A stretch of 64,000 nucleotides of DNA from Pectobacterium polonicum (GTDB lineage: Bacteria > Pseudomonadota > Gammaproteobacteria > Enterobacterales > Enterobacteriaceae): the NCBI RefSeq assembly GCF_005497185.1, contig NZ_RJTN01000005.1, positions 130,953 through 194,952 on the forward strand, written 5' to 3'. Under the pieces are notes generated by a model. It was not told the DNA's origin, made no database searches, and saw nothing but the letters and a program-made list of their open reading frames with translations. Each line of letters opens with the position of its first letter. The first letter of the stretch is position 1. This document shows, piece after piece, positions 1 to 64,000 of this stretch. The position numbers and the translations under genes are program-made.

Positions 1-408
1 GTTATTCCCCTACCCCCGCAGGCATTAGCTATTCTGGACGCCATGAAGCCCATCAGCGGACACCGTGAATACCTGTTTCCTTCCAGTAAAGACCCTAAGC
101 AGCCGATGAACAGCCAGACCGCTAACGCCGCATTGCGCCGTATGGGTTACAAAGGTGTGCTGGTGTCTCATGGCCTGCGCGCCATCTTCAGCACCGCCGC
201 CAATGAAGAAGGCTTCCCGCCAGATGTGATTGAAGCAGCCCTCGCCCACGTAGACACCAACGAAGTGCGCCGCGCCTATAACCGATCCACTTATCTGGAA
301 CAGCGCAAAATATTGATGTGCTGGTGGGGGGAATTTGTTGAAACAGCCGCAACGGGAAAAGTGATGGCGTCGGAAGGAGCCAGAGGTTTACGCGCAGTTA
401 ATGGCTGA
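1..408 (+). CDS. int: Tyrosine site-specific integrase, C-terminal part (int1)
   Basis: This is the last 135 residues of a P4-type tyrosine recombinase that inserts and excises an integrative element. The window starts in frame inside the gene, so the 5' end is missing only because of the window edge. The catalytic HGLRA box lies at about nt 172 and the nucleophile region AYNRSTY at about nt 277. It is almost the same protein as the C-terminus of the integrase at 7604-8788 (for example KILMCW here, KVLMCW there), while the DNA differs at scattered, mostly silent positions. The two are therefore related but not recent exact duplicates. It lies upstream of alpA and a primase, as expected for a satellite element. 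Confidence 0.93.
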   Translation, partial: VIPLPPQALAILDAMKPISGHREYLFPSSKDPKQPMNSQTANAALRRMGYKGVLVSHGLRAIFSTAANEEGFPPDVIEAALAHVDTNEVRRAYNRSTYLEQRKILMCWWGEFVETAATGKVMASEGARGLRAVNG

Positions 409-504
409 CACTGTATTTACATATGGGGCAATAAACGGAACCAGAAAAACACGCGGAATAAGAATGAATTTTTTCATAAACTGATTGCAAAACAGCGTTC
501 AATC

Positions 505-544
505 ACCAGAATCATTTATTTGAGTAAGTGATTCTGGATTTTTT
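505..544 (+). terminator. Rho-independent terminator after int1
   Basis: A perfect 9-bp stem (CCAGAATCA at 506-514 with TGATTCTGG at 529-537) is followed by an A and then six T. It lies 98 bases after the int1 stop. The remainder of the gap to alpA (545-707) is AT-rich and ends in a GGAGA ribosome site; no gene was seen in it. Confidence 0.8.
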
Positions 545-707
545 CACTTTCTCTATCCCTGAAACTCGAATTATTTAGCTCATATCATTATTCCAAAAAT
601 TTACTTACCTTCCAATTTTAAACCTTAATTATCATACACCGCCCTATAGAACCGTTTAACTATCTGCACTGACCGGACAACGCCGGTTTCATTGGAGATA
701 AACACGT

Positions 708-923
708 ATGAACCTGTTAGACAGAAAAATCCTGTTAAAGAAAGAAGTGAAAGCCATTCTGCGCGTTAGTTCAGACAGCAGCTTTCAGGAAATGATCAAT
801 GCCGGAGAATTCCCCAAAGGATTTCGAGTTGGCTTACGGCGCGTAGGCTGGTTCGAGGATGAAGTTAGCGATTGGTTAAAGCAACGTATTGCCGAACGTG
901 ACCAGCAAACCGAAACCGTATAA
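708..923 (+). CDS. alpA: AlpA-family excisionase/regulator
   Basis: A 71-residue MerR-like winged-helix protein of the AlpA/Vis family. In P4-like satellites these proteins act as transcriptional regulators and recombination directionality factors. The N-terminal half has the usual arrangement: a helix ending LLKKEVKAILRVS, then a recognition segment with FPKGFRVG, then a W-F wing (GWFEDEVSDWL). Length matches the family. The ATG at 708 has a GGAGA ribosome site about 10 bases upstream. The position between the integrase and the replication genes is typical for P4-like islands. It probably controls the integrase and the downstream genes, but this is inferred from the family. Confidence 0.92.
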   Translation: MNLLDRKILLKKEVKAILRVSSDSSFQEMINAGEFPKGFRVGLRRVGWFEDEVSDWLKQRIAERDQQTETV

Positions 924-943
924 GCCGACACCTTCATTTTTAT

Positions 944-959
944 TGCCGCGATAGCGGCA
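944..959. other. Short hairpin after alpA
   Basis: TGCCGC at 944-949 pairs perfectly with GCGGCA at 954-959 around a GATA loop, 20 bases after the alpA stop. There is no T-tract, so a simple terminator is doubtful. It could stabilise or process the alpA transcript. Confidence 0.4.
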
Positions 960-1062
960 TATCGGAATCAAAAAATATGATGATCCAAAAATCTGGCACT
1001 GGCTGGAACGGGCATTGCTACGCCCAAAATCAGCACATCAGCTATTTAGAAAAACGCTCAAA

Positions 1063-1254
1063 TCACGGTTTTGATTTATCGTCTTTTTCCGCTTCTAACT
1101 TACGCCCGCAGGCTTCCAATACCCACGCAGAAAAATTAGCGTTGGGATTGTCTACTTTTTCACGCGCTACGCTGGCATCAATTTCATCAATCAGTTCGTG
1201 TGGGAAACGGATTCCCTTTTTAGTGGATTTACTATTGTTATTACCTGTAGCCAT
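1063..1254 (-). CDS. YlcI/YnfO-like small ribbon-helix-helix protein
   Basis: A 63-residue protein starting MATGNNNSKSTKKGIRFPHE. The pattern of a polar N-terminus, then a beta-strand-like IRFP segment, then two helices (LIDEIDASVA and FSAWVLEACGRKL) fits the YlcI/YnfO family, which resembles ribbon-helix-helix DNA-binding proteins and is common in P4-like elements. The open frame extends upstream to 1422, but the ATG at 1254 is the start that matches family length. It is transcribed opposite to its neighbours and its upstream region holds the inverted repeat at 1352-1371. A role as a small repressor of the divergent Icd/primase operon is plausible but inferred. Confidence 0.78.
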   Translation of the reverse strand: MATGNNNSKSTKKGIRFPHELIDEIDASVAREKVDNPNANFSAWVLEACGRKLEAEKDDKSKP

Positions 1255-1351
1255 GCCTAACTCCGTTAAAGACACTGACGGTACTCTGCCTGAAAAATTG
1301 AAATTTAAAGCACTTGACGTGTGCGCACACCAAGAATTATCCTGTATGCAC

Positions 1352-1371
1352 ACCTTGATTGAATTCAAGGT
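1352..1371. promoter_or_regulatory. Perfect inverted repeat, candidate operator
   Basis: ACCTTGA at 1352-1358 and TCAAGGT at 1365-1371 are a 7-bp perfect inverted repeat with a 6-bp spacer. It sits between the divergent YlcI-like gene and the Icd-like/primase operon, where a repressor site would be expected. Which protein binds it is unknown. Confidence 0.5.
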
Positions 1372-1380
1372 TAACATAAC

Positions 1381-1415
1381 GAAGCCCGGCAGTGCAGCAA
1401 CACGTACCGGGCTTC
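1381..1415 (+). other. Hairpin in the leader of the Icd-like gene
   Basis: GAAGCCCGG at 1381-1389 pairs with CCGGGCTTC at 1407-1415, a 9-bp perfect GC-rich stem. It is 28 bases upstream of the Icd-like ATG and overlaps the leader of the replication operon. There is no T-tract directly after it. In phage P4 immunity acts through a small RNA from the leader of the replication operon; whether this is an equivalent element is only a suggestion. Confidence 0.45.
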
Positions 1416-1443
1416 TGACCACAGCGTTAAAAGGAGTAACGTC

Positions 1444-1644
1444 ATGGCTGATTCACAGTCTACCCAAACTCGCCTTAAATTTCAGTATCGCTTTCTGGTA
1501 CTGCCCTACTCTCCGCAGGCAAAAACGTTTTGTCGCCTATCCGTTGAAGCCTATTCAGAGCAGGAAGCACGGCAAATGCTGTCTCCGTGTTTCACATTCG
1601 CTTTCGCTGCTCGCCTTCCCGTTCAAGAGGTGCGCCATGTTTGA
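1444..1644 (+). CDS. Icd-like small protein (host cell-division inhibitor-like)
   Basis: A 66-residue protein of the group annotated as 'host cell division inhibitor Icd-like' in P4/P1-type elements. The tell-tale features are the central ISVEA/LSVEAYSEQEAR-type motif (here RLSVEAYSEQEARQML) and the ending AARLPVQEVRHV. The ATG at 1444 has a good ribosome site (AAAGGAG, about 8 bases upstream). It overlaps the next gene by 8 bases, so the two are translationally linked and in one operon with the primase. In phage P1 Icd blocks cell division; whether this homologue does so is not shown. Confidence 0.78.
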   Translation: MADSQSTQTRLKFQYRFLVLPYSPQAKTFCRLSVEAYSEQEARQMLSPCFTFAFAARLPVQEVRHV

Positions 1645-1804
1645 TAAAACTCCGCTGGAACAGGAAGAACTGATCGATCAGTGCCGTGCGCTGGCTTATG
1701 CCATCGTGGAGTTAAGGGAGCCGCAAGCAAAAGAGATCCTGATGTTCATTCTTGCCGAACGGCTTGATGCGCTCCACCGTGCGCCGGAGGACGAGGCAGC
1801 ATGA
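1637..1804 (+). CDS. Conserved small P4-like protein, 55 aa
   Basis: A 55-residue acidic, helical protein beginning MFDKTPLEQEELIDQCRALA and ending APEDEAA. It starts inside the end of the Icd-like gene and its stop overlaps the primase start in an ATGA arrangement (1801-1804), so the three genes are translationally coupled. The same small gene is commonly found just before the alpha-type primase in P4-like islands. No domain or function is recognised. A longer open frame on this strand from 977 runs through it, but the upstream part overlaps two better-supported genes and is not coding. Confidence 0.75.
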   Translation: MFDKTPLEQEELIDQCRALAYAIVELREPQAKEILMFILAERLDALHRAPEDEAA

Positions 1805-4407
1805 GCAACACGTTTATTCAAGACGTGCGGACAAAAGCCAACGGCCATTGGGAGGGGATTTTGCAGCGGTTAGGCATCCCAACCAATCGGCAGGAAAGTG
1901 AATGTCCCAACTGTGGCGGGAATACCCGCTACCGTTTTGACGATAAAGAAGGTCGTGGCACCTATTTTTGTTCTCACTGCGGCGCAGGAACCGGACTGGA
2001 TCTGGTGATGAAAGTGAATAAGTGCGATGCGTGGCAAGCAGCGGAACGGGTCGCCGAGGTGCTGGCGCTTCCGTTGCCAGTCGTTCCCCCCGCCAGTGAA
2101 AAGCCTGATCATCGTCTGATTGCCGAGCGGGTAAATTCGCTGGTGGCGAAAGCGGTATCGGGTCAATCTGACTATCTGCTGAATAAGGGGCTGCAACGCC
2201 CCTCACTACTGCTGGATGATGGTTCCCTGTTGCTGGCGCTGCAAAACATGAACGGCACCACCACCGGCGCACAGCTCATCAAACCTAATGGCGAGAAAAA
2301 GCTGATTGCCGGTAGCCGCAAGAAAGGCGCATTCATTCCCGTTAGTACCCTACCTGAACACGCGGACACGGTGATCATTGCCGAAGGTTACGCCACAGCA
2401 ATTACGGCATCGTTACTGATACAGGGTGTCGCTATCAGCGCGTTAGATAGCGGGAATCTGATTCACATTGCACGATCTTGCCGTGCTGTCTGGCCGGACG
2501 CCAAAATCATCCTTGCTGCGGATAACGACAGCAAATCCGATGGTAGTAACACTGGAAAAATCGCGGCTGAAAAAGCGGCACAGGCGGTAAACGGTTGGGT
2601 GGCGCTCCCGCCGACAACTGAAAAAGCCGACTGGAATGATTACTACCAGCAACATGGCGCGGCGGTATCCATATCGGCCTTTGCCGCCTCACTTTATCAG
2701 CCAGGACAAAAACCGCTGCCGTCTTCCAATTCCCCCTTAAAACCTTACGCAGACATTCGTCATGGCGGGCTGTATTGGGTAGAGCCGAAGACTGACCATG
2801 ACAGCGGCGACATTATCGAGCGTGAAAGCTGGCTGTCTGATCCTATTACGGTGGCGGGGATTGGATCGGATGAGTCAGAGCGTTATCTGGTTCTAAGTTG
2901 GACGCCAAGCGGTGAAAGCCAGCCCCGTACCGAAGCGATTCCAATGCGAGATATTGGCGAACGTGAAGGCTGGGCGCGATTACGTGCGGGTGGATTGGCA
3001 GTCACGGCCAAAGGCGGGTTACGGGCAATACTGGCCGATCACTTGTGTCGCAGTCATGCAGGTTGTCGCTGGTCAATCGCCAGCGCGACCGGCTGGCAGC
3101 ATGGCGCTTACCTGATGCCGGACGGTTCTGTTATCGGCACACCGAGCATTCCTGTCTTGTTCAACGGTAAATCGGGTGCCGCCAGAGGTTATGCCACCAG
3201 CGGAACGGCGCAAAGCTGGTGCGAAAACGTCGCAGCGCTGGCACAGGGGAATCCCTCCATGATGTTGGGGATCGCCTGCGCCTTTGCTGCGCCGCTCATT
3301 GGGCTGGTAAACGCGGACGGGTTCGGCGTCCATCTGTTTGGCGGTTCCTCTGCGGGTAAAACCACAACCGGCAATATCGCCTCTTCTGTCTATGGTGATC
3401 CTAACACGCTTAAACTAACGTGGTATTCCACCGCACTAGGACTGGTGAACGAAGCCGCCGCCCACAATGACGGCTTTATGCCGCTGGATGAAATCGGGCA
3501 AGGCAGCAATCGCAAAGCCGTGGCCGATGCCGCCTATGCGTTGTTTAACGGCGTGGGTAAAATTCAGGGAGCCAGAGAAGGCGGCAACCGAGAGCTAAAA
3601 CGCTGGCGGGCAATGGCGTTCAGTACCGGCGAGATCGATCTGGAAAGCTATATCCGCGCTGACGGTGGACGGGTAAATGCTGGTCAATTGGTGCGCCTGC
3701 TGAATGTCCCGATCACCAAAGCGACGGTATTTCATAGCTATCAGGATGGCAAAGCCCATGCTGACGCGATCCGTGATGCCAGCAACGCGCATTATGGCGC
3801 GGTTGGCCGGGCGTGGATTGTTCACCTCTCCAGCCAGAAAGAAAACGCGCTGACAACCTACCGCGAAACAGAGCGGCGCTGGTTGTCACTGTTACCCGAT
3901 GATGCCAGCGAACAAGTGCGGCGTGTAGCATCACGTTTTGCTGTATTGGAAACCGCTTTATTACTTTCGGCCTCTTTTACTGGCTGGACGGTTCAGGAAT
4001 GCCACGATGCGTTACAGCATAGCTTCTATGCCTGGGTAAATGAATTTGGCATGGGCAACCGTGAGGCCAAAGCCTGGGTAGAACAGGCCGACACCTTTTT
4101 GCACCAGTTTGGCTATAGCCGTTATTTACCGCATCCCAATCCTGATCCGCGTGATTTACCCATCAAGGATTTGGCAGGGTATCGGGTGAAAAAGCCAGGA
4201 GCCGATACGCTGGTGTTTCACACCTTCCCCGCCGTATTCAATAACGAGATTGCCACTGGTGCCAATGCCGCTGCGTTTGCGCAGGTGCTGGCCGATGCCG
4301 GAATGCTGGACAAACCCGCCAAAGGCATTACACGTAAATCACTGCGCATTGACGGTAAGCAGCCGCGCTTTGTGGTGCTCATGACGCTCGACGACGAGGA
4401 AGAGTAA
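1801..4407 (+). CDS. P4 alpha-like primase/helicase with DUF927 domain
   Basis: This 868-residue replication protein drives autonomous replication of the satellite. Residues about 37-62 form a zinc finger with the pattern CPNCGG...YFCSHCG, as in P4 alpha primase. Residues about 190-300 are a Toprim-like primase domain with VIIAEGYATAI and a later acidic LAADND motif. The C-terminal half is a DUF927-type helicase ATPase with Walker A FGGSSAGKTTT at about residue 516 and PLDEIGQG as the Walker B-like motif. Length and domain order fit the Toprim/DUF927 primase family of P4-like elements. It is the last gene of the coupled operon starting at 1444. The iteron cluster directly downstream is its likely binding region. 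Confidence 0.93.
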   Translation: MSNTFIQDVRTKANGHWEGILQRLGIPTNRQESECPNCGGNTRYRFDDKEGRGTYFCSHCGAGTGLDLVMKVNKCDAWQAAERVAEVLALPLPVVPPASEKPDHRLIAERVNSLVAKAVSGQSDYLLNKGLQRPSLLLDDGSLLLALQNMNGTTTGAQLIKPNGEKKLIAGSRKKGAFIPVSTLPEHADTVIIAEGYATAITASLLIQGVAISALDSGNLIHIARSCRAVWPDAKIILAADNDSKSDGSNTGKIAAEKAAQAVNGWVALPPTTEKADWNDYYQQHGAAVSISAFAASLYQPGQKPLPSSNSPLKPYADIRHGGLYWVEPKTDHDSGDIIERESWLSDPITVAGIGSDESERYLVLSWTPSGESQPRTEAIPMRDIGEREGWARLRAGGLAVTAKGGLRAILADHLCRSHAGCRWSIASATGWQHGAYLMPDGSVIGTPSIPVLFNGKSGAARGYATSGTAQSWCENVAALAQGNPSMMLGIACAFAAPLIGLVNADGFGVHLFGGSSAGKTTTGNIASSVYGDPNTLKLTWYSTALGLVNEAAAHNDGFMPLDEIGQGSNRKAVADAAYALFNGVGKIQGAREGGNRELKRWRAMAFSTGEIDLESYIRADGGRVNAGQLVRLLNVPITKATVFHSYQDGKAHADAIRDASNAHYGAVGRAWIVHLSSQKENALTTYRETERRWLSLLPDDASEQVRRVASRFAVLETALLLSASFTGWTVQECHDALQHSFYAWVNEFGMGNREAKAWVEQADTFLHQFGYSRYLPHPNPDPRDLPIKDLAGYRVKKPGADTLVFHTFPAVFNNEIATGANAAAFAQVLADAGMLDKPAKGITRKSLRIDGKQPRFVVLMTLDDEEE

Positions 4408-4429
4408 ATCTCGCGTAAGGTAAAATAAG

Positions 4430-4684
4430 GTCGGTTCGGTAGGTTCAGTCGGTTCATTATTTTAATACATTGATTTATGGCTATTTTTATTTGAATAGTG
4501 AACCGACTCTGAACCGACTTTAGCCATTTTGAACCGACCTAACCAAATGCCTCTTTTCTGGCTTGCTTGATGAACCGACTTTCACACCGCGTGAACCTAC
4601 CCCTAGGTCGGTTCAATTCTGAAAGTAATCACTTTATCTATCAACAAGTTGACTACGTGAACCGACTGAACCTACCGAACCGAC
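4430..4684. repeat. Iteron cluster, candidate replication origin (crr-like)
   Basis: The 8-mer GAACCGAC occurs nine times within 255 bases: forward at 4500, 4511, 4531, 4572, 4659 and 4677, and inverted (GTCGGTTC) at 4430, 4448 and 4607. A one-base variant, GAACCTAC, occurs at 4593 and 4668 and inverted at 4439. Most copies are in close groups spaced by 9 to 20 bases and separated by AT-rich stretches. P4 alpha protein binds direct repeats at ori and crr, and this array lies 23 bases after an alpha-like primase gene, so it is a good candidate origin. The iteron sequence itself is not the known P4 one. Confidence 0.8.
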
Positions 4685-4810
4685 CCACTTTTGCTTATCT
4701 ATAAGCATTTGCGCACACCATAATCATGATGGGTTGAACCATTGCCAGCGTGAAAGTGCGCAAAACGAAACTGAGTGGTTACGGAAAAATTCGCAATGTG
4801 GTTCACAGTT

Positions 4811-4852
4811 TGGTACGCAGTGGTACGCATTACTGTGCGAACTGCGTACCAC
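4811..4852. repeat. GGTACGC repeats and 11-bp inverted repeat
   Basis: TGGTACGCAGT at 4811-4821 is exactly inverted at 4841-4851. GGTACGC occurs at 4812 and 4822, inverted at 4844, and once more near 4908. This second repeat family, distinct from the GAACCGAC iterons, lies about 130 bases further downstream and may be part of the same origin or a separate binding site. Confidence 0.6.
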
Positions 4853-5185
4853 GCTGCAACCCGTACCACGCCTCATTTTATTCAATTTGAAATCAATTTT
4901 TTGGTCGGTACGCATGTATCGAAATGCTAAGGTTTTTTGGGATGTCGGAACGGCGGGAAACGGTGTGGGGAGTGAGGCTAAAATAGTAAACCATGGGCAA
5001 CCTCAATCTATGACCAAAAAATTACTGAGTTTAGGTTCTGCTGAGAGTTTCTTTAGGTGTATTTGCCTCGGCTAGGTCTAACCATAGGCTACTGCCAGAC
5101 GCAAGATATTGCTGACACAACTGTGTTTATGATAAAGAGATAGCTCAACACTTAGTGGATGAATAAAAATATAGATAACCACTAA
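4853..5185. other. Non-coding stretch between origin region and unknown cassette
   Basis: No convincing gene was seen. An open frame of 113 codons crosses 4734-5075, but it runs through the repeat array, lacks a ribosome site and has no recognisable domain. Confidence 0.5.
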
Positions 5186-5214
5186 CAAAAAAGGCTCCTC
5201 AAGGGAACCTCTTT
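5186..5214 (-). terminator. Rho-independent terminator of the 162-aa/39-aa operon
   Basis: Read on the minus strand, AAAGAGGTTCC and GGAGCCTTTTTT form an 11-bp stem allowing two G-U pairs, with a CTTGA loop and a U-run. It begins about 18 bases after the 39-aa gene stop. Confidence 0.75.
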
Positions 5215-5231
5215 CTTAATAAGAAAACACA

Positions 5232-5351
5232 TCAGATCGGTTTTGCTACGATTTTCCCAGCTTGCTCAGCTTTCTTTTTAGCAATAAGAAAACGCTGAAG
5301 CATCTCATTTTTCTGTGCTTTGATTGCATCGTAGTCAATATTCAGGTTCAT
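5232..5351 (-). CDS. Unknown 39-aa protein downstream of the 162-aa gene
   Basis: A small gene encoding MNLNIDYDAIKAQKNEML followed by a basic, helical tail ending KIVAKPI. It starts four bases after the stop of the 162-aa gene on the same strand and is followed by a terminator, so the two probably form one operon. About a quarter of the residues are Lys or Arg and the middle is predicted helical. I do not recognise the family. It could be a small partner or modulator of the upstream protein, judged only from the tight spacing. Confidence 0.6.
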   Translation of the reverse strand: MNLNIDYDAIKAQKNEMLQRFLIAKKKAEQAGKIVAKPI

Positions 5352-5355
5352 TTTC

Positions 5356-5844
5356 TCAGTTTTCCGTTCGTATAACATAACAAGCCCCTTCTATATGAGA
5401 TGCAAGGTTCTTGGATTTGGAATACCTAAGCACTAATCTAGTATAAATTTTTCTTAGGGATTCACTGTACGCTTGAAAAGTCAAAATTTGTATGGATTCA
5501 GTTTCAGCTATCTTTAAAATGATGTCAACCAACGTAGTGTAAAGATAACGAGCTTCTACCGCAGTTAGATCTGGCGCACCGGGCGGCTTATCAAACATCG
5601 TATCACATTCTTCGTTATCTTCAGCATCTACATTGTAGAAGCTAACAACGCTAACAGTAAGTGTGGCGAGTTCATCACCATAAAGATCTGTCAAAAGTTT
5701 GCTGTTGCCTTCTTTACAAAAGACTAAACGGAGGGTTATTTGCCTAGTAACATCGCCAGAAAAGGTAAAGATCACATCCGTATATCTATACACTTCAAAA
5801 CCTTGCAGTTCATTATGCTTGAACTTGTATGAGTTACCCGCCAT
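5356..5844 (-). CDS. Unknown 162-aa cargo protein
   Basis: A soluble, unrecognised protein beginning MAGNSYKFKHNELQGF, without signal peptide or membrane segment. The first half is rich in beta-forming residues (FEVYRYTDVIFTFSG), then there is an acidic loop (NVDAEDNEECD), then a helical C-terminal part with SESLRKIYTRLVLRYSKSK. That last pattern loosely recalls the C-terminus of small phage-encoded proteins with an acetyltransferase-like fold, but no catalytic motif is visible and I would not assign it. It is more AT-rich than the replication genes and stands opposite to them, followed by a 39-aa gene. Its position next to a satellite origin marks it as cargo. Confidence 0.65.
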   Translation of the reverse strand: MAGNSYKFKHNELQGFEVYRYTDVIFTFSGDVTRQITLRLVFCKEGNSKLLTDLYGDELATLTVSVVSFYNVDAEDNEECDTMFDKPPGAPDLTAVEARYLYTTLVDIILKIAETESIQILTFQAYSESLRKIYTRLVLRYSKSKNLASHIEGACYVIRTEN

Positions 5845-6102
5845 CCAAACGTCCCACTATAAGATTATGACCGATATCTTACAGTAAAATTTATATAAGC
5901 ATTAGATATCAGAGAGAATTTTAAGGCATTTTTCAAATCTAACATTGAGAGTACTGAGCTATTCGAAACATACTAAATGAGCATTGAATCACAGACCAGA
6001 AGACATGATCCTCAACTACTTCACTGTTGGCTGGATGACGCCCACTTTTGCGGTAAGTTCAACTGGTCGATCACTTGTTTCCCTATCTGCCAACAACTAC
6101 AA

Positions 6103-6110
6103 TGTATACA
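6103..6110. promoter_or_regulatory. Palindrome upstream of the toxin-antitoxin operon
   Basis: TGTATACA is a perfect 8-bp palindrome 28 bases before the antitoxin ATG, in the promoter position. Ribbon-helix-helix antitoxins usually repress their own operon through such sites, so this is a candidate operator. The -10-like character of the same bases cannot be excluded. Confidence 0.4.
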
Positions 6111-6137
6111 AAACACACAACGTAGTGAGGTGAGAAT

Positions 6138-6383
6138 ATGGGCGTCATGTCCGTTCGCTTAAATGATGAAACAACCGCGCAACTTGATGCGCTGGCTAAA
6201 GCCACGGGGCGTACCCGCTCTTTTCTGGCCGGGCAAGCCATTGAAGACTACCTTGCGCGGGAAGCCTGGCAGATAGCAGAGATCGAGCAAGCTATAAAAG
6301 AGGCTGATGCGGGTGATTTTGTCTCATCAGATGAGATGAACAATCTCTTTAAAAAATTAGGTACGGCAAGACATGGAAATTAA
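6138..6383 (+). CDS. parD: ParD/CopG-type ribbon-helix-helix antitoxin
   Basis: An 81-residue antitoxin. The N-terminus SVRLNDETTAQLDALAKATG is a typical ribbon-helix-helix DNA-binding segment, followed by TRSFLAGQAIEDYL. The C-terminal part (EIEQAIKEADAGDFVS) is the acidic region that usually wraps around the toxin. A GAGG ribosome site lies before the ATG. The gene overlaps the toxin gene by 11 bases, a standard coupling for such pairs. Decayed copies of this gene lie at 8950-9105 and 11261-11320, so the module has been duplicated or inserted repeatedly in this region. Confidence 0.92.
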   Translation: MGVMSVRLNDETTAQLDALAKATGRTRSFLAGQAIEDYLAREAWQIAEIEQAIKEADAGDFVSSDEMNNLFKKLGTARHGN

Positions 6384-6657
6384 ATGGCTGCGTAAAGCCG
6401 CGGCCAATTTGGAAGCCGAGTACCTCTATATCGCGCAGGACGATCCACAAGCTGCCAGCCAATTCGTAGATGAAGTCCAAAGGTTGACGGAATTACTACC
6501 GCAACAGCCAGCAATGGGAAGGCCAGGCCGTGTGCCAGGGACGCGTGAGCTGGTGTTAACGCACTATCCCTACATCATCCCCTACCGTGTGAAAGATAAC
6601 ATGCTCCAGATTCTGCGCATCTTTCATACGCACAGACGTTTACCGTCAAAATGGTGA
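6373..6657 (+). CDS. parE: ParE/RelE-family toxin
   Basis: A 94-residue toxin of the RelE/ParE superfamily. It begins MEIKWLRKAAANLEAEYLYI, has the helical hairpin with QAASQFVDEVQRLTELLPQQP, then GRPGRVPGTRELVLTHYPY and the end LQILRIFHTHRRLP. The conserved GR..GTRELV and IHHTRR-like C-terminal signatures are present (the latter here FHTHRR), so the gene looks intact. ParE toxins inhibit gyrase and RelE toxins cut ribosome-bound mRNA; the sequence does not decide between them, though the ParD-like partner favours ParE. It is translationally coupled to the antitoxin. Confidence 0.92.
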   Translation: MEIKWLRKAAANLEAEYLYIAQDDPQAASQFVDEVQRLTELLPQQPAMGRPGRVPGTRELVLTHYPYIIPYRVKDNMLQILRIFHTHRRLPSKW

Positions 6658-6703
6658 ACAACCTTTAACGAACGTACATCCATCAACTAACCTCCACGCA
6701 GTC

Positions 6704-7054
6704 ATGAAAGACAACAAAAAACACAACCAACAATCAAGATCATCTAGCTGGGGAGGAAAACGCACCGGTGCAGGCGCTCCAATTGGTAACACCAATGCAG
6801 TGAAACATGGGGAACGCAGCCGCCAGGCATTCTTTCCTTTGGCGGGTGATGATGGGCGATTCACGCCGTTGCAATTACTGCGTGTAAGAAACCTACTCCT
6901 TGCTGAACGTGTCGGCGAGTTGATGCACAGATCTCTTTCTTTGGGTACAGCCGAGTGGCGCGAGTTTATGTTGCTCGATGGGATTTTATGGCAACACACC
7001 CGAAAAATGATGGTATTAGAGCTTCGCCAGGCAAAAGCAAACCATGCATCATAA
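6704..7054 (+). CDS. Phage-related 116-aa protein with GAPxGNxNAxKHG motif
   Basis: A 116-residue basic protein. Near residue 20 it carries WGGKRTGAGAPIGNTNAVKHG, cut here to the key residues GAGAPIGNTNAVKHG, a motif seen in the N-terminal region of many phage and plasmid proteins, including small terminase-like proteins. The rest is helical (LLRVRNLLLAERVGELM and AEWREFMLLDGILW) and unassigned. It starts 46 bases after the toxin gene and may be in the same transcript. A decayed copy of its middle part lies at 9131-9217, downstream of the parD remnant, so this gene travels with the toxin-antitoxin pair. Confidence 0.65.
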   Translation: MKDNKKHNQQSRSSSWGGKRTGAGAPIGNTNAVKHGERSRQAFFPLAGDDGRFTPLQLLRVRNLLLAERVGELMHRSLSLGTAEWREFMLLDGILWQHTRKMMVLELRQAKANHAS

Positions 7055-7273
7055 TCAAAGATATTTTGACAATACGAAACGCAGTTCACGCCAATTACTT
7101 TCATAGCCAGGAACACCAGCATCTTTCAATGACGCAATCAGTTCATCAAAATCAACACCTGTAATCCTTATCTGCTGATCGTTGTTTTTGGCAACCGCGA
7201 CGACCTGCTTTTGTGAATCGTCAAAACTAACTTCAATATGCCAGCCGTTTTCCATGTTGTAGCCAATGCACAT
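7055..7273 (-). CDS. Unknown 72-aa protein
   Basis: A small soluble protein read on the minus strand, beginning MCIGYNMENGWHIEVSFDDS and continuing with alternating charged and hydrophobic residues (QKQVVAVAKNNDQQIRITGV) and a helix (FDELIASLKDAG). The chosen ATG at 7273 has a GAGGTG ribosome site five bases upstream; an earlier start at 7297 lacks one. Its stop is directly adjacent to the stop of the convergent 116-aa gene. The composition looks like a real compact alpha/beta protein, but I do not recognise a family. Confidence 0.55.
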   Translation of the reverse strand: MCIGYNMENGWHIEVSFDDSQKQVVAVAKNNDQQIRITGVDFDELIASLKDAGVPGYESNWRELRFVLSKYL

Positions 7274-7603
7274 AAACACCTCAAATTCAGATAACATGCG
7301 ACCAAATGCTATATGCTTTTAATCAGCCACACACTGTATCAGAAGCAACGCCGCCCACGAATCATGTAACCAAAGATAACAGTTGGCTGATTCTGTTAGG
7401 GGTTACTAAGCGATAAAATCGTACTCACCACCGTCATTTTTCAGGATGACTTTTCGTTTTAGTTATACGTTTAGTTATATTAATAAAAATTAAATCACAG
7501 AATAAACAACAAAAACAAATATTTATAACACAAATTCAATTTCTCTCGTTCAAAGCCCCTCACAAACACGGAAGTCAAAGCTGCTAAAGCAATAGACAAA
7601 GAA

Positions 7604-8788
7604 TTGTCGCTACATGATGGTGGCGGGCTGCTATTGTTCGTCAAACCTTCCGGCACAAAGACATGGCGTTTTCGCTATTACCACCCACAGACTAAAAAGC
7701 GCACTACGTTGACGTTTGGCAGCTATCCGGCAATTTCTTTAGCTGATGCCAGACAAATGCGGGAAGCAGCCAAAGCTCTCTTAGAAAAAAGCATCGATCC
7801 ACAGTTCCACCAGCAACAGCAGCGCGAACAAGAACAAGCCATCAACCTGAACACGTTCGCCAAAGTTTCCGCCGACTGGTACGAAGTGAAAAAGTCACAA
7901 CCACTGGCCGAGGACACCATTAAAGATATCTGGCGCTCGTTGGAAAAATACGTCTTCCCGTTCATCGGAACCTTACCGATCACCCAGCTTACCGCTCGTC
8001 ACTTCATCACCGCGCTGGAACCGATACAGGCCAGCGGTAAATTGGAAACCGTCAAGCGGGTAAGCCAGAGAATTAACGAGGTGATGGATTATGCGGTTAA
8101 CTCTGGGCTGATTCCCGCGAACCCCGCCGCCAAGATCCGCAAAGCCTTTCAGACGCCGGTGAAAACCCATATGCCGACCATTCGGCCAGAGGCATTACCT
8201 GGCTTAATGAAAACGCTATCGGTCGCCAGCATTGAGTTACAGACCCGCTTATTGATTGAATGGCAGCTACTCACCGTTACCCGCCCTGCCGAAGCCGCTG
8301 AAACCCGCTGGAGCGAGATAAACCTTACAGATAACACCTGGACGATCCCCGCTGGCCGTATGAAGATGCGTCGTGATCACATTATTCCCCTGCCCCCACA
8401 GGCATTAGCTATTCTGGACGCCATGAAGCCCATCAGCGGACACCGTGAATACCTGTTTCCATCCAGTAAAGATCCCAAGCAGCCGATGAACAGCCAAACC
8501 GCTAACGCCGCATTGCGCCGTATGGGGTACAAAGGCGTACTGGTATCCCACGGCCTACGCGCCATCTTCAGCACCGCCGCCAATGAAGAAGGCTTCCCGC
8601 CAGATGTGATCGAAGCTGCCCTCGCCCACGTAGACACCAACGAAGTGCGCCGCGCCTACAACCGTTCCACCTATCTGGAACAGCGTAAAGTCTTGATGTG
8701 CTGGTGGGGGGAATTTGTCGAAACAGCCGCAACGGGGAAAGTGATGGCATCGGAAGGAGCCAGAGGTTTACGCGTCGCCAACGGCTGA
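7604..8788 (+). CDS. int: Tyrosine integrase int2, start codon apparently lost
   Basis: A P4-type tyrosine recombinase with the N-terminal arm-binding domain, a central SAM-like core-binding domain and a catalytic domain with TRPAEAAETRW, HGLRAIFST and AYNRSTY. In this family the protein normally begins about 15 residues earlier with a segment like LTNTEVKAAKAIDKELSL. That segment is present in frame from 7559, but no ATG, GTG or TTG precedes it before the stop at 7526. The first usable codon is TTG at 7604, which would remove the arm-binding start. It may therefore be a pseudogene or truncated by the recombination that formed this junction. The catalytic domain is intact and nearly identical to int1. 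Confidence 0.85.
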   Translation: MSLHDGGGLLLFVKPSGTKTWRFRYYHPQTKKRTTLTFGSYPAISLADARQMREAAKALLEKSIDPQFHQQQQREQEQAINLNTFAKVSADWYEVKKSQPLAEDTIKDIWRSLEKYVFPFIGTLPITQLTARHFITALEPIQASGKLETVKRVSQRINEVMDYAVNSGLIPANPAAKIRKAFQTPVKTHMPTIRPEALPGLMKTLSVASIELQTRLLIEWQLLTVTRPAEAAETRWSEINLTDNTWTIPAGRMKMRRDHIIPLPPQALAILDAMKPISGHREYLFPSSKDPKQPMNSQTANAALRRMGYKGVLVSHGLRAIFSTAANEEGFPPDVIEAALAHVDTNEVRRAYNRSTYLEQRKVLMCWWGEFVETAATGKVMASEGARGLRVANG

Positions 8789-8949
8789 TACTGCGTTTAT
8801 ATACAGTTAATTATTAATTCCTGTTAATTGCCCTCCTAAAATGTCGTTATCCGGTACAAACCGAAAGAAACCCACACTGTTTACCAGCCCCTTTATATAG
8901 GAGCTGTGCTATTTGGCATACCAGTCGAGGGACTATGCTGAAAATAGCT

Positions 8950-9217
8950 GGACAGAACATTGAAGGCTATGTTGCGTGCGCAGCAATTCAGACAAATTTT
9001 AGAGATAGAGCAAGCTATTAAAGAATCAGAGGCCGGTGATTTTGTCTCACCAGATGAAATGTGCAACCTGTTTAAAAAGTTAGGTACGGCAAGAGATCGA
9101 AATTAAATGGCTACGTCACGAAACAGTCCGTTGGCAACACCAATAGGTAGAACAGCAACTACCGGGCAATCTTTTCTTTGGCTGGTGATAATGAGCAATT
9201 CGCGCCACTGGAATGAC
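8950..9217 (+). pseudogene. Decayed parD and 116-aa gene copy downstream of int2
   Basis: 8950-9105 aligns with the second half of parD (6237-6390): both share AAGCTAT..AA, GTGATTTTGTCTCA and TTAGGTACGGCAAGA. A net insertion near 8985 shifts the frame. Directly after it about 20 bases match the start of parE, and 9131-9217 match the 116-aa gene (6777-6875), with most of parE deleted. This shows the second element once carried the same cargo as the first. No gene was seen in the rest of 8789-9298. Confidence 0.75.
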
Positions 9218-9298
9218 TCTCATGGAATAAGAATGATATTATCAAGGCCAGACAATACTGACCGCAAATGGCATAGGCGTTAACCCCGAGGACTACTG

Positions 9299-9544
9299 AT
9301 GAACAATGAAATACCACTTAAATATTATGACATCGCTGATGAATATTCGACGGAATCTGCGGAGCCAGTGAGCGAGTCAGAACGTGAATCTCTGGCTCGC
9401 TATTTCCAGTTGCTGATCACCCGCTTAATGAATAACGAAGAAATCAGCGAGGATTCGCAGAGAGAGATGGCCAGTGAAGCAGGCATAGACGGGCGACGTA
9501 TTGATGAGATAGCGATGTTTCTGAATCAATGGGGCAATGAGTAG
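9299..9544 (+). CDS. Unknown acidic 81-aa protein
   Basis: A very acidic small protein (about a quarter Asp and Glu) starting [20 protein letters not shown]. The C-terminal half is helical with [20 protein letters not shown] and a final ETN-poor segment [14 protein letters not shown]. No signal peptide or membrane segment is seen. The ATG is preceded by GAGGACTACTG, an acceptable ribosome site. The composition resembles immunity or antitoxin-type proteins, but no toxin gene is next to it, so this is only an impression. It lies between the int2 debris and yaiL. Confidence 0.6.
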
Positions 9545-9551
9545 TTTTTAA

Positions 9552-9587
9552 AAAGGTACAACGTCGCGATGTTCTGATCGTACCTTT
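9552..9587 (+). terminator. Inverted repeat after the 81-aa gene
   Basis: AAAGGTAC at 9552-9559 is exactly inverted at 9580-9587 (GTACCTTT), eight bases after the stop codon. The loop is long (20 bases) and the T-run short, so it is a weak terminator candidate. Confidence 0.4.
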
Positions 9588-9787
9588 AGCACCCAAAAAT
9601 CCAGGCACTGCTCACGGACGGATAGTGCCCAACGCTGAATGTATATCCCATATTGAAGTCAGCTCATGCCGATCGCTGATAGCCCCGCCAAACTCAAGCA
9701 ATACAGTCATCAATTCCTGCCATCTGGTACAGCCTCAAAAATTACAGGTATAATCCCACACATTATTCAACTGGTTTAGAAACGAAG

Positions 9788-10327
9788 ATGACAAAACTCA
9801 CCTTACAAGAGCAGATGCTAAAAGCTGGATTAGTCACCAGCAAAAAAATGGCCAAAGTCCAAAGAACAGCTAAAAAATCACGAGTTCAGGCTCGTGAGGC
9901 AAGAGAGGCTGTAGAAGAAAATAAAAGGGCACAACTTGAGCGTGATAAACAGCTAAGCGAACAACAAAAACAAGCGACGTTATCTAAAGAATATAAAGCT
10001 CAGGTTAAGCAGCTCATTGAAATGAATAGAATCATCATTTCAAAAGGCGATATTGGCTTTAATTTCACAGATAATAATTTAATTAAAAAAATAGATGTGG
10101 ATAAGCTGACTCAAGCTCAGCTGATTAGCGGTCGTCTCGCCATCGCGCGTTTGGTTCTCGATAGCAGTGGTGAAAGTGAATACGCTATTATCCCCGCGAT
10201 TGTAGCCGATAAAATTATGCAACGAGATGCGGACAGCATTGTATTGAATAGTGCGCTTAGTCAGGAAGAACAAGACGAAGAAGATCCCTATGCTGATTTT
10301 AAAGTACCCGATGATTTAATGTGGTAA
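9788..10327 (+). CDS. yaiL: YaiL/DUF2058 nucleoprotein-associated protein
   Basis: A 179-residue protein closely resembling E. coli YaiL (DUF2058) along its whole length: the start MTKLTLQEQMLKAGLVTSKK, the basic coiled-coil RVQAREAREAVEENKRAQLE, then the globular part with FNFTDNNLIKKI, and the end DPYADFKVPDDLMW. YaiL is annotated as a polynucleotide- or nucleoprotein-associated protein; its exact role is not settled. The basic N-terminal coiled coil fits nucleic acid contact. It is a core enterobacterial gene and marks the return from mobile DNA to chromosomal backbone, although another parD remnant lies further on. Confidence 0.95.
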   Translation: MTKLTLQEQMLKAGLVTSKKMAKVQRTAKKSRVQAREAREAVEENKRAQLERDKQLSEQQKQATLSKEYKAQVKQLIEMNRIIISKGDIGFNFTDNNLIKKIDVDKLTQAQLISGRLAIARLVLDSSGESEYAIIPAIVADKIMQRDADSIVLNSALSQEEQDEEDPYADFKVPDDLMW

Positions 10328-10351
10328 TCAACGTCTTACAAATACTTAGGA

Positions 10352-10376
10352 ATGAAAAGTCCCTCAGGGCTTTTCA
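10352..10376 (+). terminator. Terminator after yaiL
   Basis: GAAAAGTCCC and GGGCTTTTC form a stem with one bulged T and a TCA loop, ending in TTTTC, 26 bases after the yaiL stop. The remaining gap to 10626 holds no gene that I can see. Confidence 0.65.
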
Positions 10377-10626
10377 TTCAGATGTTATGTTCAGTCAGCC
10401 AATGAAAAGCGCAGGGGTATCCTAGATAGTCGCCGACACGGTTAGCGTTTCCGCCACTGTGAACGTAGCGTTTTACTCTCCATCGCTTATATCGTCATAG
10501 CCCCCTCGCATACCAGAAATTTATCGTCCAGACTTAAATCAAAGGCGTAGTCTACGCAGGAAATGTGTTTTACACTGCGCGTTGCAAAAATTGAGTAGAT
10601 AAACGATTAAGTAGGCGGTAATGGCG

Positions 10627-11103
10627 ATGAACGGAACGATCACAACCTGGTTTAAAGATAAAGGTTTTGGATTTATCAAAGATGAAAACGGTGATAACCG
10701 TTATTTTCATGTGATTAAAGTCGCCAACCCTGATCTGATTAAGAAAGATGCGGCGGTGACCTTCGAACCTACCACGAATAACAAGGGCCTATCAGCGTAT
10801 GCTGTGAAAGTTGTGCCGGAAAGTAAATACATCTATATCGCAGGCGAGCGTTTAAAGCTCACGTCGCTCAAGTCTTTCGTGGTCTACAGCGAAGAAGTGC
10901 CTGCCGATACCCGTATTGATAAAGACAATGTGGTGCTGTCTGTGGGTGTACTGATGAATAGCATCAGACCGAAATCAAGCGCTAAACCTGGTGAAATGCG
11001 CTCGCTGAAAAAACTGGCGATCACCACCTTCCAGGGAACGACGTTAATTTTCTCGGAAGATGAGATAGATGTAGATGCCACGGTGAAACAGCTCAAGATG
11101 TGA
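10627..11103 (+). CDS. Cold-shock-domain protein with novel C-terminal domain
   Basis: A 158-residue protein. Residues 1-62 are a cold-shock (CSD) nucleic-acid-binding domain: the start MNGTITTWFKDKGFGFIKDE carries both RNP-like motifs in altered form (GFGFIKD, then YFHVIKV instead of VFVH). The remaining ~95 residues (KYIYIAGERLKLTSLKSF and following) form an unassigned domain with alternating beta-like segments. The ATG at 10627 is chosen over 10621 because the AGGCGG ribosome site at 10613-10618 is only two bases from the earlier ATG. Normal CspA proteins are about 70 residues, so this is a two-domain member. An RNA-binding or sensing role is likely but not specified. Confidence 0.75.
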   Translation: MNGTITTWFKDKGFGFIKDENGDNRYFHVIKVANPDLIKKDAAVTFEPTTNNKGLSAYAVKVVPESKYIYIAGERLKLTSLKSFVVYSEEVPADTRIDKDNVVLSVGVLMNSIRPKSSAKPGEMRSLKKLAITTFQGTTLIFSEDEIDVDATVKQLKM

Positions 11104-11260
11104 AATAATTAAGACTGCTCCTGTGCCGAAATCCTGCACCATTATTCATAAGCAAGATTTCGGCATCGCTAACTGACTTCAGTACGCTGTCATATGCCGT
11201 TCTTTCACAAACGCCGCCAGCAATCACAAGTCAGTCCATTTAGGTATTACGTTGTGCATC

Positions 11261-11320
11261 ATGCTAGTTCGATTGAATGATGAAACAACCGCACAATCTC
11301 TCTCCGCAGCACCACGTTAG
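11261..11320 (+). pseudogene. parD N-terminal remnant
   Basis: The 19-codon frame MLVRLNDETTAQSLSAAPR matches the antitoxin start MSVRLNDETTAQLDALA and then stops. At DNA level GATGAAACAACCGC is shared with 6166-6179. It is a third trace of the same antitoxin gene, lying 10 kb from the window start and just beyond two core-like genes. Confidence 0.7.
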
Positions 11321-11329
11321 CCCATGACA

Positions 11330-11659
11330 TCAATCCACAACGAACAGCTTAGCGCCGGTTTCGGTGTAGGAACGATGCGCTTCCGCATGATCTGCGACCT
11401 GATAGCTCATTCCAGGTTTGAGAACAAAAACACGACCATCATCTAATTCCGTATGAAGTTCGCCTTCAAGGCACAGCAGGACATGTCCTTTTGAGCACCA
11501 GTGATCGGCCAGATAGCCGGGCGTATATTCAACAATACGAACGCGGATATTATCAAAACGCTGCGTCCGCCAATATGCGATCCCCGACTCTCCCTTATGC
11601 TCAGTCGGTTCTATTTGTGACCAATCAGTTGTATCAAACGGAATGTTCTTCATGTCCAT
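11330..11659 (-). CDS. DHCW-motif cupin-fold protein
   Basis: A 109-residue single-domain cupin. It begins MDMKNIPFDTTDWSQIEP, has the motif region YLADHWCSKGHVLLCLEGEL (a permuted DHCW-like signature with His and Cys where metal-binding cupin residues sit), and ends with GMSYQVADHAEAHRSYTETG, the second cupin motif. The ATG at 11659 is chosen for its AGAGGG ribosome site seven bases upstream. Small DHCW cupins are widespread and uncharacterised; a metal-dependent or sugar/stress-related role is possible. It sits downstream of the rhodanese gene on the same strand with a 54-base gap and may be cotranscribed. Confidence 0.82.
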   Translation of the reverse strand: MDMKNIPFDTTDWSQIEPTEHKGESGIAYWRTQRFDNIRVRIVEYTPGYLADHWCSKGHVLLCLEGELHTELDDGRVFVLKPGMSYQVADHAEAHRSYTETGAKLFVVD

Positions 11660-11713
11660 ATTACTGCCCTCTTTAACGTTGTTAGTTAACACTCCGCTTA
11701 CTATCCCGGCAAA

Positions 11714-12250
11714 TCAGCGTTTGGCAGCACGGTTCCACGGCATTTTCATTAACAACCTTGCCATGCCGCAAAAGCCTGTAACCCCTGCAAACAGCAACCC
11801 CGCCCCCACAAATCCAGAGAGCAGAAAGAAAGCGCTGTTGACGCTGTACCCCAGTAATACACCACTCAGAATAAGGACGCCAGCGGCGATTTGAACCTGA
11901 CGCATGACGTCAATTGGCTGTTTATTATTGATTTCTGTCGGAAAACCCGCCTTTTTCCAGGCAGTCATTCCACCATTAAGTAAAAAAACTGTTGCCGGAA
12001 ACGCAGACTGCATCAGAATCTCAGCATTCTGTGCTGAACGCATACCAGACAAACAATGGAAAATTATAGTTTTCCCTTCCCTATCTTCTTCAGGAAGTGC
12101 ATATCCCGCCGCGGGATTAAGCGGGTGCAACCTCGCCTGTGCGATGTGCTCGCGAGCGTACTCTTCCGGCTGACGAATATCGATGAGTATCGCGCCTTCA
12201 TCTACTAGTCGGTGAGCCTGTATGGGTGAAATAGCAAGTGGTGTTGACAT
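11714..12250 (-). CDS. Membrane-anchored rhodanese (YgaP-like)
   Basis: A 178-residue sulfurtransferase. Residues 1-105 are a rhodanese domain with IDIRQPEEY and the active-site loop HCLSGMRS containing the catalytic cysteine. Residues about 113-165 form two hydrophobic segments ([17 protein letters not shown] and [19 protein letters not shown]) matching the DUF2892 membrane domain of E. coli YgaP. Such proteins handle sulfane sulfur or thiocyanate at the inner membrane. The AT-rich dyads upstream (12359-12400) suggest control by a sulfide/persulfide-sensing ArsR-type repressor as for ygaP, but no such repressor gene lies in the window. Confidence 0.88.
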
Positions 12251-12358
12251 GATCCTGATCCTCTTTTGAGCCGTTGAAACCCGTCATAATGCGTCACTCA
12301 GCGCGGTGTTCAGCCAGCAAGAAAGGTGATACCGCTGATTGTACGCGTGCCACTATTA

Positions 12359-12400
12359 ATTTAGAAAAATCTAATTAAGTATAATCTAAATTAAATAATA
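12359..12400. promoter_or_regulatory. AT-rich dyads upstream of the rhodanese gene
   Basis: TTAGA at about 12361 and TCTAA at about 12370 form a dyad (TTAGAAAAATCTAA), and AATCTAAATTAA follows within 30 bases. It lies about 110 bases upstream of the rhodanese ATG. ArsR-type repressors of ygaP-like genes bind AT-rich dyads, so this is a candidate operator. No gene was seen in the rest of 12251-12623. Confidence 0.4.
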
Positions 12401-12623
12401 TGCGCATGCAATAACTTTCCATGCCGGGAAGGCAATCGAGGCTGGACATCGATTTCGCGGCTGATACTCTGTAAATAGGAACGCTATTTTAAAAACAGCC
12501 ATGCTGCCGCGATCGCACAAAATAGAGAAGTGCACCGTGCAAAAATGATGCTATTTGCGAGCCATTCTATGGCTTTGTTTACTTTGCTGACTGGGAAACT
12601 TGAGATATCTCCAAGACCGTTTC

Positions 12624-14027
12624 ATGAAAAAATTAAAAGATACAGACTGGTATAAAAAGCGTTACTCCAACCGCGTTCTCTTCTGGAGAGAAATTTCACC
12701 GCTCGCCTTCCCCATCTTTATTGAAGGCCTCTGCGTCGTGTTGATGGGGGTTTTCAGTACGTTTCTGGTCAGTTGGCTGGGGAAAGAGGCTATGGCCGCC
12801 GTCGGTCTGGCTGATAGCTTCAACATGGTCATCATTGCGTTCTTCACTGCGGTCGCATTGGGGACCGCAGTGGTTGTTGCTTTCAGCCTAGGGCAGCGCA
12901 ATAGAAAGCAAGCGCGATCTGCCGCCCGTCAATCGATGTCATTGTTGGTTCTTTCATCATTTCTGTTGGTCGCACTGGTTGAATTCGCCGGTTCCACGAT
13001 TATCGACTTGATTGCTGGGCAAGCCGATGAACAGGTGAAAGCACTGGCCCTCACATTCCTTCGCTGGACAGTGTGGGGATATCCCGCCGTCGCTGTCGCG
13101 CTAGTCGGCTGCGGCGCGCTCCGTGGCGCGGGCAATACTAAGTTGCCGATGGTCATTAATATTGGGATGAATATTCTTAATATTGCCATCAGTAGCCTGC
13201 TGATTTATGGCGCATTCTCCTGGAATGGCCTCGGTTTTATCGGTGCAGGCATCGGGATTACCATTTCACGCTATATTGGGGCGATACTCGTGATTCTGAC
13301 GCTGATGCACGGCTTTAACGGTGCGTTGCGCATTCCCTTCAGGTCTTATTTTGCACCTTTTACCGTGTCGATTCTCTATGAAGTGCTCAGTATCGGGATT
13401 CCCGCCAGCATCGAATCAGTGATGTTTAACATCGGCAAGCTCATCACACAGCGCTTTGTGGCGGGCATGGGAACCGAAGTCATTGCAGGAAACTTTATTG
13501 CTTTCTCCATCTCGACGTTGATTAACCTGCCCGGTAATTCGCTCGGCGCAGCTGCCACGATCATCGTTGGTACGCGACTGGGAAAAGGTCAGATCATGCA
13601 GTCTACCCGCCAGCTAAAACACATTTTCTGGTTATCCAACATTGGGCTATGTGTTCTTGCCGTACTGTCGGTCCCCAGCGCCAGCTTTTTAGCGTCGTTT
13701 TATACCAATGAGCCGGAAGTGATCGAGGTGGCAAAACACCTCCTGTGGCTCAACGCGCTGTTTATGCCAATCTGGGCGGCATCGTGGGTATTGCCCGCTG
13801 GGCTAAAAGGCGCAAAAGATGCCAGCTACACCATGTGGGTAGCAATGGCAGGCATGTGGGGATGTCGAGTCATCGCGGGGTATATACTCGGTGTGATGCT
13901 CGGATTTGGCGTGATCGGCGTGTGGATGGGGATGTTCTTTGACTGGATTGTACGTGGGTTCTTCTATTACCGCCGACTGATGAGTGGCCGCTGGCTATGG
14001 CGTTATCGCTCGCCGGCTGATTCATGA
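12624..14027 (+). CDS. MATE-family multidrug efflux transporter
   Basis: A 467-residue inner-membrane transporter with about twelve hydrophobic segments in two pseudo-symmetric bundles, the MATE layout. Typical features are LAFPIFIEGLCVVLMG near the N-terminus, GCGALRGAGNTKLPM after the sixth helix and LPAGLKGAKDASYTMW in the second half. It most resembles the EmmdR/YeeO-type branch. These pumps export cationic drugs or flavins using a Na+ or H+ gradient. I start at ATG 12624; a TTG at 12600 keeps the frame open but has no support. It stands alone, convergent with the next gene. Confidence 0.88.
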   Translation: MKKLKDTDWYKKRYSNRVLFWREISPLAFPIFIEGLCVVLMGVFSTFLVSWLGKEAMAAVGLADSFNMVIIAFFTAVALGTAVVVAFSLGQRNRKQARSAARQSMSLLVLSSFLLVALVEFAGSTIIDLIAGQADEQVKALALTFLRWTVWGYPAVAVALVGCGALRGAGNTKLPMVINIGMNILNIAISSLLIYGAFSWNGLGFIGAGIGITISRYIGAILVILTLMHGFNGALRIPFRSYFAPFTVSILYEVLSIGIPASIESVMFNIGKLITQRFVAGMGTEVIAGNFIAFSISTLINLPGNSLGAAATIIVGTRLGKGQIMQSTRQLKHIFWLSNIGLCVLAVLSVPSASFLASFYTNEPEVIEVAKHLLWLNALFMPIWAASWVLPAGLKGAKDASYTMWVAMAGMWGCRVIAGYILGVMLGFGVIGVWMGMFFDWIVRGFFYYRRLMSGRWLWRYRSPADS

Positions 14028-14070
14028 CAGCGAGCGGGGAAATCCGCTCGCGTACAACACAGTAACGAAC

Positions 14071-15240
14071 TTAGCGACCTGGGTTTTTAAGCGGAGTAAA
14101 ACGGGTCGCCATGATAATCAATATGACCACGCCAACCGTCATAATCATCCAGGCTTGTTCCAGACCCGCCGTATGCTGACGTATAAACCCGGCGAGCAGC
14201 GGCATTAAACTGGCGAGGATATAACCACCGCCCTGCACAAAACCCATCAGTGAACCGGTTTTATGCGGTTCTGTCACCTGATCCAATGCCACGATGAGTG
14301 ACAATGGAAACAGCGCACCAATCCCAATCCCCAACATGATAATGATGGGGTACGTAAACGTCAGCGGTGCAACAATCAGCCCAATCATTCCCACCAGCAT
14401 CACGATCAGGATAGGAAGCAGCAGCCTGCGCCGATCGGGAAAACGGTTGATAAATGTGGATACCAGCAGACCGGAAATCACTTCCGTCATCGTTAATCCG
14501 CCTAGCATCAGGCCACTTTGCGTCGCATTTACCCCTAGTTGCATGTAATACGGCGGCAGCCACGCCAGCACCAAAGTATACGCTCCCGTCCCAATGCCGA
14601 AGAATACCATCAGCAACCAGTCCATTCCGCTTCGGTACGTGGTTAAAACGCGCACGGCATCCTGTTTCACGGTATAGGCTCTAGGAATACATTTCCAAGC
14701 CACCGTCGCAACCAGCGCAACAATTCCCCAGCAGGCCAACGCACTTTGCCAACCCCACGCATTTGCCAGTGGAGAAACCGATGACGCCGCAAATGCCGCA
14801 CCGGTCATAATCGCCGTGGTATAAAAGCCCATAAGAAGGCTGCTATGACGACCGAAATGGAGCTTGATAAACGACGGCACCAGCGCCTGAATCAAGGCAA
14901 TCCCGATTCCAGCAAACGCCGCGCTAACCAACAGAGCGATACCGCTATTCAGCCACCAGCGAGCACTACACGCCAAGGCAATGACCACGATACCGAGTGT
15001 GATCCCGCGATACTCGCCGAGACGCGCCTGTAATTGCCCGCCATACAACGCGCACCAGCCCATAGCGAACACCGGAAGCGTAGTTAACATCCCGGCCATG
15101 CTGTCATCCAGACCCGTCGCAGCCTGAATCTGATTCAGCAACGGACCAATCCCCGCCAGAACAGGGCGTAAATTCAATCCCAACAGGATAATTGTGAAGA
15201 AAAGAAAAGCCCGCGCGCGGGCCGTCGATGTCACTACCAT
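14071..15240 (-). CDS. nimT: CynX/NimT-family MFS exporter
   Basis: A 389-residue major-facilitator protein with twelve predicted membrane helices. The early motif LLGLNLRPVLAGIGPLL is characteristic of the CynX/NimT family; E. coli NimT (YeaN) exports 2-nitroimidazole. GIGIGALFPLSLIVALDQVT and GFVQGGGYILASLMPLLAG in the second half also fit. The ATG at 15240 has a GAGG ribosome site seven bases upstream, while an upstream start at 15264 has none. Its stop is 43 bases from that of the convergent MATE gene. The natural substrate is not known; the gene name is by family resemblance only. Confidence 0.8.
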   Translation of the reverse strand: MVVTSTARARAFLFFTIILLGLNLRPVLAGIGPLLNQIQAATGLDDSMAGMLTTLPVFAMGWCALYGGQLQARLGEYRGITLGIVVIALACSARWWLNSGIALLVSAAFAGIGIALIQALVPSFIKLHFGRHSSLLMGFYTTAIMTGAAFAASSVSPLANAWGWQSALACWGIVALVATVAWKCIPRAYTVKQDAVRVLTTYRSGMDWLLMVFFGIGTGAYTLVLAWLPPYYMQLGVNATQSGLMLGGLTMTEVISGLLVSTFINRFPDRRRLLLPILIVMLVGMIGLIVAPLTFTYPIIIMLGIGIGALFPLSLIVALDQVTEPHKTGSLMGFVQGGGYILASLMPLLAGFIRQHTAGLEQAWMIMTVGVVILIIMATRFTPLKNPGR

Positions 15241-15421
15241 GTATAACCTCAATAGCTTGAACAAATCACTGCTGACTGATGATCATTATCTTCACACAAA
15301 GAATCTTAACGTCAAGATAAAATCTTCTAACAGACGAGCACTGCATACGATCAACGTGGGTAAGTGAATAGTGTTCGATTGGAAAGTTACTAATAAAATT
15401 CTGTAGGCAAAAAATCATAAA

Positions 15422-15453
15422 AAAATCCGCTCTAAAAAGAGCGGATTTTTTGA
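15422..15453 (-). terminator. Strong bidirectional terminator downstream of ompX
   Basis: AATCCGCTCT and AGAGCGGATT form a 10-bp perfect stem, flanked on both sides by A- and T-runs, so it can act from either direction. It lies about 45 bases after the ompX stop. The opposite gene (nimT) begins upstream at 15240, so its main function is for ompX. Confidence 0.85.
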
Positions 15454-15498
15454 CACAACTAACACCAACGCTGAGGGTAAAAAACCTATAGCGTTAGA

Positions 15499-16014
15499 TT
15501 AGAAACGGTAACCTACGCCAACAGCCCAGGCACCAACGTCAACATTGCGGATACGGCTTTGTTCGTAACCAACATCCAGAGCTACATCTTGGATTGGGTT
15601 GAACTGAACACCAGCACCGTAGGTGAAGCCGTAATCGTCATTGCTGCTATTGTTCAAACCGTTAGTAGCGTTATTCGTTACTTTACCGTGGCTGAAACCA
15701 ACCACACCGTACAGGCTTGCCCAGTCATTCAGACGATAAGCAGGACCAGCAGTGAAGCCCATGTATTGGCCTTTGTTGTAGTCACTGCCATCGCTACCAT
15801 TTTTTTCCAGGTAAGTGAATGAGCTAATAACGCCCAGTGGGTTATTATCTTGCTCATAACGATATTTCAGGTTAAAGCCTTTAACTTTATTTTGTACGCC
15901 CTGAGCATCACCTTGAGCATAACCAGCAGTTACAGTGCTTTGACCAGCAAATGCAGAACCTGCGCCAACGGCTAATACACAAGCCAGAGCGGAAAGACAC
16001 GCGATTTTTTTCAT
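15499..16014 (-). CDS. ompX: Outer membrane protein OmpX
   Basis: A 171-residue eight-stranded beta-barrel of the OmpX/Ail family. A signal peptide MKKIACLSALACVLAVGAGS ends at AFA, and the mature protein begins GQSTVTAGYAQ. Alternating barrel strands run to the C-terminal signature WAVGVGYRF with a terminal phenylalanine required by the Bam machinery. The extracellular loop region (SHGKVTNNATNGLNNSSNDD) is longer and Asn-rich. OmpX proteins affect envelope stress, adhesion and serum resistance. The 377-base upstream region is AT-rich and contains the long 5' leader expected for an sRNA-regulated porin-like gene. Confidence 0.96.
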   Translation of the reverse strand: MKKIACLSALACVLAVGAGSAFAGQSTVTAGYAQGDAQGVQNKVKGFNLKYRYEQDNNPLGVISSFTYLEKNGSDGSDYNKGQYMGFTAGPAYRLNDWASLYGVVGFSHGKVTNNATNGLNNSSNDDYGFTYGAGVQFNPIQDVALDVGYEQSRIRNVDVGAWAVGVGYRF

Positions 16015-16391
16015 ATTTACAGCCTCAAATTCATTTTATGAAAGACTAACTAACGCAGTAAATATAACAAAGAAGTGCGATGCTTGCCGCCCTATAAATA
16101 TTTATCAATTAGGCTTTAGATGTAACAAATATTGTCAAATAGAAGCTATCATACTAATTACATTGAACTTTCCATTGTGACAGTTGGATTAAAAATAAAT
16201 TCACCACAGGGCGGTAAAACAGACAATTCTTAATTTCCCGCTCAGTTTGTATGCTAATTGTATTGAATGAAAAAAAACCAGTTAAATGATGCGTAAATAA
16301 AGGTCAATAAAAGTCAATTCATACCAGACAAATTGTTTACAATTGGATATGATAGCAACAGAATGTTATACCTGTTTTTAAGGCCAAAAGA
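16015..16391. other. ompX-rhtA divergent intergenic region
   Basis: A 377-base AT-rich region between two divergent genes, holding both promoters. No open reading frame or clear RNA gene could be recognised; an sRNA here cannot be excluded from sequence alone. Confidence 0.5.
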
Positions 16392-17273
16392 ATGACCTTA
16401 TTTCCCCACCGTTCATCATCATTCATCCCGGTATTGCTCATCATTATCTCGATGCTATCGATCCAAAGCGGAGCTGCTCTGGCCAAAAACCTGTTTCCGC
16501 TCATCGGTGCCACTGGCGTCACGGCGTTACGTCTGGGAATTGGGACGATCATTCTGTGCATCATTTTTAAACCATGGCGTATGCGCTTCAGTAGCAACCG
16601 TCTGCCGCTGTTGATTTATGGCATTACGTTGGGCGGTATGAATTTTCTATTCTATCTCTCGTTGCAGACGGTGCCGCTTGGCATTGCTGTCGCATTGGAG
16701 TTCACCGGCCCACTTGCCGTCGCTATGTTAGCCTCACGTCGGCCGATTGATTTTCTATGGGTCTGTCTTGCCGTTGCTGGGCTGTGGTTTTTATTACCGC
16801 TGGGCCACAATATCGGAAATGTTGATTTAACAGGTGCCGCCTACGCCATCGGTGCAGGCGCCTGCTGGGCGTTCTATATTCTATTTGGGCAAAAAGCAGG
16901 GGCAAATCACGGGCCAGGAACTGTTGCTATTGGCTCCTGTATTGCTGCACTGATCTTTTGCCCTATCGGTGCGTATTACGCGGAAAGCACGCTGTTTTCA
17001 CTCACGATACTCCCACTCGGCATTGCCGTCGCTATTCTGTCCACCGCGCTGCCCTATTCTCTGGAAATGGTGGCATTAACGCGTCTACCCGCCAGAACGT
17101 TCAGCACGCTAATGAGTATGGAACCCGCGATTGCCGCCTTATCTGGGATACTCTTCCTCGGCGAACACCTCTCATTCATACAGTGGATGGCGCTGATATT
17201 TATTATCACCGCATCACTAGGCGCAACGTTGACAATAAAATCAGCAGAGGTACGAAAGGAAGAGAGAACTTAA
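16392..17273 (+). CDS. rhtA: Threonine/homoserine exporter RhtA
   Basis: A 293-residue inner-membrane protein with ten hydrophobic segments in two EamA repeats. Typical features are SIQSGAALAKNLFPLIGATG at the start, GMNFLFYLSLQTVPLG, and the second-repeat signature TFSTLMSMEPAIAALSG. E. coli RhtA exports threonine and homoserine. The order ompX - rhtA - dps - glnHPQ is conserved with E. coli, which supports the assignment. Its stop overlaps by four bases the stop of the convergent kinase-like gene, which is inserted here relative to E. coli. Confidence 0.95.
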   Translation: MTLFPHRSSSFIPVLLIIISMLSIQSGAALAKNLFPLIGATGVTALRLGIGTIILCIIFKPWRMRFSSNRLPLLIYGITLGGMNFLFYLSLQTVPLGIAVALEFTGPLAVAMLASRRPIDFLWVCLAVAGLWFLLPLGHNIGNVDLTGAAYAIGAGACWAFYILFGQKAGANHGPGTVAIGSCIAALIFCPIGAYYAESTLFSLTILPLGIAVAILSTALPYSLEMVALTRLPARTFSTLMSMEPAIAALSGILFLGEHLSFIQWMALIFIITASLGATLTIKSAEVRKEERT

Positions 17274-17821
17274 ATAGAATGCGTACTTATTTCCTCGGGA
17301 AAATGTTGCAGAAAAGTCTCACATTCCTGAGGTGAACGCAGAATGATAAAACGGATATGGCGATAGCGAGGGTCAGCTAAATCCGCCAGATACCGTTTTC
17401 GGTTTCTTGAATAGGTTTTTATCGTCCAGAGGATAATCGAATCTCGGCTAAAGAAACTGCGAATAAAGGACTCTTTATTGCCCGTTCCGCTCCAGAGCTC
17501 CTCTTTGTGCCATGCCCGAAGATAAGCGCGCCGCATCGCCTGAAAAAGCGTGCGGGTAAAACAGTAATCGACCCAAATCACGACATCAACATTGCGCCAT
17601 TTAATATCTCGCGTTCGGTTATAGTTGCCATCCAGTACCCAACTGTCTGGCTCCAGCGCGTTTTCAAGCCGTTGAAAGAAGTCGGCATCCGTTCTTCCTT
17701 GCCAGTCGCTCAGCCAAAACAACGCATCCATTTCAACGTAGGGTACATCCAACTTCTCAGACAAACGACGAGCGAGCGTAGATTTTCCACTTCCGCTAGT
17801 ACCAATAAGATTGATTCTCAT
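17270..17821 (-). CDS. P-loop kinase-like protein (FlaR/adenylate kinase-like)
   Basis: A 183-residue P-loop protein beginning [20 protein letters not shown], with Walker A GTSGSGKST at residues 7-15. Following motifs are VPYVEMDALFW, SWVLDGNYNRTRDIKW and VVIWVDYCFTRTLFQAMRR, the pattern of the adenylate-kinase-like proteins annotated as 'DNA topology modulation protein FlaR' or AAA family. C-terminal RHIRFIILRSPQECETFL contains the expected final strand. Phosphorylation of an unknown small substrate is the likely activity. It is placed between rhtA and dps, where E. coli has no gene. Confidence 0.8.
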   Translation of the reverse strand: MRINLIGTSGSGKSTLARRLSEKLDVPYVEMDALFWLSDWQGRTDADFFQRLENALEPDSWVLDGNYNRTRDIKWRNVDVVIWVDYCFTRTLFQAMRRAYLRAWHKEELWSGTGNKESFIRSFFSRDSIILWTIKTYSRNRKRYLADLADPRYRHIRFIILRSPQECETFLQHFPEEISTHSI

Positions 17822-18131
17822 TCTTCATAACGCCTTTAATAACACATTATATGCTTTAAGAAAAAACAAGAGAATAATAACTATTTTCACCTCAGTAGTA
17901 ATGATATTTATCAATATGTGTACTTGTGTTGCATGGACAATATAAAATATTTCCATCACTCGTCATTTACACATTATTGATATCAGATAAATCCTGACTA
18001 CAAATAGCCATAATATCGTTATGCTGTGGCTATTCATTTGATAGGCAATTCTTTTCAATATTACTTTTTATCGCTGTTATAATTAATCACGTTAAACAGT
18101 CAGATTATGAAATTAAAGAGAGGATAATATT
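17822..18131. other. dps upstream region
   Basis: This 310-base AT-rich region lies between the divergent kinase-like gene and dps. It ends with AGAGAGGA, a strong ribosome site for dps. It should carry the stress-responsive dps promoter; no specific regulator site could be assigned by eye. Confidence 0.5.
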
Positions 18132-18635
18132 ATGTCTACTGCCAAACTCGTGAAATCAGCACCGTCCGAACTGCTTTACACTCGCAATGATTTGGACGAT
18201 AGCGTTAAGACCTCGACGATCGCACTGTTAAACCAACTGGTTGTTGATTTTATCGACCTGTCGTTGATTACCAAACAGGCGCACTGGAACATGCGCGGTG
18301 CAAATTTTATCGCCGTTCATGAAATGCTGGACGGCTTCCGTACCTCGATTATTGATCATCAGGATACCATCGCCGAACGCGTCGTGCAGATAGGCGGTGT
18401 TGCGTTAGGTACTGTGCAAATTGTCGGTAAACAAACTTCGCTGAAAAGCTACCCGACTAACATTCATAGCGTTCAGGATCATCTAAAAGCGCTGGCCGAG
18501 CGTTATGCCATTGTCGCGAACAACGTTAGACATGCTATTGGTAAAACGGAAGATGAGGCCTCTGCGGACATTCTGACCGCGGCATCACGCGATCTGGATC
18601 AGTTCCTGTGGTTTATTGAAGCCAATATTGAATAA
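18132..18635 (+). CDS. dps: DNA-protection ferritin-like protein Dps
   Basis: A 167-residue Dps. The lysine-containing N-terminus [20 protein letters not shown] binds DNA in E. coli. The ferroxidase centre residues are visible in [12 protein letters not shown] (His) and [17 protein letters not shown] (Glu and Asp of the dimer interface). Dps forms dodecamers that store iron, quench peroxide and compact DNA in stationary phase. Length and sequence match the enterobacterial protein. It is monocistronic, followed by its own terminator, in the conserved order before glnHPQ. Confidence 0.97.
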
Positions 18636-18663
18636 TTTGCGCTATCGTCCCGCGAACACTCGC

Positions 18664-18686
18664 AAGGCTGCTCAGGCAGCCTTTTT
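18664..18686 (+). terminator. dps terminator
   Basis: AAGGCTGC and GCAGCCTT form an 8-bp perfect stem with a TCAG loop, followed by TTT, 28 bases after the dps stop. Confidence 0.9.
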
Positions 18687-19032
18687 ACTGCCGACTCCAT
18701 CCACTCAAGCGCCCTCTTTCTTCGTGTAATCCGCACAAACTACGCATTTTATCCGTTAAGACGCTCAAAAAATTAGCTTTTGCCTCCATTAATTGGCCAT
18801 AACGCCAATCAACGGTTGTTTCCCTCGTATAAATCAGTTAATCATAACAGCGCCTTGCCCAAGCGAATCGGAGATGAAAATTTCACCGCCTGCAAGGTAA
18901 TAAAATAAAAACAACAGGTTAAGCACAACGCATGATAATTGACCTAATGTTCTAATAGGTGTCACTTTCGTACTATGCTTAAAACGCCTGTAAAACAAAA
19001 AGCTCCCACAACTGCTAAATAGGAAGGATTTG
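18687..19032. other. glnHPQ upstream region
   Basis: A 346-base gap before glnH that must contain the promoter. In E. coli glnHPQ has a sigma-54 and a sigma-70 promoter; I could not find a convincing -24/-12 element here by eye. TACTAT near 18972 may be a -10 box. No gene was seen. Confidence 0.4.
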
Positions 19033-19779
19033 ATGAAATCACTACTTAAGGCCTCTTTGGCTGCATTGACGCTAATGATGAGCGTATCCAGCTATGCCGC
19101 TGAGAAAGAATTGATTGTCGCAACCGACACCGCTTTCGTCCCTTTTGAATTCAAACAAGGCGACAAATACGTCGGTTTTGACATTGACCTCTGGGATGCT
19201 ATCGCTAAACAGCTCAACCTGAAGTACACCCTGAAGCCAATGGACTTCGGCGGTATTATTCCTGCTCTGCAAACGCGTAACATCGATCTGGCGCTCGCAG
19301 GCATTACCATTACCGAAGAGCGTCAAAAAGCAATCGATTTCTCTGATGGTTACTACAACAGCGGCCTGCTGGTGATGGTCAAAGCGGACAATAACGACAT
19401 CAAAGGCGAGCAGGACTTGGCCGGTAAAGTGGTTGCGGTGAAGAGCGGCACAGGTTCCGTTGATTATGCAAAAGCCAATATCAAAACCAAAGATCTGCGT
19501 CAGTTCCCTAACATCGACAACGCCTATATGGAATTGGGCACCAACCGTGCTGACGCCGTGCTGCACGATACGCCAAATATCCTTTACTTCATCAAAACCG
19601 CAGGCAATGGCCAGTTTAAAGCGGTAGGTGATTCTATTAAAGCCCAACAATACGGCATCGCGTTCCCGAAAGGCAGCAACGAGCTGCGTGAAAAAGTGAA
19701 TGGCGCCCTGAAAACACTGCGTGAAAACGGCACTTATGCTGAGATCTACAAGAAGTGGTTTGGCGTAGAACCTAAGTAA
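19033..19779 (+). CDS. glnH: Glutamine ABC transporter substrate-binding protein GlnH
   Basis: A 248-residue periplasmic binding protein. The signal peptide [20 protein letters not shown] ends at YAA before [17 protein letters not shown]. The two-lobed family-3 fold is evident from [36 protein letters not shown] and GSGTVD-like [12 protein letters not shown]. It captures L-glutamine for the GlnP/GlnQ importer. The ATG at 19033 has AGGAAGG six bases upstream; a TTG one codon earlier is not the start. It heads the glnHPQ operon, with glnP 26 bases downstream. Confidence 0.97.
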
Positions 19780-19805
19780 TTGCCGATTTAATCTGGAGAT
19801 ATTCC

Positions 19806-20465
19806 ATGCAGTTTGACTGGAGCGCCATTTGGCCTTCTCTGCCCCTCCTGATGGAAGGGGCAAAAATGACGTTGTTGATTTCTGTGCTGGGTCTGCTTGG
19901 CGGCCTGGTGATTGGCGTGGTCGCGGGTTTTGCTCGCGCCTACGGCGGCTGGTTTTCCAGCCGCATTTCGCTCGTTTTTATTGAAATTATTCGCGGTACC
20001 CCGATCGTTGTGCAGGTGATGTTTATCTATTTCGCCTTGCCGATGATTTTCACATCTGTGCGGATTGACCCTTTTGCCGCCGCCGTGGTGACCATCATGA
20101 TTAACTCCGGTGCGTATATCGCGGAAATTACTCGCGGTTCGGTATTATCCATTCATAACGGCTTCCGTGAAGCGGGTCTGGCACTTGGGCTGTCTCGCCG
20201 CGCGACGTTACGCCATGTGATTGCCCCACTCGCACTACGCCGCATGCTGCCGCCGCTGGGTAACCAGTGGATTATCAGCATTAAAGACACGTCACTGTTT
20301 ATTGTTATCGGCGTGGCTGAACTCACGCGTTCAGGCCAGGAAATCATCGCGGGCAACTTCCGGGCGCTGGAAATCTGGACTGCGGTTGCCATTATTTACC
20401 TGTGCATCACGCTGGTCCTCAGCTTTATTCTGCGTCGTCTGGAAAGAAGACTTAAGATTATATGA
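19806..20465 (+). CDS. glnP: Glutamine ABC transporter permease GlnP
   Basis: A 219-residue inner-membrane permease of the polar amino acid (HisM/GlnP) family with five hydrophobic segments. The signature [17 protein letters not shown] and the cytoplasmic EAA loop ([20 protein letters not shown]), which docks GlnQ, are present. It follows glnH closely and its stop overlaps the glnQ start in ATGA form at 20462-20465, so glnP and glnQ are translationally coupled. It forms the membrane channel for glutamine uptake. Confidence 0.97.
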
Positions 20466-21184
20466 TTGAATTTAAAAACGTATCCAAACACTTTGGCAAG
20501 ACACAGGTCTTACACGATATCGATCTCACCATCGGTCAGGGTGAAGTTGTGGTCATCATCGGGCCTTCAGGTTCGGGTAAATCCACGCTGTTGCGCTGCA
20601 TCAACAAGCTGGAAGAGATTACCAGCGGCGAGTTGATTGTTGACGGCCTTAAAGTAAACGATCCGCGCGTTGACGAGCGTTTAATCCGTCAGGAAGCCGG
20701 GATGGTATTCCAGCAGTTTTATCTGTTCCCGCATCTTACCGCGCTGGAAAACGTCGCGTTCGGCCCTATTCGGGTACGCGGCGCGAGTAAAGCCGATGCT
20801 GAGAAACTGGCGCTGGAATTGCTGGCGAAAGTGGGCCTGTCAGAACGCGCGCATCATTACCCTTCCGAGCTTTCCGGTGGTCAACAGCAGCGTGTGGCCA
20901 TCGCCCGCGCTTTAGCGGTTAAACCGAAACTGATGCTGTTTGATGAGCCGACATCGGCACTCGACCCAGAACTGCGCCATGAAGTGCTGACCGTCATGAA
21001 AGATCTGGCCGAAGAAGGCATGACGATGGTCATCGTCACTCACGAAGTGGGCTTTGCCCATAAAGTGGCTTCACGTCTGATCTTTATTGATAAAGGCCGC
21101 ATCGCAGAAGATGGCGACCCGGAAACGCTGATTACAAATCCACCCAGCGACCGTCTGCGTGAATTCCTGCAACACGTATCTTGA
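20462..21184 (+). CDS. glnQ: Glutamine ABC transporter ATPase GlnQ
   Basis: A 240-residue ABC ATPase with Walker [10 protein letters not shown] at residues 34-42, the Q-loop [17 protein letters not shown], signature [15 protein letters not shown] and Walker [15 protein letters not shown] followed by the H-loop [10 protein letters not shown]. It powers glutamine import with GlnP and GlnH. Its length is exactly that of E. coli GlnQ. It is the last gene of the operon and is followed by a terminator hairpin. Confidence 0.97.
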
Positions 21185-21191
21185 TCAACAA

Positions 21192-21207
21192 GGGGGCTTT
21201 CGCCCCC
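21192..21207 (+). terminator. glnQ / M3 peptidase terminator
   Basis: GGGGGC and GCCCCC with a TTTC loop lie eight bases after the glnQ stop and before the convergent peptidase gene. The T-run after it is short, and the hairpin is symmetric, so it may serve both convergent genes. Confidence 0.75.
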
Positions 21208-21235
21208 TTACTCTTACTCGCAATGTCAGCGAACG

Positions 21236-23101
21236 TTATGCCTGCGAACGCGGATATTCTCGTTCAATAAACGCCGCAAAATCCTGACACATCTTCTCGT
21301 CGCTCTGTTCATTATCCGCCAGCACGCGACTGCCATCGACCACGCGAATACGTGCGCCCAGATCGAAATCAGCAGCAGGCTGAGGACGACCCGCTGCCTG
21401 CGCCATCGTGCTTTCCGCCTGTTGCCAGGCTTCATCAACCGTCAGATTACAGGCCTGCGCCAGATAAGCGGGATTGAAGCCCTCACCGGTCAGGCTACGC
21501 AGCGTATCGTCATGACTTACGCTATTGCCTGGATGCCAATAGTGTTGTGCCAAATCAGGGCCGATAGCGGGGTTGTCTGTCAAATAGCCGTCGCGTTGCA
21601 GGAAATAGCTGCGCGTCTGCTCTACCGCCATCAGCGCCAGCAGATATCCTTGATAAGAGCACGCTGACTCCATAGACAACAAATGTGGAATCGCCAACGT
21701 CGGGCGCGGGCTACCGCTGATCCCCAAAATACGCTGCTCGGTATCGCGTGCCAGTTTAGTCATTGCTTCTGGCGTGCGCGCCTCCTCATCCCAAGAATAG
21801 AGCTGCCACTCAAAGTATGGCACCAACAGAATGTGTCGCTCATTGAAGGCTCGCATCGGTTGCTGTGTGCTGATATCTGCACGGATCAACTCGTCAGGAA
21901 TCACCTCTCCCTGCGCATTCTTTGCATAGCGTTTTAGCCAGTCGGCATCACCCAACAGGCTGTCGCAGAACATGGACTGTGTTTCAGCGTAGGCCATCGA
22001 CGTTGGTGGAAACTCCTGTGAAAAACAGGGAGCATTTTGCTTAATATTGGCAAAATGTGCGGCATGTCCACCTTCATGGAACAACGTATTAATACCGCTG
22101 GCGCCGCTACCAATTTGATCGGGTTTTGCCAAACTAGTGAAATTAATCCGTGCAGGAACCCATTTTCCGTCCTGTACAAATGGCGGCACCGGACCATGCA
22201 TAAAGCCGTTCTCGTATTTGCCTTTGCGCACCAGCAAATCAAGCTGCATTTCTGCACCGTTAAACCCGATACGCAAACGCTTAAAGCTGTTGAGCCAACG
22301 TTCAAGCGACGCAGAGAATGGGAAATAAGGGTCGAGCTGGCGCGTCACGTCCCCCGCGCTGGCATAGCGAATATTCCACGGTTGCAGCGCGTCTTCACCC
22401 TTTTCATCAGCCAGATTTTTTAGGCTACGGGCATTTGCTTCACGGGTCTGCTCTTCGAAAGGATCGAGGATGGCAAAAAGCTGCTCCGGCGTCATCCGCT
22501 CCGTCTTGTTGACCTTATAGTCAAAATAGTTCCGGTAGCCCATCTGACGGGCAAAGCGGTTACGCAGTGAAATCAGCTCAGGAAAACCGTTCTGCAACAA
22601 CCACTGTTCGAGATCGCGCAGCGCCTGCTGAGAACTGTGACGATAGGCTTCCGTATCATTGGTCGCCTGATTGGTCAGCAGTTCTCCGAGCGAGGCGGAA
22701 ACGCGTTCTCCTTTGGCATCCAGATGCGTCATCTCATAAGATTTACGCTTGGCGTATAGCGCGCTTTCTGCCGCAATAATCTCGTCCATCAGCGCCTGAG
22801 CCTGCGGATCTTCAATCACATTACAGTCAAAAAACCGATACCAGCCTTGCAAACCGTGTAACAGCGCCTGTTGTTCATCACGCGGGCTGTTTTCCAGTGT
22901 TGCAATATGGGTTCTCAGCTCAGCCAGACGCTGCGGCTGTGAAATAAAGCGCTTATACGCACTTTCTGCGGCGGAGAAACGCTCAGACACCTCATCGTTG
23001 CCCGTTCCCATATACAGTTGCCAAAACAGTTCTTCTTTCGCCTGATGGACCGCGAGATAGTCACGATTCAATGCGTCAAAATAGTCCGCTACCTGTTGCA
23101 T
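21236..23101 (-). CDS. M3-family metallopeptidase (oligopeptidase F-like)
   Basis: A 621-residue cytosolic zinc metallopeptidase. The active-site motif HEGGH (in NTLFHEGGHAAHFA) at about residue 360 provides the two zinc ligands and the catalytic Glu; the third ligand is expected in the downstream AYAETQSMFCDS. The long helical N-terminal region fits the M3/PepF fold that encloses short peptides. The ATG at 23101 (MQQVADYFDALN) is chosen for its GAAGGAAT ribosome site; an open frame upstream to 23182 is not supported. It probably degrades oligopeptides. It is inserted between glnQ and ybiB compared with E. coli. Confidence 0.88.
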   Translation of the reverse strand: MQQVADYFDALNRDYLAVHQAKEELFWQLYMGTGNDEVSERFSAAESAYKRFISQPQRLAELRTHIATLENSPRDEQQALLHGLQGWYRFFDCNVIEDPQAQALMDEIIAAESALYAKRKSYEMTHLDAKGERVSASLGELLTNQATNDTEAYRHSSQQALRDLEQWLLQNGFPELISLRNRFARQMGYRNYFDYKVNKTERMTPEQLFAILDPFEEQTREANARSLKNLADEKGEDALQPWNIRYASAGDVTRQLDPYFPFSASLERWLNSFKRLRIGFNGAEMQLDLLVRKGKYENGFMHGPVPPFVQDGKWVPARINFTSLAKPDQIGSGASGINTLFHEGGHAAHFANIKQNAPCFSQEFPPTSMAYAETQSMFCDSLLGDADWLKRYAKNAQGEVIPDELIRADISTQQPMRAFNERHILLVPYFEWQLYSWDEEARTPEAMTKLARDTEQRILGISGSPRPTLAIPHLLSMESACSYQGYLLALMAVEQTRSYFLQRDGYLTDNPAIGPDLAQHYWHPGNSVSHDDTLRSLTGEGFNPAYLAQACNLTVDEAWQQAESTMAQAAGRPQPAADFDLGARIRVVDGSRVLADNEQSDEKMCQDFAAFIEREYPRSQA

Positions 23102-23187
23102 GCTATTCCTTCTCTCTTCAAATGACAGCCGTCTGGCTGTGTGAAGTGGCGCGGTAATTCGCGCCCAATTCCGCCTCGGCAAACCAA

Positions 23188-24156
23188 TCAGCCAAGGCGT
23201 TTCTTAATCGTGGCGACAGCCTGTTCCATGGTGGCTGCTTCGCCAGCAGCCACCAGACAGCACGCCAATTGCAGACGAATCGCCTGTGGGATGGCAATTT
23301 CGCCCGTCAGGCACTGTACCGTCCAGCGCGCCGTGGTTGCAGCATCCTTCGCAATAGGCAGAGCGTCGGGCGCGACGCTGATCTCCTGACGCAGTTGCAG
23401 CACTTTAGTATGTTGCTGATGAATAAAATGAATTTCCGGGCAGCGCTGCGGATTGGCATAAACCTCGCCCTCTGTACCGTGCATCAGAAGCGCACGCCCG
23501 TTGATGTCATTAAAAAACGTCCCCACGCGGGAAACATACTCAGGATGGGAAACGCTGGCAACGCGCAGCGCGTCGCTTTCACCAAATGGCGTCGCCACCT
23601 TGGCTAGCGTATGGCTACTGTTACGCACCCCCATACGCCAACGTAACTGTAGCTGGCGATCGATGGCTGGACACAGCACAGAGACGGGAATAAATACCGG
23701 ACTGCCGTTATCAAGCTCCTGCTGAGCCTGCCCAGCGTTCTCCGCAATCGTCACGCCGAGATGACGTAAAATCTCCGCGCTGGTAACACGAGTCGGATCG
23801 TCACTTACGCCATGCACAACCACTGGAAAACCCAGTTTTGCCAGCAGCAGCGCCAGCAGCGGCGTCAGGTTAGCTTGCCTCCGAGCACCGTTATAGCTAG
23901 GAACCACGATGGGCATAGGAAAGCCCGCAGGCGGGGTCAGGCGCAATACATGCTCATTCATTGCCTGATAAAACCCCAACATCTCGGCTTCCGATTCGCC
24001 TTTGATGCGAAACGCAATCAACAGCCCACCGAGCTCCAACTCCGGCACGTCACCGTGCAGCATCGCGCTATACAGTTCATAAGCCGTTGCCTGATCGACA
24101 TCACGCGCATGATTTTTCCCGCGCCCAACTTCTTTGATAATTTTGGTGTAATCCAT
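23188..24156 (-). CDS. ybiB: DNA-binding TrpD2-like protein YbiB
   Basis: A 322-residue protein of the anthranilate phosphoribosyltransferase (TrpD) fold: an N-terminal helical domain (IIKEVGRGKNHARDVD) followed by an alpha/beta domain with VVVHGVSDDPTRVTSAEIL. E. coli YbiB (TrpD2) binds nucleic acids nonspecifically and is not a biosynthetic enzyme. The start ATG has GAGAGG just upstream. In E. coli K-12 ybiB follows dinG directly; here dinG is about 23 kb upstream on the same strand, beyond the tailocin and protease operons. Confidence 0.93.
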   Translation of the reverse strand: MDYTKIIKEVGRGKNHARDVDQATAYELYSAMLHGDVPELELGGLLIAFRIKGESEAEMLGFYQAMNEHVLRLTPPAGFPMPIVVPSYNGARRQANLTPLLALLLAKLGFPVVVHGVSDDPTRVTSAEILRHLGVTIAENAGQAQQELDNGSPVFIPVSVLCPAIDRQLQLRWRMGVRNSSHTLAKVATPFGESDALRVASVSHPEYVSRVGTFFNDINGRALLMHGTEGEVYANPQRCPEIHFIHQQHTKVLQLRQEISVAPDALPIAKDAATTARWTVQCLTGEIAIPQAIRLQLACCLVAAGEAATMEQAVATIKKRLG

Positions 24157-24324
24157 GCTGGCCTCTCATTTGCGGCGACACAGTAAAGAACTTATCAATG
24201 AAAATAACATGTTTACCGAGTTTCTGGTCACTCTGGCGCAGAGGAAATTGCTATCGCGCGGCTTTTTAGCCAATGACGGGAATGTGCACGTCATAGAGGT
24301 ATCAATACTGTCCGCCTGGCTGCG

Positions 24325-24363
24325 AAAAAAAAGGGTATGTGCCGCACGATAAGCGCGGCACAT
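24325..24363 (-). terminator. Terminator at the end of the tailocin structural operon
   Basis: ATGTGCCGC at 24337-24345 pairs perfectly with GCGGCACAT at 24355-24363. Reading the minus strand the stem is followed by ACCC and eight U. It lies about 100 bases after the fibre gene and before ybiB. No gene was seen in the rest of 24157-24466. Confidence 0.85.
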
Positions 24364-24466
24364 CCTGCTCAATAAATTAAACGTTTACACTGTTATTCAT
24401 ATTGAAAACAAACTACAAAATTAGGTGCTACTCGTTTCTATTAGCAGTTATCCAATTTAGACACTA

Positions 24467-26737
24467 TTAGAGGTCGTAAACCATAATAGTAACCATCGAA
24501 GGAGTGATAATACCGTCCGTGTTGTTATCTGACACACAAACCGAGATATGGCTGTTATCAAGAAAATCCGCATGTGCAATAGAACCAAACCGCTGATTAA
24601 CAAAATTCTTGCGGCCATATACTTGAATAGGAATTGCAAAATATGCGCTTAATTCAGACTCGGCATAAGCAATGATGGGTACCCGGGGATTTGAAACTGG
24701 AGTGTCTAACTCCACGTTCATCTGATAGTTCAGCCCATCAATATCAGCAACCTGTCCAATCGCGCGCATACCCACTTCACGGTAAACCAATCCCATAATA
24801 TAGAAAGATTTTTTTGAACCAGTCGCAATCCCGTGGTTGGGGTAATTTATTTCCCACATACCATTAGACGCATTCAGGCCATTGTCCATTGTGATCTTTG
24901 TTACAGGGAAACTTCCGGCCAGACGACGACGGACATATGGTGCACTGATAACATCAGTAAGGGTTGCATCAACCAAAACCATCTTTGTCATACCCAGTTC
25001 TACATAATATCCCTGATCCTGACGCGTAATGTAGCAACGTAATATGTTTGCATTCACCGCGGTGAATTCAACGCCAACACCATTCATTGGGGAAAATTGG
25101 CCTAATGCTTTCAACTTGAGGCCAAGGTTAAAGTTAATATCTGCCGAACCATCAAAGGCCACGCCGTTAATTTTGCGCGGTGTCGCTAATTTAGCCGCCG
25201 CAACAGCAGTTCCATTTGCAGATAATGCCCCAATGTCTCCCGCATTCAGCGCGATATCAGACGACAGCGCTTTTCCGTTTACCATCCGCCCCGATGGTAC
25301 ACGCCCGTTAGCGTTAGTATTAGCGTTAACTGCGGCAGTTGCAGCATTGTTAGCAACAGTAGTTGCAGAAGCTACGCGGGTGTCCGTTTCTGCCTTGGTG
25401 TAGGCTCCCACATCCCCAGCAGCGAGGCTAATATCAGCCGACAGCGCTTTTCCATTCACCATCCGTCCTGAAGGCACACGCCCGTTAGCGTTTGTGTTGG
25501 CATTCGTCGCGGATGTCGCTGCATTATTCGCAATCGCAGTTGCTGCCGTGACACGGGTATCTGTCTCTGCTTTGGTATAGGTACCCACATCAATCGCCGT
25601 AGGCGGATTCCGCGTATTATAATCACGACGCCACCCTGGAGAGTAATTATCACCATGATTAATATAAGTAAAATTGGCATTAGGTATCGCCCCGGCAGCG
25701 CTCACCGTTGAAGGTGTGGTTACGCGAATAGTTGTCGCACTTTCCACTCCGAATACTTCAATGACCGAACCCGCTAACTGGATATTACCAACACCCGTAT
25801 CTGTAATGATCTTATTATTCGCATAGCTCCAACTGCCTTTACATATCCAGTAAGGATGGTTAAATGCGCCCTGGTTCTTCAGCCAAGCAATGAAATCAGA
25901 GGTTTTCCACGCACCACTATCGCCACCAATATTTATCGCTCCGTGAAAAGCACGGGCAGCACCAATATTTTTAACAAACAGATTCTTATCCGCAATATCT
26001 GCACCGTTCTGATCTTTTGCCAGCTTTCCAGCTAATGCATTCAATACCGTCGTTGAGAATTGTGGATCATTCCCCAACGCATTGGCCAATTCCTGCAACG
26101 TATCCAGCGCCGCAGGTGAACCATTCACCAATGCGGCAACAGCCGCTTTAACAAATGCCGTTGTCGCTACCTGCGTATCATTAGATGCTTGCGCAGCCGT
26201 TGGAGCCGTCGGCTTACCCGTCAATACTGGGCTCGCTTTTGGTGCATATTGCGTATGTGGGTCAGCCGCTACGTTGTGCGCATTCAGTTTATTCGCAGCC
26301 TCTGCTTTTACATCAGCGATAGCATTCAACACCGTTGCCGAGAAATTGGGATCATTACCCAATGATTTCGCTAATTCCTGCAATGTATCCAATGCCGCAG
26401 GCGCACCATTAATGAGTGTAGCAACAACGGACTTAACAAATGCCGTCGTCGCAACCTGCTGACTATTGTTGTCGGTTGCAGGTGTTGGTGCTTTAGGCAT
26501 GCCGGTGAAGGTTGGGTTCGCCTTTGGCGCATATTGCGTATGCGGATCGGCGGCGGCGGCGTGTGTCGCCAGATCGCTGCCCGTTTTTTCCTGCTCTTTT
26601 TTCAAATAGCGGGTACGACTGGCCAGTTCTTTAGCCTGTCGGTTTGAAACACCATCCGGTCCACCTACGACCGGATCTGATGTTTCGATTTGGTAAATGC
26701 TGTCAACCCACTGTGGATTCTCTGACAAATTCGCCAT
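24467..26737 (-). CDS. H: Tailocin tail fibre (P2 gpH-like)
   Basis: A 756-residue fibre that recognises the target cell surface. The N-terminus MANLSENPQWVDSIYQIETS is the baseplate-attachment region found in P2/Mu-type fibres. Two internal repeats follow: DPHTQYAPKxNPxxTGxPxAPT with AALDTLQELAxxLGNDPxFS at about residues 60-150 and 158-240, then two copies of YTKAETDTRV...GRVPSGRMVNGKALS at about 380-500. The C-terminal ~200 residues, ending MVTIMVYDL, are the probable receptor-binding tip. The ATG at 26737 is used rather than an upstream TTG at 26743. No fibre-assembly chaperone or invertase gene is next to it. Confidence 0.9.
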   Translation of the reverse strand: MANLSENPQWVDSIYQIETSDPVVGGPDGVSNRQAKELASRTRYLKKEQEKTGSDLATHAAAADPHTQYAPKANPTFTGMPKAPTPATDNNSQQVATTAFVKSVVATLINGAPAALDTLQELAKSLGNDPNFSATVLNAIADVKAEAANKLNAHNVAADPHTQYAPKASPVLTGKPTAPTAAQASNDTQVATTAFVKAAVAALVNGSPAALDTLQELANALGNDPQFSTTVLNALAGKLAKDQNGADIADKNLFVKNIGAARAFHGAINIGGDSGAWKTSDFIAWLKNQGAFNHPYWICKGSWSYANNKIITDTGVGNIQLAGSVIEVFGVESATTIRVTTPSTVSAAGAIPNANFTYINHGDNYSPGWRRDYNTRNPPTAIDVGTYTKAETDTRVTAATAIANNAATSATNANTNANGRVPSGRMVNGKALSADISLAAGDVGAYTKAETDTRVASATTVANNAATAAVNANTNANGRVPSGRMVNGKALSSDIALNAGDIGALSANGTAVAAAKLATPRKINGVAFDGSADINFNLGLKLKALGQFSPMNGVGVEFTAVNANILRCYITRQDQGYYVELGMTKMVLVDATLTDVISAPYVRRRLAGSFPVTKITMDNGLNASNGMWEINYPNHGIATGSKKSFYIMGLVYREVGMRAIGQVADIDGLNYQMNVELDTPVSNPRVPIIAYAESELSAYFAIPIQVYGRKNFVNQRFGSIAHADFLDNSHISVCVSDNNTDGIITPSMVTIMVYDL

Positions 26738-26739
26738 AT

Positions 26740-27321
26740 TCAAGCGCTCCCATGATTGTAGTTACTGTCGTATATTGCCGTCCGGTTGTAGCGGATAGGC
26801 ACTTCCCAATATTCGATGCTGGCTAGGTGGCACCGTGCCGGGGCAAACATCCCAATGGCATTGCGCAGCATTCTGGCCTGATCGTTGGTAATCGGTTGTT
26901 TTAGCAGCACGCGATAAACCGCCCACGCCGCTTTGTCGCCGTGCACATAAAGGTTGTTGTAGGTGGTTTCGCCGTCGTAGCTCAGGCGGCCAATATTCTC
27001 GATCAGCGTGCTCTCGCCGAATCCGAAACGACGGATGATCTCTTTAATGCTCCAGGGCGTACCTTTGCTGCGATGCAGATCGATAGCGGCCTTGATCAGC
27101 GCACGTTTGGAGTCATCCGATTCAGCCAATTCCCAGCCGTCGCCAAACAACGAGAACTGTTCTGCCAGCCAGGGCAACACGCTGCCGTCAGCGATATCGA
27201 TCAGATAAACCAGCAAAGCATTCAAATCGATGTCATCAAAGCGGTCGGCCAATTCCGCCAGCGAACGAAAGCTGGCGTCAGCCGCCAACGGCGGTGGCAA
27301 CAGTTGTAGTGAATCAGCCAT
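26740..27321 (-). CDS. I: Baseplate protein gpI-like
   Basis: A 193-residue P2 gpI homologue that connects the baseplate to the tail fibres. It begins MADSLQLLPPPLAADASFRS and contains LPWLAEQFSLFGDGWELAES, typical of gpI. It overlaps gpJ by eight bases and ends just before the fibre ATG, so J, I and H are translationally packed. The start at 27321 is used, as the upstream frame extension lies in gpJ. Confidence 0.92.
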   Translation of the reverse strand: MADSLQLLPPPLAADASFRSLAELADRFDDIDLNALLVYLIDIADGSVLPWLAEQFSLFGDGWELAESDDSKRALIKAAIDLHRSKGTPWSIKEIIRRFGFGESTLIENIGRLSYDGETTYNNLYVHGDKAAWAVYRVLLKQPITNDQARMLRNAIGMFAPARCHLASIEYWEVPIRYNRTAIYDSNYNHGSA

Positions 27322-28417
27322 TCGACACCCCGACGACGCTGACATTGATGCCCGTACAGTTCGCCCATTCACTGTCATCAAGCACCATCAATGACGGCGA
27401 AACGAGCTCTACCTGATACACGCCGGGGATGGAAAGCGTGGCAATAATCTGGCTTGGGACAATGTCACGCCCCAACGTGGCGGTACGGGTTTCCACCCAG
27501 GCCTGCACCGCTTTTTCTGCAGCAGCCTGAACGACGCCAGCCTGTTCGCCGTTAAACAGCGTCAATTTGGCGCTGATGGCGTAATCCACCTGCGTGGGTG
27601 ATTTGGCGGAAACAAAATCCGTCAGTGGACGCACCTGTTCGTCGGAGCAAAAACTTTCCACCAGCGAAAGCATGCTGCTGTCCGGCAGGCCAGTGCTGAG
27701 CAACGGATAAAGCACCACTTCGCCCGGTTCGGGCGACATCACCGCGACATCGACAATGTTTTGGTGTGCCCGCATCGCATGGAAGCGATATGCCAGTTTC
27801 GATCCCGCCGTACTGAACGATTCCGGTGCCAGTTGAACACGTTCACGCAGGCGATCATCATCTTCCTCGGCGGAACCGCCGCTGCTCTTGGTGATATTGA
27901 CGACGCTTAAATCACTGTCGCCAATCTCATCCAGCAGAGTACTGATCTGAGCAGGCAGCCAGTCATTGCCCACATCGCCACTTTCGGTACAGGTCGCCAG
28001 CACGGTGACCCCGCTGCCGCTCGCTCTCAGCAGCGCGTCGCTGTCGGTGGTGAAAATCACGCTGTCTGATGCGCTAACGCGAGTACCCGCAGGAATCAGC
28101 AGATCGCTGACTAACGGCGTTTCAGGGGTAAAGCGAAGTTCTGCACGCGCTGGCTGCGCCGCCAAACGATAGACGCCGACCAGTTCTGCCAGATAATCCA
28201 GCATCGGTGCACGCGCAAACGCAACCAGGTTCTGCTTGGCGGCTTCCTGGACCGCACTACGCAATAAAGTTTCCCGGTAGGCAAAGAGGTTAATCAGCAG
28301 GCGTTCGGCCTGCGCCGGATAGAGTGTTTTCCCCGAATCAGCTTCATATTTCGCGATCATTTCGGCGGTAATCTTCGCCGCATCACGTTCAATAAAATTG
28401 GGTTCTGTCAGCGCCAT
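27314..28417 (-). CDS. J: Baseplate wedge protein gpJ-like
   Basis: A 367-residue Baseplate_J family protein; this is the structural wedge protein of contractile tails (T4 gp6 / P2 gpJ). Markers are NLFAYRETLLRSAVQEAA near residue 50 and the LLIPAGTRVSASDSVIFTT strand segment, followed by AEEDDDRLRERVQLAPES. The start overlaps the end of gpW by ten bases. Length is close to that of P2 gpJ. Confidence 0.94.
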   Translation of the reverse strand: MALTEPNFIERDAAKITAEMIAKYEADSGKTLYPAQAERLLINLFAYRETLLRSAVQEAAKQNLVAFARAPMLDYLAELVGVYRLAAQPARAELRFTPETPLVSDLLIPAGTRVSASDSVIFTTDSDALLRASGSGVTVLATCTESGDVGNDWLPAQISTLLDEIGDSDLSVVNITKSSGGSAEEDDDRLRERVQLAPESFSTAGSKLAYRFHAMRAHQNIVDVAVMSPEPGEVVLYPLLSTGLPDSSMLSLVESFCSDEQVRPLTDFVSAKSPTQVDYAISAKLTLFNGEQAGVVQAAAEKAVQAWVETRTATLGRDIVPSQIIATLSIPGVYQVELVSPSLMVLDDSEWANCTGINVSVVGVSNG

Positions 28418-28755
28418 AACAACTCCGTGGTCTGTGTCGCGCCATTAGCGGTCTTCCAGCTAACGTGCAGCGTCAGGTGAGCCCCATTCACAGAAGGTTT
28501 AACCGCCAGTAGCTGGCAGCGAGGTTCCCATCGTTTGATCGCTTCTACCGATTCCCTGACGACATGCGGAATCGCACGATCGATCGGATAATCGAGATAC
28601 AGATGTAGATTGCTACCAAAGTCAGGCCGATGTGGGTCGCTGCCGCAGGGTGTCCGCAGGATGATGTGAATCGCCTGCATGATATCTGCCGTTCCTTCGA
28701 CGATGTCGCCGGGACGTTGCAGCGCCGGTTGCCAAAAAACAGATTGAGTTTTCAT
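28408..28755 (-). CDS. W: Baseplate protein gpW/gp25-like
   Basis: A 115-residue member of the GPW/gp25 family, which plugs the baseplate hub to the sheath and initiates sheath assembly. The core motif LRTPCGSDPHRPDFGSNL and the following LDYPID and WEPRCQL are characteristic. It lies 58 bases after gpV and overlaps gpJ, so it is in the VWJI module. Length matches the P2 protein. Confidence 0.94.
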   Translation of the reverse strand: MKTQSVFWQPALQRPGDIVEGTADIMQAIHIILRTPCGSDPHRPDFGSNLHLYLDYPIDRAIPHVVRESVEAIKRWEPRCQLLAVKPSVNGAHLTLHVSWKTANGATQTTELLWR

Positions 28756-28813
28756 AGGGGGCTATTGTCGCCCCCGGTGAGAGAAAGGAATATTAAAGCG
28801 GTTTAGGGAAACG

Positions 28814-29395
28814 TTAGTGCGAGTGGTGATTGGAGTTGCCGCCAGCATCCATGACGCTGCCGCTGGCACTGACGTTGCCGGAGATACTGACATCACCGCT
28901 GAGGCTGGCACCGCCGGAACCGGACATCCCGCTCTCGTAGGTGAGTTGCCCTTGCACCAGTAGCTTGCCCGTCACCGTCGTTTCTGGCGCATTAATGGTG
29001 ACCCGCTGGGCGTTAACCACCACGTCAGCACCGCTGCTAATCGCAATATGCTGCACGCCGCCGTTGATCGTTAACGTATGCGTTAGACGATCGTATTCAA
29101 TATGTGCGCCGTCAGCGAACGTTACCGCCCTTTTGTCCTTATTTGCCAGCATTGGCACATCAACGGCGGAGTAAATCGCCCCTAGCACTAGGCCATCTTC
29201 GCCGTTGCCGTCCAGCAGAACTTCGACCTGCTCGCCAATATCCGGCAACCAATAATCCTTATTATTCTGCGTATTACGCTGTAATACCGGAAGCCAGGCC
29301 GTACGCAGATTATCGCACTCTGGTAGACGAACGCGCACCATGACGCGAACCTCATCTACCGCACTGATCGTGCCAATTCGACGAAATAAACTCAT
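28814..29395 (-). CDS. V: Baseplate central spike gpV-like
   Basis: A 193-residue spike protein that pierces the target outer membrane. The N-terminal OB-fold region (LFRRIGTISAVDEVRVMVRV) is followed by DIGEQVEVLLDGNGEDGLVL and a beta-helix-forming C-terminus rich in Gly and Ser (LSGDVSISGNVSASGSV). It ends NSNHHSH; P2-type spikes use such an HxH motif to bind an iron ion at the apex. Its start overlaps the stop of the D-like gene by four bases. Confidence 0.94.
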   Translation of the reverse strand: MSLFRRIGTISAVDEVRVMVRVRLPECDNLRTAWLPVLQRNTQNNKDYWLPDIGEQVEVLLDGNGEDGLVLGAIYSAVDVPMLANKDKRAVTFADGAHIEYDRLTHTLTINGGVQHIAISSGADVVVNAQRVTINAPETTVTGKLLVQGQLTYESGMSGSGGASLSGDVSISGNVSASGSVMDAGGNSNHHSH

Positions 29396-30552
29396 AAACC
29401 TATATCCTTTTTACTCTTGACCGTCTGTGTTGTCTGGCTGCCATCCGGGTGGTAAGTCACCAGCGTTTTTCCGCCGTCCGATTTCCGCTTGCCCGCCGTA
29501 ATTGGCCCGCGAATCAACCCAATCTCCGTGGTGTAGCCACTGCCACGTTCCAGAGCATGGCGAGCCGATTCGATCAACCAATGGCCAGAAAGTTGGCCGA
29601 ACGACACCAGCTCTACTTTATTACCCGCCGCCAACTGTGGGCTGCCCATCAGCGTCATCGACCCCTTTTGTTGCTTTTCGTTGTGCGCATCCAATGCGGC
29701 ATCCGTTTTCATCCTCGCTCCAGAAGCATCCGCCGCGCGCACGTTAACTTTTAACGTATCCGCACTGGTCTCAGCACCGGCAGGCTTCATTTCGTTGTTC
29801 GCGCCACCGTTGGCTTCATAAACCATCAGTTTCTTTTCACTCCCTTTCTGATACTTCGTCTTGGCGTTTTTATAGACGTGGCTGATCGTGTCGCTCAGTG
29901 AAAAACGCGCGACGTCCGTTGGCTTAATTTGTCGAACAGACGCCTGATTGCGCAGCGTCGCCAGATGGGAAAAAATCAGATGGTCGCTGACCACCTTCAC
30001 GACATAGCCATATTCACTGGCGAGCCGCTTTAGAAAAGCAACATCGGTTTCCGCATATTGCGTAACGCGATCGATCTTGATGATTTGAATCTTCCCTACC
30101 AGCATCAACTGATGCTTTTTCGCGATACGTGTCGCAATCGCGGCTAACGTTGTATCTTCAAAACCGCGGTTTGATTTGGTTCTCAATGCACGATTGACCG
30201 ATGTCGCGACGCCGCGAATCATTACTTCGCTAGGCGGTGAACTCACCTCAATTTCATCAATCGAGAAAGTGCCGCAGTCAAACAGCATTTCACCGAGATA
30301 CCCTAGCTTGAGCGATAACGTATCGCCCGTACCGGGATACCACTTATCCATCCAGCGGCCATCTGTATCATCGAGCCTAACCTCGATCGAATCCGATTCA
30401 TTCTTGATGCTATCGGTATACGTCACGCTGGTAACATACGGTGCGATATCATTGGTGATGTCTTTTTGCTGATACCACAGGGTAAACGCCGGTTGCAGTA
30501 CTTCCGACACCGCAGGAGAGATCAGCTTGAGTTCTTCCGTTAACGCAGCCAT
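29392..30552 (-). CDS. D: Baseplate hub, phage late control D-like
   Basis: A 386-residue hub protein of the 'late control D' family, structurally like T4 gp27. It starts MAALTEELKLISPAVSEVLQ and has TYTDSIKNESDSIEVRLDDT and LKRLASEYGYVVKVVSDHLI. It forms the trimeric hub that carries the V spike. It overlaps gpX by 13 bases and gpV by four bases, placing it firmly in the same operon. In P2 the D gene ends the FETUD operon; here VWJIH follows it. Confidence 0.92.
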   Translation of the reverse strand: MAALTEELKLISPAVSEVLQPAFTLWYQQKDITNDIAPYVTSVTYTDSIKNESDSIEVRLDDTDGRWMDKWYPGTGDTLSLKLGYLGEMLFDCGTFSIDEIEVSSPPSEVMIRGVATSVNRALRTKSNRGFEDTTLAAIATRIAKKHQLMLVGKIQIIKIDRVTQYAETDVAFLKRLASEYGYVVKVVSDHLIFSHLATLRNQASVRQIKPTDVARFSLSDTISHVYKNAKTKYQKGSEKKLMVYEANGGANNEMKPAGAETSADTLKVNVRAADASGARMKTDAALDAHNEKQQKGSMTLMGSPQLAAGNKVELVSFGQLSGHWLIESARHALERGSGYTTEIGLIRGPITAGKRKSDGGKTLVTYHPDGSQTTQTVKSKKDIGL

Positions 30553-30752
30553 GGTGGGGTGTCCTCCGCTTTACTGGCCTCTGCCTGTTCAATAATCGGA
30601 ATCAGCACCACCACACCCGATGGCAACAGCGGCACGATGGGGATATGCGGGTTAGCCGCAATGATCCGCGGATAGCCGAGCGGATCGCCGTAATACAGGT
30701 AGGACAAGGTATCCCAGCGTTCGCCCTGTGTAGTGATATGTTCAAGGTGCAT
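30540..30752 (-). CDS. X: Tail protein gpX-like (LysM-like)
   Basis: A 70-residue protein of the phage tail protein X family, beginning MHLEHITTQGERWDTLSYLY and containing GDPLGYPRIIAANPHIP, a LysM-like fold. It helps attach the hub to the tail tube, as T4 gp53-like proteins do. The ATG at 30752 has GAGGG nine bases upstream. It overlaps the end of the U gene and the start of D. Confidence 0.9.
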   Translation of the reverse strand: MHLEHITTQGERWDTLSYLYYGDPLGYPRIIAANPHIPIVPLLPSGVVVLIPIIEQAEASKAEDTPPWLR

Positions 30753-31671
30753 ATGCTTCAACCCTCTTCACGATTTCCGCCGTCAGTTTGCTCAGCGCAG
30801 GTTCAGCGCCTTTAAATGTGTCGCTCGCGGCATCAACATGTTTGCTGATGGCTTCCAGCTTCTCGATAACATTTTTGCTGTCGACGTCCTGCAACAAGGC
30901 GGCAACTTGCTTGACCTGTTTCAGCATTTCATTCGCCGCTTTATTAACCGCTGTAATTTCAGGCATCATCTTCTCTGCCTGAACCGCTGTATCAGATATG
31001 GCCTCTGCCGCTTTTTTAAACGCCGGTTCCACCTCACTTAACGGCGTCAATACATTCCCGACTTGTGTTAGCAGTCCGGGAATTTGCAACAGCGCAGTTT
31101 CGGGATTGTTTTTCATCCGTTTTACAATCTGCACGGTGGTTCTCGCCGCCTTAACGGCAGACTGCGCCTTCTTGGCATACGTGACAGCCGTGCGTAGTGA
31201 AGCTGCAAAATTGCTCACTTTATCGACTGCTTTGGTGATGGCGCTGACGTTAGGAACAGGGGTTTCTATCGCTGGCGGCTTGAGCGGATTCTTCGGATCG
31301 CCAATGTATTCTCGCAGCGTTAGCTCGGCATTCATGGCCAATACGTTGCCCTTCGCGTCAGTATGCTGGCTGGTCGAGGTCAGTGCCGTAATCACAAACC
31401 AGCCGCGATAATCCCCATTGCCGAAGACTAACGCCATTGCCTGATGCGCCCGCATCGCCTCAGCCAACCGCTTCAGCTCCGTATCGGGCGTGCAGTACTG
31501 CTTGTGAAACACGAGACTAATATTAATCTCGTCCAGCTTCGCGCCGATGAACTGCAGGCCGGGTTTACCTTCAATGCGGCCATGCTCGGCATAATCTGCA
31601 CCGAATGACGAATTAAAGCCGTCCCAGTAGGCGGTCACTTTAAATTCAATATTTCCTAATACTGCAAACAT
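30742..31671 (-). CDS. U: gpU-like tail protein with long coiled-coil extension
   Basis: A 309-residue protein. Residues 1-130 match P2 gpU (FAVLGNIEFKVTAYWDGFNS and VFHKQYCTPDTELKRLAEAM); P2 gpU itself is only about 160 residues. The remaining ~175 residues are an Ala-, Lys- and Val-rich helical region (ITKAVDKVSNFAASLRTAV and NEMLKQVKQVAALLQDV) that should form a long coiled coil. The extension may reach along or around the tape measure. It overlaps T by one base and X by 11 bases. Confidence 0.88.
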   Translation of the reverse strand: MFAVLGNIEFKVTAYWDGFNSSFGADYAEHGRIEGKPGLQFIGAKLDEINISLVFHKQYCTPDTELKRLAEAMRAHQAMALVFGNGDYRGWFVITALTSTSQHTDAKGNVLAMNAELTLREYIGDPKNPLKPPAIETPVPNVSAITKAVDKVSNFAASLRTAVTYAKKAQSAVKAARTTVQIVKRMKNNPETALLQIPGLLTQVGNVLTPLSEVEPAFKKAAEAISDTAVQAEKMMPEITAVNKAANEMLKQVKQVAALLQDVDSKNVIEKLEAISKHVDAASDTFKGAEPALSKLTAEIVKRVEAYAP

Positions 31672-34172
31672 CAGGCGTACCCCCTGCGCTCACGCTGGGT
31701 GAGCAGCTTGTTCAACATATTTTCCAGTTCATTCATGCTAAGCGTCAGCGTCTTCGTCATTTCAGGCGTTGGCGCTGCCTTCTGGCCGTTGAGATAAATG
31801 GTGGGTGAGAAAGCGACCTGAACACGCTCGGAAGAAGCCGCACTAACGAGCTTGCCTTTCGCTCCTCCGGCTGGGGAGGTCATTGCGACACGTTGTTGCG
31901 GCGTTGGCGCAGTGCCCTTTTCAGCAATAGGTTCATGTAGCGACAATGCAGATATCGGCGTAGGTTTTAGAACTGGCGGGGCTACAGCACTGGCAGCCAC
32001 AGATTGACCGCTAGCTTCGATAGACACGGTTTTCGAACCCATACCCAAAAAGTCTTTAACGCCATCGGGAATAAACTCCACCATTTTGTTAAAAGTGCCA
32101 GAGACTTTCGGAAATTCACTCGACAATGCGTTCACAAACGCATCAATGCATAGTCGCCCCACCTCACTTAAACGTTCAGGTAACTTATTTCCTAACTCAT
32201 TAACATCTTTAGCCCAGGTTGAATACCACGTACCAAATGGCGACCAATCAACCAGAACAGCGAGAACACCCGCCACGCCTCCAGACATTCCATCTTTGAG
32301 ATCGGCCCAAAATGCTTTGAGATCCGCCCACAAATTTTTCAAGAAAGCGCCAATTTTTTCCCGATAGCGGTAGACCAGTATCCCAATAATACTTAATGCA
32401 ATAATCGCCCAACCCACTGGCGTCGTCAGCAGCATACTCCCCAGAGACAAAACAGCTCGGCCCGCCATCATCAAGCCGCTACGTAACACACCGCCAAGCA
32501 TGCGTGCTAATGTCCCGGCTCCACCAACCAGCCAGTTCAATGCCGCTCCAAGCCCCTGTAAGAATCCTGTTGTTCTTAGCCCTGCGGAAAATAGTTGCCA
32601 GCCCGTCTTAATCTGTAAAATACCGTCCTTGAATGCCTGAAACGAAGATAACAGCGTGCGAATCCCCTGCCTCGCGCCACTCACCGCTTTCCCGAACATA
32701 AAGAAACTCGCAACGGTCACCACAATGCCGCGAACCAGTTCAGGGTTCGCGGCCGTCCAGGTCACCAGTTGATCCAAAATAGGAATCAATATGTCGCTCA
32801 AGGAAACCAATACTGGCGTCAGCGCTTCACCCACATTGAGTGCAATATTCACCACTGACGTTGTCATTTTCTGCCAGCGTCCGGTCAATGTGTCATTCTG
32901 CTGGGCTAAGTCGAGCCCCAGCGTTTGCGTGGCTGCCGGGCTGTCCATTCTCTGTTGGTTCGCTTGATAGCTCTGCCAGTTCTGCTTCATCGACATCGCA
33001 TGATTGACGGCTTCTGGCGTACGGAACACCTCCTGCAACCCGTAGCGCTGCATTAAACTTTGCTGTGCGTCTGCGTTGCCCGCTTTACTGGCCTTATCCC
33101 ACAGTTGCTGGAATTGACTGCCTTTGCTGTCGATGAATCGGTTACTAATCTGAACCGCAGCGTCGTACTGTGAATATCCACCTTTCATGTAGCTTTTTAG
33201 TGACGCGTTATAATCTACGCCCGCGTTGTAGTAGCTGTCGGCAATGTCGGTTCGTCCCACCGAATTCATGAAACTCCCCAGCCGAGCAGCTGTGTTCGCT
33301 TCCGTATCCGCACCTTTTGTCGCGCTCAAACTGGAAACCAATTGGCTCAGCGCCTGATTACCCGTCGCCCCCATCGCCGTAAATCCTGGAGCCAGCGCAG
33401 TCGCGTATTGTGTCATCGACGCCATGGAGAAACCCTGTTTAGTGCCCGCCAGCATGCGGGAGAAGGATTCCTCCAGCGCCTTCGCGCCTTTCAGGTTAAA
33501 CACGTCATCCAACGTGACCGAAAGTTCTGTAAGATCGGACAACGCCGCGCCGGATGCCGTTGAGGTTTTCCCCAACACTGCCGCAACATCCGTTGCCTGC
33601 TGCTGCGACATTCTGTTATCAAGCAGTTGTCCGGCACTGCTGAGCAACGCATCCGGCGTTTGGTTCACCTGTTGAGAATATTGACGCAGGCGCTGCCCCA
33701 TCTCTTTTTCTTGCTCGCTCGACATCCCATGTGCAACGCTGATATCACGCAATTGCGCCTCAAATGACGCATAGCGTGTGACCGACGCCACAATAGGTGC
33801 CATCACTGAACCAAATGTCTCCTTTATTTCCTGGAAGCTTTCGGTGCGTTCGGCATGACTCTCACGTAGCGTTTCCTTACGTGACTGACTGCTCGCCAGC
33901 CGCTCCTGATTGATTTCCAGTTCAAGCCGCGACTGATTTAATTGGGATACGGTTTGTGTGCAAACAGCACCGAAACGCTCCAACGACTGGTTTAACTGAG
34001 ACACAATTTGCGTGCTAATAGCGCCAAAGCGCTCCAGCGACTGATTAAACTGCCGCTGCCGCTCCTGCGCTTGTTTGAGGCTATCGCTAAGTGGCTGCAG
34101 CGATTTTTTTGTGTCATCCAGCGTGGCGCCAAACACTCTGCCCAGCATGACACCATTTAAAAGCATATCCAC
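31671..34172 (-). CDS. T: Tail tape measure protein gpT-like
   Basis: An 833-residue tape measure protein whose length sets the tail length. The first ~130 residues are coiled coil, with a tandem repeat (NQSLERFGAISTQIVSQL then NQSLERFGAVCTQTVSQL) at about residues 42-78. The middle has the P2 T domain with YASFEAQLRDISVAHGMSSE and about three hydrophobic segments near residues 560-630 (GWAIIALSIIGILVY), which enter the target membrane. The C-terminus is basic. Its size is similar to P2 gpT, so the tail length is expected to be near that of P2. Confidence 0.92.
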   Translation of the reverse strand: MDMLLNGVMLGRVFGATLDDTKKSLQPLSDSLKQAQERQRQFNQSLERFGAISTQIVSQLNQSLERFGAVCTQTVSQLNQSRLELEINQERLASSQSRKETLRESHAERTESFQEIKETFGSVMAPIVASVTRYASFEAQLRDISVAHGMSSEQEKEMGQRLRQYSQQVNQTPDALLSSAGQLLDNRMSQQQATDVAAVLGKTSTASGAALSDLTELSVTLDDVFNLKGAKALEESFSRMLAGTKQGFSMASMTQYATALAPGFTAMGATGNQALSQLVSSLSATKGADTEANTAARLGSFMNSVGRTDIADSYYNAGVDYNASLKSYMKGGYSQYDAAVQISNRFIDSKGSQFQQLWDKASKAGNADAQQSLMQRYGLQEVFRTPEAVNHAMSMKQNWQSYQANQQRMDSPAATQTLGLDLAQQNDTLTGRWQKMTTSVVNIALNVGEALTPVLVSLSDILIPILDQLVTWTAANPELVRGIVVTVASFFMFGKAVSGARQGIRTLLSSFQAFKDGILQIKTGWQLFSAGLRTTGFLQGLGAALNWLVGGAGTLARMLGGVLRSGLMMAGRAVLSLGSMLLTTPVGWAIIALSIIGILVYRYREKIGAFLKNLWADLKAFWADLKDGMSGGVAGVLAVLVDWSPFGTWYSTWAKDVNELGNKLPERLSEVGRLCIDAFVNALSSEFPKVSGTFNKMVEFIPDGVKDFLGMGSKTVSIEASGQSVAASAVAPPVLKPTPISALSLHEPIAEKGTAPTPQQRVAMTSPAGGAKGKLVSAASSERVQVAFSPTIYLNGQKAAPTPEMTKTLTLSMNELENMLNKLLTQRERRGYA

Positions 34173-34193
34173 GGTTCACTCTCATTCAGAAAA

Positions 34194-34207
34194 GCCCCTT
34201 GTGGGGC
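34194..34207 (-). terminator. Intra-operon hairpin between E' and T
   Basis: GCCCC and GGGGC with an ACAA loop, followed on the minus strand by TTTTC, look like a weak terminator 20 bases before the T gene. A second stem, GGCCAGC with GCTGGCC, lies at about 34328-34350. They could reduce expression of T and later genes relative to sheath and tube. Confidence 0.5.
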
Positions 34208-34390
34208 GGATCGGAGACGGCGGCTTACGCCGCTCCAGTGTGGTTTCCCCATCACAAACCGGGGATAAAACGAGGCAAAGGACGGGTGATAAGTGGGAGA
34301 AGAAGACAGGTGGTGAGGGAGAAAAACGGCCAGCTCCCTTATCGCTGGCCGGGTTAGGGTGGATGGTGGACTCATTAATCCAATCAGTAA

Positions 34391-34612
34391 TCAGTCTTCC
34401 TCACCGTTCTCACGTTTTATCTGTTCGCTGGCTTCATCCAACCAGCGTTCAAAGTCGTCCAATTCCAGCGCATCAATCTCACTCGGCTGAAAGCGAAACC
34501 ACCTCGCCAGCAGGGCCTGTGCTTTCCACAGCAGCGCCGGCTGCGTTATCCAACCCAAGTAACTGCTGAAATCGTTTTTGCAGCGCCATATAGTCCTGCG
34601 CGTCCATCTCAT
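34391..34612 (-). CDS. gpE' reading frame (tail assembly chaperone extension)
   Basis: An open frame of about 74 codons overlapping the end of the E gene and ending 88 bases after it. The readable part LLWKAQALLARWFRFQPSEI followed by DALELDDFERWLDEASEQI fits the gpE/E' C-terminal region. It has no good start of its own and in P2 the E' part is made by ribosomal frameshift from E. Here E' is in the +1 (or -2) frame relative to E. An A5 run (34579-34575) where tRNA-Lys could re-pair two bases back lies in the overlap; slipping there would give a fusion of about 136 residues, close to the 142 of P2 E+E'. Confidence 0.7.
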   Translation of the reverse strand: MRWTRRTIWRCKNDFSSYLGWITQPALLWKAQALLARWFRFQPSEIDALELDDFERWLDEASEQIKRENGEED

Positions 34613-34799
34613 CGATGTCTTCCGGCACCAGACCGGTCATACGCGACAGCAGCGCGTCGTCCCAGTTGCTTGGGTCATCGCTGATTTTTTTCACCGCTTT
34701 GATGTCTTTGACTTTCAGACGCTTGAGAGAAATAGACTCCACGCGTTGACCGGCAGAAGTGGTGTAGGGGAATTGCAGAGAATAGGTTTCAGTGTGCAT
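34479..34799 (-). CDS. E: gpE-like tail assembly chaperone
   Basis: A 106-residue chaperone that protects the tape measure protein during tail assembly. It begins MHTETYSLQFPYTTSAGQRV and contains SLKRLKVKDIKAVKKISDDP, then DDALLSRMTGLVPEDIDEMD, typical of the phage tail assembly chaperone (P2 E) family. Its 3' part overlaps the E' frame, so the gene pair is expected to give two products, E alone and E plus E'. It lies between the tube and tape measure genes, the universal position for these chaperones. Confidence 0.88.
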   Translation of the reverse strand: MHTETYSLQFPYTTSAGQRVESISLKRLKVKDIKAVKKISDDPSNWDDALLSRMTGLVPEDIDEMDAQDYMALQKRFQQLLGLDNAAGAAVESTGPAGEVVSLSAE

Positions 34800-34894
34800 A
34801 ACGGCTCCTTAGTAAATGTCGGGAGCAGTATCGCGTGCGGCGGGGAATAACGATTTTAAAGTGAATTAGAAAACGAAAATGGCGGGCATAAGAA

Positions 34895-34910
34895 AGGGGC
34901 CGAAGCCCCT
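34895..34910 (-). terminator. Hairpin after the tube gene
   Basis: On the minus strand AGGGGC, loop TTCG, GCCCCT, then TTCTTA: a compact stem with a stable UUCG loop 32 bases after the FII stop. It probably lets only part of the transcription pass, keeping sheath and tube messages more abundant. Confidence 0.65.
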
Positions 34911-34941
34911 CTCATTCCTTACTTAATCAATGAATACCAAA

Positions 34942-35466
34942 TTAACCGCCGATATTAGCGCGGTAGCTGTTCAGTTGATCCACGCCGCCCACCATGAAGA
35001 TGTTGGACAGGTAATCCAGCTCCAGCAGGTCTTCACCGTTCATCACCTGCTTGATGTAGGTACAGCTGAACGCGCTGCTAAAATCCGGGTTTTCGTGCTG
35101 CTTGAACGTGCCCAGCGGATTCTTTTTGAACATGATGGTCATGTGAGTCACCAGCGGCACTTCTTCGATACGGCCCTGAGAGCCATAGCGTTCCACGCTG
35201 GAGCGGCACTGCAACGCCAGCGACTGGTAAGGATTCGCCGCCGCCAGCATCGCTTCACGGTAGAAGGAGTTCCATTTGATCTCGCCTTCCAGTTTGTCGA
35301 AGCCCGCAGGCAATTCGATCTTGCCGACCATGCCCAGCGCCTTGTGCTCCTGCATAATCATGGAGATATCCGGCAGTTTGATTTCCTGCGCACGCCCCAG
35401 CAGGTTGGTGCCGTTGATGTAGATGTTGGCGTTGGTAATACGGTTTACTTCAATTTTCCCGGCCAT
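34942..35466 (-). CDS. FII: Tail tube protein FII
   Basis: A 174-residue major tail tube protein, homologous to P2 FII. It starts MAGKIEVNRITNANIYINGT and contains LGRAQEIKLPDISMIMQEHK, then GLMGMVGKIELPAGFDKLEGEI-like sequence, ending QLNSYRANIGG. The tube is the inner cylinder driven into the target cell by sheath contraction. Its start directly overlaps the stop of the sheath gene by one base. Confidence 0.95.
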   Translation of the reverse strand: MAGKIEVNRITNANIYINGTNLLGRAQEIKLPDISMIMQEHKALGMVGKIELPAGFDKLEGEIKWNSFYREAMLAAANPYQSLALQCRSSVERYGSQGRIEEVPLVTHMTIMFKKNPLGTFKQHENPDFSSAFSCTYIKQVMNGEDLLELDYLSNIFMVGGVDQLNSYRANIGG

Positions 35467-36893
35467 CAGTTAGTGCCCTCCAGCGTTACCAGGTATTCCG
35501 AGGTGATCTCCGTCTCAAAGGTCAGACGCTCAAGCGGCGGCGGCGGAGTGAATTTGTAGTTAAGCAACAGGTGCCCTGCCGCCAGTTCGGTTTGTTCGTT
35601 ACGCGCGGCATCAAACCAGCATTTGAAGCCCAGCAATGCGCCGTCACCGATCAGCTTGCGACCGTAGGCGTTGACGGATTCCACCAGCGCATCGATCAGC
35701 GCCTGATTGATCGGCATATCGATGTACTGCTGGCTGAAATAGCGGATGGATTCGTTAATCACATCGCCAGTACGACGCACGTTTTCGAAGTTCTTCATGT
35801 GCGTCACGGTTGGCCAAGCAGCAGTGCGATTGCCCCACAGGCGCAGGCCGGAACCATAGCTGTTGAAAATGGTGCTGATGCCCTGCTCGTTCAGCAGGTT
35901 CACTTCACTCTGCGGATCGTCAATCATCGCCGACAGCTGGCGCTCTACGCCGGTGATCCCTTTGATTTCCTGATTGGATGATGACCACCAGAAACCTTTC
36001 TCCAGATCGACTTTGGCACGCAGACCGGCGGCACGCGCCGACAGCGGCTCCAGACGTTCGCTGTTGGTTTCGGCGTTGTACACTTTTACGTGCGGATAGC
36101 ACAGACGAGCACGTTCAGAGCTGGTGTTGAAGTTGATCGTGCCTTCCGGGCCACGGCCGCTCAGAGCCTGCGCAAAGGTGGTGCCGATTGGCGCATCGAT
36201 ATAGGCAATCGCGCCCAGTTTGTCAGCCAGCGAGATCAGCTCGGTCGTTACGCTATTTTGCGTACAGAACACCGGCGAAATCAGAATCTTGGCAAAGAAG
36301 CCGTACAGGTTGTAGGTATCGTTCAGCAGCTTCATACCGGTACGTTTGCCCGCGGCATTGATGCTGCCGATGATGTCGGCGGCGGTCACTTTCGTGACAT
36401 CAGCAAAGTCATAAGACGCGCTAACTACGGCAGCAACATCAATATTTTTACCCAGATTTTTCAGGACGCCGGTTTGCGCATCCAGCGTATAGTCCTGACC
36501 TTCGACAAACGGCTGACCGCCTTCTGCCGCTGTCAGCACCAGCTTGGCAACCACACGGTTTACCAGTTGTGCCGTACCGGTCGCTTTGTCAAACGTGACT
36601 TTTTCTGCGCTCACAGACGATTTGTGTTTCGCCGGGTCCAGCACGTTGATGACCAGAACCGTACCCGCACCATGATCGTAAATTGCATCCAGCGCCTGCG
36701 GGATGGTATAGCCGCCGAACTGGCTACCAAACTGCGCCGCGTCTTTTTCAGACAGGCACAGCGTAACGTCATTTACCGCACCCTGCGGTGCCGTACCAAT
36801 CAGCCCAATCACCGCAGATTTGACGGTTTTCACCGGACGAGCACCGGTTTCAACTTCAATTGTCTCTACACCATGCAAATAATTAGCGGCCAA
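35466..36893 (-). CDS. FI: Contractile tail sheath protein FI
   Basis: A 475-residue sheath protein. The family features are VKSAVIGLIGTAPQGAVNDV near the N-terminus, DHGAGTVLVINVLDP, and the conserved C-terminal region with GSGLRLWGNRTAAWPTVTHM and ENVRRTGDVINESIRYFSQ. Contraction of this sheath provides the force of the tailocin. Size is somewhat larger than P2 FI (about 396), with an insertion in the middle part. It overlaps a 65-aa gene at its start. Confidence 0.94.
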   Translation of the reverse strand: MAANYLHGVETIEVETGARPVKTVKSAVIGLIGTAPQGAVNDVTLCLSEKDAAQFGSQFGGYTIPQALDAIYDHGAGTVLVINVLDPAKHKSSVSAEKVTFDKATGTAQLVNRVVAKLVLTAAEGGQPFVEGQDYTLDAQTGVLKNLGKNIDVAAVVSASYDFADVTKVTAADIIGSINAAGKRTGMKLLNDTYNLYGFFAKILISPVFCTQNSVTTELISLADKLGAIAYIDAPIGTTFAQALSGRGPEGTINFNTSSERARLCYPHVKVYNAETNSERLEPLSARAAGLRAKVDLEKGFWWSSSNQEIKGITGVERQLSAMIDDPQSEVNLLNEQGISTIFNSYGSGLRLWGNRTAAWPTVTHMKNFENVRRTGDVINESIRYFSQQYIDMPINQALIDALVESVNAYGRKLIGDGALLGFKCWFDAARNEQTELAAGHLLLNYKFTPPPPLERLTFETEITSEYLVTLEGTN

Positions 36894-37080
36894 GGGTCAC
36901 CTCCGTTGCGCTATCAGCCAGAACCTGATCCGCGACAGGCAGCAAATAGCCCAGCGCGATCAGCGTTTTCACATACTCATGATCTGCTGGCAGTTCAGTC
37001 ACCTGAGCGGGCCAAAGCAGAATTTCCTGACCATCTGCCAGCGTGACGCCGCTGGCGGGGCCGGTGTAGCGGTATTTCAT
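36883..37080 (-). CDS. Small tail-cluster protein, 65 aa
   Basis: A 65-residue protein beginning MKYRYTGPASGVTLADGQEI followed by a hydrophobic LLWPAQVTELP segment. It lies directly before the sheath gene and overlaps it by 11 bases, and overlaps the Gp37-like gene start by four bases. In Mu a comparable small gene (DUF2635) is found before the sheath gene, and this may be the same. Its role is unknown. Confidence 0.7.
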   Translation of the reverse strand: MKYRYTGPASGVTLADGQEILLWPAQVTELPADHEYVKTLIALGYLLPVADQVLADSATEVTLGR

Positions 37081-37544
37081 GCGTCTTTCTCCTCATAATT
37101 AACCGTGGTAAGCAGCGGACCATCCGTCTGCTCGCGGTCTTCGATAAAAAGGGTTTCTGTGGTGCAATCGATGGCGTAATGCCAGCGTCCTCCGGTGTAA
37201 CCAACGTAGCGGTCACGTACTAGCCGAATACCGCGATGACAGTCAGGCAATCGGTATCCTCCCAGCGCCTGACGGACGGTATCGAGTGTCGCCAGTACGC
37301 CGTCTTCGCCATCCAGCTCCGGCAGCAGCACGGCAACCATCAGCTGTGGTCGCTGCATCTGAACCGGAGAATCCACATCTTCCGGTGCGGAAAATTCGGA
37401 ACCGCGATACCCCACCAGCACATCGCCAGCAGTCAGAAGGTCTGGCCCGATCAGAATGTTTTCTGGACAGGACGCAATCCGCCGTGCCGGTAAGTGCTGT
37501 TGGAGGCGGGCTATCACCGCATCGATAATTGGTCTGGTATTCAT
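37077..37544 (-). CDS. Gp37-like (Mu) tail terminator candidate
   Basis: A 155-residue protein starting MNTRPIIDAVIARLQQHLPA. It resembles the Mu Gp37 / DUF1834 family, with VLVGYRGSEFSAPEDVDSPV, QMQRPQLMVAVLLPELDGED and LVRDRYVGYTGGRWHYAIDC. The arrangement of proximal conserved helix and alternating strands is that of tail terminator-like proteins, which cap the tube. It is the first gene of the structural operon; the terminator at 37716-37745 separates it from the lysis genes, so the structural promoter should lie in 37545-37715. Confidence 0.78.
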   Translation of the reverse strand: MNTRPIIDAVIARLQQHLPARRIASCPENILIGPDLLTAGDVLVGYRGSEFSAPEDVDSPVQMQRPQLMVAVLLPELDGEDGVLATLDTVRQALGGYRLPDCHRGIRLVRDRYVGYTGGRWHYAIDCTTETLFIEDREQTDGPLLTTVNYEEKDA

Positions 37545-37715
37545 ATCCGTTCACCCACTGTATTGATGGCACACTGTTTTGGTGGCACATCGTGTTGATG
37601 GCGCTAGTATCCGGATAATGGTTGGCTGCGGCTTTTAATCTGTTTTAGAAAAAACAGCGACGTGATTTATTTGAAAAAAACGCCTAATACACTGAAAAAT
37701 AAAAATTACTTTGAT

Positions 37716-37745
37716 AAAAAAAACGCCAGCACAACCGTGCTGGCG
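37716..37745 (-). terminator. Strong terminator between lysis and structural genes
   Basis: CGCCAGCAC and GTGCTGGCG form a 9-bp perfect stem with a four-base loop. On the minus strand it is followed by eight U. It lies about 60 bases after the winged-helix gene and before the Gp37-like gene. Confidence 0.92.
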
Positions 37746-37805
37746 CAAAGGAAGATGACGAGACTGATAACGCGTAAAGACAGAAGTGAAAGCAATGTAA
37801 TGGGA

Positions 37806-38117
37806 TTACCGATCCCAATATTTTTCCGGCCGAGCGATGCCAACCATACAATCAACCGCATATTCCACGACATCCACACCAAGGCGGGTAAGATTCGCCA
37901 GCCAGACGCCGCCCGCCTCCTTGGTCAATACCGCCATTTTGCGATCGGCCAGATAATCCAGTGCATGACGCAACTCTGACTCTGAAGCGTCGGCATACAA
38001 CCGCTGCATCACGGCCAACAGAAACATTTCATTCGCGGTATAAGGACGTGTTTTATTTAATGCGACAAGCAAGTGCCAGCGCATCGATGCCTGTCGAATA
38101 CACTGCGTATCAGCCAT
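37806..38117 (-). CDS. Winged-helix-like small tailocin protein
   Basis: A 103-residue protein beginning MADTQCIRQASMRWHLLVAL. The segment YTANEMFLLAVMQRLYADAS, then ESELRHALDYLADRKMAVLTKE, has the helix-turn-helix and wing pattern of ArsR-like winged-helix proteins, and is like a small protein found next to Mu gp25-type genes. It overlaps the next upstream gene by eight bases and is the last of the lysis operon. It may be a regulator or an assembly factor; the sequence does not decide. Confidence 0.6.
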   Translation of the reverse strand: MADTQCIRQASMRWHLLVALNKTRPYTANEMFLLAVMQRLYADASESELRHALDYLADRKMAVLTKEAGGVWLANLTRLGVDVVEYAVDCMVGIARPEKYWDR

Positions 38118-38439
38118 GATTTCCTCCCGAATACCGCTGCTGCACTAACTCCAGTTTGTTATAAAGCGCATCCAGTTTGGCTTCGATGACCGTCTGACCA
38201 CGGATGTAATCCTCACGTCTTACATAAACCAGCGGTAAATCGGCGCGGAACTCCAGAAACTCACGTTCCAGCCGCGTCCATCCCTGCTCGCTCTTCTGTC
38301 GTGCGTTTTCCAAAGCGGCAAAACGCTCGTTCAGCCGCTTTTCAATCTGCGTGAGCAGAATCCTCCCTGCGGCAAACAGGAAGCTCATAAACGATAGCAA
38401 CAGGCCAACCAGCGACCAGAACTCCACTTCAATCTTCAC
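38110..38439 (-). CDS. Mu gp25-like membrane-anchored coiled-coil protein (DUF2730)
   Basis: A 109-residue protein starting MKIEVEFWSLVGLLLSFMSF, a single N-terminal membrane segment, followed by a coiled coil (LLTQIEKRLNERFAALENAR) and more helix (EFRADLPLVYVRREDYIRG). It matches the DUF2730 family including Mu gp25. The role is unknown; its position among holin, lysin and spanin genes suggests involvement in lysis or in its regulation. It overlaps the Rz-like gene by 11 bases. Confidence 0.7.
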   Translation of the reverse strand: MKIEVEFWSLVGLLLSFMSFLFAAGRILLTQIEKRLNERFAALENARQKSEQGWTRLEREFLEFRADLPLVYVRREDYIRGQTVIEAKLDALYNKLELVQQRYSGGNHG

Positions 38440-39103
38440 GTGTTACCTCCCCTGTCTGTTGTAACGCTTCGATATAATCCAGCAGCGCGTTAACCTGCGC
38501 ACTCAGCGCCTGATAGCGCTCTCCGTTGTCGCTGATGTTGGCGAGGATATCGCGCTGGGAGACACCTGAAAGTTGTAATTCGGCGTCAGCGGTTGTGCCG
38601 AGATCGGACGCTGCGCCAGTGCGGCGGGCAGCGGCGGTAATGTCTGCGGCACCGTCGGTGGACAGACCGAAAGCGGCGTTGTAGTGCTGCACGAAGCCGC
38701 GAGTAAACACGCACTGCACAGGCTGAACTTTGCCTTTTTCGTCAATGTATTGCTGAGTAACATGGTCAATTTTCCGTTGCAGAGCGGCGTTATCCGCCGA
38801 CAGTTTTTGACGCGCCGCGACATAGCGCTGTTCGAGTTGATTCCCACGCTCTACCTGCTGCTGGTATTGCTCCGCCGCCGCGCGTAGTAGCTGGTTCTGG
38901 GTTTCGGCCTGCTGCTGCTGTAGCAAATTGAATGCCGCCTGCTGTTTCGCCAGCGCGGCATCCCCCAGTGCTTGCGCCAGTTGATAACCCTGATTATGGC
39001 CAGTCAGATAGACCGCGAGTAGCAACACCACGACAAGCAGGACCGCGACCACGCGTGGCGAAAGAAAGGATTTCAGGCTATTGAGAAACAGACTATTCCA
39101 CAC
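38429..39103 (-). CDS. Rz-like inner-membrane spanin
   Basis: A 224-residue protein with one N-terminal transmembrane helix (VVAVLLVVVLLLAVYLTG) and a long coiled coil (LLQQQQAETQNQLLRAAAEQ and QQQVERGNQLEQRYVAARQ). This is the layout of an i-spanin such as lambda Rz, which bridges to the outer-membrane lipoprotein and completes lysis. The C-terminal part has extra ~80 residues after the coiled coil. A second, overlapping lipoprotein gene is nested in it in another frame, strongly supporting the assignment. Confidence 0.85.
   Translation of the reverse strand: MWNSLFLNSLKSFLSPRVVAVLLVVVLLLAVYLTGHNQGYQLAQALGDAALAKQQAAFNLLQQQQAETQNQLLRAAAEQYQQQVERGNQLEQRYVAARQKLSADNAALQRKIDHVTQQYIDEKGKVQPVQCVFTRGFVQHYNAAFGLSTDGAADITAAARRTGAASDLGTTADAELQLSGVSQRDILANISDNGERYQALSAQVNALLDYIEALQQTGEVTRED
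38503..38763 (-). CDS. Nested Rz1-like outer-membrane lipoprotein spanin
   Basis: An 86-residue protein wholly inside the Rz-like gene in another frame. From ATG 38763 it begins MLLSNTLTKKAKFSLCSACL and a signal peptide ends LLAASC, a lipobox with Ala at the -3 position instead of the usual Leu. The mature part is proline-rich: STTTPLSVCPPTVPQTLPPL. That is the Rz1 pattern (lambda Rz1 is a proline-rich lipoprotein nested in Rz). The C-terminal half of this frame (after about residue 45) is less conserved and probably constrained by the Rz frame. Confidence 0.72.
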   Translation of the reverse strand: MLLSNTLTKKAKFSLCSACLLAASCSTTTPLSVCPPTVPQTLPPLPAALAQRPISAQPLTPNYNFQVSPSAISSPTSATTESAIRR

Positions 39104-39704
39104 AGCTCGCCCTCCCCCAGCTCAAATACCGTGGTGCCAACTGATGCAAAATGCGGTCGGGGTAATGGCGATTTTCACGCCAGTTGGCGGCGCTACGTCC
39201 GGCATTGACGGTTTCTACATGATCGAACCAACGAAGTATGTCCTTATCGGCGATCTTCGCACGCTGCTTATCACGCTGTAACCAGCCAAGTCCGCCGTTG
39301 TAGGACGACAAGGTCATTGCCATGCGTTCACAGTCGTTGCTGGCGCTGATTCGCGTCCACAGCCAGCGATCGTAGCCCGTCAGAGCACGGATAGCCCAGG
39401 CAGGATTAAACGGTTGATTCGCGCGAAGTTCAGGGACAATACCGCTAAACCAGTCGGCGGTGGTCGGCATAAACTGCGCCAGCCCCTGCGCACCGACGGG
39501 TGAAACGGCCCGAGGATTCCAACCGCTTTCCTGATGCAACTGCGCCGCAAAGTCAGCAATCGGGGCATTCATGCCCCAATCCAACCGTGCACTGCGGATC
39601 ACATCACTGCGGTACGCCTGCGCGGCACGAGGGATGGTGTCGGCGCAGACCACCGAGCTAAAAAGCAGCGGGCTAAAAAACAACGTGATGAGGAGGTGTC
39701 GCAT
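39093..39704 (-). CDS. Tailocin lysin: lytic transglycosylase (SLT) with signal peptide
   Basis: A 203-residue murein hydrolase. The first 21 residues MRHLLITLFFSPLLFSSVVC, followed by ADTIPRA, form a signal peptide, so the enzyme is exported rather than waiting for a holin pore alone. The transglycosylase SLT domain has the catalytic Glu in LHQESGWNPRAVSPVGAQG, LAQFMP and later MTLSSYNGG. It cuts the glycan strands to release tailocins. It overlaps the start of the spanin gene by 11 bases and follows the holin with one base between them. Confidence 0.88.
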   Translation of the reverse strand: MRHLLITLFFSPLLFSSVVCADTIPRAAQAYRSDVIRSARLDWGMNAPIADFAAQLHQESGWNPRAVSPVGAQGLAQFMPTTADWFSGIVPELRANQPFNPAWAIRALTGYDRWLWTRISASNDCERMAMTLSSYNGGLGWLQRDKQRAKIADKDILRWFDHVETVNAGRSAANWRENRHYPDRILHQLAPRYLSWGRASCVE

Positions 39705-39705
39705 A

Positions 39706-40035
39706 TCACAGCCCCATCGCTACGCCGATGCAAACGGCTGACACAATCAGCGCTCGTCGTAACATTGCAGCGGCAAATACGGTATGGTGACCGTCCCGAA
39801 CCGGAAAACGTCCACGCGGTACAGGTTCATCACCTTGTTCGAGGAACAGACCGGGACGCGCTTTAGGAAACAGCGAGCGATCCAGCCAATAACCTAATAC
39901 CGCGGCGAGTGAAATAAGCGAAAGCTTATAGACGGTGACGGGAAGCTGTTGCGGTGAAATCAGCCCGATAACAGCAAAGAGAAAAGCGGATGTCACAATC
40001 CAGCCGGTAAGACGCGGTTTTTTGATTTTTTTCAC
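39706..40035 (-). CDS. Putative holin
   Basis: A 109-residue small membrane protein. Hydrophobic segments lie at LTGWIVTSAFLFAVIGLIS, VYKLSLISLAAVLGYWL and a C-terminal one RALIVSAVCIGVAMGL. This fits a holin, consistent with its place upstream of the transglycosylase and spanin genes. The start is GTG at 40035 with a strong AGGAGG ribosome site eight bases upstream. No promoter sequence or LexA box was found in the 219 bases upstream. Confidence 0.75.
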   Translation of the reverse strand: MKKIKKPRLTGWIVTSAFLFAVIGLISPQQLPVTVYKLSLISLAAVLGYWLDRSLFPKARPGLFLEQGDEPVPRGRFPVRDGHHTVFAAAMLRRALIVSAVCIGVAMGL

Positions 40036-40207
40036 GATAAAGCCTCCTGATAAGAATGGAGGCCATTATGCAAAATGCAGGGGTTTGATGATTTTAAAGG
40101 AGTTTAAGTATTACTAAGGCACAAGATCCCACAAAATTGAACCATTTCTATTCGTCATCCCTTTCTACTCTTCATCCTTCACGTTGCCCATACGTAGACT
40201 TCCTGCT

Positions 40208-40247
40208 GATAAAAATCATAGCCAATTATCCGTATATGATTTTTATC
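40208..40247. terminator. 13-bp perfect inverted repeat after prtF
   Basis: GATAAAAATCATA at 40208-40220 is exactly inverted at 40235-40247. It is eight bases after the prtF stop (minus strand), so it is placed as its terminator, though AT-rich and with a loop of 14 bases. A regulator-binding role for the tailocin promoter side is an alternative. No gene was seen in 40036-40207. Confidence 0.55.
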
Positions 40248-40254
40248 ATCTGTT

Positions 40255-41622
40255 TTAGTGCCTGATGGTCTTGTTATTGGCTAATGACGTTGTTGCAGGC
40301 TGAAACCGAGCCGCCAGTTCCAGAATATCTTTCTCGTTCAGCGTACCCGCCGTATAGCGCAGTAATAACCATGCCTGAAGCCAACTGTATTTCGCTTCCG
40401 CCAGCTCTCGTCGAGCGTTATACCAATCCTGTTCAGCCAGCAGGATATCCAGATTAATACGTTCACCGCCCGCCACGCTCAACCGTGTGGCGTTAACGGC
40501 TTCTTGCGCCGACGAGGCTGTCATTTGCCAGGCTTTGATTTTCGCCGAACCGTTATTGTACAGATTGTAATATTTTTTCAACTCCGCCAACGTTTGCTTG
40601 GTTTGATCGTCCAACTCCGCCTGGCTTTGCTGATATTCCGCCGCCGCCTGCCGCATCGATGCCGAGACGGAGCCACCGGAATAAAGCGGGACATTCAACT
40701 GTAAACCAACGCTCTGTGTGTCGTATTTCTGATTGTAGTTATATTCACTTTCCGAACGGCTATTGCGCGACGATGCCACCAGCGACAGCGTAGGTAAATG
40801 GCCAGCTCGACTGCGTTCGATTTCATAACGGCTGACCGCCAGCCCTTCGCGCTGCGTCGCCAGTTTGGCATTGTGCTGCACGGCAAGATCGCGCCACTGC
40901 GCTAACGTCTGCTTATCTGATTCCACAGACGGCAGTTGCGCGAGCGTCAGAGGATGTAGCGCTGCAATATCCAGCGTTGTGCCTGTCATATTTTCCAGAT
41001 CGGTGATTGCAGCATCCAGATTGTCTTGCTGCTCAATGCGCTGCGCTTCAGTCAGCGTAAAGCGCGCCTCCGTTTCACGCACATCCGTTAACGTGCCTTC
41101 TCCCGCCAGCAGGAGGCGTTGATTCAGCGCCAGCTGTTCCTGATAGGCACGCTGCTGCGCATCCAGCAATTGCAGCTTTTCCTGCGCCAACAGCGCACTA
41201 CTCCAGGCTTGATATAGCCGCACCATCAGGTCCTGGCTGCGATCGCGAAAACGCTGATCGGCCATCAACGTGCGGGCAACACCCTGTTGATAACGCGCCC
41301 AGGACGCATAGTCCAGCAGCGGCTGACGCAGCGATAGCGTCGACGTGTAGCTGTTATAATCGCGTTTTAACGTGTTGCCAGTGAAGCTATCCGTTTGGGT
41401 GACTTTGGAGTGGCTACTGTTGGCACTATATCCATATTGGAGATTTGGGAGCAGATTAGCCCGCCCGATCGTCTCCTCTTCCTGGCCGGCTGCTCGCTCG
41501 AACCCCGCCGCACGAAACTGGGCGTCGTTGCGCAGCGCCAACTCCCAGGCATCAAGCAGCCCTAATGCGTTAACGCCTGAAGAAAGGAGCCCAAACAGCA
41601 CGATTATCGCGATCCTTTGCAT
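40255..41622 (-). CDS. prtF: Type I secretion outer membrane protein PrtF
   Basis: A 455-residue TolC-family outer membrane channel. The signal peptide MQRIAIIVLFGLLSSGVNAL is followed by LLDAWELALRNDAQFRAAGF. The repeated helical coiled-coil domain is seen in AQRIEQQDNLDAAITDLENM and the second repeat LAELKKYYNLYNNGSAKIKA. It forms the outer-membrane exit for the protease together with PrtD and PrtE. It is the last gene of the operon and starts two bases after the prtE stop. Confidence 0.93.
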   Translation of the reverse strand: MQRIAIIVLFGLLSSGVNALGLLDAWELALRNDAQFRAAGFERAAGQEEETIGRANLLPNLQYGYSANSSHSKVTQTDSFTGNTLKRDYNSYTSTLSLRQPLLDYASWARYQQGVARTLMADQRFRDRSQDLMVRLYQAWSSALLAQEKLQLLDAQQRAYQEQLALNQRLLLAGEGTLTDVRETEARFTLTEAQRIEQQDNLDAAITDLENMTGTTLDIAALHPLTLAQLPSVESDKQTLAQWRDLAVQHNAKLATQREGLAVSRYEIERSRAGHLPTLSLVASSRNSRSESEYNYNQKYDTQSVGLQLNVPLYSGGSVSASMRQAAAEYQQSQAELDDQTKQTLAELKKYYNLYNNGSAKIKAWQMTASSAQEAVNATRLSVAGGERINLDILLAEQDWYNARRELAEAKYSWLQAWLLLRYTAGTLNEKDILELAARFQPATTSLANNKTIRH

Positions 41623-41624
41623 GA

Positions 41625-42974
41625 TTACTCTTCCGTTAGTGCCAGATGCAGGCGATCCATTAAAGGCTTAAAGAGATAATTGACGAACGACCGCTCTCCG
41701 GTACGGACAAACCCCTGTACCGGCATGCCCGGTTTGACTTCCAGCCCCTCCAGAGCACGTTTCCCTGCCTCATCCACCTGAACGCGCAGGCTGTAATAGG
41801 GAGAGCCGTCCCGTTCATCCAGCAGGCGATCGGCGGACAACAGTTCGACGGTTCCCGCTACGCGCGGCGTCGTGCTTTGGTTAAACGCAACGAACTGAAG
41901 CTCAACGGGTAACCCCGGCCAGACTTTATCGACCAATTCAACGGGAAGGCGTGCATCCACCTGTAAAGGCTGATCGTCCGGTACGATCTCCAGAAGCGTC
42001 TGTCCCGGCGCAATAACACCACCTTCTGTAAATACCTTCAACCCGACCACCGTCCCGGAAACGGGCGCACGCATCTGGATATTCGCCAAATTGAAATCGG
42101 CTTTTTCCTTCTTGCTACCCACATCGCTCAGCAGTGCCCGGACTTCTGCCAGCTCGCTGTTTACTTCTTTGTCGTATTCTTGTTGGCGCTGGGCGATCAG
42201 CAGCGTTTGTTGCTCAATGTCACGGCGGGTGCGATTAATCTCTCCCGCCAACTGCGCGATATCACCGTTAAGCTGCGCCAGCAGACGTTCGTTCTCCAGC
42301 ATTTTGTTGCGCGGCACATAGTTTTCCGCCGCCAGTGAACGTAGCCCTTGTAGCTGTTGTTCCAGCGTTTCCCGCTGCTTCTGCTTGCTGGCCATCACCT
42401 GACGCTGTGCGCTGAGCGATGCCTCCATACCCGCAATACTCGTGCGCATCCCTTCTGCCTCAAGCCTAAGCGACTGCTGGCGGCTGTGCAGTAAATCGCG
42501 CTGTAATGCCGTAATCACGTTCATCTCTGGCTTTTCCGCTAGCGGTTGCAGACGGGGCGTCATCACCATGTCATTCAAGCGCTGCTGTTCAGCAAGCAGC
42601 CGACCTTCCCGCGCGACTAACTGTAAATACTGACCATCCAGACCTTCACTCGCCGAACGTGCATCAACCTCATTCAGCGTTAACAAAATCTGACCGACCT
42701 CCACCTTGTCGCCGTCTTTAACCTGAATTTTATCGACGATACCGCCCTGATTGTGCTGAACAACTTTGCGATTGCCAGAAATCACGACGCTGCCATTGAC
42801 CATGACGCCCTTGTCCAGCGGTGCAAACAGTGCCCACAGGAGAAAACCGCCGAACCCGGCGAGCACCAGCAACCATCCCAGACGCACGGCACGTTTTTCA
42901 TCGCGCCGCGCCGTCTGGTTCATACTATCTTCGCTTATTTCTGATGCGGACATGTCTTTCCCTGTATTCGTCAT
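41625..42974 (-). CDS. prtE: Membrane fusion protein PrtE
   Basis: A 449-residue HlyD-family adaptor. A cytoplasmic N-terminus is followed by one transmembrane helix (LGWLLVLAGFGGFLLWALF), then the lipoyl half (VVISGNRKVVQHNQGGIVDK), a long coiled-coil hairpin (LNDMVMTPRLQPL... to TLLIAQRQQEYDKEVNSEL) and the beta-barrel with VDARLPVELVDKVWPGLPVE. It links PrtD in the inner membrane with PrtF in the outer membrane. It begins six bases after prtD ends. Confidence 0.95.
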   Translation of the reverse strand: MTNTGKDMSASEISEDSMNQTARRDEKRAVRLGWLLVLAGFGGFLLWALFAPLDKGVMVNGSVVISGNRKVVQHNQGGIVDKIQVKDGDKVEVGQILLTLNEVDARSASEGLDGQYLQLVAREGRLLAEQQRLNDMVMTPRLQPLAEKPEMNVITALQRDLLHSRQQSLRLEAEGMRTSIAGMEASLSAQRQVMASKQKQRETLEQQLQGLRSLAAENYVPRNKMLENERLLAQLNGDIAQLAGEINRTRRDIEQQTLLIAQRQQEYDKEVNSELAEVRALLSDVGSKKEKADFNLANIQMRAPVSGTVVGLKVFTEGGVIAPGQTLLEIVPDDQPLQVDARLPVELVDKVWPGLPVELQFVAFNQSTTPRVAGTVELLSADRLLDERDGSPYYSLRVQVDEAGKRALEGLEVKPGMPVQGFVRTGERSFVNYLFKPLMDRLHLALTEE

Positions 42975-42980
42975 TCCCTG

Positions 42981-44708
42981 TTACGGCTGGACAGCGGCAG
43001 CAGGTGTCATTTGTGCTTGATTAGCGGCACGACGCGGCTGCAATTCGCTTAGAATGTCGCGTGCAGGCCCAAAACGCTGTTGTCTGCCTTGGTTAAGAAC
43101 CAGAATTTTATGCGCCAACGTGGTTAATGCAGGACGATGCGTAATCAGTACCACCGTCGCTCCCCGCTTTTGAAGATGCGAGATCGCCTGCGCCAGCGCC
43201 ATTTCACCTTCGTTGTCGAGGCTGGAGTTCGGCTCATCGAGTACCAGCAGGCAGGGCTCGCCATACACCGCACGTGCCAGCGCGATACGCTGCCGTTGCC
43301 CCCCCGACAGTCCGTTGCCGTCAGCGCCAAGAGGCGTGTCATATCCCTGTGGCTGACTAAGAATCATCTCGTGGACGCCTGCCAGCTTCGCCGCCGCGAC
43401 AATTTTTTCTGCGTCATGTTCGCCAAAGCGGGAAATATTCTCCGCCAGCGTGCCTTTAAACAGCTGTACATCTTGTGGCAGGTAACCCATTGCCGGACCA
43501 AACACCGTCTTATCTACCTGGCTGAGATCGGCACCATCCAGTCGAACCTTGCCACGAGTCGGTGCTTGCGTCGCGACCAGTAAACGTGCCAATGTGGATT
43601 TTCCTGAGCCTGATGCGCCCAGAATCGCCAGCGTTTCCCCCGCATGAAGCGAGAAATGGATATCCTGCAATCTTGATGCCCCTTGCGGCGTCTGCAATAA
43701 CACATTTTCGACGCTAAGCTGGCCAACAGGCGCTGGCAACGCCATCACCTCTGCTTTAGGCGGATACGCCGTCATAATTCGATTCAGGCGATGCCAGGCT
43801 TGCCGTGCGCTGCTTAACGGTTTCCAAATGCCAATAAACTGATCGATAGGGCTCAGCACGCGCCCGACAAGAATTGATCCGGCGATCATCATGCCCGGCG
43901 TGATTTCACCCTTAATCGCTAACATCGCCCCCACGCCAAGCATCAGCGATTGCAGAAAAATGCGCGCATGTTTTGACGCCGCCCCAACAACCGCGGCTCG
44001 TTCGCTCGCCAGATTTTGCAGGGTAATAAAGCGATAATGTTGCCCCAACCAGCGCCGACGTAAGTTAGGCAGCATCCCCATTGATTCAATCACTTCCGCA
44101 TTACGCAGTTGCGTATCCGCAAGATGAGTCGCCTGTAACGCTTCATGGTTTGCTTCTTCCAACGGCGACGTAGTGAGATACTGATTTAACCATGCCAGCA
44201 GCAGCAGAACCACCGTTCCCCCTAACGCCAGAAAGCCGAGAACCGGGTGAATGAGGAACAGCACTAATAAAAAGAAGGGAAACCAGGGAATATCGAAGAA
44301 AGCAAACAGTGAATTGCCCGTAATAAACTGCCGTAATAGCGTGAGATCGTTCAGCGCCTGACCCGCTTTTGCCTCGCCAGCCTCAAGATTGCGTTCAAAC
44401 GCGGCGTTGAAGACCTGCTGATTCAACTGTAGATCGATCCGCGTACCGAGTCGAACGACAACCAGACTCCGCACCCATTCGAGCGCCGCCATGAATATAC
44501 CCAGACCAGCAATCAGCAGCGTGAGCATCAGCAAGGTCGTACCATTCCCTGAAGCCAGTACGCGGTCGTAAACCTGAAGCATATAGAGAGAAGGCGACAG
44601 CATCAGTATATTAACGATGGCGCTGAACATCCCAATGCTCCAAAAGCTGCGCCGGAAAGGACGCAGTATACTCAACAACGAACGTTCCTTATTTGATAGT
44701 TGACTCAC
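42981..44708 (-). CDS. prtD: Type I secretion ABC transporter PrtD
   Basis: A 575-residue ABC exporter half-molecule. Residues about 20-300 hold six membrane helices. The ATPase domain has Walker [11 protein letters not shown] at about residue 364, signature [15 protein letters not shown] and Walker [13 protein letters not shown]. There is no N-terminal peptidase domain, as usual for exporters of C-terminal signals. It uses a GTG start at 44708 with a GGAGAG ribosome site. It recognises the C-terminal secretion signal of the serralysin upstream in the operon. Confidence 0.95.
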
Positions 44709-44725
44709 TGCGTTTGCCTCTCCTG

Positions 44726-45088
44726 TCAGGACTGTTTGTGCATCGTCCGTGTACTACCATCAGGCAATATCAGCGTATAGCCCTCTTTTTCCTTGCTAAA
44801 GAACACGACGGACTGCCCCTGCTCTTTCGTCAGCGTGATACCATCCGGCGTCGGCCGCCAGCCTACGGGAACATCGGATAACAGCGCTTTTAAACATTGA
44901 GCATCACCGTCAAGACGCCAGGTGCTATCCACTAACGGCGTATTGTGCAGCACAACCTCACACTGCTGTTCCCCGCCACGCAATTGCCATACGCCGCTTA
45001 GCTCACTTGCTGAAGGTAATTTCAGACTACTTGCCATACATCCTCCGCTTATTGCACTTAACAGCGCCGCGATGATTAATTTTTTCAT
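44726..45088 (-). CDS. inh: Serralysin inhibitor Inh
   Basis: A 120-residue periplasmic inhibitor of the alkaline metalloprotease family. The signal peptide [20 protein letters not shown] is followed by [19 protein letters not shown], in which the Ser-rich N-terminal strand enters the protease active site. Two cysteines (GEQQCEVVL and [10 protein letters not shown]) form the conserved disulfide. It protects the producing cell. The start at 45088 is used because it gives a proper signal peptide; the longer open frame to 45217 overlaps the protease gene. It lies between the protease and prtD, as in other soft-rot species. Confidence 0.93.
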
Positions 45089-45114
45089 AGTGGCCCCAAC
45101 TCGATAACAGAAAA

Positions 45115-45132
45115 GGACGGGTTTCCCCGCCC
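45115..45132 (-). terminator. Terminator/attenuator after the protease gene
   Basis: On the minus strand GGGCGGG, GAAA loop and CCCGTCC form a 7-bp stem with one G-U pair, followed by TTTTC, nine bases after the stop. It should reduce readthrough so that the protease is made in excess over its secretion system. Confidence 0.75.
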
Positions 45133-45140
45133 TTGCTACA

Positions 45141-47081
<1,941 letters not shown>

Positions 47082-49181
47082 TTATGGCATATCCCGCTGT
47101 TCAATCGGGAAGACAGGCAGCGCAGCCAGCAGTTGTGCACCATAACCTTTCGTCAGCAATCGCCTGTCATAAATGACAATTTCACCAAAGCAATCATGGC
47201 TACGAATAAGACGCCCAACTTGTTGGATAAGATTAAACGATGCGCTGGGCAAACTCTGTACGATAAACGGGTGCCGTTTGAGGCTTTTTAGCCATTCGCC
47301 TTCCGTCAAAATCACCGGGCTGTCGATGGGCGGAAACGCTATTTTATGGATATGCACCTGAGAAAGTAGCTCCCCTTTCAGATCCAACCCTTCCGCAAAC
47401 GACTGTAAGCCAATCAGCACGCTGGTCTGGCCTTCTTGTACCCGCTGACGATGTAACTCGACCAGTCTGTAGCGCGGCTTATCTCCCTGAACCAGTAGCA
47501 TCAGGCGTAAATCGGTGACCTGTGTCAGAAAGAGTTGCATGGCACGCTGGCTGGCAAACAGCATCAACATACCTTTATGCTTATCCTGTTTTAACTCCGC
47601 GCGGAAAAATTGTGCCATTTCAGCAATATGCTGCGCTTCTGATTCCATCAGCGGTTCATAACGCATCCTGGGAATGACCAGACGCCCCTGTTCACGGTGA
47701 TTGAACGGTGAGTCCAGCGCGATAAACGTGTCCCCTTCCTGTTCGCCCAAACCGGAAAGTTCCTGTATGCGCGCAAAGCTGTTCAGCGAACGCAACGTGG
47801 CCGATGTCACCACCACATGCGACACCTTACTCCACAGCAGCCTTTCAAGCTGATCGCAAACGCGAATTCCCGCGCAGTGCAGGTGAAGATGCGGCTGGTT
47901 ATCACGCATTTCCCGCGTAATCCATTTAGAAACCGGTGCGTTCGACGATTTTTCCATCGCCGCCAGCCGCCATAGCTTGCTCATCGACTCAAAGTAACCT
48001 TGCTGGCGGCTCATTTTCAGCAACGCGTGATAGACCCGCACCACGTCATGCTTGCCGGTTTTTTCGCTGAGGTCGTTGAGCATATACTCCACCAACGCTC
48101 GTAGCGTATCGGTCAGCTTGAACAATCGCACACAGAGCTCACGCATTTCATCGGGCATTTTTCCCATCGCAAAGCGGTATTCTGTTTCCTGCCCGTCATG
48201 CGGCAAAAACAGCCCGCACATTTGTGAGAAAGACAGTACACATTCACGGATCTCCTCACAGTGGCTGGTTAGCCGTTCACTGTTAGCGAGGCGCGGTGGC
48301 GATTTTGGCGCGAATTGCGCCATACACTGCCCGATGAGCTGCACCAACTGTTCCATTTGCGCCATCATATAGGCAGGATGAATATCACCGGACATCTCCA
48401 GCGTATCGCGGGCAACGTCGGGAATATGGTGCCCTTCATCAAGCACCAGCAGTAAATTCTTAGGGGGAGGAAGTACCGACTCACTCTCCATCGCCGCCAT
48501 CACCAGCGCATGGTTAGTGACGACGACATCCGCCTGTTCGATCTCACGCCGTGCGATGAAAAACGGACACTCGCGGTAATAATGACAGTTGTGCGCAAGG
48601 CAGTTCGCTTTATCCGTACACAGTTTTTGCCACAGGCTATCATCAATCGAGTCCTGATAATGATCGCGCAGCCCGTCCCAGACGTGGCCTTGCAGTGCTT
48701 TTTCAAGCTTTACACAGACGCGTTCTTCTTCTTTACTGGCAGACAGCCGTTCATCATCCAGGAAGAGCGGTAAATCCCCCTGCGCGTCGGGATCGGTTGC
48801 CAGCATTGCCAAATTACGCGGGCAAATATAACGACGCCGGCCAAATGCAGCGGTAAATTTCAGTTCGGGAATAAATTTCTGCAACAACGGCAAATCTTTG
48901 CTGTAAATCTGATCCTGCAACGCCACATTCGCGGTGCTGACCACCAGCGTTTTATCTTCCGCACGCCCGACAGCAATCCCAGGAATAAGGTAAGAAAGCG
49001 TTTTCCCGACGCCAGTAGGTGCTTCAATAGCCAGATGGCGCGGGTAATCACCCGCCAGCGTTTTCGCCACTTCGGCAATCATCTGTCGCTGGGGAACGCG
49101 GGAAATAAAATCCGGGATTTGCTCTTGCAGGGCCTTATACCATTGACCAATCTGCAACTTTATTGCGGGGGACAGCGTCAT
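47082..49181 (-). CDS. dinG: ATP-dependent DNA helicase DinG
   Basis: A 699-residue XPD-like Fe-S helicase. Walker A is AIEAPTGVGKTLSYLIPG at about residue 48. Four cysteines for the 4Fe-4S cluster lie in YICPRNLAML and DKANCLAHNCHYYRECPFF. Walker B (DEGH) is in LLLVLDEGHHIPD. C-terminal motifs include LVIPRMRYEP, GLQSFAEGLDLKGE and QQVGRLIRSHD. It unwinds D-loops, R-loops and forks. The ATG at 49181 (MTLSPAIKLQ) matches the E. coli protein start; the upstream extension to 49214 is not supported. No canonical LexA box was seen in front of it. Confidence 0.97.
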   Translation of the reverse strand: MTLSPAIKLQIGQWYKALQEQIPDFISRVPQRQMIAEVAKTLAGDYPRHLAIEAPTGVGKTLSYLIPGIAVGRAEDKTLVVSTANVALQDQIYSKDLPLLQKFIPELKFTAAFGRRRYICPRNLAMLATDPDAQGDLPLFLDDERLSASKEEERVCVKLEKALQGHVWDGLRDHYQDSIDDSLWQKLCTDKANCLAHNCHYYRECPFFIARREIEQADVVVTNHALVMAAMESESVLPPPKNLLLVLDEGHHIPDVARDTLEMSGDIHPAYMMAQMEQLVQLIGQCMAQFAPKSPPRLANSERLTSHCEEIRECVLSFSQMCGLFLPHDGQETEYRFAMGKMPDEMRELCVRLFKLTDTLRALVEYMLNDLSEKTGKHDVVRVYHALLKMSRQQGYFESMSKLWRLAAMEKSSNAPVSKWITREMRDNQPHLHLHCAGIRVCDQLERLLWSKVSHVVVTSATLRSLNSFARIQELSGLGEQEGDTFIALDSPFNHREQGRLVIPRMRYEPLMESEAQHIAEMAQFFRAELKQDKHKGMLMLFASQRAMQLFLTQVTDLRLMLLVQGDKPRYRLVELHRQRVQEGQTSVLIGLQSFAEGLDLKGELLSQVHIHKIAFPPIDSPVILTEGEWLKSLKRHPFIVQSLPSASFNLIQQVGRLIRSHDCFGEIVIYDRRLLTKGYGAQLLAALPVFPIEQRDMP

Positions 49182-49362
49182 GCATACTCTATATCTATGT
49201 AATCTGACCACCATTGTCCCACAGACGCCCGGCGGCGTCAGCCGATATCACGTTCGCAATGATTCCGGCCTCGACAATCTTTCGTCCAGCGATTAGGGTA
49301 AAACCCTGCCCTTGCCATGAGCGGTAAACGCTATCTTCGATAAACAATAGCTTCGGTAAATT

Positions 49363-50196
49363 ATGTCTTCAGTTCATGCTATCAACCAGTCGTACTGGTT
49401 TTCTTCTCGATTACCGCATGTTGAAAGCCGTACCACGCGCAACAGTCGCCAGGCCTATAAAACACACAGTCATGCGCAATTCTCGATTGGCGCGATCGAA
49501 CACGGCGAAACGCTTTGCCATTACCGCAACGAAACGCATCACCTACAGATTGGCGATCTGATCTTTATCGATCCCCAGCAGCCGCACAGCTGTAACCCGC
49601 TTCCTGGGAAAACGCGTAGCTACCACATGCTTTATCTGGATGCAGAGTGGTGTCTCGACCAGATCGCAACGCATTGTGGCTATCAGGCAGATAGCGTGCG
49701 TTGCAACTGTATCGTACTGCACGATCCGGCGCTGTTTATACGCTATCAGCACGTAGTCACCCTGCTGTATCAGGGCGACATCACGTCGGCAGACAACCAG
49801 CTAAAAACGATGCTGGAGCCCATTTGGCAACAATACTGCCTGCCAGAACCCTTATTAGCCCATCACCCATCGCAAACCACAACGCTGCACGTACGCGAAC
49901 GTCTGTTGAATAATTTACAAGAATCCCCGTCACTGGAAACGCTGGCAGATGAGCTGAATCTACGCCGCGAAACCATCGTGCGGCAGTTTCGTCACGATAC
50001 CGGTATTACACCGATGGCATTCCTTAATAACGCGCGTATTGAGTATGCCAAATCGCTGATGAAACAAGGTACGCCGCTGGTTGATGCCAGCTATCAAAGC
50101 GGCTTCTGCGATCAAAGCCATTTTCACAAAACGTTTGTGCAATACACCGCAGCCACACCGGGTCAGTACGCGCGATCAATATTTGACAATAAATAG
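49363..50196 (+). CDS. AraC-family transcriptional regulator
   Basis: A 277-residue regulator. Residues 15-130 form a cupin sensing domain (HSHAQFSIGAIEHGETLCHY and IGDLIFIDPQQPHSCNP) and residues 180-270 the double HTH (SLETLADELNLRRETIVRQF and PLVDASYQSGFCDQSHFHKT). It probably controls the adjacent LysE-type exporter, which starts 52 bases after it on the same strand, in response to an amino acid or related ligand. This regulator-exporter pairing is common. The ligand is unknown. Confidence 0.88.
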   Translation: MSSVHAINQSYWFSSRLPHVESRTTRNSRQAYKTHSHAQFSIGAIEHGETLCHYRNETHHLQIGDLIFIDPQQPHSCNPLPGKTRSYHMLYLDAEWCLDQIATHCGYQADSVRCNCIVLHDPALFIRYQHVVTLLYQGDITSADNQLKTMLEPIWQQYCLPEPLLAHHPSQTTTLHVRERLLNNLQESPSLETLADELNLRRETIVRQFRHDTGITPMAFLNNARIEYAKSLMKQGTPLVDASYQSGFCDQSHFHKTFVQYTAATPGQYARSIFDNK

Positions 50197-50248
50197 CCGA
50201 AAACCTTGTCTAGACTGGCTTCGATTATTTATCGAGGTCAGAAATATC

Positions 50249-50896
50249 ATGTTTATCAATCCCCTTTTTTCCGCCGATTCTCTTTTCCCTACCCATTTTC
50301 CTGCACTGGCGCTGGCACATTTTGTGGCGCTATTGAGCCCTGGCCCGGATTTCTTTCTGTTGACGGCCTACGCCATTCGCTACCGGCTGCGTGGTAGCGC
50401 GGGAATCTGTCTGGGCATCGCGCTGGGAAATGGCATTTATATCCTGCTGGCGGCGATCGGCTGGGCAGGCATCCAGCATTCGCCAACACTTTTTACCGTC
50501 ATCGAATTGGGCGGTGCGGCTTATCTGATCTGGATTGGCTACCAGCTACTGAAAAGTCGTTCTGTCCCGTTGCTACAGGCAGAGCAGCAGTCCAACGGTT
50601 GTCCAACGCTGCGCAAACAAATTCTACTGGGGCTCGGTTCGTCACTGCTGAATCCTAAAAACATGCTGTTCTACATCAGCCTGATGACCAGTATTCTTGG
50701 GCCGCATGTGACACCTGCGCAACAATTTGTCAGCGGAAGTTGGATGTTTTCTATGGTGTTGGTGTGGGATCTGCTCATCGCTGCGCTGATCGCTCGTCCG
50801 CGAGTTCAGCAGCGTTTAACGCGCTGGATTAACCCAATTGAGCGCGGTGCTGGCATCATTTTACTGTTTTTCGGCCTGATGCTTTTATTTCGGTAA
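50249..50896 (+). CDS. LysE/RhtB-family amino acid exporter
   Basis: A 215-residue inner-membrane protein with six hydrophobic segments. The family motif near the start reads LAHFVALLSPGPDFFLLTAY, followed by GICLGIALGNGIYILLAAIG and GAAYLIWIGYQLLKSRS. LysE/RhtB proteins export amino acids. The start at 50249 has GAGGT about 11 bases upstream; a longer open frame back to 50081 overlaps the AraC gene. It forms a likely pair with the upstream regulator. Confidence 0.9.
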   Translation: MFINPLFSADSLFPTHFPALALAHFVALLSPGPDFFLLTAYAIRYRLRGSAGICLGIALGNGIYILLAAIGWAGIQHSPTLFTVIELGGAAYLIWIGYQLLKSRSVPLLQAEQQSNGCPTLRKQILLGLGSSLLNPKNMLFYISLMTSILGPHVTPAQQFVSGSWMFSMVLVWDLLIAALIARPRVQQRLTRWINPIERGAGIILLFFGLMLLFR

Positions 50897-50987
50897 TAAA
50901 GTGTACTTAAAAAGTGAGAAGCGTTTCGGCCTTGTTTCATGGGCTGAAGGCATTATAATTCGGAGCAGTTAACAAAAGGATAACCTG

Positions 50988-51095
50988 ATGACTCTTCAAA
51001 AAATCGGCATTATCGGTCTTTTTGCCTTTCTCGCCTTAGGCGGTATGTCCGGCATGATGCTGGTGGGCTACATTATTATCGAGCACGCGGGCTAA
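50988..51095 (+). CDS. 35-aa single-span membrane peptide
   Basis: A short gene encoding MTLQKIGIIGLFAFLALGGM followed by SGMMLVGYIIIEHAG. It has an AAAAGGA ribosome site seven bases before the ATG. One hydrophobic segment with small residues (GGMSGMM) is flanked by few charged residues. Such peptides are typical of small enterobacterial membrane regulators, but I do not recognise a named one. It lies in the gap between the exporter and the convergent idi gene and would be missed by length cut-offs. Confidence 0.55.
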   Translation: MTLQKIGIIGLFAFLALGGMSGMMLVGYIIIEHAG

Positions 51096-51179
51096 GGCTT
51101 TCGACCCACAACGCTGCCTCTACGGCACGAGTGCACGAAACAGTGCCGCACGGAAACGCGGCAATTAACCTCGCCTTAA

Positions 51180-51719
51180 TTAACCGGATTGTTCAGACTG
51201 AAACGTCTGCCAATACTCAGGAATACGCGCGAAAGTCAGCTGGAACCAGGCCGTAAATTGCTCAGGTGTTGCCACCATTCGCCCTGCTATCTCATCTAGA
51301 GACTGGTATTCATAGCTCGACACTTCATCGGGATTGATCTGCGGAACGTCATCCGTCACGCCAAAGTACACATGTCCCAGTTCATGCTCAATCAACCCGT
51401 TATCCAGCGGCAGGCGATAGGTCAACGTAAACATCGGCGTCAGCGCACAGCGTAACCCCATCTCTTCATACAAACGGCGGTGTGCCGCCTGTAACGTCTC
51501 TTCACCGGGTGCAGGGTGGCTGCAACAGGTATTACTCCATAAACCACCGCTGTGATATTTCTCTTCTGCCCGCTGCTGTAATAACAACTGCTGACGAGAG
51601 TTGAAAATATAGACGGTAATCGCACGGTGTAACGCACCTTTTACGTGCGCTTCCTGCTTTTCCATGACGCCAGTTGGCCTGTCATTTTCATCAACCAGCA
51701 CGACTTCAGTCAACGGCAT
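51180..51719 (-). CDS. idi: Isopentenyl-diphosphate isomerase (type I)
   Basis: A 179-residue type I Idi with a Nudix-like fold, interconverting IPP and DMAPP in isoprenoid synthesis. Catalytic residues: Cys in SNTCCSHPAPGE and Glu in NGLIEHELGHVYFGV, with metal-binding His in KYHSGGLWSNTCCSHP. RRLYEEMGLRCALTPM is the Nudix-like helix. The ATG at 51719 has AGGAACAAGG upstream. The gene stands alone. Enterobacteria use the MEP pathway so idi is not essential. Confidence 0.93.
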   Translation of the reverse strand: MPLTEVVLVDENDRPTGVMEKQEAHVKGALHRAITVYIFNSRQQLLLQQRAEEKYHSGGLWSNTCCSHPAPGEETLQAAHRRLYEEMGLRCALTPMFTLTYRLPLDNGLIEHELGHVYFGVTDDVPQINPDEVSSYEYQSLDEIAGRMVATPEQFTAWFQLTFARIPEYWQTFQSEQSG

Positions 51720-51841
51720 ACCTTGTTCCTGCAAAAGCTTATTCTCCGGTAATCACGCTTTATTTCGAAAATCACACTGTATTTCGGTAATAACCATTCA
51801 TGTATTCGCCGCCGGAAGCACCGGCGGCGAGACGGACTTTA

Positions 51842-54148
51842 TTATAGCAGTGTAAAGCTGTCGCTCTTCACCCGCTGCGAATCCAGACCAATCATCACGT
51901 CGAATTTGCCAGGTTCCACCACCTGCTGCATGCGGGCATTGTAGAACTTCAGCGCTTCCTGATCGAGCGTGAAGGTGACCGTGCGGGATTCTCCCGGCTG
52001 TAGCATCACTTTCTCAAAACCACGTAACTCTTTCAGTGGGCGACTGATGGAAGCCACGACATCGTGGAGATACAGCTGTACTACCGTTTCCCCTGCACGA
52101 TTGCCGGTGTTTTTCACCGTGACGCTAGCGTTAATCGTCCCATTGCGCTTCATCGTCTGGCTGGACAACCGCACATCTGACACGCTGAACGTGGTATAGC
52201 TCAGGCCATAGCCAAACGGATAGAGTGGCCCGTTGGCTTCATCGTAATAGTGAGAGGTATATTTACCTGGGTTTTCCGGCGTATAAGGACGGCCTGACGG
52301 TAGGTGATTGTAATAAATCGGAATCTGCCCGACAGAGCGCGGGAAGGACATCGGTAGCTTGCCTGATGGGTTATAGTCACCAAACAGCACATCGGCAATT
52401 GCATTGCCACCTTCCGTGCCGCTAAACCAGGTTTCCAATAACGCATCGGCCTGCTGATCTTCACGCACCAGCGCCAAAGGGCGGCCGTTCATCAGCACCA
52501 GCACCAGCGGTTTCCCCGTGGCTTTCAGCGCCGCGATCAGATCGCGCTGGCCTTGCGGCAGATCGATATTCGAGCGGCTGGACGCTTCATGCGCCATCCC
52601 AGCGGCTTCACCGACGACTGCCACCACCACATCCGCTTTCTTCGCAGCTTCTACAGCTTCATCGATCATCACCTGAGGTGGACGTTTATCCACCTGCACA
52701 GCATCCTCATACTGATTCAGGAAATCGATGATGCCTTTGTGATTACTGACGTTGGCACCTTTAGCATAAAGAATGGTCGCTTTATCGCCGACCGCATTCT
52801 TCAGACCCTGATAAACGGTAATTGTCTGTTTCGAAACGCCCGCCGCAGACCAGCTTCCCATCGTATCGCGCTGGCTATCAGCCAATGGCCCAACGACGGC
52901 AATCGTGCCCTGCTTTTTCAGCGGCAACGTTTGCAGACGGTTTTTCAGCAGCACCAAGCTTTTACGCGCCACATCACGTGCATCCAGACGGTGTAAGCGG
53001 CTTTCCGCATTGGTATCCACCGGATCGGAACTCGCAACGCCCAAATGACGATACGGATCTTCAAACAGCCCCATATCATATTTCACGTTCAAGACCTGAC
53101 GGCAGGCATCGTCGATCTCCTGCACGCTCACTGCACCGCTTTTCACCAGCTCAGGCAGATAGCGCACGAAATACTCGTCACTCATGCTCATGCCGATACC
53201 GGATTTCACCGCCAGACGCGATGCATCACGCGGATCGCTGGCAACGCCATGCTTAATCAGCTCTTTAATCGCACCGTGATCGGTAATGGTAATGCCTTTG
53301 AAATTCCACTGATCGCGTAGCACCTCCTTCAGCAACCAGCTGTTTGAGGTGGCCGGTGTACCGTTGATGGAGTTCAGTGCGACCATCACGCCACTGCTGC
53401 CCGCGTCAATCGCCGCTTTGTATGGCGGCATATAGTCCTGGAACATGCGCTGAGGGCTCATGTCCACCGTGTTATAGTCGCGTCCACCTTCAACCGCACC
53501 ATAAAGCGCGTAGTGTTTGACGCTAGTCATCAGCGAGTGGCGTCCGGTTACGTCATCGCCCTGAAAGGATTTCACTACCACACCAGCAATTTTACTGGTC
53601 AACCAGGTGTCTTCACCGAAGCCTTCCGACACGCGACCCCAGCGCGGATCGCGGGTGATATCCACCATCGGCGCCCAGGTCATGTTCAGACCGTCTTCCG
53701 TCGCTTCATAAGCCGCCACGCGCGCACTTTTCGCGATCGCGTCCATATCCCAACTGGAGGCTAATCCCAGAGCAATAGGGAAAATAGTGCGTTGGCCGTG
53801 CACCACATCATAGGCGAAAAACAGCGGGATCTTCAGGCGGCTGAGTTGCATGACCTGATCCTGCATTGCACGAATATCCTGGCGGGTCACCGTATTAAAA
53901 ATCGCGCCGACCTGACCATTTCTAATCATTTCGCGGATGGCTTCTTTCGGGTTATCCGTTCCGACGCTGATCAATCGGAGCTGGCCGATCTTCTCTTCCA
54001 GCGTCATTTTCTTCAGTAAGTCCGTGACAAACGCATCACGCTGCTGATGTGAAGGCGATACTGATGCCGGCACAGACGTCAATTCCTGCGCAAACGCCGG
54101 ATTACAGGCAAGTCCAATTGCTATAGTCAGTGAAGTAAGCCATTTCAT
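51842..54148 (-). CDS. bglX: Periplasmic beta-glucosidase BglX
   Basis: A 768-residue GH3 beta-glucosidase. Signal peptide MKWLTSLTIAIGLACNPAFA targets it to the periplasm. The GH3 N-domain has GQLRLISVGTDNPKEAI and the nucleophile Asp in KGITITDHGAIKELIKH; the C-domain has VVAVVGEAAGMAHEASSRSN and LPMSFPRSVGQIPIYYNHLP, ending with a fibronectin-III-like region. It hydrolyses cello-oligosaccharides and other beta-glucosides, useful for plant polymer breakdown. It is a single gene. Confidence 0.96.
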   Translation of the reverse strand: MKWLTSLTIAIGLACNPAFAQELTSVPASVSPSHQQRDAFVTDLLKKMTLEEKIGQLRLISVGTDNPKEAIREMIRNGQVGAIFNTVTRQDIRAMQDQVMQLSRLKIPLFFAYDVVHGQRTIFPIALGLASSWDMDAIAKSARVAAYEATEDGLNMTWAPMVDITRDPRWGRVSEGFGEDTWLTSKIAGVVVKSFQGDDVTGRHSLMTSVKHYALYGAVEGGRDYNTVDMSPQRMFQDYMPPYKAAIDAGSSGVMVALNSINGTPATSNSWLLKEVLRDQWNFKGITITDHGAIKELIKHGVASDPRDASRLAVKSGIGMSMSDEYFVRYLPELVKSGAVSVQEIDDACRQVLNVKYDMGLFEDPYRHLGVASSDPVDTNAESRLHRLDARDVARKSLVLLKNRLQTLPLKKQGTIAVVGPLADSQRDTMGSWSAAGVSKQTITVYQGLKNAVGDKATILYAKGANVSNHKGIIDFLNQYEDAVQVDKRPPQVMIDEAVEAAKKADVVVAVVGEAAGMAHEASSRSNIDLPQGQRDLIAALKATGKPLVLVLMNGRPLALVREDQQADALLETWFSGTEGGNAIADVLFGDYNPSGKLPMSFPRSVGQIPIYYNHLPSGRPYTPENPGKYTSHYYDEANGPLYPFGYGLSYTTFSVSDVRLSSQTMKRNGTINASVTVKNTGNRAGETVVQLYLHDVVASISRPLKELRGFEKVMLQPGESRTVTFTLDQEALKFYNARMQQVVEPGKFDVMIGLDSQRVKSDSFTLL

Positions 54149-54510
54149 TCGTTATAAAGACCCAGTCAATCCAGGCGTCAGAGCGTCAGATCAAAACGAG
54201 GCGCTGAAGCACAAGACAGGTTGAAGATTCCGACGGTCACATCCCTTCTCTGACAAGGCGAAAAACACCTTCTCCTGCCTTAAGCAAATAAGGTTTCCCG
54301 ATAGAGGTTGCCGCACCGACGCACTCAAATGCACAGCGCGTAATATAGTGCATTTGTTGAGATTTCATTTAATAAAAACTGCAAGAATAATGCTAAACGA
54401 TACGCATAATTCACATTCAACCTACGCAAAATGGGCTGTAACGAGGAAAAAACGTACAGTGTGGAACCACATGCGGCGGGCGGCCGCCGACGCATGTGTC
54501 TCTGGGGGAA
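54149..54510. other. bglX upstream region
   Basis: This 362-base region lies between the bglX start and the stop of the aminotransferase-like gene, both on the minus strand. It must contain the bglX promoter; no gene or clear hairpin was found. Confidence 0.45.
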
Positions 54511-55857
54511 TTAACGCCGATGAGATTGCAAACTTAACGCTCGATCGAGCGATCCGACCAGCCAGTCAATATCATGCTCTTGAAATGCTAACGGCGGGCG
54601 CAGCTTCAATACATTCCCATGCGGGCCCGCAACCGATGTGAGGACACGCTCAGCACGAAGCTGTTCAACCACGTCCAGCGCCAGCGCTTTATCTGGAGTT
54701 TTGGTTTCTCGATCGCTGACCAGCTCAAAACCGATAAACAGCCCCGCCCCGCGCACATCGCCGATGCATGCATGACGGTCGGCAAGCAACGTCAGCTCCC
54801 GCTGCAATTTTTCCCCGACAATGCGGCTATGTTCCTGTAAACCTTCCGCGCGAATAACGTTTAATACCGCCTGCGCTGCCGCCATCGACACCGGGTTTCC
54901 ACCAAACGTATTAAAATAGGGAATTTCATCGCTAAATGCCGCCAGCACATCGGCTTTTGCCAATAACGCCGACACCGGTATGCCGTTGCCCATCGGTTTA
55001 CCCAATGTCACGACGTCCGGCACAATACCATGCCGGCCAAATCCCCAAAAATGCTCACCCGTGCGGGCAAAACCGGGCTGCACCTCATCCGCGATGAAAA
55101 TCCCACCGTTGGCATGCACCACCTCTATCGCTGGTTGTAGGTAGCCAGCCGGCCCCGGCAATACGCCATCCGAGGAAAAAATGGAATCAGCCAGGAAACC
55201 GGCAAATTTGATGCCGTTCGCGGCCATATCATCAATTTGCATTTGAATTTGCTGCGCAAACCACGCGCCCAAATCGGGCGCCTTCACTCGATAGCGATCG
55301 GGAGCAGGTACAAGACGCGTTGTCGCCGCCAGAGGCTGCCCGCTTCCAAGTGCCGGTGACGCACCGGACGTCAACTCACTGGTTCCGTGATAGGCTTCTC
55401 GGCTCACAATAATGCCTGTTCCGCCGCTGTAGGCTCGAGCCACACGGATCGCAAGGTCGTTAGCCTCCGATCCGGTACACATATACATCGCCTTATTGAT
55501 AGCGGCTGGCACCGTACTGAGAATATCCGCTGAGTAATCCAGAATTCGTTCGTGTAAATAGCGGGTATGGGTATTGAGCTGACGCATTTGCTCGTGAACG
55601 GCGTCGATGACCGCAGGGTGACAGTGCCCGATACTGGCGACATTGTTATAGACATCCAGATATTTATGCCCGGCAGCATCCCACAGATATTGTCCCTCAC
55701 CGCGAACCAGATGCACCGGATTACGGTAGAACAAACGATAAGAATCCCCTAACACCTCGGTGCGCCTATTCGTCAGCCTACGCGTAGACTCATCCAGTGC
55801 ATCCGCATGCTCAGTGCGAAAACTGTTGGTATCCATAATGGTTGAGCGTGTCGCCAT
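54511..55857 (-). CDS. Class-III PLP enzyme, likely amino-alcohol-phosphate/phosphonate lyase
   Basis: A 448-residue class-III aminotransferase-fold enzyme. PLP-binding residues: Lys in VTLGKPMGNGIPVSALL, DEVQ in FIADEVQPGFARTGEHFWGF, and TGSEAND. The sequences GKPMGNG, YFNTFGGNPVS, GAGLFIGFELVSDRETKTPD and LTSVAGPHGNVLKLRPPLAF resemble ethanolamine-phosphate phospho-lyase (EC 4.2.3.2) and PbfA lyases more than AGXT2 transaminases. An amino-alcohol-phosphate phospho-lyase has been described biochemically in Erwinia. The ATG at 55857 has AGGAG upstream. It is divergent from a 2-AEP-type ABC importer with a shared regulatory region, so its substrate is probably brought in by it. The true activity is open. 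Confidence 0.82.
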   Translation of the reverse strand: MATRSTIMDTNSFRTEHADALDESTRRLTNRRTEVLGDSYRLFYRNPVHLVRGEGQYLWDAAGHKYLDVYNNVASIGHCHPAVIDAVHEQMRQLNTHTRYLHERILDYSADILSTVPAAINKAMYMCTGSEANDLAIRVARAYSGGTGIIVSREAYHGTSELTSGASPALGSGQPLAATTRLVPAPDRYRVKAPDLGAWFAQQIQMQIDDMAANGIKFAGFLADSIFSSDGVLPGPAGYLQPAIEVVHANGGIFIADEVQPGFARTGEHFWGFGRHGIVPDVVTLGKPMGNGIPVSALLAKADVLAAFSDEIPYFNTFGGNPVSMAAAQAVLNVIRAEGLQEHSRIVGEKLQRELTLLADRHACIGDVRGAGLFIGFELVSDRETKTPDKALALDVVEQLRAERVLTSVAGPHGNVLKLRPPLAFQEHDIDWLVGSLDRALSLQSHRR

Positions 55858-55975
55858 AATGACTCCTGTATCAAGGTTGTGGCCCGACTGCGTATCACGT
55901 AGATAAAACGCATCGCGCATGTTCAGATAACACTCACCCTACACCAAAAGCAATAAAATACACAAATACAAAAAA

Positions 55976-56041
55976 ATGCACTTTTTTGATGCACGAAAAT
56001 GCCAAAAAAGTGCAATAAACTCATCACAAAAAAAGATGCAC
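55976..56041. promoter_or_regulatory. Repeated ATGCAC sites in the divergent promoter region
   Basis: TGCACTTTTTT at 55977-55987 is perfectly inverted at 56004-56014, with further ATGCAC copies at 55989 and 56036. All lie within 66 bases of the 414-base region between the lyase gene and the ABC operon. This is a candidate operator array for the DeoR regulator encoded at 60060. No gene was seen elsewhere in 55858-56271. Confidence 0.6.
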
Positions 56042-56271
56042 AATTCAATTCATTCGTTATTCAAGTCACTTTACGCACTGAAAAAATAAATAAATCATTG
56101 ATTAAATTAACAATAATAACAAAAAACCTCATCAACTCAGAAGATGGCACGATTAGTGCTAAAACCTCATACCACTCGCCATAAACACAAAAATACACAA
56201 AGTGGCTCTGCGCCATTCGAGACGAGGGGAACACCGATGCCAACATTTTCCACAACCGTAGGGGAACATTT

Positions 56272-57291
56272 ATGAACCGATCCTTATTTCGCCGCGTTAG
56301 TCTGCTTACTGCGTTCACCTGTGCCACGCTGGTTAACGCTGTGGCACACGCTGGCACCATCACGGTCTATACCTCGCTGGAAGAAGATGAGATCAAAGAT
56401 TACGTCGCACAGGCCAAGAAAGACTTGCCCGACCTGACCATTAACGTACTACGTTTGTCCACTGGCGACCTTGGCCCACGGATTCTGGCCGAATCCAAAA
56501 ATCCGCAGCATGACGTCATTTGGGGCTGGGCAGTGACCAGCGTGATGGACCCACGGCTCTCTGCATTATTGGAACCTTACGATGCCAAAGGCAGTGACAG
56601 TCTCGCAGCCACCTATCGCGCGCCGGATCACAAGTGGTTCGCAGCAACAGGTTATATGGCCGCCTTTTGCGTCAACACCGAAGCGCTAAAAGCCAAGAAT
56701 CTTCCGGTGCCTGCATCCTGGCAAGATCTGACAAACCCGATCTATAAGGGGGAGATTGTGATGCCAAATCCCGTCTCGTCCGGCACCGGCTACCTGCAAA
56801 TTGCCGCACTACTGCAAGCTAAAGGTGAACAAAACGGCTGGGCATTTTTGAAGTCGCTGGATGGCAATATCGCCCAGTACACCAAATCAGGCTCACGTCC
56901 GTGCAAAGCCGCACGCACGGGGGAATATGCCATCGGCGTGTCGCTGGCTTTCGCCGCGATGCAGTCAATTGAAGAAGGCTACCCCGTCAAAATGGTGATC
57001 CCAAACGATGGGGCTGGCTATGAGTTAGAAGCCTCCGCGCTGATGACCGCAGCCAAGAACAAACCGGACGCCAAACGCTTCCTTGACTGGACACTTTCCA
57101 GCCATGCCGCCGCGCTGTACACCAAATACAAAGAGATCGTGACTATTCCTGGCGTTGAACAGTCCAAAGCCGCGCAAATGGCGGGGCTGCCGGCCGATCT
57201 CACACACGTACTCTACCCCGTGGACTTTACCAAAAGCGCCAGCGATCGTGACGCCACACTGGCAACCTGGCAAAAATCCATCGGCCGGTAA
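56272..57291 (+). CDS. ABC importer substrate-binding protein, 2-AEP type
   Basis: A 339-residue periplasmic binding protein. Signal peptide MNRSLFRRVSLLTAFTCATL continues to VAHA, then GTITVYTSLEEDEIKDYVAQ. The fold is that of the Fe3+/putrescine/2-aminoethylphosphonate binding group: TGDLGPRILAESKNPQHDVI, YMAAFCVNTEAL and PNPVSSGTGYLQIAALLQ. No iron-binding Tyr pair is evident. With the following ATPase and fused permease it fits the 'putative 2-aminoethylphosphonate' importers. It opens the operon 56272-60028; a DeoR gene follows. Confidence 0.85.
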   Translation: MNRSLFRRVSLLTAFTCATLVNAVAHAGTITVYTSLEEDEIKDYVAQAKKDLPDLTINVLRLSTGDLGPRILAESKNPQHDVIWGWAVTSVMDPRLSALLEPYDAKGSDSLAATYRAPDHKWFAATGYMAAFCVNTEALKAKNLPVPASWQDLTNPIYKGEIVMPNPVSSGTGYLQIAALLQAKGEQNGWAFLKSLDGNIAQYTKSGSRPCKAARTGEYAIGVSLAFAAMQSIEEGYPVKMVIPNDGAGYELEASALMTAAKNKPDAKRFLDWTLSSHAAALYTKYKEIVTIPGVEQSKAAQMAGLPADLTHVLYPVDFTKSASDRDATLATWQKSIGR

Positions 57292-57368
57292 CGGCCTGTA
57301 TTCGCAGTAAAGGCTGCCGCGCAAAATCTGTTTAGCGTCGCGGCAGCCGTCATTAAGAGGTCGCATTC

Positions 57369-58379
57369 ATGGCACTGGTTATTCAAAATCTTCATAAAAG
57401 CTTTGACGGTTATGTCGCGCTCGATCGCATCAATTTGTCGATCGAAAATGCCGAATTTGTCTGCCTCCTTGGGCCTAGCGGCTGTGGTAAAACAACGTTG
57501 CTGCGCATCATTGCCGGGCTACTAAGCTGCGACGGGGGGAAAATCACGCTGGACGATCGCGATCTGGTTAACGTACCGGCAAGGGAAAGAGGCTTCGGCA
57601 TCGTCTTTCAGTCCTACTCACTTTTCCCCCACATGACGATTGCGCAAAATATTGGTTATGGCCTCAAAATTCGCCAGACGCCTGCTGAGGAAATTACCGC
57701 ACGCGTCAGCGATCTGTTGGATACCGTGCGCCTCAGCGGATTCGGTGAACGTTATCCCAACCAGCTTTCAGGAGGACAGCAGCAGCGTGTCGCTATTGCA
57801 CGCGCGCTGGCGGTCAACCCTTCCCTGCTATTACTGGATGAACCGCTCTCGGCACTGGATGCGCGCGTGCGCGCCGGATTGCGTCAGGAATTACGCGATG
57901 TGCAGCAGCGGCTCGGCATTCCGACTCTGATGGTCACGCACGATCAGGAAGAAGCAATGAGCATGGCGGATAAAATCATTTGTATGCACGGTGGACGCAT
58001 TATTCAGGAAGGGACACCGCACGAACTCTATACCCGCCCACGCTCGCGTTTCGTTGCCGAATTCATGGGGCACAGCAATTTGCTGTCACGCGATGTCGTC
58101 AACACATGGATGCCAGAACTCCTCCCGTCTGTGCAAGAGCCTGCGCTACCGGAAGATGCCGAATTATTTATCCGCCCAGAAAGAATTGCACTGCATAAAG
58201 CGGAAGGTGCAGAAGGACGGGTCATCAACACCAGTTTCCTCGGCAGTATCCAACGCATACAGGTGATATGGAAATCTCAGCCGCTATTAGTCGAGACCAG
58301 CAGCGCCGTGAACTGGAATCCTGGCGACCCCATTCATCTCTCGATTCGCGCAGAAGACTGCGCCTGGGTGCAAGCATGA
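57369..58379 (+). CDS. ABC importer ATP-binding protein, 2-AEP type
   Basis: A 336-residue ATPase. Walker [11 protein letters not shown] at about residue 37, signature [15 protein letters not shown], Walker [15 protein letters not shown] and an H-loop ([15 protein letters not shown]) are present, and a C-terminal TOBE-like regulatory domain includes [20 protein letters not shown]. This matches the ATPases of 2-AEP, spermidine and iron importers. It overlaps the permease start in ATGA form at 58376-58379. Confidence 0.9.
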
Positions 58380-60028
58380 ATCAGACACATCTCCCTCCGC
58401 AAACGGTCAGCGATCGCTGGCTTTCTCGTCTGTGTCTGTGGGTTCCGCTGCTGGCGCTGCTCATGTTTTTCGGCATACCGATGCTAAGCATCGTCTGGCA
58501 CAGTCTGCTGAACGATCAAAACGGTACGGTTGGATTATCAAACTATTTGGCGTTGATGGACTCACCCGGTATCTGGCGGGCGACCGCAAATAGCCTGTTA
58601 CTTGGCACCGTCACCACGCTGGTCACGCTTTTGCTGGGATTTATTGTCGCCTATGGGTTGGAATGTACGGCAATGCCGGCAAAGCGTTTTATCGCCTTTT
58701 CGACCTCACTGCCGATACTTGCGCCTTCATTGGTGTTGGGATTGGGATTGATTTTTCTGCTGGGAAGAAACGGCATCATCGGCAACATTATTGGCGTGCG
58801 ATTAGATATTTATGGTTTCTGGGGGCTGTTGATCGCCAACGTCCTGTACGCTCTGCCACAGGCGATTCTGATCATTCGCACCACACTGCGCCATAGCGAT
58901 ACGCGCCAGTATGAAGCCGCTAACGTTCTGGGTGCCTCTGACTGGCGGCAGTTTCTGGACATCACCCTCCCCGGTCTGAGATATGGCCTGCTGAGTGCGG
59001 CCTTTGTCATCTTTACCATCACGATCACCGATTTCGGCAACGCGATTGTCATCGGAGGTAACTTCTCGGTACTGGCGACCGAGATCTATAGCCAGGTCAG
59101 TGGCCAAATGAAATTCGGTATGGGGGCTGTTGTCGGGATTCTACTCCTGCTGCCTGCGGCTGCATCAATCTGGATAGAGCGCGCCACGACAAGACGGCAG
59201 AAAGCCATCGGCTCACATGCCGCTATCCCGCATGTTCCGCAACCGCTACGCACACGCGATGTGTCGTTCTATCTGGCAACCATGACTATCGCACTCATGA
59301 TTGTCACCGTTATCGGCACCGTCATTATTGCCAGCATGATCCGCCTATGGCCATATCGTCTGGATCTGACGCTAAAACATTACGATATCGATCTCGCGGG
59401 AGGCTATACGCCACTGTGGACGTCAGTTTGGATCTCGGCGCTGGCGGCAGTGGTCGGCACCGCGCTGTTATTCCTGCTCACCTTCGGCATTCACCGCCAA
59501 CCGGGCAAAGTTGCCAACACCGCCGTACTGCTTAGTGCATTGCCGGTTGCCGTTCCCGGCCTGGTGTTGGGGCTATCTTATGTGTTCACATTCAATACGG
59601 CCGATCTTCCCTGGGGGATGCTGTATGGATCGGCGCTGCTGGTGGCATTATGTAATTATTACCACTATCACACGCAAGGCTACACCACGATGATGATGGG
59701 GATACGCAACGTTCCGCCTGCGATGGAAGATGCCACCACCGTTCTAGGCGGCGGCGTGGTGCGTATTTTACGTGATGTCTACCTGCCAGCCATGCGCGTC
59801 ACGTTGATTTCGGTCGCTATGTTTTTATTCATGCGCTCAATGGTTACACTATCAGCCGTGATTTTTTTGGTCACGCCGTCGTTGCCTTTAGGTGCCGTCA
59901 CCGTGATGCGACTGGATGAAGCAGGCTTTACGTCACAGGCTGCCGCTTTTTCGACCTGTATTATGGGCATCGTGGCGGTGACCGCCTTGCTTCTGCACCT
60001 TGTAACAGAGAAGCGGCAATCATGGTAA
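58376..60028 (+). CDS. ABC importer fused permease, 2-AEP type
   Basis: A 550-residue permease in which two transport domains are fused, each with about six membrane helices and an EAA loop: the first YEAANVLGASDWRQFLDITL and the second PPAMEDATTVLGGGVVRILR. This double-permease form is typical of Fe3+ (FbpB) and putative 2-AEP importers. The ATG at 58376 is chosen because it overlaps the ATPase stop and begins [20 protein letters not shown]; the open frame upstream is the ATPase in another frame. Confidence 0.9.
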   Translation: MNQTHLPPQTVSDRWLSRLCLWVPLLALLMFFGIPMLSIVWHSLLNDQNGTVGLSNYLALMDSPGIWRATANSLLLGTVTTLVTLLLGFIVAYGLECTAMPAKRFIAFSTSLPILAPSLVLGLGLIFLLGRNGIIGNIIGVRLDIYGFWGLLIANVLYALPQAILIIRTTLRHSDTRQYEAANVLGASDWRQFLDITLPGLRYGLLSAAFVIFTITITDFGNAIVIGGNFSVLATEIYSQVSGQMKFGMGAVVGILLLLPAAASIWIERATTRRQKAIGSHAAIPHVPQPLRTRDVSFYLATMTIALMIVTVIGTVIIASMIRLWPYRLDLTLKHYDIDLAGGYTPLWTSVWISALAAVVGTALLFLLTFGIHRQPGKVANTAVLLSALPVAVPGLVLGLSYVFTFNTADLPWGMLYGSALLVALCNYYHYHTQGYTTMMMGIRNVPPAMEDATTVLGGGVVRILRDVYLPAMRVTLISVAMFLFMRSMVTLSAVIFLVTPSLPLGAVTVMRLDEAGFTSQAAAFSTCIMGIVAVTALLLHLVTEKRQSW

Positions 60029-60059
60029 CCGGTGTCACAACATTAACGAATGGACAGCT

Positions 60060-60830
60060 ATGTTAGAAGAAACGCGGTTACATCGCATACAGGCCCTGCT
60101 CTCAACATTAAACCGGGTGAGCACCGAGAAAATTATTCAACATCTCGGTGTTTCGCGCGAAACCGTACGACGCGATATTCTCAAGCTGGAAGCGGCAGGG
60201 GCGTTACGCCGCGTTCATGGTGGGATCGTAGCCACAACGGAAGAACCGGAACCACCGTTGTCCATTCGCAATACCGTGCGTGAAAAGGAAAAACAGGCCA
60301 TTGCCCGCGCGGCAGTACAACAGCTACAGGCCGGGCAAACGCTGTTTATCGACGCAGGTAGCACCACCTCTCTGTTCGCCGACGAACTGCTTTCCATGCC
60401 GGGAATGACGGTGGTTACCAACAGTCTCACCGTCGCGCAGAAACTTACCGCAACGGAGTCTGTCGCACAACATAGCGTGATACTACTCGGTGGATACATG
60501 GGCGCCTCAGCACAGGCAACCAGCGGCGATATCACGATCAATGAACTGGAACGCTACCGCGCCGACGTGGCGATCCTCTCCCCAGTCGGGGTGGATGCGG
60601 CCTCTGGCGCAACCAGTTTTGCTCACCACGAAGCGGCCATTGCCCGATCGATGGTGCAACATGCCAGAACGCGAATGATCCTCGCAGATCATAGCAAGAT
60701 TGGTATCACGAGCCGCGTGGTCTATGCCACCATGCAGGAAATCGACATGATCGTGACTGATACGCTTAGCGCAGACAAACCCGAACTCTCGTTACTCCAA
60801 AGGCATTGTCAGCAGGTTATCATCGCCTGA
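60060..60830 (+). CDS. DeoR-family transcriptional regulator
   Basis: A 256-residue repressor. The N-terminal HTH is STEKIIQHLGVSRETVRRDI with LRRVHGG after it. The C-terminal sugar-isomerase-like effector domain has LFIDAGSTTSLFADELL, VVTNSLTVAQKL and ILADHSKIGITS. DeoR regulators respond to phosphorylated small molecules, which fits a locus for an amino-alcohol phosphate or phosphonate. It lies 31 bases after the permease gene and may be cotranscribed. Its likely site is the ATGCAC array at 55976-56041. Confidence 0.9.
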   Translation: MLEETRLHRIQALLSTLNRVSTEKIIQHLGVSRETVRRDILKLEAAGALRRVHGGIVATTEEPEPPLSIRNTVREKEKQAIARAAVQQLQAGQTLFIDAGSTTSLFADELLSMPGMTVVTNSLTVAQKLTATESVAQHSVILLGGYMGASAQATSGDITINELERYRADVAILSPVGVDAASGATSFAHHEAAIARSMVQHARTRMILADHSKIGITSRVVYATMQEIDMIVTDTLSADKPELSLLQRHCQQVIIA

Positions 60831-60977
60831 TGAGCCGCGATGAAACACCTTTCCTGTGGTTCATCGCTGGCCTCAAACTGGGTTTGCATACTCGCCACAC
60901 GGGTGGGTAAATGCAGGGTGATTTCTACCGTCTTTCGTGCTAATGCTAAGGCTTCGCTAATGCAAGGAGCCTCAGAC

Positions 60978-61664
60978 ATGTATCAGTTGTACATCGCCAA
61001 CAAGAACTATTCGTCCTGGTCGTTGCGCCCGTGGGTGCTGTTGAAAACGCTGTCAATTCCTTTCGAGGAGAAGCAGGTTGTTTTTTCGCCAGGTATGGCA
61101 CAGCCAGCGTTTAAGGCTTTTTCACCGACGGCAAAAGTCCCCTGTCTGATCGACGGCGAAACCACCGTCTGGGATTCATTGGCGATTACCGAGTATCTGG
61201 CTGAACAGCATTCCGCCGTCTGGCCTGCCGATGCCAAAACCCGTGCCTGGGCTCGCTGTGCCGCCGCCGAAATGCATTCCGGCTTTACCGCACTGCGCAA
61301 TACCTGCGCCATGAGCTGCGGCGTGCGCGTCAAACTGAACGAGATATCCCCTGCTCTCAGCAGCGACATTGCGCGTATCTGCGAACTCTGGCAGGAAGGA
61401 TTAACACGATTTGGCGGGCCGTTTTTGGCAGGGAAACAGTTTTCAGCGGTAGACGCGTTTTTTGCCCCCGTCGTTTTCCGTATCAAAACCTATCAGCTTA
61501 CCGTTTCACCGGAAGCAGCCGCTTACTGTGAACACTTATTGGCATTGCCCGCAATGCAGCAATGGCTGCAAGACGCGTTAGCAGAAACCTGGCGCGAAGC
61601 CGCGCACGAGGAAGATGTAGCAAATGCAGGTGAAGTGGTAGAGGATTTTCGCACCCGCGCCTAA
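60978..61664 (+). CDS. Glutathione S-transferase
   Basis: A 228-residue GST-fold protein. The thioredoxin-like domain begins MYQLYIANKNYSSWSLRPWV, with Ser in the YSSWSLRPW active-site position, and AKVPCLIDGETTVWDSLAIT carries the cis-Pro and the glutathione-binding ESLAI-like motif. The C-terminal helical domain includes GGPFLAGKQFSAVDAFFAPV. This type is close to bacterial GSTs of the zeta-like/maleylacetoacetate isomerase branch. The ATG has AAGGA ten bases upstream. It is a single gene. Confidence 0.88.
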   Translation: MYQLYIANKNYSSWSLRPWVLLKTLSIPFEEKQVVFSPGMAQPAFKAFSPTAKVPCLIDGETTVWDSLAITEYLAEQHSAVWPADAKTRAWARCAAAEMHSGFTALRNTCAMSCGVRVKLNEISPALSSDIARICELWQEGLTRFGGPFLAGKQFSAVDAFFAPVVFRIKTYQLTVSPEAAAYCEHLLALPAMQQWLQDALAETWREAAHEEDVANAGEVVEDFRTRA

Positions 61665-61738
61665 CGCAATCGCAGGCGGTGGTTCATCAGGCCACCGTCA
61701 AAACGTCCCCTCCCAGAACACGGGAAGGGAGCAATCTC

Positions 61739-62686
61739 TTATTCGGTATCGATATTCGCCATACTCTGCGGTTGGCGAGAAGCCAGCGATTTTTGTTTCT
61801 TATAGCTCAATGCGGCGGCGGGCACCTCACTAACCTTACCGGTTTCAATCCACTTACGCAGGCGGTTAGCATCCGCAAAGTGCGTGTACTTACCGAATGC
61901 ATCCAACACCACCAGCGCAACAGGTCGTTGATTAATGACCGTGCGCATTACCAGACAATGCCCGGCCTGATTCGTAAAACCCGTTTTGGTGAGCTGAATG
62001 CTCCAGTCCGCTTTATAGACCAGATGATTAGTATTTCTGAACGGCAGGCTATACGCCGGATGGGTGAACGTCGCCGTTTTTTCCTGTGTCGTGCTGAGCT
62101 GGCTCAGTAATGGATATTGCTTGCTGGCAATCAGGAGCTTGGTAAGATCGCGGGCGGTCGACACATTATTAATGGACAAGCCCGTCGGCTCTACATAACG
62201 CGTGTGTGCCATACCGAGTGCGCGAGCTTTGGCATTCATCGCACGGATAAACGCCTGATAGCCGCCCGGATAGTGGTGCGCCAGACTGGCAGCCGCACGG
62301 TTTTCGGATGACATCAGCGCCAGTAACAGCATGTCACGGCGGCTGATCTCACTGTTCAAACGAACACGTGAGTACACTCCTTTCATTTCTTTCGTCTGGC
62401 TGATATCCACAGAGATAATTTCATCCAGCGGCAGATTGGCATCCAGCACCACCAGCGCAGTCATCAGCTTTGTCACCGACGCGATCGGCACAACGACGTC
62501 AGGATTGCTGGAATAAAGAATATGGTTATCACTCAAATCCACCACCATCGCGCTACCAGAAGCAATTTCCTGATGCGCAGTGCCGGCGGAATACGTCGGC
62601 GCTTTCGCCACAGCCTGAGGCAACATCACAACATGGGTTGACAGGACCAACAGGCCAAAAAGAGAAAGCTTAAAATTTTTAGTCAT
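61739..62686 (-). CDS. pbpG: D-alanyl-D-alanine endopeptidase PBP7
   Basis: A 315-residue periplasmic penicillin-binding protein. Signal peptide [20 protein letters not shown] extends to AVAKA. The three active-site motifs are SVTK (in [15 protein letters not shown]), SEN ([20 protein letters not shown]) and KTG ([16 protein letters not shown]). E. coli PBP7 cleaves D-Ala-mDAP cross-links. Length and motif spacing match. It is a single gene, preceded by an AT-rich promoter region. Confidence 0.96.
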
Positions 62687-62818
62687 TCTTCAATAACTTA
62701 AACAGTATTCTGTTAAATGAAAGGAATAGGCATCGGCATTATAATTTACCGCTTCTCCCCACGCACTCATGCAGCAGAAAAAGCTTTGTGACAAATTTTG
62801 ACAGCCGATTATAGCAAC

Positions 62819-63346
62819 CTACTGTTTTTTATCGTGTTGCGCCAGAGGCGGTCTTATTTTGTACATCTGGCTAAGCAAACGCAGGCTGACGCCGCTGAAT
62901 ATCCCGGCGGTAATCCCACTTGCCGCACCGGATAGCAGGCAGAATACGGGCTCATACGCCACAGCGGGAAACAGAGCCAACTGGACGGAAAAGTAGAAAT
63001 GAGAACAAAACGTCAGCAGCATCAAGACCAGCGGCCACCACGAACCGGTGCGTTGAAAATGGCGCGATTCGGGTAGGTAAGTTCCTGACGTCTTCCCCCA
63101 CGCCCATCCGATGCCCAGCCCAACGATCAACGCCAGCAGAAATCCCCCCGCTGCCTCAAGCGGGAGTCGCAACGTATGAAAAATCGCGCTGATACCCCAC
63201 ACCATGAAAACCATCGGCACAACTAACATCCGCACCAGCGATTGCTGTCGTGGCCGGCTGGCTTTTACACCAACATAAATCAGGTAACCCAAAATAGCCC
63301 ACACCCAATAAGGCGTGTGGCGCAGAATAATCAGCTGGTTTTCCAC
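62819..63346 (-). CDS. DUF6622-like multi-span membrane protein
   Basis: A 175-residue protein with about five hydrophobic segments (MENQLIILRHTPYWVWAILG, LVVPMVFMVWGISAIFHTL, GGFLLALIVGLGIGWAWG, LVLMLLTFCSHFYFSVQLAL and a C-terminal one). The pattern RHTPYWVWAIL and WGKTSG in the middle fit the DUF6622 family. The function of that family is unknown. It lies close to the FMN-binding gene on the same strand. Confidence 0.7.
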   Translation of the reverse strand: MENQLIILRHTPYWVWAILGYLIYVGVKASRPRQQSLVRMLVVPMVFMVWGISAIFHTLRLPLEAAGGFLLALIVGLGIGWAWGKTSGTYLPESRHFQRTGSWWPLVLMLLTFCSHFYFSVQLALFPAVAYEPVFCLLSGAASGITAGIFSGVSLRLLSQMYKIRPPLAQHDKKQ

Positions 63347-63408
63347 GGCAATGTGATTCCTTTATCAACGATGCCTTTATGAGTGATGATAGCCACGTTG
63401 CTGCCCAA

Positions 63409-63768
63409 TCACGGTGTGATTTTTGCCTGTTCTAGCGCCTGTTTCACCGCGTTAATCACGCCCTGGCTTGATAATGTGGCACCCGTTACCGCATCGACTT
63501 TGTTGATATCCTGCTTCTCAAGAAGTTCCGGCACAATTTGATCCGTCGCGCTCAGCATCATCGCCTCGGTATCGCCATGCTTGCGCACTTCAGCATTAGC
63601 GATCTTCCCATCTTTGATGCTGACCGTGACCTCAACTTCCGCCGCCTTACCCTGTGCTTTACCGATGTAGGTGCCGTCTTTATATTGCGCCACATTACTG
63701 CCATGAACGGACAAAGAAAAAGCCATCACCACCGTGGCCAGCACCGCCGGAATAGATTTTTTCATCAT
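63409..63768 (-). CDS. FMN-binding domain protein
   Basis: A 119-residue exported protein. The signal peptide (MMKKSIPAVLATVVMAFSLS then VHGSN) precedes a small FMN_bind domain with YKDGTYIGKAQGKAAEVEVT and KVDAVTGATLSSQGVINAVK. The DAVTGATLSS motif is the site where FMN is attached through phosphoester to Thr in NqrC/RnfG-type proteins. It probably takes part in periplasmic electron transfer. The second Met codon is an equally possible start. The next gene upstream is only partly in the window. Confidence 0.85.
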   Translation of the reverse strand: MMKKSIPAVLATVVMAFSLSVHGSNVAQYKDGTYIGKAQGKAAEVEVTVSIKDGKIANAEVRKHGDTEAMMLSATDQIVPELLEKQDINKVDAVTGATLSSQGVINAVKQALEQAKITP

Positions 63769-63825
63769 TTTTCCCTATGTAAATAAAACAACAAAAGCAA
63801 CAATTCAATAACCAAAAAAGAACAG

Positions 63826-64000
63826 TCAGTTAAAACCTAATAATTGGTAATAAGATTTCGTTTCAATATTATCCAATGACAACTGAAGCCGTAATGCACA
63901 CTCTATACACCGATCTCTGAGTGCTTTCAACTGAGTTTCATCATCGGTCATCACTGATATTTCGACAAAATACCCAAGCGATTCAATATAGTCGAGGGTA
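63826..64000 (-). CDS. CYTH-domain protein, C-terminal part (class IV adenylate cyclase-like)
   Basis: The last 57 codons of a gene that continues beyond the window: the readable end is TLDYIESLGYFVEISVMTDD, then ETQLKALRDRCIECA, ending KSYYQLLGFN. The pattern LDxIExLGxFVEIxV followed by a helical region and SYYxLL is the C-terminus of CYTH / CyaB-type class IV adenylate cyclase or thiamine triphosphatase-like proteins. It is too short to tell which. It stands upstream of the FMN-binding gene on the same strand. Confidence 0.72.
   Translation of the reverse strand, partial: TLDYIESLGYFVEISVMTDDETQLKALRDRCIECALRLQLSLDNIETKSYYQLLGFN

Follow-up and report, generated by a model that had tools for sequence, protein, structure and literature searches.

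Within the window—the whole 64,000-nucleotide stretch of Pectobacterium polonicum DNA that was analysed—two overlapping genes form a cassette that is very probably a mobile, expressed moron. Its mobility and its expression are well supported, and an anti-phage role, towards which we lean, is the most likely reading of its function. The best explanation, to which we give an even chance, is that this two-gene moron of around 0.7 kb is expressed from a dormant element and protects the host cell and the element against other phages. The cassette links three things: the strongest reported moron of one SSU5-type phage-plasmid, an orphan gene of phage T4, and genes carried as cargo by P2- and P4-type elements.

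The large gene is an open reading frame on the strand opposite to the primase gene, as the preliminary description had stated (Table 1). That description gave the small protein as 39 amino acids, encoded four bases away from the large gene. The gene instead begins at an ATG within the large gene and overlaps it by 23 nucleotides in the window copy; the methionine four bases downstream, from which the 39-residue version would start, is internal to the longer frame, and 9 of 16 compared pairs lack it. Thus, the minus-strand unit of a 162-amino-acid frame, a small frame and a hairpin with a U-run stands, whereas the length of the small protein and the gap do not. The overlap ranges from 23 to 44 nucleotides across 16 pairs (29 nucleotides in L022, from the list of open reading frames). 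The small gene starts with ATG in 15 of 16 pairs (TTG in L024), and a GGAG or GGGG stretch lies just 5′ of the overlapping start in all 15 pairs for which upstream sequence was printed.

Table 1 Features of the cassette and of its surroundings in the window
Feature	Positions	Strand	Remarks
P4-type primase-helicase	1801..4407	+	phrog_1139, E 1.2e-150; DUF927, Toprim_3, Zn_Ribbon_Prim
Iterons and inverted repeats (TGAACCGAC)	4422..4692	.	Adjacent to the primase gene; origin/crr-like
Cargo slot of the P4-like element	5015..6095	.	Three close relatives keep the flanks, but each has other contents
DNA common to the window and the P2-like phage contig L004	5182..5898	-	84% over 719 columns; marks how far the mobile module extends
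Terminator-like hairpin with U-run	5187..5210	-	Closes the unit; folds at -16.2 kcal/mol, z -3.24
Small gene	5378..5232	-	48 codons
Shine-Dalgarno-like AAGGGG of the small gene	5385..5390	-	Inside the large gene; position by hand
Large gene	5356..5844	-	162 amino acids
CopG-type antitoxin and ParE-family toxin	6138..6657	+	Border the slot; RHH_1 2.7e-6, ParE_toxin 6.5e-19

The large protein is 34–91% identical among carriers, and both genes recur jointly with the overlap kept. With the overlap excluded, omega is 0.08–0.20 for the large gene (6 unsaturated of 8 pairs) and 0.06–0.15 for the small gene (4 unsaturated of 8 pairs); purifying selection acts on both. Joint recurrence, overlap and low omega establish the two-gene cassette as a real unit, beyond chance. 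Two conserved residues of the large protein, G153 and Y156, coincide with the ribosome site and start of the small gene, so their conservation may partly reflect nucleotide constraint.

The placement of an independent unit beside a satellite origin, proposed in the preliminary description, was borne out: the cassette lies in a cargo slot that adjoins the P4-type primase gene and the iterons. The label of P4-like satellite holds in part. The element shares with such satellites the primase, the iterons, a variable slot and a tRNA-linked integrase (tRNA-Pro(GGG) and an integrase lie directly upstream of the window; L042), but a delta-type activator was not found in it, and the only Ogr_Delta match of the genome is on another contig (C36). 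Psu gave no match in a search in which the control genomes were silent too. The P4 hotspot lies between psu and int in the account given in part of PMC9122126, whereas the slot of the window element lies between the origin and a parDE-type pair. Relatives of the primase occur in 35 of 295 genomes, and two of these (G203 and G213) have the large gene as well, at another place; the window element is the only P4-like context in which the cassette was seen.

Three genomes hold a near-identical element (primase 94–96% identical). Similarity of their DNA to the window stops at 4958, 4988 or 5014 and resumes at 6096–6098. Other genes stand between these same flanks, and we therefore regard the cassette as the occupant of a cargo slot. 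Of five related elements compared, two (G003 and G155; primase 66–67%) were left out of the slot count as they align too little there. The slot of G184 holds a 305-amino-acid protein (L107:3555-4472 (-)), followed by transposase-like frames labelled by eye; the protein has a weak HSDR_N match (22.7 bits against a cut-off of 25.1; 9.8e-5 in Pfam) and a match to type IIG restriction in PADLOC (9.6e-6). In G151 the slot encodes a 341-amino-acid DUF5677 protein (L106:3692-4717 (-); E 1.1e-33), and in G241 it holds an overlapping two-gene pair of 257 and 140 amino acids (L105:5482-6662 (-)), which had no Pfam match above the cut-off and no PADLOC match and is a further candidate system. The window element is flanked by two tandem integrase genes (window 43-408 and 7604-8788; L042:11177-12361) with near-identical C termini, the second of which has no N terminus; a second relB-like fragment at 8960-9106 suggests that another copy of the element once lay here and has collapsed.

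Carriers of other kinds delimit the mobile unit. When stretches of 3–4 kb were compared between P2-like and SSU5-like carriers, similarity was limited to the cassette for both of its divergent versions, a length of around 0.7 kb with the terminator counted in. By these alignments the cassette, two selected genes with a coupled start, is a discrete unit that is present in otherwise different elements. SSU5-like phage-plasmids carry it beside homologues of integrase and repressor, in the pHCM2 type (L002 and L008; we take pHCM2 to be SSU5-like), in L013 and in the Cyrano type (L003, L036 and L037). Cyrano is placed among SSU5-like elements in the part of PMC9928086 that deals with it. In the P2-like contigs L004, L005 and L007 the cassette is flanked by gpA and portal genes, L006 has the portal side, and L067 has the divergent Cyrano-type version in the gpA–portal slot. 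The gpA–gpQ interval of P2 is described as an anti-phage hotspot in sections of PMC9122126, and in L004 and L067 the cassette occupies the slot in which P2 carries old, tin and other systems of this hotspot. It has no similarity to any PADLOC family, but its position favours an anti-phage role. Placement in a recognised hotspot for defence or cargo genes is seen in the gpA–portal slot of L004 and L067 and in the variable slot of the window element. Two neighbours in the gpA–portal slot were recorded separately: a 269-amino-acid gene of unknown function (L004:7704-8513 (+); phrog_3630, E 1.7e-70), and a 276-amino-acid protein beside the Cyrano-type cassette (L067:3545-4375 (-)) with a weak endonuclease VII or HNH match below the cut-off.

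In L009 and L025, myophage-like prophages carry the cassette on their tail-fibre side. Two further contigs (L010 and L014) are 99% identical to L009 from its left end, across the cassette, as far as 6869; beyond that point they differ, which places a junction around 260 bp beyond the small gene. The E. coli plasmid p7_33_46A-3 carries the cassette, and bare chromosomal sites were found in Atlantibacter (between glyA and an MFS gene), Proteus (next to crcB), Chimaeribacter (beside an idi-like gene) and G203 (between a peptidase gene and a sodC-like gene); the names of these neighbours were read by eye from translations, and no recognised phage gene lies beside the cassette there. The context classes leave aside the wider surroundings of L011, L012, L015 and L016. 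The bare cassette of Proteus mirabilis is flanked by direct repeats of around 97 bp (90%; L024:7734-7828 and 8676-8772) that have a partly palindromic core and are possibly ERIC-like.

Neither gene is confined to one strain. Matches to the large gene were found in 56 of 72,556 plasmid records (E<=1e-5), in 8 of 392 sampled genomes of the family and in 1 of 50,697 phage records, that of Cyrano. The small gene was found in 58 plasmid records (E<=0.01), in 56 of which it overlaps the large match (positions compared by eye). The remaining two plasmid records, both from P. mirabilis, share an identical internal deletion of around 330 bp in the large gene and keep the small gene open. Among 384 sampled family genomes, 10 matched the small gene, one of them spuriously: the match in G034 was dropped as it covers 23 residues in a frame with a stop. 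Two genomes (G280 and G103) have the small gene with only remnants of the large gene. Among 5,426 complete E. coli genomes, the window type occurs in one and the Cyrano type in nine, all on plasmids. In wider samples the A1 profile matched 2 of 394 genomes of the order and 1 of 274 of the class, with the genome of the window counted in both. The order search also matched a remote 161-amino-acid relative (L041, 1281-1932 (-); E 5.1e-7, partial), whose overlapping downstream frame of 64 amino acids matches no small family and may reflect a partner swap or chance; it was therefore not counted as a pair.

A homologue of the large gene is strongly transcribed in a lysogen. In Table 1 of PMC9928086, this Cyrano gene, CYRAN_43, is given for LF82 at 723-fold over the local prophage background; no other listed Cyrano gene has so high a value, and in the whole table only hokD exceeds it. 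The authors label it hypothetical. The Cyrano record has no separate annotation of the small frame, so this reading may cover both genes. On the evidence of that table, the homologue is expressed autonomously from a dormant element. With transcription at this level, a very potent toxin in free form is hard to reconcile, so that the pair would have to be well balanced or to act by non-toxic exclusion. In the window, no sigma-70-like promoter was found on the strand of the cassette. The claim that the unit has its own terminator is supported by the folding of the hairpin, which lies within the DNA similarity to L004 and L009, but the hairpin is missing from the list of a consensus terminator scan.

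The large protein belongs to the phrog_28788 family (E 4.3e-24), which, similar to phrog_2140 (see below), is entered in PHROG as of unknown function. Searches of Pfam, NCBIfam and PADLOC gave no significant match for it. Structure prediction yielded a GNAT-like fold at moderate scores, with GNAT toxins among the fold neighbours, but the acetyl-CoA loop motif of GNAT proteins, [RQ]xxGx[GA], is present in none of 17 large-protein sequences. A different motif, F-x-[KR]-P-[PE]-[GD]-[AS], occupies the loop preceding the long helix in 15 of the 17 (L022 deviates and L025 is a fragment). Ten entries of a library of viral structures matched at E <= 0.001, the best at 3.0e-6; they included domains of long proteins as well as phage proteins with no name, and yielded no function. 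We dismissed a VirC2 match (E 0.035; 13.9 bits against a cut-off of 25) and KIF20A, the sole sequence match among solved structures (E 0.028), and treat the kinship of the remote L022 protein to DUF6934 (E 0.052 and 0.065) only as a lead.

The small protein matches phrog_2140, the family of T4 a-gt.2 (E 9e-11), to which the a-gt.2 frame in a T4 record was also assigned. An hhalign comparison with six a-gt.2 proteins of T4-like phages gave 98.3% (E 2.5e-14), and the a-gt.2 profile has a single match in the 4.8-Mb genome of the window, namely the cassette (E 1.1e-13). Judged by this profile match over the conserved core, the small protein is a member of the a-gt.2 family. It is basic and half-helical, with a single helix predicted at residues 16–39; four of the six aligned a-gt.2 proteins have a C-terminal extension. 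The DUF5486 (PF17588) match of the cassette is under the curated cut-off (24.6 bits against 27), no RHH match was found, and an oxidoreductase among solved structures (E 0.12) was dismissed. Neither protein matched a known structural or regulatory family of phages, apart from one of the weaker PHROG matches of the small protein, phrog_17354 (1.4e-5), whose label is head maturation protease. Although a-gt.2 is frequent in T4-like phages, no large partner was detectable in those that have it among the 50,697 phage records, unlike in the cassette.

GNAT toxin–antitoxin systems (TacAT, KacAT, AtaRT and GmvAT) are pairs of small neighbouring genes that are often found on mobile DNA, and the cassette is like them in the size of the large protein and perhaps in its predicted overall fold. 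The large protein has no P-loop motif, we found neither a partner of the RHH/DUF1778 type nor any sequence similarity, and the gene order is reversed: GNAT systems have an RHH-type antitoxin upstream, whereas the large gene of the cassette comes first and the small gene lies downstream. On the features tested (see also PMC9177977), the cassette is not a member of the GNAT toxin–antitoxin family. PADLOC v2.0.0 (2023) gave no defence-family match for either protein.

Together, position and expression favour a moron or defence role for the cassette. How it would act is a more tentative matter. The pairing, the overlap and the fold suggest that the GNAT-like large protein would be the effector; the small protein would bind it, either restraining or arming it, and infection by a phage would disturb the balance between the two. 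The a-gt.2 protein of T4-like phages would act on the large protein as a partner, in the simplest form as an antidote. T4 Dmd is a phage-encoded antitoxin mimic. By analogy with Dmd and with an anti-DarT protein of a Vibrio phage (PMC11481870), a lytic phage that encodes, on its own, a homologue of the small member of a two-gene bacterial module could work in a similar way. That lytic phages have such a relative of the small protein by itself is compatible with a role as antidote or trigger, or with a host target common to both. We consider a mechanism of effector plus inhibitor with a-gt.2 as the antidote to be possible but doubtful, and are a shade more reserved about an undescribed two-component anti-phage system in which the effector is GNAT-like without an acetyl-CoA loop and T4 a-gt.2 is either an antagonist (an antitoxin mimic) or a trigger.

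Maintenance of the element by an addiction module, with a large toxin, a small antitoxin and an overlap that secures stoichiometry, is an unlikely alternative that the two-gene overlap, the GNAT toxins among the fold neighbours and carriers that include plasmids, phage-plasmids and elements with other toxin–antitoxin pairs would suit. Single-gene breaks strike the large gene in all four lineages seen (L052 is damaged in both genes), which also agrees with it; we rejected this polarity as proof, given that the large gene has 3.4 times the length of the small one and that the chance by length alone is around 0.35. Against an addiction module, the large-first order and the non-RHH partner differ from GNAT pairs as these are generally known, the large protein has no acetyl-CoA loop, the bare chromosomal copies have nothing to maintain, and placement in cargo slots of P2 and P4 type fits defence at least equally.

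We judge it similarly improbable that the cassette is a moron for superinfection exclusion or host benefit without toxicity, in which the large protein directly blocks a phage or host process and the small protein is a co-factor, of a type that T4-like phages likewise direct against a target in the host. The very strong expression in the lysogen and the conservation of both genes are in keeping with it, and the frequency of a-gt.2 in T4-like phages suggests a host target, but it comes with no target or phenotype, and a shared host target alone leaves the tight pairing of large and small proteins unexplained.

Two further readings are very improbable. The strong transcript might mainly be a regulatory RNA at a 3′ end, with its terminator, and the reading frames secondary: the 723-fold transcription, the hairpin and Rfam matches to STnc560 (E 0.031 and 0.019), STnc390 and Atu_C8 point that way, but these matches score 22.6, 18.1 and 18.7 bits against gathering thresholds of 55, 50 and 50, the two Rfam alignments shown depend on AU-rich sequence and the terminator hairpin, and omega is well below 1 for both frames. 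Alternatively, the cassette might have begun in phage-plasmids as an accessory unit for lysogeny control or for the integrase, and other elements might then have captured it. This would account for the repressor and integrase neighbours in SSU5-like elements, but a search of P2-like, tail-end and chromosomal loci gave no homologue of the repressor or the integrase of pHCM2, and neither gene was seen beside the chromosomal sites read.

Literature searches with DUF6934, DUF5486, a-gt.2 and accession or locus names found no paper on function among the matches listed; the search with accession and locus names matched the LF82 transcriptome paper alone. As far as we have found, no function has been proposed for a-gt.2 before, and a role as antagonist or trigger of the putative anti-phage pair would be the first. 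The cassette makes the functions of a-gt.2 and phrog_28788 directly testable through two small genes. A separate observation concerns annotation: in OM386655.1, an a-gt.2 relative at 23577-23747 lies under a feature annotated as an anti-restriction nuclease, which is perhaps mislabelled.
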